DNA from: Lachnospiraceae bacterium
GTDB lineage: Bacteria; Bacillota; Clostridia; Lachnospirales; Lachnospiraceae
Assembly (NCBI GenBank): GCA_017460885.1
Contig: JAFUAB010000038.1
Location: forward strand, 1-32,609
DNA: 32,609 nucleotides
Direction of reading: 5' to 3'
This document shows, piece after piece, positions 1 to 32,609 of the stretch. Position 1 is the stretch's first letter, and the number at the start of each line of letters is the position of its first letter. A program made the translations under genes and the position numbers. The notes beneath the pieces are model-generated. The model did not search any database. It was not told where the DNA came from and saw nothing but the letters and a program-made list of their open reading frames with translations.

Positions 1-25
1 AACTTGAACAGTTGGCAAAGGATAG

Positions 26-98
26 ATGTTCATATGCAATGAAGAAAACGTAGGCGTAGTGGGCTACGCCGAGGCTTTCTGAAGAAGCATATGGACAT
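26..98. repeat. Nested inverted repeat just after the branching-enzyme-like gene
   Basis: The outer arms ATGTTCATATGC (26-37) and GCATATGGACAT (87-98) pair with one mismatch. An inner perfect 7-bp hairpin GGCGTAG-TGGG-CTACGCC lies at 53-70. The element begins at the base next to the TAA stop of the minus-strand gene. No T-run follows it on the minus strand, so it is not a textbook intrinsic terminator. It could be a REP/MITE-like repeat, an mRNA 3'-end stabiliser or a weak terminator. No second copy was noticed in the window. Confidence 0.6.
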
Positions 99-2543
99 TT
101 AGCCGAGACAAATGATCAAGTTATTTTGCAACAGTTCCTTACTGTTCTTCATACTCTCCTCGGTCACCCGCAGACGGTGAGCCGCAAGCTCGGCACGTTC
201 TGCAGCTTCTTTTGCTTTTTCCATGGCAACCTCGGCCTTTCTGAATTCCTCGTCGGCCTTTTCATACGCCTTTTCGGCTTTTAAGCGGGCTTCCTCGGCA
301 AGTCTCGTTGCCTCCTCGGCCTTTGCCCGTTCCTCATCTGCTTTTTTACGGGCATTTTCTGCCTTCTGTGCCTCCTTCTCGGCTGCCTTTTTGGCTTCAT
401 CGGCCTTTTTGCGGGCCTCCCTTTGGAGACCGAGCATATACTCACGGTCGTTTTCGTCAAAAGGCTCATATCCGAAGACGGACAGGCTGAGAGCGGGGAT
501 CGTTACCGGCACGTGGTAGGGTCTGCCGTCCACATCATCATCTATAGTATAGATATAAGGCTCTTTTACCTTGGACGATCCGCCAAAGGTCGTTGCGTCG
601 GTATTAAATATCCTGGTATATCGTCCGGGAAGAGGCACACCAACGTTAAGGCTCTGCTCTATGCCCGAGAAATTGGCAACTACAACCAGCGAATCACCGC
701 TCCGTCTGCTCTTTCTAAGGAAAGATACAGTACATCTCCCACTGTCGATGCAATTGATCCACTCGAAGCCCTCCTCCGAGTCGTCCAGCTCATACAGTGC
801 CGGATGCTTCATATAGAACCCGTTAAGAGCCCGGATCAGCTTCTCTATAGACGCCGCATCGTCATCAACTGTCAGAACCGAGCTGATAAGCTTTGCGCCG
901 GGATGCATCATCATGAATCCGAGTGAAAGCCTGATATCGTTGATACTGTTCATGTTCATAGGCAGGATAAACCGGTCGGAATAGCAGTAAACCATGCTGA
1001 GTGTCAGATCATTATGGCTGCCGCCCCGGAAAAGGGGATCCAGAGAGATATAACGCAGATAGTCGTCTCTCCAGTTATTGTTCCACTTGTAGGTAAAGCC
1101 CAGTCCTCCGTCAGATACGGCAGCAGTGATCCTGGGATACCCGGATGTGTCCTCGGCTATCGTGATGACTCCGGGATAACTGCGGCTTATTGTATTATTC
1201 AGATTCTTGATAAACTCCAGGGCTTCAAGATTCTCATGTCCGCCGTACATATTGGGGATCCAGTCGCCGCGGCTTCGTCCGTAATCCAGACATATCACGG
1301 AGGCAAGGGAATCAATCCGCAGACCGTCAATATGGAATTCCTTCAGCCAGTAAAGAGCATTGGACTTAAGGAAACTGATAACCTCTCCGCGTCCGTAATT
1401 GAACAGCAATGTTCCCCACTGAGGGTGAATGCCCTGTCTCGGATCCTCATGTTCGTAGCAACCGGTTCCGTCGGTCTTCTGAAGCGCGTAACTGGCATTT
1501 GAGGGATGGGCCAGCGTCCAGTCAAGTATCACGCGTATCCCGTTTTTGTGGAAAATATCGATCATGCCCGCAAAGTCATCGGGAGTGCCGAATCTGTATG
1601 TAGGTGCATAGAAGCATATGGTCTCATATCCGTAACTGGCCTCGTTGTCGTATTCGGCCACAGGTTTGAGTTCCACATGGGTATAGCCTGAGGATTTGGC
1701 ATATCCGGCGATCTCCTCGGCAAGCTCACGGTAATTCGTCTTTCCTGTCTTTTCCGAATATGTCCTGAGATCACATTCATAGATGCTGACCGGCGAAGCT
1801 CCGGGGATCTCTCCCAGGCTCCTGTCCTTCATATAGTTGGCATCGCTCCATTTATACCTGTCGGGATCCGATACGACGGATTTATACCAGCCCTCATCGT
1901 TTACAACTCCCCCGGAATAAGGATCGATCACGGTCTTGGACAGTCCGCCTTTCATATTGATCTCGTAATAATACTTATCTCCCGCACCCACTCCGGGGAT
2001 AAATAACGTAAAGAAACCGGTACCCTCCATGCGGTCCATCTGGTGGAACCGGCCATCCCAGTTATTGAAATCTCCCAGAACACTCACGCGTCTCGCATTT
2101 GGCGCCCAAATGGCAAACATGGTTCCGGAAACCTTACCGATCTTTTTAATATGAGCTCCAAGTATCTCATAAGCCGCATCTGACTTGCCTGAGCTGATAT
2201 CCCTGCAGTCTTTGGCCGACAGCTTATGGTCAAACCTGTATGCGTCGATCATCTTATCTATACGGCCATCGTTATACTCAACCACATAATCGTAATCCCC
2301 GATGGACTTACCCGGGACCAAAGCAGCGAAATATCCGGCTTCATCCACCATTTCCATCTTTATCGCCTTGTCCGCATCCGGGATATTTAAACGGATCTCC
2401 TTTGCATCCGGGCAGAAAACCTGAAATAAAGTGGAGCTGCCCACAGTCCTCGGCCCCAAAACCTGAGAGGGTTTATCCGACTCAGCATACACAACGGCCT
2501 CGATAGCCGGCCAGTTCATAAGCTTATACATTTTGTTATTCAT
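99..2543 (-). CDS. Glycogen branching enzyme-like protein (GH13) with degenerate region IV and C-terminal coiled coil
   Basis: The 814-aa protein follows the GlgB layout: an N-terminal region, a CBM48-like beta-sandwich (about 130-215, GDFNNWDG), a GH13 barrel (about 250-600) and a C-terminal beta domain. Family motifs are visible: DWTLAH (D341, H346), GLRIDSLAS with the nucleophile position D411, and TIAEDTS with the acid/base position E464. Region IV, normally LPLSHDE in branching enzymes, reads LPMNMNS (about 527-533). The His-Asp pair is therefore lost, and the following loop is shorter than usual. Residues about 699-800 form an Ala/Glu/Lys-rich coiled coil that is not part of GlgB. ATG with AGGAGA upstream supports the start. 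It lies 79 bp after the DUF1015 gene and may be co-transcribed. Catalytic branching activity is doubtful; a glycogen-binding or scaffolding role is inference. Confidence 0.85.
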   Translation of the reverse strand: MNNKMYKLMNWPAIEAVVYAESDKPSQVLGPRTVGSSTLFQVFCPDAKEIRLNIPDADKAIKMEMVDEAGYFAALVPGKSIGDYDYVVEYNDGRIDKMIDAYRFDHKLSAKDCRDISSGKSDAAYEILGAHIKKIGKVSGTMFAIWAPNARRVSVLGDFNNWDGRFHQMDRMEGTGFFTLFIPGVGAGDKYYYEINMKGGLSKTVIDPYSGGVVNDEGWYKSVVSDPDRYKWSDANYMKDRSLGEIPGASPVSIYECDLRTYSEKTGKTNYRELAEEIAGYAKSSGYTHVELKPVAEYDNEASYGYETICFYAPTYRFGTPDDFAGMIDIFHKNGIRVILDWTLAHPSNASYALQKTDGTGCYEHEDPRQGIHPQWGTLLFNYGRGEVISFLKSNALYWLKEFHIDGLRIDSLASVICLDYGRSRGDWIPNMYGGHENLEALEFIKNLNNTISRSYPGVITIAEDTSGYPRITAAVSDGGLGFTYKWNNNWRDDYLRYISLDPLFRGGSHNDLTLSMVYCYSDRFILPMNMNSINDIRLSLGFMMMHPGAKLISSVLTVDDDAASIEKLIRALNGFYMKHPALYELDDSEEGFEWINCIDSGRCTVSFLRKSRRSGDSLVVVANFSGIEQSLNVGVPLPGRYTRIFNTDATTFGGSSKVKEPYIYTIDDDVDGRPYHVPVTIPALSLSVFGYEPFDENDREYMLGLQREARKKADEAKKAAEKEAQKAENARKKADEERAKAEEATRLAEEARLKAEKAYEKADEEFRKAEVAMEKAKEAAERAELAAHRLRVTEESMKNSKELLQNNLIICLG

Positions 2544-2622
2544 ATGTCTCTCCTTCTTGCTCCGGTTTTGGGAATTGTCTCCGGTTCGTCTGCTTCCGCC
2601 CGGGATGAAGCCTCCTCAGATA

Positions 2623-3864
2623 TCAAACGTCTACCTGATCAAGCATGTGTATAAACAGTCCGCTGAGCAGCTTGGGCTCAAACCAGGTGGACTTTGGCGG
2701 CATCAGTAACCCGGCATCCGCCACATCAAACAGCTCATGTATATCAGTGGGATACATTGCAAAGGCACAGACGCAATCCTTATGACATCTGCGTTCCAGT
2801 TCCTCTATGCCTCGTATTCCGCCCACAAAATCTATACGTTTATCGGTCTTGGGATCATCTATGCCGAGTATCGGGCCGAGTACATTATCCTGTAATATCG
2901 CAACATCCAGATCCCTGACCGGATCTCCGGTAAGCTTATCCGCAGGAAATCTAAGCCTGTACCATTTATCTTCCAGAAAGAGTCCGCATTCGCCTTTCCC
3001 GGACGGATGAACCCTTTCAGCTGATGCTTCTACGTTATAGATCCTGCCGAGACGATCGAGAAATTCAGTTGCCGTAAGTCCGTTCAGATCTCTGATCACA
3101 CGGTTGTAATCCATGATCATCAGCTCATTATCAGGGAATAGTACGGAAAGGAAATGCTCTGCCTCTGTATCCTCGGGGACATTTATATCCTTACGCCTGT
3201 TTAAGGCAACCCTGCAGGCCGAAGCACATCTGTGATGACCGTCCGCAATATATATGCTGTCCATCTTAGAGAAGCTGTCGCCGATGGCATCGATATCGTC
3301 CCTGTGGGTGATCCTCCATACCCTCTGTACGGTATCGGCTTTTACAAAATCATAAAGTGCCGGTTCTTCTTTGACACGGCTGATCACTGCCCCTATCACA
3401 TCACTCTGCCTGTAAGCAAGAAAGATCGGTCCGGTCTGTGCATTGCAGGTGTCGACATGTCTGATCCGGTCAGTTTCCTTGTCGGCACGGGTATTCTCGT
3501 GCTTTTTGATGATGCCGTCCACATAATCCTGAACAGAGCTGAGGGCAACTATTCCCGTCTGGGTGCGTCCTTTAAAGGTCTGTTCATAGATATAATAGCT
3601 CTCTGAATCATCCTGTATGAATTCGCCGGCAGCAATCTGGTCGCGCAGCATACGAGCCGCACACTCATAAACCTCGGGCGCATACATATCCTGACCGGGT
3701 TCAAACTGTGTCTCCGGTCTGTCTATACGCAGAAAGGAATGCTCATCTCCCCTGGTCAGTTCATATGCTTCCTGTCTGTTGTACACATCATATGGAAGGG
3801 ATGCGATCTGTTCCTCGTACCCTAAAGCCGGTCTGAATGCTTTGAAAGGTCTTATATCAGCCAT
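2623..3864 (-). CDS. DUF1015 family protein, serine-metabolism associated
   Basis: 413 aa, the usual size of DUF1015/COG4198 proteins, whose biochemical function I do not know to be established. Conserved features seen are the N-terminal IRPFKAFRP, PYDV, KHENT (about 121-125) and ADGHHR (207-212). The DGHHR motif also occurs in the ParB/sulfiredoxin-like free-serine kinase SerK, which suggests a nucleotide- or phosphate-handling site; this is inference from the motif only. It lies downstream of serC and serA on the same strand, separated by a small opposite-strand gene. No SerB-type phosphatase is visible in the window, so a role in the phosphoserine/serine step is an attractive guess. Start ATG preceded by GGTGAG. 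Confidence 0.85.
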   Translation of the reverse strand: MADIRPFKAFRPALGYEEQIASLPYDVYNRQEAYELTRGDEHSFLRIDRPETQFEPGQDMYAPEVYECAARMLRDQIAAGEFIQDDSESYYIYEQTFKGRTQTGIVALSSVQDYVDGIIKKHENTRADKETDRIRHVDTCNAQTGPIFLAYRQSDVIGAVISRVKEEPALYDFVKADTVQRVWRITHRDDIDAIGDSFSKMDSIYIADGHHRCASACRVALNRRKDINVPEDTEAEHFLSVLFPDNELMIMDYNRVIRDLNGLTATEFLDRLGRIYNVEASAERVHPSGKGECGLFLEDKWYRLRFPADKLTGDPVRDLDVAILQDNVLGPILGIDDPKTDKRIDFVGGIRGIEELERRCHKDCVCAFAMYPTDIHELFDVADAGLLMPPKSTWFEPKLLSGLFIHMLDQVDV

Positions 3865-4089
3865 ATTCTCACCATATTATTTATTTTCAATCTGATTTTT
3901 CTTCGCTTCTTCAGCCTCATCTGCGGTTGGAGTATGTGTCTCCAAAAAAATCACAAGATCCCCTATTAAAGTTTATTTTTCAAAAATACCTGGAATTAAT
4001 TCTACCATAAAGATGATGCGCAAGCCAACCAAATATGATAAACTATGAAAGATTGAAAAGCCGTCTATACATCATCAAAGGAGTAACCC

Positions 4090-4371
4090 ATGACAGAAAA
4101 GAACGCCAAAATACTCAAAAGAATAAATGAATATGCCGAGGTTCACCTTGCGGATATCGATCCCCAGAAGACTCCCGTCAGCTTCCAGCTAGAGACGCTC
4201 AAGCCCATCATGCAGGAGATCGCTGATGAGGAAAAGATGTCTCTTGAGGATATGTTCATACTTTATATGGATCTTGCCAGTGAAGCAGGCGTGATCGCCG
4301 AGAAACAGCTCCAGGAGGATCTTGGGGAGAATCCGCAGACCTTCGCGGATATCGCAAATTTCGTGAATTAA
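4090..4371 (+). CDS. Small acidic hypothetical protein
   Basis: 93 aa with a good ribosome site (AAAGGAG, 6 nt before ATG). It is the only plus-strand gene in the left 18 kb. The protein is acidic and predicted mainly helical: it starts MTEKNAKILKRIN, has an amphipathic middle (about 35-75) and ends FADIANFVN. There is no membrane segment, Cys cluster or recognised domain. It sits between the divergent DUF1015 gene and the convergent serA, and is followed by a long bidirectional hairpin. I do not recognise the family; it is probably lineage-restricted. That it is a real gene rests on the ribosome site, the fitting spacing and the terminator. Confidence 0.7.
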   Translation: MTEKNAKILKRINEYAEVHLADIDPQKTPVSFQLETLKPIMQEIADEEKMSLEDMFILYMDLASEAGVIAEKQLQEDLGENPQTFADIANFVN

Positions 4372-4398
4372 GGAAATACGATCAGGCAGTGGGACTAT

Positions 4399-4490
4399 AA
4401 TATCAAAAACAGGCACCGATATATGTCTCTCCCTTACGGGAACTTTCTATCCGCAGAAAGAGAATCACATATCGATGCCTGTTTGATATT
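4399..4490. terminator. Bidirectional terminator-like hairpin with branched loop
   Basis: Long arms at 4399-4422 and 4469-4490 pair through AATATCAAA, CAGGCA and CGATAT blocks. The minus-strand 3' arm runs into GCCTGTTTTTG, so serA transcripts meet a stem followed by five Ts; on the plus strand a shorter GTTTG follows. The loop itself contains CTTTCT-ATCCGC-AGAAAG (4443-4460) and CCC-TTAC-GGG, giving a three-way shape. It separates the convergent 93-aa gene and serA. Confidence 0.65.
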
Positions 4491-4525
4491 CAATCTTATT
4501 AATGTTGTCCGTATATTTTCAACTG

Positions 4526-5689
4526 TTATTTAACCTTACGAACTCTGAACACTCCGTCGATCGCAGCGATCTTGTCCAGGATATCCTGTGATACCGGATC
4601 GGAAACATCTACCAGCGTATAAGCCACATCACCCCTGGACTTGTTGGTCATATCCTGGATATTCACCTTGGATGAACCGAATACACTTGTGAACTGACCG
4701 ATCATATTGGAGATGTTCTTGTGCAGGACGGCGATACGTCCGGCATTCTCACATACGCCCATATCACATTTGGGGAAGTTCACGCTGTTTACGATATTAC
4801 CGTTCTCAAGGTAATCCTTCATCTGCTTTACAGCCATGGCAGCACAGTTATCCTCAGCTTCTTCTGTAGAAGCTCCGAGGTGAGGAAGTACGATACAGCC
4901 GGGTTTGCCTGCCGTAGTAGGATTGGCAAAATCAGATACATATTTGCGAAGCTTGCCTGCAGAGAGTGCCTCGACTACGGCTGCCTCGTCCACGAGCAGA
5001 TCTCTTGCGAAGTTGAGCAGAACCGCATTGTTTTTCATCTTGGCTACGGCCTCGGCACTGATCATACCCTTTGTCGCATCCATGAGCGGAACATGGATCG
5101 TGATGTAATCGCACTCCGTGTAAATATCCATTACATTTACCACATGCCTGACATCGCGGCTTAAGTTCCACGCAGCATCTACAGAAATATAGGGATCATA
5201 TCCGTATACTTCCATTCCGAAGTGACGTGCCGTATTTGCCACCTTGATACCTATGGCCCCCAGACCTATGATACCAAGCTTCTTGCCCATCAGTTCGGTG
5301 CCCGCAAAGGCTTTCTTGGCCTTCTCGGCGCTCTTTCCCACATCGGGATCGGATGAATTGTCGGCTACCCAGTCGATGCCGCCCTTGATGTCACGGGCAG
5401 CAAGCAGCATTCCCGCGATAACCAGCTCCTTAACAGCGTTGGCATTTGCTCCGGGTGTATTGAATACGACAACTCCGGCCTCAGCACACTTATCCAAAGG
5501 AATATTGTTGACACCCGCACCAGCTCTTGCTACGCAAAGCAGGCTCTCAGGCAGCTCCATATCGTGCATCGACGCACTTCTGACCAGAATACCGTCTGCC
5601 TCATTTACATTATCAGTCTTGACATAATTGCTGCCGAACTCACTGGTTCCGACAGGGCTGATAGGATTTAAGCAATTATATTTGAACAT
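4526..5689 (-). CDS. serA: D-3-phosphoglycerate dehydrogenase
   Basis: 387 aa. Catalyses NAD-dependent oxidation of 3-phosphoglycerate, the first step of phosphorylated serine synthesis in the cytoplasm. The Rossmann motif GLGAIGIKVA lies near 142. The catalytic Arg is in LLNFARDLLVD, an acidic residue in YVSDFANPT, and the catalytic His in VLPHLGAS. A C-terminal ACT domain (about 318-387) suggests effector control, commonly serine. The length matches the short ACT-bearing Firmicute class. Start ATG has GAGG 8 nt upstream. It lies 67 nt after serC on the same strand, so co-transcription is very likely. Confidence 0.96.
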   Translation of the reverse strand: MFKYNCLNPISPVGTSEFGSNYVKTDNVNEADGILVRSASMHDMELPESLLCVARAGAGVNNIPLDKCAEAGVVVFNTPGANANAVKELVIAGMLLAARDIKGGIDWVADNSSDPDVGKSAEKAKKAFAGTELMGKKLGIIGLGAIGIKVANTARHFGMEVYGYDPYISVDAAWNLSRDVRHVVNVMDIYTECDYITIHVPLMDATKGMISAEAVAKMKNNAVLLNFARDLLVDEAAVVEALSAGKLRKYVSDFANPTTAGKPGCIVLPHLGASTEEAEDNCAAMAVKQMKDYLENGNIVNSVNFPKCDMGVCENAGRIAVLHKNISNMIGQFTSVFGSSKVNIQDMTNKSRGDVAYTLVDVSDPVSQDILDKIAAIDGVFRVRKVK

Positions 5690-5756
5690 TTATATTACCT
5701 CTTTTCTGTATTTTCTGATCTCGTCACTTCTCTCCATCCGAATGACGATCAACGGC

Positions 5757-6839
5757 TTATTTATTCTTTGCTTCAAAGTCAGCCATAAACTTAACCAGCT
5801 TCTCTACTCCCTCGATCGGCATCGCATTGTAGATGGAAGCTCTCATACCGCCAACGGTACGGTGTCCCTTGAGGTTAACAAACCCGGCTTCGGTTGCCTC
5901 CTTGACAAACTTCGCATCAAGCTCTTCATTGCCGGTAACAAAAGGCACGTTCATCAGGGATCTGTTCTCCTTACGTACGGTCCCCTTGAAAAGCTCGGAG
6001 GAATCAAGGAAATCGTAAAGGATCTTAGCCTTCTTCTCATTATGTGCCTTCATTGCTTCCAGACCGCCCATATCCAGGATCCACTTGAATACCTTGCCGC
6101 AGATATAGATACCGTAGCAGGGAGGTGTATTATACAGTGAATCGTTGTCGGCATGAGTCTTGAACTTCATCATCGTAGGAGTTCCGGGAAGGACATCATC
6201 CGATATCAGATCCTCTCTGATGATGACAACCTGTACTCCGGCGGGGCCGACATTCTTCTGAACTCCGGCATAGATGAGTCCGTATTTGGCCACATCCACG
6301 GGTTCGGAAAGGAAACAGCTGGACTGATCGGCTACCAGTATCTTACCCTTGGTATCCGGCAACTTCCAGAACTTGGTTCCGTAGATCGTGTTGTTCTCGC
6401 ATATATATACATAATCCATATCATCGGTGATCGGCAGATCCGAGCAATCCGGTATATAAGAGAAGGTCTCATCCGCACTGCTGGCAAGCTCTACCGCTTC
6501 ACCATAGATCTTTGCTTCCTGATATGCTTTCTTGGCCCACTGTCCGGTCAGAATATAGCCGGCCTTTTTATTTTTCATCAGATTCATGGGTACGGATGCA
6601 AAAAGAAGACTTGCTCCGCCCTGCACAAAGAGCACCTTATAATTGTCCGGAATATTCATAAGCCTGCGAAGATCCACCTCCGCTTCCTTGATGATCCCGT
6701 CATAAACCTTGGATCTGTGGCTCATCTCCATTACGGACATTCCGCTGCCCTTATAGTCCAGCATCTCCTCGGCTGCTTCCTTAAGCACGCTCTCCGGCAA
6801 TACAGCCGGTCCTGCAGAAAAATTGTACACTCTTCCCAT
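5757..6839 (-). CDS. serC: Phosphoserine aminotransferase
   Basis: 360 aa, class-V aminotransferase. It converts 3-phosphohydroxypyruvate and glutamate to O-phosphoserine. Family signatures are the N-terminal VYNFSAGPAVLPE, SVMEMSHRS, the nucleotide-like FVQGGAS, and the PLP lysine K195 in AGVQKNVGPAG. An upstream in-frame ATG at 6854 is embedded in the ribosome site GAGGAG; the ATG at 6839 has ideal 7-nt spacing, so I place the start there. It is first gene of the serC-serA unit, with its own promoter at 6922-6950. Confidence 0.96.
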   Translation of the reverse strand: MGRVYNFSAGPAVLPESVLKEAAEEMLDYKGSGMSVMEMSHRSKVYDGIIKEAEVDLRRLMNIPDNYKVLFVQGGASLLFASVPMNLMKNKKAGYILTGQWAKKAYQEAKIYGEAVELASSADETFSYIPDCSDLPITDDMDYVYICENNTIYGTKFWKLPDTKGKILVADQSSCFLSEPVDVAKYGLIYAGVQKNVGPAGVQVVIIREDLISDDVLPGTPTMMKFKTHADNDSLYNTPPCYGIYICGKVFKWILDMGGLEAMKAHNEKKAKILYDFLDSSELFKGTVRKENRSLMNVPFVTGNEELDAKFVKEATEAGFVNLKGHRTVGGMRASIYNAMPIEGVEKLVKFMADFEAKNK

Positions 6840-6950
6840 AACTGATCTCCTCATTTTTAATGAATCGGTATCTCGCCCGATACCATATAAATATAGCAGC
6901 GGCGCTTACGCACCGCTAACTATTTTACCTTTATGTTTATAAAACGTCAA
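6840..6950 (-). promoter_or_regulatory. serC promoter and structured leader
   Basis: On the minus strand TTGACG and TAAAAT (6945-6950 and 6922-6927) are separated by exactly 17 nt. The leader then holds an 8-bp hairpin AGCGGTGC-GTAA-GCGCCGCT with a GNRA-type loop, and a 6-bp hairpin GGTATC-GGGCGA-GATACC, before the ribosome site. No intrinsic terminator precedes serC, so the hairpins may affect mRNA stability rather than attenuation. Confidence 0.75.
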
Positions 6951-7013
6951 TTATAAAAGCATGCTGATTAATTAACCGTATATCCGATACACATCCGATC
7001 CGTTATACACTTA

Positions 7014-8408
7014 TCAGAAAGCCTTGATAACGGTTATTTCCGCATAATTGCCCTTTATTCCGACCTTAATATCATCTGCCAGACTGGTAAGGATCTTTTT
7101 TTCAAGGTTTTGCTCCGTATTTCTAAGCATACTGCTGTAGCCGGAATAAGTTACAGTGGCATTTGAGTCATCCAGTCTGCGCGACAGGATCAGCTCCCGG
7201 ATCATGCCGGCAAACCCGGATGCGGCGGCATTTTTACCATCAGAAGACAGATCCAGTAATTCCTGACGTTTGGCATTACTCATCTCGGTTCTGACCCTGA
7301 AGCATATCTTCACCTTGTTGCGGCTTCCCTCCAGCCAGAAACGTCCGCGGCTCTGCCCTGTGGCATCCAGTGTAAATCCGAACAGTTCCTCCGACAAATG
7401 GCGGATCAAATTTGTCTGTTCGGGCTTAAAAGAATGATATGCCGCAAATATATCCACTTTTTCAAACACTCTGTTGATATCATTCTGACCGTTGTTTATC
7501 TCTATCGGATCGGTTTTGATCCTCGCATTACGTTTTTTCACCTTAAAGCTGGCGTCCTGAGAATAACCCATATCCTCTTCATTTTTCTCGATAATATTGA
7601 CATAGCTGTACGGGATCTCAATGCCTTCCTTACGAAATCTGTCCAGTATGGAAGCACGCACTTCGCTGCATGCCAGGAAATTATCTGTTTCGGGTTCTGT
7701 CCAAATGACTGTCTCAAGAGCCAGACTGCTGTCGTCAAAGCTCATGAAATAAACATCTCCATACCCTCCCAGATCGTCATTTGCCTTATTTGCCTGATTC
7801 GGCACCGTAAACGGACACTCTCTTACAGCCTGCCTTACGATATAGATCGCTTTGTGGATATCGGTATCATAACTGACCGCTACACGTATATTGCTTCCAC
7901 GCAATGACTGACGATAGCTGGTATTGGTAATAACCCTGCTGTTAAGCTCACTGTTCGGAATAATATATCTGATGCCATCCATGGTTTTCAGAACCGTATG
8001 ACGCATGGAGAGTTCCTCCACCACGCATGCCTTCTCGACATTATCGAGAAGCAGACGGTCTCCGATCTCAAAAGGACGATATATGCTTATCATCAATCCG
8101 GCGAAAAAATCCTTAAGTACATTTTGTGCCGCAAAACCGACAATGGCACTGAATACCGCCACCGATCCGGCTACGAGCCTTGTAAGCCTGGACATTCCCC
8201 AGTACTCGGCTATCAGCAGAAGTACACATATTATCATGACAAATCCGCGGACAAAGCGCTGAACAAACAGTAAATGCATCTGTCCGTTCTGTCTGTACAG
8301 CTTTCCGATTATATATCTGTTCAGAAAAAGAAAGAACCCCGATAACGCCAGAGTCACTATTGCCTGTATGATAAAATCTTCATTATGCATATTGATCGCC
8401 AAATCCAT
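7014..8408 (-). CDS. MscS-family mechanosensitive channel
   Basis: 464 aa. Three membrane segments lie in the first about 95 residues. The pore helix region GSVAVFSAIVGFAAQNVLKD is followed by FAGLMISIYRPFEIGDRL, the characteristic MscS core, and then a beta-rich cytoplasmic domain (about 120-265). The remaining about 170 residues (from about 300) are an extra soluble domain absent from the minimal E. coli MscS; I do not recognise it. MscS channels release solutes on hypo-osmotic shock. The gene follows the membrane/GGDEF-like gene by 68 nt in the same direction and may be the last gene of that signalling operon. The start is supported only by a weak ribosome site; an ATG six codons later is possible. 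Confidence 0.9.
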   Translation of the reverse strand: MDLAINMHNEDFIIQAIVTLALSGFFLFLNRYIIGKLYRQNGQMHLLFVQRFVRGFVMIICVLLLIAEYWGMSRLTRLVAGSVAVFSAIVGFAAQNVLKDFFAGLMISIYRPFEIGDRLLLDNVEKACVVEELSMRHTVLKTMDGIRYIIPNSELNSRVITNTSYRQSLRGSNIRVAVSYDTDIHKAIYIVRQAVRECPFTVPNQANKANDDLGGYGDVYFMSFDDSSLALETVIWTEPETDNFLACSEVRASILDRFRKEGIEIPYSYVNIIEKNEEDMGYSQDASFKVKKRNARIKTDPIEINNGQNDINRVFEKVDIFAAYHSFKPEQTNLIRHLSEELFGFTLDATGQSRGRFWLEGSRNKVKICFRVRTEMSNAKRQELLDLSSDGKNAAASGFAGMIRELILSRRLDDSNATVTYSGYSSMLRNTEQNLEKKILTSLADDIKVGIKGNYAEITVIKAF

Positions 8409-8476
8409 ACTTCTGCCCGTAGCGACGAGCGTCGGATCCCATCCGATCCGTAATGATAAAGAATTGTGGAGCCATA

Positions 8477-9577
8477 TTAAAGCACATTATTCCCGAAAGA
8501 CTCTTTGATCCGGGCGGCAAAATCCGTCATAGTCTGTCCGTCCTCACGGCGAATGGAACTGATCTCGGGTTCAAAAGAGGGGGAAGCCTCCTCTGCCGCC
8601 TCATGTATCAGCTGACTTGCCATCTTAACGGCGGAGCTTCTGATCTTACCGGTCAGCATCACGTACAGTCCCTTACCCATGGTTATGATAAAGCATTCCG
8701 GGATCTTATATTCATTCATGATCCCCGCAAGTCCTTCGGCGTTATCCGGAGAGGAAACAAGTATCGCATTTCCGTCCTTCAGTCCGTCGCGATCCCAGCA
8801 GCCGCTGATATAGTCCAGATACTCACTGTTGTAGAAGCCGGTCCGAAAATCAATATATCTGTCTCTTCTCTTCATGGCAAAATACGTCAGTATCACACCG
8901 AAGCCGAGAAATGATGCGTCGTAGAACCGGAACAGTGCTCCGAACAGGAACGGGATAATAAACGCTCCCAGCCGCAGAAAGCTCGGTTCTCTGGTTTCCT
9001 TCTGATGCTTATGAACCAGATAGATCGCTGTCGCGATATACCCTATTTCGATGAAAAGCTTGCAGATATGCATCACATGTTCACCTGTATCGGACCACGG
9101 CCATACGCCAAAGGTTCCTGCATCCAGAAAATCATGTATGATATCCAGCACTACGACGATCACGATAGGCAGAGCCGCATGACGGTAACGTCTGCGTATA
9201 TGATCGGGGCTGTAATACAGGCTGTAATCCACACAGATCAGCCACTGCAGTATTATCGACAGATAGAGTATCTCGTTGAGAGTCAGCGCAATATAAAATG
9301 CATAATCCGCCCATCTGGCAGGCACCGCCACCAACGGTACAAGAAGCATATCCAGCACATTCTGGCTGAAAACAAGAACACATTCCCAAAAGATCAGCTT
9401 GTCCTGTATTCTTTTTCTCTCCCGGAGCGGCTTGTTAAGCAGCACCAGAAGCACAACTCCTACGGCAGCGGCAAGCTCCAGATAAAACGAACTCCAGAAA
9501 ACAATAGTGTCAAACAGCTCGTTTCCCGTATCGCTATACAAAAGGGAAGCTATCAGATAATCCCAAAAAGTCTTCAT
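8477..9577 (-). CDS. Multi-pass membrane protein with degenerate GGDEF-like tail
   Basis: 366 aa from an ATG one base after the stop of the response regulator gene, with GAGG upstream; longer frames into that gene are rejected. The first about 245 residues contain six or seven hydrophobic segments. After FAMKRRDRYIDF comes RTGFYNSEYLDYI, resembling the DxLTGxxNR start of diguanylate cyclase domains. The tail of only about 115 residues has no GG(D/E)EF signature and is unlikely to make c-di-GMP. It may be a membrane sensor with an inactive, binding-only domain. Tight coupling to the response regulator suggests a shared pathway. The GGDEF relationship is tentative. Confidence 0.7.
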   Translation of the reverse strand: MKTFWDYLIASLLYSDTGNELFDTIVFWSSFYLELAAAVGVVLLVLLNKPLRERKRIQDKLIFWECVLVFSQNVLDMLLVPLVAVPARWADYAFYIALTLNEILYLSIILQWLICVDYSLYYSPDHIRRRYRHAALPIVIVVVLDIIHDFLDAGTFGVWPWSDTGEHVMHICKLFIEIGYIATAIYLVHKHQKETREPSFLRLGAFIIPFLFGALFRFYDASFLGFGVILTYFAMKRRDRYIDFRTGFYNSEYLDYISGCWDRDGLKDGNAILVSSPDNAEGLAGIMNEYKIPECFIITMGKGLYVMLTGKIRSSAVKMASQLIHEAAEEASPSFEPEISSIRREDGQTMTDFAARIKESFGNNVL

Positions 9578-9578
9578 A

Positions 9579-10247
9579 TTATACCTCGAATTTGTACCCC
9601 ATGCCCCATATCGTCTTGATACATTCGCCCTTATCTCCCATTTTTGCGCGAAGCTTTTTGACATGGGTATCTATCGTGCGGGCATCTCCAAAATAATCAT
9701 AGTTCCAAACAGCGTCCAGTATTTTTTCTCTCGACAGAGCGATCCCCTGATTTTTCATAAAAAACTCCAGGAGTTCAAATTCCTTGAAGCTGAGTTCTAC
9801 AGGCACACCGTCAATGGTAACGATGTGAGCCGCCTTGTCCATGCGTATACCGCCGGTCTCAATTACGGGATCCTCTTCTCCGGCTCCGCTGCGCCTCAGT
9901 ATCGCATCCACACGCGCTACCAGGATCTTGGGACTGAAGGGCTTGGATATGTATTCATCCACCCCGAGTTCAAAGCCTGTAAGCTCATCACGTTCCTCAC
10001 CCTTTGCGGTAAGCAGGATGATCGGCACCCGGGAATACTCCCGGATCTGTCTGACAAGCTCCCAGCCGTCGAGCCTCGGCATCATCACATCACTTATTAT
10101 CAGGTCGAAGTCATTGGTCTCAAAAAAAAGATCACAGGCCTCCATTCCATCGGCCGCCTCCGTAACATTGTGTCCGTCCCTGACCAGAAAATCCCTGACC
10201 AGTTTTCTCATTCTGCTCTCATCATCAACTACCAGTATCCTGCTCAT
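9579..10247 (-). CDS. OmpR/PhoB-family response regulator
   Basis: 222 aa. The receiver domain (1-120) has acidic D8/D9, phospho-acceptor D53 in LIISDVMMPRLDGWE, T in LLTAKGEE and the conserved K in EYISKPFSP. The winged-helix DNA-binding domain (about 130-222) has LSFKEFELLEF and TIDTHVKKLRAKMGD. The start was chosen at the MSRILVVDD methionine, which has GGAG 7 nt upstream and overlaps the previous gene by 23 bp. No histidine kinase gene is adjacent; its neighbours are an HD-GYP receptor and membrane proteins, so the phosphodonor is unknown. Confidence 0.93.
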   Translation of the reverse strand: MSRILVVDDESRMRKLVRDFLVRDGHNVTEAADGMEACDLFFETNDFDLIISDVMMPRLDGWELVRQIREYSRVPIILLTAKGEERDELTGFELGVDEYISKPFSPKILVARVDAILRRSGAGEEDPVIETGGIRMDKAAHIVTIDGVPVELSFKEFELLEFFMKNQGIALSREKILDAVWNYDYFGDARTIDTHVKKLRAKMGDKGECIKTIWGMGYKFEV

Positions 10248-10851
10248 CCCGGTTCTCCAATTCATCCAAAAGGTCTTCGGTATTCAGCTCATGAGGCGGC
10301 GGTGAAACCAGTTCAAGCTCCCGCTCCTTTTTGCGAACCCGGTCTTCCCTGTCTTTGATATTCTGTTCCCACTCTGCATAATCATTGACTATTGCATGAC
10401 GATAATTGATCATATTGGGCGTTTCGGCTCTGATCGCGATCACAAACATGACTATGACAAGGATCGCAAGCACTCCGATACACATCACTGACAGCACGTA
10501 TTTGCGTCTGTAAATATCCTTTTTCTTCTTAGGCGGCTTGATACGGTCTATCATCCTGACCGGTTCTTCTTCTTTGGCAAAGACATTATACAGTGGGACA
10601 GGTCTGATAAGCTCCTCGGAAAACCCATTATCGGTCATAAGCCTCTTGAGCCGGCTTAGATAATCCCAGCCAACCGGCGTCCGGAACATCTTGGTATCCA
10701 GCGCTCTGTTATACAGCTGCTGAACCTTGGCAATATTGGCATAATTCATATTCTCGTCCAGATATTTGATCCTTGCCTGCTCTTCCCTGGCCAGATCCGC
10801 ATCGGCAGCTGTGCCGAATATATATCCGCCTACTATCAGTTCATTATTCAT
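10225..10851 (-). CDS. Single-pass membrane protein of unknown function
   Basis: 208 aa. The N-terminal about 115 residues are soluble and charged (starts MNNELIVGGYIFGTAADADL, with a helical stretch about 20-75). A basic PPKKKKDIYRRKY precedes one membrane helix (about 119-140, VLSVMCIGVLAILVIVMFVI), and the tail is acidic and coiled-coil-like. The start overlaps the HD-GYP stop by 8 bp (ATGAATAA), and its own 3' end overlaps the response regulator. It is therefore translationally embedded between receptor and regulator, suggesting an accessory or signal-transfer role; this is inference. I do not recognise a domain. Confidence 0.85.
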   Translation of the reverse strand: MNNELIVGGYIFGTAADADLAREEQARIKYLDENMNYANIAKVQQLYNRALDTKMFRTPVGWDYLSRLKRLMTDNGFSEELIRPVPLYNVFAKEEEPVRMIDRIKPPKKKKDIYRRKYVLSVMCIGVLAILVIVMFVIAIRAETPNMINYRHAIVNDYAEWEQNIKDREDRVRKKERELELVSPPPHELNTEDLLDELENRDEQDTGS

Positions 10852-13800
10852 GATCTTCAGTCGTCCCGGTCTCTGCTACTATATTTGTTCTGCCGTAAAT
10901 GTTTTCACTGATATAAGCATCCACGGTTTCCTTATCAAGTTTGTTCTCATCCGCGAGCTCAACAAGAGCATCCACTACCTCCCCCTCAAGCTGTGTATCC
11001 CGAACTCTCTTAAGCTCCTCGATAACATCCGAAAGCCGCATCTGCTTACGATATGGTCTGGTGGAATACATCGCATCAAAGGTGTCTGCCACAGCGATAA
11101 GTCTGGCAACCTCGGGAATCTCCTGTCCTTTGAGTCCGTAAGGATATCCCCTTCCATCCAGTCTTTCGTGATGATACCCGGCACCCACAGCCAGATCGGG
11201 ACCTATATTGACATCCTCCAGCAGCTTCTCACCCACTTCGGCATGTGTCTTCATGATCTCGAATTCTTCGTCATTCAGTGCCGCGCCTTTATTAAGAATG
11301 GCATCCGGTATGTTTATCTTACCTATGTCATGCACAAGAGCGATATGGTAGATCGCATTGATCTGTTCCTCGGTGTAGCCCCTCTTTGCCGAGAGCTTCT
11401 CCGCAAGCATTCGGGAATAATACGCAACCCTGAAGGAATGTCCCTGATTCTCCGTGTCTCTCAGATCCACGCATTTTGCAAACGTATGCATGATCTGGTC
11501 GATAAATGCCTTATCCTCTTCCTGTTTCTTAAGAAGGGCCTGCGTACGCTTCTGGAAATACTTCCAGATGAGAAGTGAAACCACGCCGAGCCCGGCAGTC
11601 ATGACCAGTATCCAGAATATCAGGTTCTCATAAATGGAAGCAGCCTTTACTATCTCGATGGATTCCGATTTCTCTATCTCTCCTGTCCTGCTGTTAAGCA
11701 GGTTCAGATGAAAGATATATCTGCCGCCATCCAGGTTGGTATAGCTGATGTTCTTCAGATCCGATTTGGTAGACGGGATCGGCCCCTCGTCAAAGTTTTC
11801 AAGCCAGTAGCTGACCCTCGGATTACCCAGTCCATAGGTCAGTACATATGCGTTGATGGCAAGTCTTCTGCTGCCGGAGGGCATGGAAACCGTTTTGCTG
11901 TCTGAAATATATACCGCCTGATCATCGATCTCAACCGACGGAACCGAGAGCAGGACCGAATCCGTATGGGAATCATCCTCGCTGATATCGACCATGCATA
12001 CTCCGGTCGTACCCGATATGTAAAGGTGCAGGTTCTCATCCAGATAGCTTCTCGAATTACCCGTGGAAATATACGGCAGCCCGCTTCTGTTATTGTAAAA
12101 GCTGTATTCTATATTCTCGTTGGCTATCAGTTCCGAAGCCTTGGTGATATAAACGCCGTTGGAGGAAAGGATCCACGCAGCGTCGTCATTGTCAAAGTAA
12201 ATGTCATAGTTGTTGGAGTAAGGGAAACTGGTAACCGCAACAGCCCTGTCATCTCTGATATACTGGATCGAATTGGAAGTGATGAGCCAGAATACATCTC
12301 TGACAGCATCGTATTTTATCCTCATTATGACACCGCTGGTCAGACCGTCATCGAATCCGAGCCGTGACACCCTGTCACCGTCAACCACGTATATGCCGTC
12401 TCCGTCACTTCCAAGAAAAAGCCTTCCGTCAGGTCCTTCCTCCACAGACAGGATCTCCTCTGTACTGATCCCGTCCTCCTGCCCGTAATGATCCGTTATC
12501 CTGCCGTTTTGGATGATAAAAAGTCCGTTGCTGGTGGCTGCCGCTATGCTTCCGTCACTGCGCTGCATCATGGTGCGGACGTGATTGGAGGTAAGCCCGT
12601 TTTCGTTATTGTATTGGTTGATAATGCCGGAGACAGGATCGTATTCCAACAGTCCAAGCTCGCCTCGCGTACATAGCCACAGGTGACCTGAGCTGTCGTT
12701 TTTGATGCATCTGATCCGCACATCATCCAGCATCTGCGTAAGCTCATTGGTTTCCCTGTCATAATCTGAGGCATCGAGTATGACCAGACCTGTATCGGTA
12801 CCGAGATACAGCTTGCCTGAATTTATACAGGTGGAATTGATAACGAGCTTATCCAGATCCGCCAGCTGGCTGATATCAGTAAACCGGTCGGGCACAAGTT
12901 CCATAACTCCCTGTCTGGTGGATGTGAACCACATATTGCCCTCATGATCTATCATGATGTTACCGATGGAATTGTTCATCGGGATATCGTCCAGCTCGTG
13001 GTATTTATCCTCTTCATCAAAATATCCCACACCGTTTGTGGCGGCTACCCAGAGCTTATCATCGATCTGAAGCAGGGCATTTATGTTTTTTTGCGGATCC
13101 GCGGATCTGCGTTCAGTGATCTTAAGCCTGACTCCAAAGTTGACCGTCAGGACATCGGAGCCGGTCGTACCCATATATACAACTCCGGTCTCCTCATTGT
13201 CAGGATACAGGGCATTAACGGGATCATCGCCGAACTGGGACGGATTATAGAATCCGCTTATCCTCAGATCCTTCATCGTGAACACAGCGCCGTTCATGGT
13301 GAGGCCGTAGATCGTGCCGGAGCGGTCACCGACCAGAGCGGTGATATATTCGGAATTAACCTGCGGATCATTTATCGCATGCAATTCGAGAGTATCCTTG
13401 TCTACATATCCAAGTCCCTGGGTCGTAGCAACTATGATATTACCATCGCTATCCTCACACAGATCCCGGATGGAATGGGATTTGAGTTCATCCACCCTGC
13501 CGTATGCCGTGATCTCGCCATGATCATAGAGAGCAAGACCGTTCTCGTTGGTCCCCACCCAGATCCTGTCCTTAGAGTCTGTACACAGACTGAAAACGCT
13601 TGAAATTCCGGATGATGAATCAAATCTGTAGAAGGAGGATCCATCGTAACGTATAAAGCCGCTGTAGCCTCCCAGCCAGATAAAGCCGTCGGAGCTCTGA
13701 ACTATGGCATTTGCCTCTGAGGTAGGCAGTCCGCTGGTGGAATCATACAGTATAGCGGTATAGTCATTACCGCTGCTCAATATATCACGTCTCTCACCGG

Positions 13801-13906
13801 CTGCAGCAGATCCCCTTAGTGAATTCAGCGAAAAAAAGGCAACAATAACCGATATGATGACCGCTAATGATGTAATACCCTTTAAAATCGGCTTGACCGC
13901 TTTCAT
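10844..13906 (-). CDS. HD-GYP receptor with extracellular beta-propeller and Y_Y_Y domain
   Basis: 1020 aa. A signal-anchor segment (about 8-28) is followed by about 600 residues of repeated blades of the Reg_prop type (DGFIWLGGYSGFIRYDG, DRIWVGTNENGLALYD and similar), then a Y_Y_Y-like beta-sandwich (about 650-740). A second membrane helix (about 762-785), a short coiled coil and an HD-GYP domain with HDIGK and HHERLDGRGYP follow. HD-GYP domains hydrolyse c-di-GMP, and metal-binding HD and GYP residues are present. The propeller/Y_Y_Y sensor is best known on histidine kinases; here the output is a phosphodiesterase. The start was placed at the ATG with GGAG 7 nt upstream. First gene of the four- or five-gene signalling unit. 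Confidence 0.92.
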   Translation of the reverse strand: MKAVKPILKGITSLAVIISVIVAFFSLNSLRGSAAAGERRDILSSGNDYTAILYDSTSGLPTSEANAIVQSSDGFIWLGGYSGFIRYDGSSFYRFDSSSGISSVFSLCTDSKDRIWVGTNENGLALYDHGEITAYGRVDELKSHSIRDLCEDSDGNIIVATTQGLGYVDKDTLELHAINDPQVNSEYITALVGDRSGTIYGLTMNGAVFTMKDLRISGFYNPSQFGDDPVNALYPDNEETGVVYMGTTGSDVLTVNFGVRLKITERRSADPQKNINALLQIDDKLWVAATNGVGYFDEEDKYHELDDIPMNNSIGNIMIDHEGNMWFTSTRQGVMELVPDRFTDISQLADLDKLVINSTCINSGKLYLGTDTGLVILDASDYDRETNELTQMLDDVRIRCIKNDSSGHLWLCTRGELGLLEYDPVSGIINQYNNENGLTSNHVRTMMQRSDGSIAAATSNGLFIIQNGRITDHYGQEDGISTEEILSVEEGPDGRLFLGSDGDGIYVVDGDRVSRLGFDDGLTSGVIMRIKYDAVRDVFWLITSNSIQYIRDDRAVAVTSFPYSNNYDIYFDNDDAAWILSSNGVYITKASELIANENIEYSFYNNRSGLPYISTGNSRSYLDENLHLYISGTTGVCMVDISEDDSHTDSVLLSVPSVEIDDQAVYISDSKTVSMPSGSRRLAINAYVLTYGLGNPRVSYWLENFDEGPIPSTKSDLKNISYTNLDGGRYIFHLNLLNSRTGEIEKSESIEIVKAASIYENLIFWILVMTAGLGVVSLLIWKYFQKRTQALLKKQEEDKAFIDQIMHTFAKCVDLRDTENQGHSFRVAYYSRMLAEKLSAKRGYTEEQINAIYHIALVHDIGKINIPDAILNKGAALNDEEFEIMKTHAEVGEKLLEDVNIGPDLAVGAGYHHERLDGRGYPYGLKGQEIPEVARLIAVADTFDAMYSTRPYRKQMRLSDVIEELKRVRDTQLEGEVVDALVELADENKLDKETVDAYISENIYGRTNIVAETGTTEDHE

Positions 13907-14035
13907 AACAGCACTCCGTTTGTACATACTCATACAAAGTTATGCTATCACAAAAGCGGTCAAAATACCATAGAAATATCGGTTTTGTGCAATGACAGTA
14001 TATCAAATTTTATGCGAAATTTAAGGCAAAACCGC

Positions 14036-15412
14036 TTATACGGGAACCTTAGGCAGTCTGGCGATCGAAGCCGCGATATCCTCATCGGTAGGGATCACAT
14101 CGTCCATTTCACCGTCGTTGTACTTCTGATAAGCCACGAGATCGAAATAGCCTGTACCGGTCAGACCGAATACTATGGTCTTTTCCTCTCCCGTCTCCTT
14201 GCATTTAAGGGCTTCATCGATCGCCGCGCGGATGGCATGTGAGCTCTCCGGTGCGGGAAGTATGCCTTCGGTGCGTGCGAACTGCTCAGCTGCCTCAAAT
14301 ACGCTGGTCTGCTCTACGCTTACCGCCTCCATATATCCGTCATGATACAGCTGTGAAAGTATGGTGCTCATACCGTGGAACCTGAGTCCGCCGGCATGAT
14401 TTGCGGAAGGTATGAAGCTGCTGCCGAGCGTATACATCTTTGCCAGAGGACATATCATACCGGTATCGCAAAAGTCATATGCGAAGGTTCCGCGTGTAAA
14501 GCTCGGGCACGACGCAGGCTCAACGGCTATGATACGGTAATCTGCCTCTCCCCTTAGCTTCTCACCCATGAACGGAGCTATCAGGCCTCCGAGGTTCGAA
14601 CCGCCTCCTGCGCATCCGATGATTATGTCGGGCCTGATACCATATTTATCCAGAGCCGTCTTGGTCTCGAGGCCGATCACCGACTGATGAAGAAGTACCT
14701 GGTTCAAAACGCTTCCGAGTACATATCTGTAGCCGGGATTTTTGGTTGCTACCTCCACCGCTTCGGAGATCGCGCATCCAAGGCTTCCGGTAGTGCCGGG
14801 ATGCTCAGCGAGTATCTTCTTTCCTATCTCGGTAGTTTCCGAAGGTGAAGGAACGACCGAGGCTCCGTAGGTTCTCATCACCTCTCTGCGGAAGGGCTTC
14901 TGCTCGTATGAAACCTTGACCATATATACCTTGCAGTCCAGGTCGAAATATGAGCATGCCATCGAAAGTGCCGTACCCCACTGACCGGCCCCGGTCTCGG
15001 TGGTCACACCCTTAAGGCCCTGCTTCTTAGCGTAATATGCCTGAGCGATCGCCGAGTTGAGCTTGTGACTTCCGCTGGTATTATTGCCCTCGAATTTGTA
15101 ATAGATCTTAGCCGGAGTACCGAGCTTCTCCTCCAGGCAGTAAGCCCTGACAAGAGGTGAGGGTCTGTACATCTTGTAGAAATCCCTGATCTCAGTGGGG
15201 ATCTCTATAAAGGGTGTTGTCTCATCAAGCTCCTGACGAACCAGTTCCTCACAGAAAATAGGTGACAGCTCTTCTGCGGTCAGAGGCTTACCGGTACCGG
15301 GATTAAGAAGAGGAGCAGGCTTATTTTTCATGTCTGCCCTCAGGTTATACCAGGTTTTAGGCATCTCGTCTTCATTCAGGTAGATTTTGTAAGGGATTGT
15401 CTGATCTTTCAT
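14036..15412 (-). CDS. trpB: Tryptophan synthase beta chain, TrpB2 type
   Basis: 458 aa, a PLP enzyme that joins indole and serine to give tryptophan. The length and N-terminal YNLRADMKNKPAPLLNPGTG fit the TrpB2 class rather than classic TrpB (about 400 aa). The PLP lysine is K117 in NNTSGSHKLNSA; the phosphate loop is GCAGGGSNLGG; ETGAGQWG is the usual active-site loop. No trpA or other trp gene is nearby, as often for TrpB2, which can act on free indole. Upstream frame extension is rejected because AGGAGG lies 6 nt before the chosen ATG. A tryptophan T-box controls it. Confidence 0.94.
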   Translation of the reverse strand: MKDQTIPYKIYLNEDEMPKTWYNLRADMKNKPAPLLNPGTGKPLTAEELSPIFCEELVRQELDETTPFIEIPTEIRDFYKMYRPSPLVRAYCLEEKLGTPAKIYYKFEGNNTSGSHKLNSAIAQAYYAKKQGLKGVTTETGAGQWGTALSMACSYFDLDCKVYMVKVSYEQKPFRREVMRTYGASVVPSPSETTEIGKKILAEHPGTTGSLGCAISEAVEVATKNPGYRYVLGSVLNQVLLHQSVIGLETKTALDKYGIRPDIIIGCAGGGSNLGGLIAPFMGEKLRGEADYRIIAVEPASCPSFTRGTFAYDFCDTGMICPLAKMYTLGSSFIPSANHAGGLRFHGMSTILSQLYHDGYMEAVSVEQTSVFEAAEQFARTEGILPAPESSHAIRAAIDEALKCKETGEEKTIVFGLTGTGYFDLVAYQKYNDGEMDDVIPTDEDIAASIARLPKVPV

Positions 15413-15504
15413 GGATTTCCTCCTTCTGCGGAAAATCTCCGCTTGAACCTGCTGATTAAATGTCATCTCATCAGCTTCTTCGGGACAGGACGACGGCTCT
15501 GCGA

Positions 15505-15780
15505 CAAAAAAACCTGTCCCTACAGTAGTAACTGCTGGGACAGGTTAAAATATCCTGCGGTGCCACCCGGCTTGGTGCATATCTGCACCCTCTCTGCGCA
15601 TACATGACAATATGCCGGACTTTGATCACGGAGATCCTCACTCCGTCTCCCATACTCTGCCGGATCACTCCGGTATTTCCGGTCGCCCTCTGAAGTCCAT
15701 TCAACATCACACTTAACGCTGCGATCTCACCATCCGCAACTCTCTCATGATAAGGAGGTAATGCCTACTCACTCTTCATC
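15505..15780 (-). promoter_or_regulatory. Tryptophan T-box riboswitch with terminator
   Basis: Reading the minus strand, the T-box core GGGTGGCACCGCAGG lies at 15568-15554. The antiterminator can form as GGG/CCC plus GCAGG/CCTGT around the 7-nt bulge TGGCACC that binds the tRNA end. The competing terminator is CCTGTCCC (15544-15537) with GGGACAGG (15520-15513), followed by seven Ts. In stem I the specifier-like loop contains GAATGGACT, with codon TGG at 15699-15697, matching tRNA-Trp and the trpB target. The 5' GATGAAGAGTGAGTAG resembles the base of stem I. Uncharged tRNA-Trp should allow readthrough. Confidence 0.95.
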
Positions 15781-15794
15781 AACGGTTTAAAAGA

Positions 15795-15823
15795 AAATAA
15801 CACATCAATCGTAAAAGTGTCAA
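15795..15823 (-). promoter_or_regulatory. Promoter of the T-box/trpB transcript
   Basis: Perfect TTGACA (15823-15818) and TTATTT (15800-15795) separated by 17 nt, upstream of the T-box stem I on the minus strand. Confidence 0.8.
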
Positions 15824-15841
15824 CAGATTTTATAAATTTTT

Positions 15842-18208
15842 TTATTCATTAATGCTGATACTCTGAAGTCCGTTGATAAACCTTGTATTTTCGGATGTGG
15901 CTCCGTAAGCTATCGGTGTCGCACTGGAAAGCTTGATATTGCAGATCGTTCTCTGCCCGGATAATCTGGCCTTATTATCTCCGCTTCCGAGAGCAAGTAC
16001 CACATTGCCTTCTCCCTTTAGATCCAGAGCCGAATTATCTGATCGGATTTCCAGCTCACCGCCTCCCGCACCTATCAGATAGAGCTGTTGTCCGTTGCCG
16101 CGAATGATTATCTCGCTGTCCTCCAGAATGATATCTCCGCATGTGATTTCGGGAGTACCTATGGAAGAAATGGATCTGCCGGCCGCCATGATGTTCAGAT
16201 TCGCGTTGCGGATCCTGATATGCTGGGTTCCCTCCAGGCATCCTATACCGACACCGGAGTCGATCTTGATGTCCAGCTGCAGTCTGCAATCCGATACGGT
16301 GATCTCCGGTTCTCCTATCACTGAGCCTATCGAGATAGCCTTGCCGCTGGCGGGCTCTATACGCACGGTTCCCGACAACAGACTGATGCCGCAGCCGTCC
16401 CCCGGTCTGCCTCCGCCTATTCCGATCGCCTCATCGGCTTCCACCAGAATGTCAAGAGAGCCTGTTCCAAGCCATCTGATATCACCGAAGCCCGCATTCC
16501 AGTTATTGCCGATGGAGTAGCTTGATATACCCTGGGAACGTATCTGCAGATTGCCCTTACCCTCTATGACCAGCCGTGAGGTATCGGGCACAAGGATCCC
16601 GTACTTAAAGAGTCTGTTCTCTCCTTCAAGAACAAGAGTAAGCTCTGAATTCTTGCCAAGCTCGATACACGGCAGCTGATGCGTACTCTCGATAAACAGA
16701 TTTCTGATGGTCAGCCTGCATCTGCATCCGTCCTTGATCTTGATAGACATCTCGGCGGAATAACCGGTATTGCCCACAAGGACAAATTCGTCCTGATCGA
16801 TCAGGATCCCGGTGTATTTCTCCAGGGCCAGCCTCATAACGGGCAGCTCCTTCTCTCCCTTCAGGGCATATATCTTGCGGACATCCTGATTGGTACCCTT
16901 GACGGCTGAGGAAATGATCTCATTCTTGATATTCTCATCGATATATTCGAGCACATCAAAAGCCGGTCTGGCGGTATAGAAGCCCTGGATCAGATCTATG
17001 CCGAGATCCACTACCATCCTGAGCTCCGCACCGGTCTCCACTCCCTCCGCAAGAGTCTTAACTCCGTTAGCAGCTGCAAATTCCACTATGCCTTTGACGA
17101 AATGCTGCTTCTTGGTATCCTCGTGAATACCCGAGATCAGCAGCCTGTCTATCTTAAGATAAGACGGAGTGTATGTAAGCAGGCTGGAGGTATTGGAATA
17201 TCCGGTACCAAAATCATCGATCGCCAGCTCAAAGGAATCCTCGACACTTCTTTTAAGCAGATATTCAAGCTCCTGGTTTTTAAATTCGGTATTCTCGGTG
17301 ATCTCAACAACTATACGATCGGAAAAAAGTCCTTTGAACCGTTCTTTGAATTCATCGTAATCCTCCGCAGACATCTGATATCCCGGGAGGCTGTTGATAA
17401 ATACCTTCCTGTCTCCAAACAGCTGTCTGTTGTCCGCATAGAACTGCATTACGTTTACAAATGTCAGCTTCTCTATATCATACAGCCGGTTTTCACGGGT
17501 GGCGTAATCCAGTATGGTGATCGGCGATACGTTCATACCGAAATCCGCTCTCATCAGAGCCTCATATCCGAATATCTCACCGGTGGACGTATCCACGATG
17601 GGCTGGAATGCATAACGGAATCTGTTATCATTTATGATCTCGCCGATCAGATTATCCTCCGGAATGACCGTGTCCTCGGGGATCTTTTCCTTGGAATCCG
17701 AATAGATCTCGACTTCAACAGTTTTGTAGGATCTGCCGTTTATCTCTGTCTCCTTAACCGGGCCGGTCTCGGAAAAGCCTACGGCATGATACATATCCAG
17801 CTGCGCGTCATTGTCGCAGAATGCCTCTGCAACGATCTTTTTGGACTTAAGGATATCAAAGCCGTATTTGAGTGCCAGCTCCAGCATACCCATACCGTAG
17901 CCGCGTCCTCTGACCTCTGGATTGACCAGGATATGCCTGATACGTATACAGGTTTTATTATTGTCCTCCGTATCCGGTTCGTTTGTATCCAGCACACAGT
18001 ATCCGATCAGAAGATCGTCATCCATGGCCGTCATCTGGCAGATATCGTCATTGTCCTCCATATGTTCGGCAAAATCAAGCAGGGTATCCGCAGATACGGG
18101 ATAGCTCCCAAGCTTGCCTGCACTCCAGTAAATGAATTCATCCTCGTTACTGATCCAGGATGCGATCACCGCGGCATCCTTGCGCTTATAGGGTCTTAAT
18201 CTGATCAT
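15842..18208 (-). CDS. GNAT acetyltransferase - EAL phosphodiesterase - beta-helix fusion
   Basis: 788 aa with three modules. Residues 1-170 are a GNAT domain with the acetyl-CoA loop VRGRGYGMGMLE. Residues about 185-430 are an EAL domain keeping EALMR (216-220), NSLP, EITEN, DDFGTGYSN (from 331), LKIDR, EGVET (388-392) and QGFY, so c-di-GMP hydrolysis is likely. Residues about 475-788 are short beta strands with repeated Gly/Ile/Asp turns (LVLEGENRLFKYGI, GIGGGRPGDG, ISIGSVIGEPEITVSDC), like right-handed beta-helix carbohydrate-binding domains. No signal peptide or membrane helix is seen, so all three parts appear cytoplasmic. ATG with GGAGAG upstream. The GNAT and EAL calls are firm; the beta-helix assignment is from the repeat pattern only. 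Confidence 0.9.
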   Translation of the reverse strand: MIRLRPYKRKDAAVIASWISNEDEFIYWSAGKLGSYPVSADTLLDFAEHMEDNDDICQMTAMDDDLLIGYCVLDTNEPDTEDNNKTCIRIRHILVNPEVRGRGYGMGMLELALKYGFDILKSKKIVAEAFCDNDAQLDMYHAVGFSETGPVKETEINGRSYKTVEVEIYSDSKEKIPEDTVIPEDNLIGEIINDNRFRYAFQPIVDTSTGEIFGYEALMRADFGMNVSPITILDYATRENRLYDIEKLTFVNVMQFYADNRQLFGDRKVFINSLPGYQMSAEDYDEFKERFKGLFSDRIVVEITENTEFKNQELEYLLKRSVEDSFELAIDDFGTGYSNTSSLLTYTPSYLKIDRLLISGIHEDTKKQHFVKGIVEFAAANGVKTLAEGVETGAELRMVVDLGIDLIQGFYTARPAFDVLEYIDENIKNEIISSAVKGTNQDVRKIYALKGEKELPVMRLALEKYTGILIDQDEFVLVGNTGYSAEMSIKIKDGCRCRLTIRNLFIESTHQLPCIELGKNSELTLVLEGENRLFKYGILVPDTSRLVIEGKGNLQIRSQGISSYSIGNNWNAGFGDIRWLGTGSLDILVEADEAIGIGGGRPGDGCGISLLSGTVRIEPASGKAISIGSVIGEPEITVSDCRLQLDIKIDSGVGIGCLEGTQHIRIRNANLNIMAAGRSISSIGTPEITCGDIILEDSEIIIRGNGQQLYLIGAGGGELEIRSDNSALDLKGEGNVVLALGSGDNKARLSGQRTICNIKLSSATPIAYGATSENTRFINGLQSISINE

Positions 18209-18327
18209 GTATACTCTCCAATCGTGAAAATGTATCTTGGCGAAAATGACACTCGGGAACGGAATATCAGGTCAAACAGGCTCATGTTCCATCTGTATCC
18301 AGGTCCGTGACTTCTCCTTCGTAATAC

Positions 18328-19611
18328 TTAATCTTTCAGACATCCGATCGGCACAACATATACTCCGTCTTTTCGCTGATATGCATAACTATCCGTACCA
18401 GACAGCACCATAAGAAAAGAAGGTTCATGCATCCTGGTAGTATCGATCTTATCCGCAAGTTCCTTCAGTGTCTTGGCTCCATGCTCTATCAATGTATTTC
18501 CGCCAAGCTTGATCTCTATAAGGCCATAATCGCCATTATTCAGATGAATAACCGCATCACACTCCAGCCCGCTCTTATCTCTGTAATGATAAAGCTGTCC
18601 TCCGAGTGCATCAGCATATATCCTCAGATCTCTAATACACATAGTTTCAAACATGAGCCCAAATGTATTCAGGTCGTTCATTAAATCTTCAGGATAAACA
18701 CCCAGTGCGGCAGTGGCGATCGAAGGATCAACAAAGTACCTTGTATCAGATGTTCTGACGACTGTTTTTGATCTGAGATTCGGATTCCATGCCGGCAAAT
18801 CCTCAACAACAAAAATCTTTTTAAGCGCATTTACATATGACAGAACCGTATCTTCATCCAATGTCTGAGAATCATTAGCATCCATGTCAGCCTTGAGAGC
18901 AGCATTGCTAACCTGTGCTCCCTGATTTCTCGCATACGAACGCATAAGAAGTCTCGCCCGTTGTTCATTCCTGTTTATTCCATCTACTCTTGATATATCA
19001 TTATTGATAACCGATTCGTAATAATTCAGAGCCTGATCAAGTGCTATCTCCTTATCCTTCTGCAAAACAGCCCGGGGCCAGCCTCCCCTGCAGACAAGAT
19101 ATGATATATCTTCGACACTCAGATTATTTACAGATGCAAGCGACACTCCGGGCTTTTCGTCAAATAGCGCCTTTATACTAACCTCTCCATTGGACTCCCC
19201 GGACTCAAATAAGGACATGGGGCGCATCTTGATCCTCGCATATCGTCCGGTTCCCGAATGTTCCATTTTTGAAATATCTACAGGGACAGACGATCCGGTC
19301 AGAATATACATTCCCTCGGATCCTCCATGATCAACAGCAAACCGGATACTGTCCCACAATGCTGGCGCAATCTGCCATTCGTCAATCAGTCTCGGCAACT
19401 CGCCCGCAAGCAAAACAGAAGGTTTTATCTCAGCCATCCTAAGATTCTGTTCCTTCCTTTCGGGCTCATCCATGTACAATATGCTTGCAGCTGTCTGCTC
19501 TGCTGTTGTGGTCTTTCCACACCACTTGGGTCCTTCGATCAGAACTGCTCCGGCGCTTTTCAGTTTTCTTTCCAAAAGGCTGTCAGCAACCCTCTTCTTG
19601 TAATCATCCAT
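18328..19611 (-). CDS. AAA ATPase with DUF4143 domain
   Basis: 427 aa, the common AAA_14-DUF4143 architecture. Walker A is GPKWCGKTT (27-35), Walker B-like RLIDEWQ (about 75-81), and the sensor region is YILTGSS. The C-terminal DUF4143 domain contains GLECDAVIHLNNGDYGLIEIKLG, resembling a PD-(D/E)XK nuclease-fold core. These proteins are widespread in gut bacteria and archaea; their role is unknown, with defence or DNA transactions often suspected. It is a stand-alone gene. The ribosome site is weak. Upstream is a promoter overlapped by three 23-bp-spaced repeats, suggesting tight control. Confidence 0.9.
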   Translation of the reverse strand: MDDYKKRVADSLLERKLKSAGAVLIEGPKWCGKTTTAEQTAASILYMDEPERKEQNLRMAEIKPSVLLAGELPRLIDEWQIAPALWDSIRFAVDHGGSEGMYILTGSSVPVDISKMEHSGTGRYARIKMRPMSLFESGESNGEVSIKALFDEKPGVSLASVNNLSVEDISYLVCRGGWPRAVLQKDKEIALDQALNYYESVINNDISRVDGINRNEQRARLLMRSYARNQGAQVSNAALKADMDANDSQTLDEDTVLSYVNALKKIFVVEDLPAWNPNLRSKTVVRTSDTRYFVDPSIATAALGVYPEDLMNDLNTFGLMFETMCIRDLRIYADALGGQLYHYRDKSGLECDAVIHLNNGDYGLIEIKLGGNTLIEHGAKTLKELADKIDTTRMHEPSFLMVLSGTDSYAYQRKDGVYVVPIGCLKD

Positions 19612-19649
19612 AGGATTATTATTCCCTGTTCCCTATTTTCTATACAACA

Positions 19650-19722
19650 ACAATATCATGCATTCGGTTATTTGGCAATAATCCTTTCGGCCGTTTGGCT
19701 ATATATTTTTCGGTTATTCGGC
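19650..19722 (-). promoter_or_regulatory. ATPase promoter with three-copy operator array
   Basis: On the minus strand TTGCCA (19678-19673) and TATTGT (19655-19650) are 17 nt apart. Three 14-bp direct repeats, written on the plus strand as TTCGGTTATTTGGC (19663), TTCGGCCGTTTGGC (19686) and TTCGGTTATTCGGC (19709), start exactly 23 bp apart. The first covers the -35 box. Each copy contains two TTYGG half-sites 8 bp apart. A repressor or autoregulator binding array is the simplest reading. Confidence 0.75.
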
Positions 19723-19787
19723 ATTAACTGTAGCATCAATCGGAAGATAAACGACGTTCAGCCTCAGATATCCCAAAAGGGCATAAT

Positions 19788-19862
19788 GGTGAGTCGCACA
19801 CAACAGATCTGGCCCTTGGCCAATTATAATATTATGTGTGGTCGGCACAGCCGACACTCACC
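19788..19862. repeat. Multi-branched palindromic element
   Basis: A perfect 7-bp closing stem GGTGAGT (19788-19794)/ACTCACC (19856-19862) encloses CACAC/GTGTG (19797-19801/19836-19840), GGCC-CTT-GGCC (19811-19821), the self-complementary ATAATATTAT, and GTCGGC-ACA-GCCGAC (19841-19855). It has a compact cloverleaf-like shape but is not a tRNA: no T-loop or anticodon arm. It overlaps the stop of a degenerate minus-strand reading frame. It may be a mobile-element end or a structured RNA. Confidence 0.5.
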
Positions 19863-20022
19863 CTAAGTACGACCGAGGCCTTTGGTACGGATCGCAATAC
19901 GTGATAACACCATTTACTCCGATGAAATGCTCCATATCTATCGTTTCATTGAACTCAACAGGATTTAAATCATATAACCGATGAATTTTATTGTAATATC
20001 CGAACCAAAAAACGAACGCTCT
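19858..20022 (-). other. Open-frame remnant without a start
   Basis: A 54-codon open stretch ending in TGA reads like protein (contains NKIHRLYDLNPVEFNETIDM and ends CDPYQRPRSYLG) but has no upstream start codon, and a stop lies just before it. It may be the tail of a decayed gene next to the Fic/IS1380 scar. I do not recognise the family. The rest of 19,612-20,095 holds the operator array, the palindrome and a terminator, and no intact gene. Confidence 0.3.
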
Positions 20023-20037
20023 TTACAAAGCATTCGT
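20007..20037 (-). terminator. Intrinsic terminator after the Fic remnant
   Basis: On the minus strand ACGAATGCT (20037-20029) pairs with AGCGTTCGT (20020-20012), with one G-T pair and an 8-nt loop, and runs into six Ts. Confidence 0.75.
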
Positions 20038-20095
20038 CTTTAAAATATATAAAAATGTATCCGGATTTCATAGCACATCTTCTACGCAATAATTA

Positions 20096-20566
20096 TCAGA
20101 TAATGAAACGATATCTTCCTTTCCCGGCACCGGTTATCTTTTCTGTCAGATGTAATGAATACATCCTCCCCAGCAATGTAGATGCCGGCTTTTATGTGAT
20201 CTTTAATACATCAATAACATCTGCACGACCAAATACTTTTTCAACACCAAAAGTAGCATAAAGCTTTACAATACTATCCTTTGTCCGGGATGAAATTTCT
20301 TTAGAATTTATAGTCTCCAAAATGTCGTTTTTATTCTCAATGTGCTGTTCAATGTGTCGTTTAATGTGTTGTTTGCCATCGGAATGTGTTGTTTCTTCCC
20401 ACCTGATATGCATATACCGGTTTTTCAATTCATTGTTTTCGTCCATAAGCAGATTTCTAAGGAATGTCTCAAGAAAAGACATATCCTCATAAATGCCATT
20501 CTTCACATCACGGTAATTCGCTCTTACAAGTGAATTTCTGAAATACCATGCATTTTTTGCGTGAAC
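20096..20566 (-). pseudogene. C-terminal remnant of a Fic-family protein
   Basis: Reading the minus strand from about 20566, the frame gives AKNAWYFRNSLVRANYRD, then SFLETFLRNLLM and NELKNRYMHI, typical of the segment after the Fic helix bundle. Further on comes a winged-helix-like end, VFGRADVIDVLKIT. An in-frame TAA (20192-20194) interrupts that helix; translation would resume as KPASTLLGRMYSLHLTEKIT and end at 20096. The catalytic HPFxxGN part is missing because the 5' side is replaced by a transposase fragment. A GTG at 20506 could start a 104-aa peptide, but no function is expected. Confidence 0.75.
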
Positions 20567-20712
20567 AAACGATATACGAGTTTTACAAGACCTATCTTCT
20601 CTGCGAATTCCTTTATCAGAAGGAGTCCGGCATCAGATGACAGGTCGCCTCCGTCAAAGTTTATTTTAAGATAGGGGTTGCTTTCGAGTGTAGTGTCTAT
20701 TAAACTATTCAT
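20562..20712 (-). pseudogene. N-terminal remnant of an IS1380-type transposase
   Basis: ATG with an upstream GGAGAAG. The protein begins MNSLIDTTLESNPYLKINFD and continues GGDLSSDAGLLLIKEFAEKI, the typical start of IS1380-group DDE transposases. Similarity ends at about LVYRLF, where the sequence switches into the Fic remnant in another frame (20560-20572). The catalytic DDE residues are lost. Upstream, CTATCA-CC-TGATAG (about 20787-20800) could be part of the original IS end. Confidence 0.75.
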
Positions 20713-20889
20713 AGGGCTTCTCCTTATGGTATATGTTGTGTTGTCGTACTTACACTATACCATATATAGAGGCCCTTTTCTATCACCTGATAGATGAAAG
20801 CAGCAGTATTAAAATGTCAAGGAACTATGCGGTTTTACACCGCCACCGATTCATTCGGTGAATAATACAGGCTAAATATACATTTGATT

Positions 20890-21117
20890 CTATAAAACGA
20901 TTTTCGCCTTTCCGTGATACGGATGCTCCTTTGCATAGCGAACCGCCTCACTATGGAGTTCTTCAGGAGATTTTTTATCAAAGTAATCCCTCTGCCACTT
21001 CGTATAATCAAACTTCTCACGCATTACAGTAGCAATGAAGTGCTCTGCCTCAACAAGTCCCATATTGTCAACAAGACACTGCATTCCTCGACTCAATACT
21101 TCCACAGTAGTCATTTC
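20890..21117 (-). CDS. Small partner of the PIN gene (putative antitoxin-like)
   Basis: About 75 aa if started at the GTG that lies 7 bp after the PIN stop and 9 nt after GGAGG; an ATG three codons later is the alternative. The protein reads TTVEVLSRGMQCLVDNMGLV, then AEHFIATVMREKFDYTKWQR and a charged end. No DNA-binding ribbon-helix-helix or AbrB motif is obvious. Gene order (toxin-like first, partner second) is the reverse of normal vapBC. Function is inferred only from coupling. Confidence 0.65.
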   Translation of the reverse strand, partial: EMTTVEVLSRGMQCLVDNMGLVEAEHFIATVMREKFDYTKWQRDYFDKKSPEELHSEAVRYAKEHPYHGKAKIVL

Positions 21118-21124
21118 CACGTTA

Positions 21125-21562
21125 TCATCCCTCCAATACATTGATAAATTCAATGGGGTTCATAAGCTGTATCTCATCTGACCTATATTTCAACAGGCGA
21201 TCATCCGTCGTAAGAAAATAATCACACTTCGACAGGATTGCACAAGCTACGTGGCAAGCGTCCTTATGTTTTATCCCGGTCTGTTCTATCTCAATCGCCA
21301 TCTCATTCACTTTTTCGTCCATGCGCTCCGAAACATGAACTTCGGCATAACTGTCCTGAAAATCAAGAATATGCCGTCTGCGCATCTCGTATGTATTCTG
21401 GCTAGTTTCATAATATCCCATATAGGATGTGGCAAGCTCGATTTTCCCCTGCCTTATCGCCGTCTGAACTGCCATCTTCGCCTGACTCTCTAATGATATT
21501 CTAAGCTGCGACTGGTCGTCATATGGACGGTTATAGCAACAGTTATCAAGATATACCCTCAT
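21125..21562 (-). CDS. PIN-domain ribonuclease-like protein
   Basis: 145 aa, the full size of VapC-like PIN domains. Acidic positions are D6 in MRVYLDNCCYNRP, E in MGYYETSQN, D in KHKDACHVACAI and DD in FLTTDDRLLKY, as expected for a Mg-dependent RNase. VapC enzymes usually cleave tRNA or rRNA when not bound by antitoxin. The gene directly precedes a small co-oriented gene. The ribosome site GAGG is 12 nt from the ATG. It lies just outside the presumed end of the mobile element. Confidence 0.85.
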   Translation of the reverse strand: MRVYLDNCCYNRPYDDQSQLRISLESQAKMAVQTAIRQGKIELATSYMGYYETSQNTYEMRRRHILDFQDSYAEVHVSERMDEKVNEMAIEIEQTGIKHKDACHVACAILSKCDYFLTTDDRLLKYRSDEIQLMNPIEFINVLEG

Positions 21563-21669
21563 TCTTGTAGTGCACCTCTTCTTAATTCACTTCCTTTACA
21601 AATCAATGTTTGGATAGGTGTTCGTATACCTTCCGTTTAGTGGACAGAAGTCCTTAATATCAGAACCCT

Positions 21670-23304
21670 TTATGCGAAAAAATCAGTTTCCTCATTTTCC
21701 ATGATGAAGTCCTGCATCATGTCAAAAGCTTCATTATTTTCATTTTCACATGGTTTCTTTAACATATCCAGAATTCTCTTCCTGTTTTTAATAAGCTCTT
21801 CCGTATCATTGATTGACAGCTCTCTTGTATCTTCACTAAAATGCATTGTTATAGCCAGCTTGTCTTTATATACTATCACTTTATCAACAAAGATATCAAG
21901 GATACGTTGGCGGGTTGCTTTGTCTTCCATATTGCCGGCAAAGCTGTCAAAAAACCTCACTATATCCTCAAGCTTTATCCTGCATTTGAGTCTTAGTTTT
22001 TCTTTCTCCAGCTCTTCTGTTAAAAAGTCTTTCCTTTCCTTAAGTTCCAAGAGTTCGTTCTGGGTAAAGTCATTAAAAACACCATTTTTGATTGCATTCA
22101 TAATGTTCTTTACTTGCCTGTCAACGTCTTTGATCGCCAGTTCAAGAGATTTCTCTAGACTGTCGTTATTAGCATCCTGCGATGTATAGTATTCATAACA
22201 TAAATTAGCAAAAATAATCCGGTTTTCCGGTTTCATTATCAGCTCATCCAATGCATAAAGAACAATCTGCTCTACAGTATCCTTCCTAACATCCTTGAGC
22301 GTACAACTGTGTTTACGTTTTTCTTTGCAGGAATAGTAATAGTGTCTCTTACCCGTATGGCTTTTACCGCTTGTGCCCTGCATTGTAGAACCGCATTCAC
22401 CGCAATATATATGACTGGTAAGCCAAAAATCTTCTATGTTTGCATCAGGATTACTCTTCTTTATTCCACCTTTTCCTCCATGCTTGTTTTCAGCTAACCT
22501 TTCCTGTGCTTTCTCAAACAGTTCATCCGATATCAGGCGCGGTAATCCATCCTGAATAACGATCTGCTCTTCTCCCTTTCCCCAGCGATACTCACCGAGA
22601 TATGTTCTGTTATTCAGGATATGCCGCAGTGAATTAACAACAAAGGAATTTCCTTGTACAGTTTTATATCCCGCCTCGTTTAATTCATTAGCAATTTTCT
22701 GCAGCGGTTTACCATCTGCATATTCCTGGAATATCTTCATAACTATCGGAGCAGTAGCCGGATCAATCTTATACTTAGTATTTCGTTCACCTGTATATCC
22801 CAATATTTTCACTCCGTTGTATAGACAATGTTCAGCGTTGAACTTAAGTCCACGCTTAACATTACTTCTGTGATTAATGATAAAAGTGTGAGCCATGGCA
22901 GCATAGAGTCCCTGCATAGCATATCGTATGCCCTGATCTTCCGGCAGGGGCTCAGCTATAGTCACAAGTTCCACCCCCATATCAAGGAGCATCGCATCTA
23001 TTGCAAACGAGTCATGTATTTCGCGAGATAGCCTGTCAAGCTTCCATGTCAATAAATATGCAGGTCTGCCTGTTCTGGCCTCAACCAACAATGTTTGCAG
23101 ACCTGGCCTCTCCATTGTGGTTCCCGTGATTGCCTTGTCTGTATATGTCTTAACTATTTTAATATTATTCTTCTCCGCATATATCTTGGCTTCCGCAATC
23201 TGTTGATCTATACTTACATCTCTCTGAGCATCAGATGAATATCTGCAATACAGGTATGCTTCATTCCCAGGATTTCTGCGAAATTCCTTAATATGACTTG
23301 CCAT
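21670..23304 (-). CDS. Large serine recombinase (integrase/resolvase family)
   Basis: 544 aa. The resolvase catalytic domain has YLYCRYSSDAQ with nucleophile S23 and LTWKLDRLSREIHD. It is followed by a recombinase domain (RGLKFNAEHCLYNGVKILGY) and a zinc ribbon with CGECG and SCKEKRKHSC, then a coiled coil (about 380-450). This is the TndX/TnpX-like layout that excises and integrates mobile elements at short att cores. The start was placed at the ATG with GGAGG 8 nt upstream; the earlier GTG lies inside that ribosome site. Last gene of the mobilization operon, with its own promoter and palindromic operator. The element boundary is probably just beyond its 3' end. Confidence 0.95.
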   Translation of the reverse strand: MASHIKEFRRNPGNEAYLYCRYSSDAQRDVSIDQQIAEAKIYAEKNNIKIVKTYTDKAITGTTMERPGLQTLLVEARTGRPAYLLTWKLDRLSREIHDSFAIDAMLLDMGVELVTIAEPLPEDQGIRYAMQGLYAAMAHTFIINHRSNVKRGLKFNAEHCLYNGVKILGYTGERNTKYKIDPATAPIVMKIFQEYADGKPLQKIANELNEAGYKTVQGNSFVVNSLRHILNNRTYLGEYRWGKGEEQIVIQDGLPRLISDELFEKAQERLAENKHGGKGGIKKSNPDANIEDFWLTSHIYCGECGSTMQGTSGKSHTGKRHYYYSCKEKRKHSCTLKDVRKDTVEQIVLYALDELIMKPENRIIFANLCYEYYTSQDANNDSLEKSLELAIKDVDRQVKNIMNAIKNGVFNDFTQNELLELKERKDFLTEELEKEKLRLKCRIKLEDIVRFFDSFAGNMEDKATRQRILDIFVDKVIVYKDKLAITMHFSEDTRELSINDTEELIKNRKRILDMLKKPCENENNEAFDMMQDFIMENEETDFFA

Positions 23305-23339
23305 TCTATTCACCTCCGTATAAGGATCTTGTTTAGATC

Positions 23340-23368
23340 AGTATATCACACAAGGTTCTGATATACAA
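23340..23368 (-). promoter_or_regulatory. Recombinase promoter overlapped by an inverted repeat
   Basis: On the minus strand TTGTAT (23368-23363) and TATACT (23345-23340) are 17 nt apart. A perfect inverted repeat GTATATCA (23341-23348)/TGATATAC (23359-23366) covers both boxes. A second hairpin CTGCG-TTATA-CGCAG lies upstream (about 23387-23401). It could be an operator or part of an att site. Confidence 0.7.
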
Positions 23369-23463
23369 ACTACGCGAGAGTAAATATCTGCGTTATACGC
23401 AGTAAGTAAGCCATCTTTTTTAGCAAAATATGCCCACGCTTCACTTGTTTGATCCCCTACCGT

Positions 23464-24222
23464 TTATCTTATAATATCGGCGAATTCATACGTTATACTA
23501 CTGATGAATTTATCGATCTTTTCACCCTTTCCACCCACCAGTCTGTCATTACTGAACACACTGCGCCGGAACTCTTTATAGTACTTTTCAGGTCTATCCA
23601 ATGTATATATGCTGTGGAAAAGGAAAAAAAGCTCAGAATCAAACGAATTACCACTATCAATATAATCATTGATGTGCGATACAAGTTCATCGTAGCTGTC
23701 AAGCATTGACAATACACTCTTTATTTCTCGGATCTTCTCAACACGCTTCTCGTCACCGTCATATACCGGAGTGAACCATAGTTTATTCTGTACTCTTCTG
23801 ATTAGGTCGTTTGAATTGTTCACCTGTTCCCGGGATTCTGGATCCGTCTTCCGCTCAGGAATAACTTTCACCTGTGATGTCGGCTCCGGCTTTTCTTCTT
23901 CTTTGACTACATGAGCAAGCTGTACCTGATCCTGATCTGTGATCGCAGAATCATCTGCGATGTTTTCAACACTTGCATCTTGTATCTCTTCCTGCTGTTC
24001 CTCCACCTGGCTGCTTCCCATTTCGGCTACTGTGTTAAATGCTTTGAAGATATTGTTAAGAGCTTCAAGAGCGGTCACAGATTCATTCGGTCTGGTCTTT
24101 CCCGCGATACCTCGCTCTCTCGCCTCGGTTGCCTCAAGGAGGAATCGGTCTGTATCCGGCGTTGTGTTCTGTGGCAGATCAAGATCAAATGATCTGCTGT
24201 TTTCTGATGTCATGTTACCCAT
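23464..24222 (-). CDS. Acidic hypothetical protein of the mobilization operon
   Basis: 252 aa, rich in Glu/Asp/Gln in the first half (low-complexity QVEEQQEEIQDASVEN, about 72-87), probably disordered. A more ordered second half (about 140-252) has helices containing NDLIRRVQNKLWFTPVY, EIKSVLSMLDSYDELVSH and FHSIYTLDRPEKYYKEF. No membrane segment or metal site. It starts 18 nt after the relaxase stop with GGAG upstream, so it is co-expressed and may be a relaxosome accessory. I do not recognise the family. Confidence 0.75.
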   Translation of the reverse strand: MGNMTSENSRSFDLDLPQNTTPDTDRFLLEATEARERGIAGKTRPNESVTALEALNNIFKAFNTVAEMGSSQVEEQQEEIQDASVENIADDSAITDQDQVQLAHVVKEEEKPEPTSQVKVIPERKTDPESREQVNNSNDLIRRVQNKLWFTPVYDGDEKRVEKIREIKSVLSMLDSYDELVSHINDYIDSGNSFDSELFFLFHSIYTLDRPEKYYKEFRRSVFSNDRLVGGKGEKIDKFISSITYEFADIIR

Positions 24223-24239
24223 AATATCGTTCTCCTTCC

Positions 24240-25502
24240 TTATAATGATTTTTCAAGCTGCCTTTTGTTGCTTAAAGCAAACTCTTCTTCTGCCTGTTCA
24301 TATCTTTCCGTGCTTAATTGTTCCGCTGACAGTCGACGCATGATGTCTTCCGTACCCATGAGAAGCTGACTTACCGCTGTATTGTTCGTTTTCGTTACTG
24401 ATTTTCTTTTTACTGTTTTTTTGCTGCCAGCGGTTTTTACTTTACAATGGTGTTGCGTTTCAGTTAATTCCGTACTTGTAGACATCGCCTGTACTTCTTT
24501 TGCTTTCAGGTATTCCTCATGCAGTTCTTCCCACATCTCCCAGTCAACACTTTCCAGACGGCTTTGCTCATCAAATGCAAAACAGCTTTTACCTTGCTCC
24601 CTCATCCATCTGGCAAAATCTGTTCCCTCTGAGCATTTCTTTTTATTCTGCTCCTGCCAAATTGTTTTTACCGCTTCGGGTCCAAAACTATATCCAAGTT
24701 TATATGATCTCGCTTTCGTGTTCTTAGCCCCGACGGGACAGGATGCGAAATCATACACATAGTGCTCACCGTATTTGGGGCTTATCTTCTTGATGGCCTC
24801 AATCCCTCTGGTCTTCAATTCCGAAAAGAATGTTTTCAGATCAAAGGATTTAATAGCGGCTTCATGGATCCGTTCTTTCATGTCCTCCTTATATGAGTAT
24901 GCCTTTTTCTCAATGAGTACCTGCCTCAGTTCATCTCCCTGCAGTTCCGGATGTTCATTCATTATCCGCGCTGCTTTTTCAGCCTTTGCGCGTTCGGTAT
25001 GGGTCTGTTTGGATTTCAGTTTGCCCCCGTCATCGAGTTCAATATATTTTGCTGCAACGGCATCGATGCCATTACGCACATACTTAAAATACTGCTGTGT
25101 ACGGGTGCATCCTTTATGATCGTTTAAGCTAATATCATTGACTATTGCGTGGCAATGCAGGCACCCGCCTTTCCCGTCCCGCTGGAAGAACAGTGCCGCC
25201 TGCCTGTCGGGATAATAGGTCTTTATAAATTCTCTTACTATGGTATTTGCAATCTCCACATCCTCTTCGTTATTCGGATCCAACTCTTTTTTACTAAATG
25301 ATATGATTATCCGACGTACCTGCACCTTGTGGTTTGCTCTCGCTTTTTTCCAGAGCGGTACCATCTGCTCCGTGTATTTACCGTTAGGGATCATGTTGAT
25401 GGTGGTGACCAGGACATTACGCCCATGCTGTCCCGGCCCCTTTCCCTCAGCATATCTGATGGCATCCCTGCCATTTTTTGAAGCGGTTATCCGGCTATAC
25501 AT
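24240..25502 (-). CDS. Relaxase / mobilization nuclease
   Basis: 420 aa. The N-terminal relaxase domain has an early Tyr (Y2 or Y17, YSRITASKNGRDAIRYAEG) and the metal-binding HxH motif H116/H118 in GGCLHCHAIVND. ERAKAEKAARIM (about 188-199) begins a helical region, and a Lys/Arg-rich tail follows. It nicks oriT and pilots DNA during conjugative mobilization. Start ATG lies inside the end of mobC (16-bp overlap) with GGGGAG upstream. No type IV secretion genes are seen here, so transfer would depend on a helper or on genes outside the window. Confidence 0.92.
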   Translation of the reverse strand: MYSRITASKNGRDAIRYAEGKGPGQHGRNVLVTTINMIPNGKYTEQMVPLWKKARANHKVQVRRIIISFSKKELDPNNEEDVEIANTIVREFIKTYYPDRQAALFFQRDGKGGCLHCHAIVNDISLNDHKGCTRTQQYFKYVRNGIDAVAAKYIELDDGGKLKSKQTHTERAKAEKAARIMNEHPELQGDELRQVLIEKKAYSYKEDMKERIHEAAIKSFDLKTFFSELKTRGIEAIKKISPKYGEHYVYDFASCPVGAKNTKARSYKLGYSFGPEAVKTIWQEQNKKKCSEGTDFARWMREQGKSCFAFDEQSRLESVDWEMWEELHEEYLKAKEVQAMSTSTELTETQHHCKVKTAGSKKTVKRKSVTKTNNTAVSQLLMGTEDIMRRLSAEQLSTERYEQAEEEFALSNKRQLEKSL

Positions 25503-25912
25503 AATACGATCTCCCCGGCTTCCTTTGTTGCCTTCTCCACCCTGCGGGTGATCTCATCGAGTTTCTCTTTGCTTACAAGCATTCCACTAGCGTGCAATGC
25601 TTGCATTTCTCCCGCGTTTACGCGACGTGCCACCTGATTAAAGTTAACCCCGATCCTTCGCAGGTGGTCACGGGTCTCCATTATCGCATTGCCAAGCATG
25701 ACAATGTTACTGTTGATGACCTTTCCCTGCTTCGGATCCACGTACTTTAGACGCCCAAGGTACTTATCCAGTTCGCCACTGGCCGCACACCTTACCACAT
25801 CACTCAATGTAGTGTTATACTCCGTGGCTATGTTGGCCAGCGCCTCCACTTCTTTCTGGCTGAATCTCACAGTTACCGACCTGTCTTTACGCTGTTTCTT
25901 CTCTCCGCACAT
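25487..25912 (-). CDS. MobC-like relaxosome protein
   Basis: 141 aa from the ATG with GGGAGG 9 nt upstream; the longer frame through the oriT-like region is rejected. The N-terminus has a ribbon-helix-helix-like RSVTVRFSQKEVEALANIA. The family signature MLGNAIMETRDHLRRIGVNF followed by NQVARRVNAGE matches MobC proteins, which bind oriT and assist strand opening for the relaxase. It overlaps the relaxase start by 16 bp. Confidence 0.9.
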   Translation of the reverse strand: MCGEKKQRKDRSVTVRFSQKEVEALANIATEYNTTLSDVVRCAASGELDKYLGRLKYVDPKQGKVINSNIVMLGNAIMETRDHLRRIGVNFNQVARRVNAGEMQALHASGMLVSKEKLDEITRRVEKATKEAGEIVLCIAG

Positions 25913-25959
25913 ATTTAATGTCCTCCCTTCTTTATTTTTCCGTACCTGTTTCGCTTCAT

Positions 25960-26016
25960 CCTTGCAAGCAACGACTTTGTTATACAAAGTCGCGCTTGGC
26001 AAGGGGTTTACCCCTT
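25960..26016. other. Candidate origin of transfer (oriT)
   Basis: Immediately upstream of mobC lies a perfect stem CGACTTTG-TTATA-CAAAGTCG (25972-25992) inside longer imperfect arms (CCTTGCAAGC / GCTTGGCAAGG). A second perfect hairpin AAGGGG-TTTA-CCCCTT (26001-26016) follows at once. Paired inverted repeats next to mobC/relaxase genes are typical for oriT; the nick would be expected near CGCTTGGCAAGGGG. The exact nick site cannot be assigned by eye. Confidence 0.6.
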
Positions 26017-26084
26017 TGCGATCCCCGGGTAAGAGCAGCTGCGCCTCTTCCCCGATGTGCTTACCACATCTCCCCATCTCTGCT

Positions 26085-26522
26085 TTAATACTGCCGCATC
26101 TTCTCATGTCCGGGTCCTCCACTTCCTGTAATATTCGGAAGTGTCTTTACCGTACCGGAGCCTTTGTCGGATGCTTTGATCGCGGCAGTATCACTGTCAG
26201 ATACCCTGACAGCTTTACGGGCTCTTCGTTCCTTACGAGCCTCGTTTTTCCGGATTCTGCGCTCCTTGTTTTTATCAATCTCTTCTGCAGAATCCGTATA
26301 TATGTCGCTGATCTTTGTAGCTATACAAGCCCCCAGCAATCTGGCTTCGCAGGCGTTAAGATCCTTTTCTTTAATTATGCTTATAATCGCAGGGCTTTTT
26401 CGGATCTCATCGCATATGGCGTTTATCTGGTTTACGTACTTCATGGTTTCATATTCCCGTTGAACCTTTTCAATTTCCTTTTGTTTTTCTGTAAGTATCT
26501 TTCTTAACTCTTTCTCTTTCAT
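26085..26522 (-). CDS. Coiled-coil hypothetical protein of the mobilization operon
   Basis: 145 aa starting at the ATG with GGAGG 7 nt upstream. The N-terminal half is a charged coiled coil (MKEKELRKILTEKQKEIEKV). The middle is ordered (IICE-free; DEIRKSPAIISIIKEKDLNA). The C-terminal part is very basic (ERRIRKNEARKERRARKAVR, about 97-116) and likely binds nucleic acid. It ends about 70 bp before the candidate oriT and starts 2 bp after the zinc-ribbon gene stop. No family recognised. Confidence 0.75.
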   Translation of the reverse strand: MKEKELRKILTEKQKEIEKVQREYETMKYVNQINAICDEIRKSPAIISIIKEKDLNACEARLLGACIATKISDIYTDSAEEIDKNKERRIRKNEARKERRARKAVRVSDSDTAAIKASDKGSGTVKTLPNITGSGGPGHEKMRQY

Positions 26523-26524
26523 TT

Positions 26525-26758
26525 TTAAGCCTCCAGTTTCTTCCCACACCCCGGGCAGTAACTTATCGGTTCCGTTATCCTGAATGTCTTCCCGGATAAC
26601 CTGTACCCGTTCATCGTCACCTCAATGACCGGTTTATTTTCACGGAGCCTAAGATATGCTGATACATTCATCAGTCCCATGATCCCGCAGTCAGCATCTC
26701 CATCTACCAGCGGAAAAGCTATTCCGGATTTGCTTATGTTCTTACAATATTCACACAT
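26525..26758 (-). CDS. Small zinc-ribbon protein
   Basis: 77 aa with MCEYCKN at the N-terminus and SYCPGCGKKLEA at the C-terminus, so two CxxC pairs that probably bind one zinc. The middle is a small beta domain (MNVSAYLRLRENKPVIEVTM). Similar short zinc-ribbon proteins occur in phages and conjugative elements of Clostridia; the function is unknown. GGAGGG 7 nt upstream of ATG. First gene of the mobilization operon, behind a long structured leader. Confidence 0.8.
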   Translation of the reverse strand: MCEYCKNISKSGIAFPLVDGDADCGIMGLMNVSAYLRLRENKPVIEVTMNGYRLSGKTFRITEPISYCPGCGKKLEA

Positions 26759-26821
26759 GGCATACCCTCCAATCTTATATAAGTCTGTTTGTATTTCTTA
26801 ATTGTTTTTCCCAAAGAACAG

Positions 26822-26935
26822 AAAAAGCCCCGACATAGATTGCTCTACATTCAGGGCTTTGTATCAAGTGAGATATGGAATGTCATATCATTCGGGGGCG
26901 ACCCGGTTTCCTTGTTTTCTATTCTCTTGGTTTAC
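26822..26935 (-). promoter_or_regulatory. Attenuator-like leader of the mobilization operon
   Basis: The minus-strand leader contains AAAGCCC (26860-26854) pairing with GGGCTTT (26830-26824), followed by TTTTT-C: an intrinsic terminator before the first gene. An upstream segment GCCCCCGA (26899-26892) can instead pair with TCGGGGC (26833-26827), the terminator 3' arm. GAATG...CATTC and GATATG...CATATC hairpins lie between them. The two pairings exclude each other, as in attenuators. The trigger is unknown. Confidence 0.55.
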
Positions 26936-26939
26936 ATAA

Positions 26940-26984
26940 AGTATACTACATTTATAATACATTTGCAAGCTTTTTCTTGCAAAT
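26940..26984 (-). promoter_or_regulatory. Mobilization operon promoter with palindromic operator
   Basis: TTGCAA (26968-26963) and TATACT (26945-26940) on the minus strand are 17 nt apart. A perfect 9-bp inverted repeat ATTTGCAAG-CTTTTT-CTTGCAAAT (26961-26984) covers the -35 box, a likely operator. Confidence 0.7.
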
Positions 26985-27000
26985 AATCCAGTATTTTCAA

Positions 27001-27780
27001 GGCTTCGCGGCACTTCTTATCTTCTAAAAATCCTCTCATTTATGAGCAAAAATCTACAGGATGTCTCTGTTGGTTCCTTCAGTTTTTAAAAAAAATATTT
27101 TTATGGTACCATCCCCGGCAGCTTCGCAGGTCTGCCCGAGCTCCCAGACCAATCATCGTTTAGTTCCACCAAGAAACTCTTTAAAACACTCCTCACAAGG
27201 TGGGATTTGATCACCACTGCCCCTCAAGGGATATAAGAACGCTCCGACTAAATTCACCTTCACCCTGTTCTCCCCAAAGGAACCGAAAGGGCTCGCAAGC
27301 GGGTTTGGTTCATTAAGTCTGCGCTGTTCCTTTGGTTTTAGCCAAGCATCTGCTCCTATATCCTTTTATATGGCAGCAAGGGATACCCTCGCCTTTATTC
27401 GTTGTGCTGATGTTTCCTGCCAAAGTGCCATATCTTCCATTGCAATCATGCTCTGACAAGTCACTTTAAGATAATCCCGGATCCCTTGCAGGAATCAAAC
27501 TGTAACCGCAGCCCTTAGCTTTGTTCCGGTCAGAGGACGCAGGTCGATACCCTGATTGCCCCTTTGCTTGATACTGATATCGTCTACGAGGTGTTTCTGC
27601 CTTTCATGTTCGTTGTGATGTTCTGCACTTCTTGCTTATGGCATGGTACGCCGTGATCCGTCGTATGGATGCAAGGATACGGATTTTTGATAGTTCGGTA
27701 AAGCATAAACTCTAAAAAATCCTATCAAGCAGCACAGCTGTCCTTGCATCTGCCGTCTCTCTATGTACCCGATATGTCAA
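27001..27780. ncRNA. Candidate large structured non-coding RNA or complex control region
   Basis: About 780 bp with no convincing gene on either strand but many long exact pairings: GGTCTG/CAGACC (27129/27145), CCAAAGGAAC/GTTCCTTTGG (27274/27326, 10 bp), ATATGGCA/TGCCATAT (27368/27426, 8 bp), GATGCAAGGA/TCCTTGCATC (27668/27741, 10 bp) and TTGATAG/CTATCAA (27687/27722). A 5' TAAAAATCC (27025) and a 3' TAAAAAATCC (27713) compete for GGATTTTT (27681). Size and mobile-element context resemble the ROOL/GOLLD class of large RNAs, but I cannot confirm membership. The minus strand is richer in purine loops; the transcribed strand is unsettled. Confidence 0.4.
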
Positions 27781-27831
27781 GCTCGAAGGAGCAAACATAA
27801 AAACAACTCACACAACGAAAGGAGAATCACC

Positions 27832-28122
27832 ATGTACGTAGACATCAGTTCAGTATCTTACAACGCAAAGAAAAACGAGGCAATCATCGAAGGCATCGAC
27901 CTTGACAGCGTTCTCTTAAACGACTGGCACAAAGAATTTTCAGATAAGGCCGAGGTTACCTTCAAGTTTGATCTTACGGGCAAGGGACCGAGGATTTATC
28001 TCTACAAGCTCCTTAAGAGTCAGATAAAAGCTGATTGCAAGACCATGGAAGAGATGCTTATGGCACTTACGGGCAAGATTACTAACATCAGCTCGAACTT
28101 CATCGACAAGGCCGAGGGTTGA
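27832..28122 (+). CDS. Small hypothetical protein of the mobile element
   Basis: 96 aa. ATG preceded by AAAGGAG with 7-nt spacing; the earlier in-frame ATG is rejected. The protein begins MYVDISSVSYNAKKNEAIIE, continues with alternating beta strands and a helix (TMEEMLMALTGKI), and ends with FIDKAEG. No Cys, membrane or known motif. Its stop lies inside the loop of a strong terminator. I do not recognise the family. Clear gene signals make it a probable real gene, located downstream of the long structured region. Confidence 0.75.
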   Translation: MYVDISSVSYNAKKNEAIIEGIDLDSVLLNDWHKEFSDKAEVTFKFDLTGKGPRIYLYKLLKSQIKADCKTMEEMLMALTGKITNISSNFIDKAEG

Positions 28123-28175
28123 TCCCTCGGCTTTATGCCAAAGCGGATATGCCGGAGCAGATGCTTCGGCTTTTT
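28111..28175 (+). terminator. Two tandem terminators
   Basis: GCCGAGGG-TTGAT-CCCTCGGC followed by TTTAT (28111-28135), then GCCGGAGC-AGAT-GCTTCGGC (one G-T mismatch position) followed by TTTTT (28151-28175). Confidence 0.85.
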
Positions 28176-28332
28176 CTGCGGCACCCCCCAAGCTCCCCGG
28201 CGCTTAATGCATGCACCTTGCCCGGTTCCGCAGACTCCTCCCCGTGATAAAACGGATGGAAACATATAGATATTTCCTGTGGGAATTCAGATATTTTGCT
28301 GCTCGGGAATGCTTCTGAAATTTAAATCTCAT

Positions 28333-28361
28333 TTGACAGAATTGGCCGAAAATGATACCAT
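28333..28361 (+). promoter_or_regulatory. Promoter firing antisense to the small toxin gene
   Basis: Perfect TTGACA (28333-28338), 17-nt spacer, TACCAT (28356-28361). Transcription would start near 28368 and run through the 3' end of the minus-strand toxin-like transcript. There is no plus-strand gene behind it, which fits an antisense RNA. Confidence 0.6.
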
Positions 28362-28370
28362 AAAGACGGA

Positions 28371-28404
28371 TAAAAAAGGATGCCACCGGCCAAACGGTCA
28401 GGCA
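28371..28404 (-). terminator. Terminator of the toxin-like transcript
   Basis: On the minus strand TGCC...CCG pairs with CGG...GGCA around a short loop (arms 28404-28395 and 28389-28381), followed by TCCTTTTTT. Confidence 0.7.
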
Positions 28405-28464
28405 ACCCTTGAATAACGAACTAAACGAGTTTAGCCGTCCTCAAATCGACCAAGACCGGGGCGG

Positions 28465-28578
28465 CTATTCTCGTGTGTTGCTTTCGTCATGGCGCTTATC
28501 TCTCCCGAGCCTGTAGCCAAGGGCGAAGGCTGAGATTGCAACGCCGATGACGGCGATGAATTCCGATAAACTAACCAT
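28465..28578 (-). CDS. Small hydrophobic type I toxin-like peptide
   Basis: 37 aa, too short for normal ORF lists. It has a perfect AGGAGG ribosome site 8 nt before ATG. The peptide begins MVSLSEFIAVIGVAISAFAL and continues GYRLGRDKRHDESNTRE, that is, one membrane helix and a charged tail, like holin-like/type I toxins of Firmicutes. Its transcript has a 17-nt-spaced promoter (28733-28761), a 148-nt structured leader, and a long 3' region ending at 28371, opposed by an antisense promoter. Known type I toxins depolarise the membrane and are silenced by antisense RNA; application here is inference. Confidence 0.75.
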   Translation of the reverse strand: MVSLSEFIAVIGVAISAFALGYRLGRDKRHDESNTRE

Positions 28579-28584
28579 TTGACT

Positions 28585-28761
28585 ACCTCCTTTCTGGTGA
28601 GACTAGGCATTACTGCCAGTACTACAGTTCCAGTCGGAGGTTTTTACACATCTGAATATTTTAGACCTCCGACAAGTCGGAAGCCTAACCGTCCACCGCG
28701 CTTTCGCGCTAAAGATGACACCCTTTCGAAAAAGTATAACATCAGCATTGATCCTTCGCAA
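28585..28761 (-). promoter_or_regulatory. Toxin promoter and Shine-Dalgarno-sequestering leader
   Basis: TTGCGA (28761-28756) and TATACT (28738-28733), 17 nt apart. In the leader ACCTCC (28641-28636) can pair either with the upstream GGAGGT in a perfect 9-bp stem GTCGGAGGT/ACCTCCGAC (28673-28665/28641-28633), or with the toxin ribosome site GGAGGT (28590-28585). The two states would expose or hide the start. Confidence 0.65.
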
Positions 28762-28973
28762 TATGATTATCGGCGAAGTAAATCACAGAATACAATCCAG
28801 AATACAATCATACGCAAATCCGCGCGATCCATGTCTTTGTACTCTCCGATAAGAATCGTATCCATTTCTTATTATTCGGATCACAACTATCAAATCAGAA
28901 TATTCCAATAGTATTCGAGAGCTATCATGACGTGTTTAAGCGAAGTGACAGAAGAATAAGTCCGGATTAGTCA

Positions 28974-29174
28974 TCAGCCGGAACTATTGAAAATATCACC
29001 TCTTCCCGTACTGGCTGCTTTGTTTTACGCTACACCGCCCCAGAGAACCTGACAAGGGGCAGGCGCTGTCCATTCGGACCCCTTGTCAGAACCTCCGTGA
29101 CGGTGTGATACAGCGTAAAAGCAGCCAAAACACACGGGAGGAGGTGAATCATATTTTCATAGAGTTCCGGCTGA
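28974..29174. repeat. Giant 201-bp imperfect palindrome
   Basis: Outer arms TCAGCCGGAACT/AGTTCCGGCTGA (12 bp perfect). Moving inward there are TGAAAATAT/ATATTTTCA, CACCTC/GAGGTG, CCCGT/ACGGG, GGCTGC/GCAGCC, TTTTACGCT/AGCGTAAAA, CACCG/CGGTG and a central CTGACAAGGGG/CCCCTTGTCAG (11 bp, 29049-29059/29079-29089). No gene lies inside. The stretch 28,763-28,973 before it shows no feature I can support. It may be a single-strand origin, a structured RNA, or a recombination or terminator element. Confidence 0.8.
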
Positions 29175-29231
29175 GAAACTTAAACCAGATAATACGCAAG
29201 AGAGCTAACGCTCTCAGAAAAGGAGAAGGCA

Positions 29232-30149
29232 ATGAAAAAGATGAAATTTGAAGAATTTACAAGCGCTGTAGTTGAAAAGATAAGGGAATATCTCCCGGAA
29301 AGCTTCGCAACGGCCAGTGTGGATCTTCAGACCGTTACTAAAAACAATGATCTGAAGCTGACCGGACTGACGATCAGGAGCGCAAACAGTAATGTCAGTC
29401 CTACCATCTATCTGGAGCAGTTCTTTGATCGTTATCAGAACGGCGAAGAGATGAGCAGAGTTCTTGAAAACATTGCAGATATCAGGATCCGTCATGAGGT
29501 CAGCGATGTTTTTGACGTTAATCAGATCACAGATTTTGGGAGAGTAAAAGGAAAGATCGTTCCTCGTCTCATTGGAAAGAAATGGAACGAGGAACTATTG
29601 AAGGATAGGCCGTATACAGAGATTGCAGATCTGGCTGTTACATATCATATCCTGCTTGGAGAAGACGGCGATACATCCGCAAGTGCAGCAGTCAGTAATT
29701 CCCTCATGGCATCATGGAATACTGATGTGGAGGAATTACACAGACTTGCGCTGAACAACTTGCCTGTATTGCTTCCGTCTACATTCCAGTCAATGAGTGA
29801 TGTACTTGGAAATCTATTCGGCTACACTCCCGAAAATGAGAATGCAGATGCAATAAGCTACGCAGACGATAAAATGTTTGTTCTTTCGAACTCACATAGA
29901 GTAAATGGTGCTGCTGCACTGCTGGATAGGGAAATCATGAAGTCCATCGTTGATAGATTGGGAGAAGATTTTTTTATCTTGCCCTCAAGCGTTAGTGAAA
30001 TCATCATTGTAAAAGCAGATTCGTACATGGATACGGATGTCCTAACAGCAATGATACAGGAAGTCAATGCCGCTCAGGTTGCTCCGGAAGAAAGATTGAG
30101 CGATCATCCGTACAGATACTCCTTGGAAGAAGGGCTTATTTCAATCTGA
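29232..30149 (+). CDS. DUF5688 family protein
   Basis: 305 aa. Typical family segments are KNNDLKLTGLTIRS, SNVSPTIYLEQFFDRYQNGE, the central IADLAVTYHILLGEDG and the C-terminal LYVLSN-like MFVLSNSHRVNGAAALLD. DUF5688 proteins are abundant in Lachnospiraceae and Ruminococcaceae mobile elements; the function is unknown. No catalytic motif stands out. ATG with GGAG 6 nt upstream; a hairpin GAGAGC-TAAC-GCTCTC directly precedes the ribosome site. It lies inside a cassette bracketed by two large palindromes, followed by the 102-aa gene after 44 nt. Confidence 0.85.
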   Translation: MKKMKFEEFTSAVVEKIREYLPESFATASVDLQTVTKNNDLKLTGLTIRSANSNVSPTIYLEQFFDRYQNGEEMSRVLENIADIRIRHEVSDVFDVNQITDFGRVKGKIVPRLIGKKWNEELLKDRPYTEIADLAVTYHILLGEDGDTSASAAVSNSLMASWNTDVEELHRLALNNLPVLLPSTFQSMSDVLGNLFGYTPENENADAISYADDKMFVLSNSHRVNGAAALLDREIMKSIVDRLGEDFFILPSSVSEIIIVKADSYMDTDVLTAMIQEVNAAQVAPEERLSDHPYRYSLEEGLISI

Positions 30150-30193
30150 CATATGAGCTGAGCTAACGGCTATACGGGCAGAAAGGTGGATTT

Positions 30194-30502
30194 ATGACTA
30201 ACGAACAGATTATCGCGGATATCGCAGCAACTATATATGGAGAAGATACGGTTATGACCATGCTTGCGACCGGAGAAGATATACCGCTTCATACCCTGAG
30301 GGGCTGGACGGCTCGCGGACCTTACCGGATAAAGAAAGGTGAACATGGCTTAGAAACAAAGCTGTGGAAAAAGCGGAAAAGAAAAGATAAGGACGTTTCC
30401 GAAGATGAGAATGAAACCACTGAGGAATCGACAAACAAAGATTTTTATATGGCTAAGGCTTTTCTGTTCAGAGCTGATCAGGTTGAGATTGTGACGGATT
30501 AA
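30194..30502 (+). CDS. Small ArdC-like / ssDNA-binding-like protein
   Basis: 102 aa. The segment LHTLRGWTARGPYRIKKGEH and later FYMAKAFLFRADQVE resemble the first part of ArdC-type antirestriction/ssDNA-binding domains (GWxxRGxxVxKGE ... F). Between them is a Lys/Arg then Glu-rich low-complexity insert (about 58-80). No metalloprotease part is present. ATG with GAAAGGTGG upstream. Co-directional with the DUF5688 gene; the two share a GAGCTAACG-type leader sequence. Assignment is by motif resemblance and tentative. Confidence 0.65.
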   Translation: MTNEQIIADIAATIYGEDTVMTMLATGEDIPLHTLRGWTARGPYRIKKGEHGLETKLWKKRKRKDKDVSEDENETTEESTNKDFYMAKAFLFRADQVEIVTD

Positions 30503-30518
30503 AGATTTACTCCACGCT

Positions 30519-30630
30519 CCGCTTGACACATTGAACCCACGCCCGTGATAAGGGCAGGATTGCTGCAGGCTCACTTTTTAATGATCCTGCCCCGGCTCCT
30601 TATATCACGGGCTTACCTTGTGTCAAGCGG
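30519..30630. repeat. Second large palindrome closing the DUF5688 cassette
   Basis: CCGCTTGACACA/TGTGTCAAGCGG (12 bp, 30519-30530/30619-30630), GCCCGTGATA/TATCACGGGC (10 bp, 30541-30550/30603-30612) and GGCAGGAT/ATCCTGCC (30553-30560/30584-30591) nest around a T-rich loop. TTTAC and GTAAA lie outside. It follows the 102-aa gene by 16 bp, so it may also terminate transcription. Confidence 0.8.
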
Positions 30631-30736
30631 CTTTCGCGGCGTAAACAAGCTGGTTTGAAAAGTTTTCATTTGATACATTCTATACTTCAAAAGCATATTT
30701 TAATCTCATTCCGATATTCAAAAAACCCAAAAAATT

Positions 30737-30745
30737 TGGTATAAT
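30737..30745 (+). promoter_or_regulatory. Extended -10 promoter of the replication gene
   Basis: TGG-TATAAT (extended -10, 30737-30745) with only a weak TTCAAA about 17 nt upstream, 62 bp before the initiator start. Confidence 0.55.
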
Positions 30746-30807
30746 TATGATGATTCTGTAAGGCATATGCAAGACATACATAATAGTATGCTTAAGAGGT
30801 GAATAAG

Positions 30808-32052
30808 ATGGAGAATGAGATTCCACTTCCCGATGATTACGGTTTAAAATCTTCAGATAATACAATACATAAGGCTAAAAAAGCAAACAAACCAAGCACC
30901 AATCTGCTCATCAACGATATAAGCGAATTATCCAGAAACGATATACTGCTATCGGATGGATATATGGATAAATTACCGGATCGCCTTGATATTATATCTA
31001 TGGATGAATATATGTCTGCCCTTAGATTCGACAGAAAAACCAAATCTCCTTATCTCTTAAGACTAAAAGACGGGGTACAGATGGATTTTGATCAAGCAGA
31101 AAATGAATTCTCTCTGGATGGTTATTATGGTAGCAGCATAATCGCAAACGCAAATGCACTCTCTGATAATAACATCAATGATCTGGATCTTTTACTCTTT
31201 ACTATGATATTTACCCTTGTGGCTAATAAATACGCAGGAAACTTTTCAAAGCTTAAGTTGGATCCGGAAGCAGTGAAAACATATACCCGTACCTATCCGG
31301 TCACTGTAGATATCAGAGCGTTAGCCGAAACAATTGGCTTGAGAAAAAATGATAGCAAATCTACTATAATAAAGCTGATCGACAACATCAAGGCATTTGA
31401 GAGAGTTGTCGGTATTCTACCGGCAGTAGGTAATATGTCATTAGACATAAGTCCTGCATTGGTATGGCAAGGATATAATGAGAAAGGCAAGCAAAAATAT
31501 ATATCGTTTGACTCTCCATACCTCTGCCGCCTTATATACCGCATGATGTGTTCCCTGTGTAAAAAAGATCCCAACAGCAAATATACCCTTGAAGACGTTT
31601 CCGAATGGAAAACTCCGAGCACGAGAAATAATAACGGACGCACAAGCAGTGAGGCAAAAGGACCTATAAATGTAAGATGTTTGAGTACGATAGTCGGCGC
31701 AAGGAGCAAACGTGCGGCATATATTACAACATTACTGACAAACACTATTGTTAAAGCGGGAAATCCAAGAAGGGGCGAACCAGAGATCGAGGCTCATATT
31801 ACTGCACAAACTCTCCTCAAGGATAAATATCCTGAATATTATAATTCATTAATAAATGATAAATGGCCGAACAGAAATCTAAGGACCGTATTTGCTCATG
31901 TTAAAGAATATCTGGAAAATCTGACTGATATCAGTACTGCTTACATTAATTTCAGATATGATGAATTAAGGGCTCCGAGGATTAGTACACTTAACAATAC
32001 TATTTATCGTTTTTATCATAAGGGACGGAAAAAGCAAGCCCAGAATCAATGA
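30808..32052 (+). CDS. Probable plasmid-type replication initiator
   Basis: 414 aa, starting at the ATG with GAGG 8 nt upstream; an in-frame GTG three codons earlier lies in the ribosome site. The central region has VDIRALAETIGLRKNDSKST and IIKLIDNIKAFERVVG, a winged-helix-like segment. A long C-terminal half (about 230-400) has KYISFDSPYLCRLIYRMM and a basic end RFYHKGRKKQAQNQ. No clear named Rep domain was recognised. The initiator call rests on gene size, basic helical character and, above all, the 21-bp iteron array and hairpin-rich AT-rich DNA directly downstream. Confidence 0.6.
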   Translation: MENEIPLPDDYGLKSSDNTIHKAKKANKPSTNLLINDISELSRNDILLSDGYMDKLPDRLDIISMDEYMSALRFDRKTKSPYLLRLKDGVQMDFDQAENEFSLDGYYGSSIIANANALSDNNINDLDLLLFTMIFTLVANKYAGNFSKLKLDPEAVKTYTRTYPVTVDIRALAETIGLRKNDSKSTIIKLIDNIKAFERVVGILPAVGNMSLDISPALVWQGYNEKGKQKYISFDSPYLCRLIYRMMCSLCKKDPNSKYTLEDVSEWKTPSTRNNNGRTSSEAKGPINVRCLSTIVGARSKRAAYITTLLTNTIVKAGNPRRGEPEIEAHITAQTLLKDKYPEYYNSLINDKWPNRNLRTVFAHVKEYLENLTDISTAYINFRYDELRAPRISTLNNTIYRFYHKGRKKQAQNQ

Positions 32053-32136
32053 TTAATGTTGCATATTTTGATTATTTTATACGTAATACATCGTCTGACA
32101 TACGAAAATACTTCCAGAATGTGTATTTTATAGTAA

Positions 32137-32199
32137 TTTTTATCGTTTTTTTGTGTGTTTTTATCGATTTTTGTGTTGTTTTTATCCATCATCTATGTA
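32137..32199. repeat. Iteron-like tandem repeats (putative replication origin)
   Basis: TTTTTATCG at 32137 and 32158 and TTTTTATCC at 32179: three direct repeats at an exact 21-bp period, the first two also sharing the following TTTTTGTGT-like half. The third extends to TTATCCATC, close to a DnaA box. The DNA is very AT-rich and begins 85 bp after the initiator gene. Confidence 0.65.
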
Positions 32200-32270
32200 C
32201 GAACAATTTATTAAAACCCTATATTTTACTGCATTTCTGGCATATTTTTTTCCTTTAATATATCTAATAT

Positions 32271-32574
32271 CTTAACGTATTTTAATACAGTTAAGATGAT
32301 TAAGATTACTTACTAAGATCCCAGATCATATCTATGGGATAGAGATCTGGAGATAGTCAGTGTTTTTTCGGCGGCCGGGCCCTTGGCCTGCGGCCGGCAG
32401 GGCCGCCGAAAAAAAATTAACACTCTCAGATTCGCTCGCTTCGCTCGCTGAATAATCATTTAATAGTGAATTGATTATTCCGCGCGATCAGCGCATGCGC
32501 CGAAGCGCGTTCGGCGCATGGTGATTTCAGTTTAGTCAATGCTGACCGCAGTTCAGCTCATGCCGTCAGGCATG
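32271..32574. other. Hairpin field downstream of the iterons
   Basis: Around the GC-rich terminator lie several further perfect hairpins. These are CTTAACGTATT...AATAC-A-GTTAAG (32271-32295), CCAGATC/GATCTGG (about 32310-32350), AATAATCA/TGATTATT (32451-32479), CATGCGCCGAA-GCGCG-TTCGGCGCATG (32494-32520) and CATGCC-GTCA-GGCATG (32559-32574). A tandem 9-bp repeat TCGCTCGCT lies at 32432-32449. No gene is present. This fits an origin, single-strand initiation or resolution region. Confidence 0.6.
32359..32424. terminator. GC-rich perfect 14-bp stem with T/A flanks
   Basis: TTTTTTCGGCGGCC (32363-32376) pairs perfectly with GGCCGCCGAAAAAA (32401-32414); AGTGTT/AACACT extends it outward. The 24-nt GC-rich loop can fold further. 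T-runs on both strands suit a bidirectional terminator. Confidence 0.7.
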
Positions 32575-32609
32575 TGAAAATATCTGGCGCATATTTACAT
32601 CACCGGTCT

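Follow-up and report, generated by a model that had tools for sequence, protein, structure and literature searches.

We showed that a mobilisable element of a Lachnospiraceae bacterium carries, directly in front of a gene for a 96-aa protein, a conserved and structured non-coding region (positions 27107-27829 of the window, the term used here for the whole stretch of 32,609 nucleotides that was analysed). Given its position, conservation, fold and gene association, all of which were established in this analysis, the region is probably a control region of establishment genes resembling EGeRS1 (establishment gene regulatory sequence type 1) of Bacillus plasmids. It is composed of a branched 5' domain of 107 nt, a middle part and a long-range hairpin of 232 nt. 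A preliminary description had placed a gene-free candidate RNA at 27001-27780. This stretch is real, conserved and gene-free (according to the ORF list of the window, 26987-27762 is devoid of any ORF of at least 60 aa, and none touches it), but its borders had to be moved, as the conserved element begins 106 nt inside it and extends 49 nt past its end.

The upstream neighbours of the element are mobilisation genes. A relaxase with a MobA/VirD2 nuclease domain (24240-25502, minus strand; Pfam PF03432, 42.2 bits, cut-off 24.6) is accompanied by a MobC/NikA-like mobilisation protein (25487-26122, minus strand; MobC 24.5 bits, cut-off 23.2; NikA-like 25.4 bits, just under 27). Both genes lie on the opposite strand and are transcribed away from the element, and a serine recombinase gene (21670-23313) is located beyond them. 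Inverted repeats at 26820-26930, between the mobilisation genes and the element, are likely to represent oriT; they are also present in the second copy of the element in the same genome (contig C4). On the downstream side, the plus strand encodes, in order, the 96-aa protein (27832-28122), a DUF5688 protein (29232-30149; Pfam PF18941, 319.8 bits) and a 102-aa protein resembling the N-terminal domain of ArdC (30194-30502). The ArdcN score of the latter (PF08401, 17.6 bits) is below the cut-off of 22.6, and the protein found in the same place on plasmid pNP21 of Butyrivibrio fibrisolvens, annotated as ArdC-like, exceeds it with 23.8 bits. The AlphaFold2 model of the 96-aa protein (pLDDT 85.8) had no match in the PDB at E <=0.001 (best 1.1), and the model of the DUF5688 protein had none at this threshold in the PDB and BFVD. 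DUF5688 was not found in our literature search.

The association with these genes is constant. Twelve long-form loci (the window, L007-L015, L020 and L048) were scanned over 3,500 nt downstream of the element, and in all 12 the 96-aa gene and/or a DUF5688-sized ORF comes next. The 96-aa gene is present in four of them (the window, L008, L010 and L020) and the DUF5688-sized ORF in 11 (all except L010), while a further ORF of 100-131 aa follows DUF5688 in ten (not in L010, nor in L020, where the stretch ends). The Pfam score of DUF5688 was above the cut-off in all six newly tested loci. Among four of the short follower proteins, that of L048 scored above the ArdcN cut-off and those of L007 and L013 below it, and that of L012 gave no ArdcN match. 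DUF5688 itself is found in 279 of 299 genomes of the family and therefore cannot serve as a specific marker of establishment. Nor is the leader a general companion of DUF5688, because 25 of the 30 best-scoring DUF5688 loci have no strong fold upstream (z above -6, with 20 mononucleotide shuffles per locus and start codons assigned automatically, some of them wrongly), which rules out giant hairpins in front of all such genes. Strong upstream folds were found at L079 (the same place as L021; z -10.3) and at L064, L075, L057 and L063 (-6.0 to -8.5).

The 5' domain (27107-27213, plus strand) consists of a closing helix (27111-27115/27202-27206) and three arms, of which the first is short, the second has a nearly invariant loop and the third is in two parts; its fold includes the arm GGTCTG/CAGACC (27129-27134/27145-27150). 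The covariance model R1, built from seven sequences without the window and C4 copies, matched the window over 27107-27206 with 59.1 bits and the C4 copy with 55.1 bits. In an alignment of 22 sequences, which was fitted to the model and thus favours its structure, 92.8% of the cells pair and 17 of the 25 pairs change on both sides. None of 500 shuffles came up to it in any of the five measures, and sliding the structures by 1-3 columns lowered the pairing to 31-49%. Wobble and A.C pairs are both rare (alignment and inspection by eye). The copy in the window is itself no better folded than its shuffles (z -0.2, plus-strand RNA) and has a degenerate third arm. Judging from Rfam, the 5' domain represents an undescribed structured family.

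The middle part (27214-27590, plus strand) is conserved in the C4 paralogue and folds no better than expected by chance (z 1.4 and 0.8 as RNA, 0.2 and 0.4 as DNA). It contains a perfect 10-bp pair (27274-27283/27326-27335) and the only terminator-like site detected in the element (27299-27322). It is followed by the long-range hairpin (27598-27829, plus strand), which extends to the start of the 96-aa gene and has z-scores of -3.1 and -2.5 (RNA, plus and minus strands) and -3.4 and -3.9 (DNA, plus and minus strands; 60 shuffles); those of its relatives range from -3.6 to -18.6. Its inner helix GATGCAAGGA/TCCTTGCATC (27668-27677/27741-27750) has a CAAGG/CCTTG core, and the Shine-Dalgarno sequence AAAGGAG (27818-27824) lies in its 3' arm, opposite CCTTT at 27600-27604. 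Folded as a whole (27107-27831), the element shows no extra stability as plus-strand RNA (z 0.03 versus 20 shuffles); as DNA, the z-scores are -2.2 (plus) and -2.4 (minus).

A second long-range hairpin (28994-29150, plus strand), with an inner CAAGG/CCTTG helix and the arms TCACCTCTTCCCGT/ACGGGAGGAGGTGA (28996-29009/29134-29147), is situated upstream of DUF5688 and is also present in the C4 paralogue; its z-scores are -9.0 to -10.5, and it is built like the first hairpin. Among the relatives of the element, the hairpin of the DUF5688 type was aligned in seven sequences, in which 85.0% of the cells pair and 28 of the 76 pairs change on both sides. The covariation value is 0.264, compared with 0.133 in shuffled alignments (reached in 0 of 500) and at most 0.108 in slid versions, over which the structure has the advantage of being the fold of one member; one of the five measures (further pair types) does not beat the shuffles. 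Covariation in homologues, named beforehand as a check on the conserved structured non-coding element proposed for this mobile element of Lachnospiraceae, was thus found in both the 5' domain and the DUF5688-type hairpin, and the proposal is upheld.

Two details of the pairing pattern fared less well. Exact pairings of at least 8 bp within 27001-27780 are in excess (nine, whereas 15 dinucleotide shuffles gave 3.1 on average and never more than 7), as are those of at least 6 bp (71 versus 49.3), but the excess is modest, and the five pairings of 6-10 bp originally quoted are in themselves no evidence. Similarly, the strands said to compete for one partner, TAAAAATCC (27025-27033) and TAAAAAATCC (27713-27722), and the partner GGATTTTT (27681-27688) all exist, but relatives have not kept the choice: the first strand reads GAAAATCG in the paralogue, and L010 retains the local partner only. 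We therefore dropped the strand choice as a feature of the element.

The element is known from few genomes. The C4 copy has 76% identity over 685 bp of an 881-bp query, and a search of the same genome revealed only this copy and that of the window; the second leader (28994-29150) was not among the matches. A 31-nt word (27120-27150) occurs in seven stretches of a species-genome collection, all from Butyrivibrio or Lachnospiraceae; plasmid pCY186 of B. proteoclasticus matches as well, and another copy is present on plasmid pNP21 (27.7 bits). The locus of genome G384 was retrieved via the 96-aa protein and not via the motif; upstream of a distant homologue (36% identity) it has retained a hairpin (z -10.5 to -14.3) as well as a 5' domain, which R1 matched with 25.2 bits (E 9e-6). 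Among 397 genomes of the family, R1 detected two and the 96-aa protein three, the own genome being counted in both. The R1 survey undercounts, because its filters were stricter and G384 was not reported; despite this undercount, the element is rare. Viral contigs were negative for the arm pattern and a less strict pattern as well as for both proteins (96-aa and DUF5688), and phages gave no match or only chance words at E >=1.

The pattern of the second arm was found in seven of 392 genomes of the order (the own genome included), which belong to two genera. The second genus carries a compact form of the 5' domain (62-79 nt), intergenic and without a hairpin. Since this form stands alone in another genus, the 5' domain need not belong to the function of entry genes. 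The compact domains (L034-L045, genus g153) are dispersed, with up to three exact-pattern copies per genome, and are often antisense to neighbouring ORFs, flanked on either side by mechanically called ORFs of the opposite strand; they may represent a small repeat of a mobile or regulatory nature. In the counted alignments A3, A5 and A6 and in one further G.T/A.C set, L014 was left out as a near copy of L009; L036 and L039, which are decayed or truncated, were retained in A5.

The preliminary description had thought of a free-standing large RNA, namely ROOL, GOLLD or a class of similar RNAs hitherto undescribed. The size, the gene-free stretch, the setting in a mobile element and the rumen-type bacteria speak for such an RNA, and ROOL and GOLLD are likewise large non-coding regions of mobile elements. 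However, no Rfam family reached the gathering threshold anywhere in the window, and neither ROOL nor GOLLD appeared at E <=5 within 26500-29300, where the only hit was to a human lncRNA model, unrelated and well under its cut-off (29095-29232, minus strand, outside the element); the identification with these two families is thus refuted. Moreover, the middle part has no structure above chance, the end of the element coincides with a gene's ribosome-binding site and its gene association is constant, a setting different from that of ROOL and GOLLD. A structured element is indeed present, but free-standing action is doubtful in view of this reach into the ribosome-binding site, the gene association in 12 of 12 loci, the EGeRS1 architecture and the lack, in the stems of its relatives, of the G.U excess seen for RNase P in the same count, and we consider a large RNA of this kind very improbable. 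Rfam searches of 12 relative loci gave one match to skipping-rope, located outside the motif in L044, together with four matches below threshold, one of them to RT-17 (L020, 1458-1538; 27.8 bits, cut-off 40.4). No tRNA or tmRNA was found in the window.

The closest known thing to the element is EGeRS1. According to the report on plasmid pLS20 (PMC8708921), EGeRS1 sequences of the pLS20 family and of pBS72 are 420-750 bp long, contain inverted repeats and are located directly before the ribosome-binding site of five pLS20 operons, one of which includes ardC. In the same report, no sigma-A promoter was detected in them, read-through was blocked in the native orientation only, and the authors allow for a mechanism acting through ssDNA or RNA (PMC8708921). 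The layout is similar: the element, of a size within this range, is a region of several hundred bp with inverted repeats that runs directly up to a ribosome-binding site (27818-27824, with the ATG at 27832) of likely entry genes, one of them for a possibly ArdC-like protein, has a 3' hairpin more stable than its shuffles with a CAAGG/CCTTG helix and no promoter-like site inside, and shows A.C pairs at least as commonly as G.T pairs on the mRNA-sense strand. The 3' part of EGeRS1-B is more stable (z -9.0 to -11.3 versus -2.5 to -3.9 for the window hairpin).

There are also differences. The element occurs in a different class of bacteria and with other genes (the 96-aa protein and DUF5688), and its GC content (0.47 versus 0.43 in the surroundings, taken as 21670-32258) shows a small excess; the values for EGeRS1 are 51.4% versus 37.7% in pLS20 (PMC8708921). 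The EGeRS1 copies described there share 62-95% sequence identity, and several alike occur on one element (PMC8708921), whereas two dissimilar leaders are present here. Sequence similarity was confined to words of 11-12 nt (E >=0.14), and R1 had no match in nine stretches of the pLS20 family (best 13 bits, E 0.58). Since neither the sequence identity nor the set of alike copies was found, we do not count the element as a member of EGeRS1. In favour of an EGeRS1-like control region we can thus cite the gene association, the covariation, the joint retention of domain and hairpin in G384, the CAAGG/CCTTG helix and the layout. Against it stand the lack of sequence similarity, the small GC excess, the sub-threshold ArdcN score, the weak fold in the window, the wide occurrence of DUF5688, the stand-alone compact 5' domain and a promoter-like site on the plus strand (26931-26958).

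This site (TTTACA-16-TATAAT), located just upstream of the element, emerged from a consensus scan, and its -10 is not retained in the paralogue. A minus-strand site (26940-26968, TTGCAA-17-TATACT), probably belonging to the mobilisation genes, corresponds in the paralogue to TTGCAA-17-TATAAT (alignment by eye). Within 27107-27829 the scan revealed no promoter-like site, and none lies wholly inside either hairpin (27598-27829 or 28994-29150) on either strand; a minus-strand site (29177-29148) overlaps the last three bases of the second hairpin.

From these observations and the pLS20 work we infer a sequence of events in which silencing in the resident element gives way to transient expression after entry, with a part for each domain. 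In the resident element, the inverted repeats would keep the 96-aa, DUF5688 and ArdC-like genes silent. No conserved promoter would be aimed at the entry genes (the lack of a promoter being taken from pLS20), upstream read-through would be blocked depending on orientation (also taken from pLS20), and the Shine-Dalgarno sequence would be held in an arm of the long hairpin. Conjugative entry might then lift the block briefly, so that the proteins produced could protect and settle the incoming DNA.

Alternatively, the element might be an ordinary RNA leader, folded in the plus-strand mRNA. The Shine-Dalgarno sequence would then be hidden by the hairpin, and the 5' domain would act as a sensor or attenuator before a terminator, until a signal opens the structure. 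The Shine-Dalgarno sequence indeed lies inside the 3' arm in the window, in L008, L010 and L020 and in both hairpins of L021; moreover, a hairpin followed by a T-run is visible past the 5' domain in DUF5688-type copies (by eye), and a sequence-conserved arm surrounded by strong covariation is reminiscent of aptamers. Against this explanation are the few G.T pairs on the plus strand (discussed below) and the frequent antisense position of the compact 5' domains relative to the mechanical ORFs beside them, and we judge it clearly less likely than an EGeRS1-like control region, although it is the foremost alternative. Hiding of the Shine-Dalgarno sequence was rejected as a general function, because DUF5688 has a Shine-Dalgarno sequence of its own and that of the DUF5688-type hairpin serves no consistent ORF (by eye). 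A conserved small ORF between this hairpin and DUF5688 was also discarded, its frames being broken by one-base indels (by eye).

Two further observations concern these hairpins. In L007, L009, L011-L015 and L048 (more weakly in L012), a conserved stretch CGCTCCCCTCCAGAAAAGCT..AGAATCTTGAAAGCA, whose frame is not kept, is present between the hairpin and DUF5688; it repeats part of the hairpin 3' arm (GAAAGCACATT) and is a possible alternative partner. In L021 (genome G252), a long hairpin with a Shine-Dalgarno sequence in its arm is found at both the 96-aa homologue and DUF5688; R1 had no match in this 3.2-kb locus.

The mismatches of the hairpins bear on the question of which strand folds. Folding with G.U pairs forbidden, which favours neither strand, yielded 1096 Watson-Crick pairs in 15 hairpins, with 23 single A.C and five single G.T mismatches on the plus strand, many of the hairpins being related and most of the A.C mismatches coming from the related DUF5688 type. 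When columns were counted (pairs in which fewer than half of the cells are Watson-Crick were excluded from the medians and kept in some other counts), the median G.T/A.C numbers were 9/15 for the DUF5688 type (seven sequences; A.C more frequent in six of seven reference folds), 12/22 for EGeRS1 (34 copies; 34 of 34), 4/6 for the window type (only three sequences; one of three references) and 31/17 for RNase P of 23 relatives (0 of 23). The departure from 1:1 is not significant within either set (p 0.31 for the DUF5688 type, 0.12 for EGeRS1). Compared with RNase P, p is 0.044 and 0.013, respectively, and 0.006 when pooled, with columns and related sequences that are not independent. Minus-strand energies are lower by at least 4 kcal/mol in 14 of the 15 hairpins, largely owing to composition; they were dropped as proof of strand, because the z-scores of both strands are alike. 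Wobble is therefore scarce on the mRNA-sense strand, unlike in RNase P, so that folding may take place in DNA or on the other strand. The missing wobble excess that would be expected of plus-strand RNA is only suggestive of this, and no proof.

Such an imbalance, in which A.C pairs correspond to G.T pairs on the other strand, would fit ssDNA hairpins that correspond, in Gram-positive bacteria, to Frpo promoters or to single-strand origins, the template strand folding and recruiting RNA polymerase when single-stranded. The likely entry genes adjoin the mobilisation genes, and Frpo/ssi promoters of plasmid leading regions are similarly folded non-coding DNA before anti-defence and entry genes beside mobilisation functions (PMC11541004). 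Unlike these, the hairpins analysed here contain no -35/-10 by consensus scan, and their strand orientation is probably opposite. The authors of the pLS20 report discard ssDNA promoters on the ground that it is the non-template strand which is transferred (PMC8708921). The strand imbalance is significant only against RNase P and in sequences that are not independent, and the three window-type hairpins, given their medians and single A.C-rich reference, give a mixed picture; the lower minus-strand energies are likewise no argument for this reading. By analogy with RP4, the transferred strand of the window element is presumably also the non-template strand. Single-strand origins of rolling-circle plasmids are long hairpins, as are those described here, and small Lactobacillus plasmids contain an inner hairpin that is similar; the present hairpins, in contrast, stand before protein genes. 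Taken together, we regard ssDNA hairpins of this type as unlikely.

A paired CAAGG/CCTTG helix is present in seven of eight hairpin families, EGeRS1 included; the fair count is six of seven, because the Lactobacillus plasmid family was found through that hairpin itself. The next unrelated paired 5-mer, CCTTT, opposite the Shine-Dalgarno sequence, is found in five of the eight. Single members lack the CAAGG/CCTTG helix (L008 and L012), and L020 has it only with the arms exchanged. As an extension that we regard as unlikely, these hairpins might form one family of folded ssDNA switches with this common helix, selected on the template strand and not on the mRNA. In conjugative elements of bacteria as far apart as Bacillus and Lachnospiraceae, these switches would control when entry genes are first expressed, the 107-nt branched domain being a separable module that has also spread alone. 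The early expression of protective genes after entry of Gram-positive conjugative elements is largely an open field, as is, according to the pLS20 report, the mechanism of EGeRS1 (PMC8708921). A second set with the EGeRS1 layout, an unlike sequence and strong covariation makes this mechanism testable through its structures, the shared helix and the strand test.

Some minor observations were also made. A hairpin close to the inner one of the DUF5688 type (CAAGGG..TTGCCCTACGGCGTCTCG..CCCTTG) is present in small Ligilactobacillus plasmids (L046, 2933-2975; L047, 1735-1774) and was found by blastn in 18 records. Between the 96-aa gene and DUF5688, the minus strand (28465-28578) contains an ORF for a hydrophobic 37-aa peptide (MVSLSEFIAVIGVAISAFALGYRLG...) preceded by a Shine-Dalgarno sequence, and a similar stretch exists in the C4 copy; we take this peptide to resemble the holin-like toxins of type I pairs. 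Finally, an AAA/DUF4143 ATPase encoded on the minus strand (18328-19611) matches the PADLOC candidate defence model PDC-S01 with 216.7 bits.
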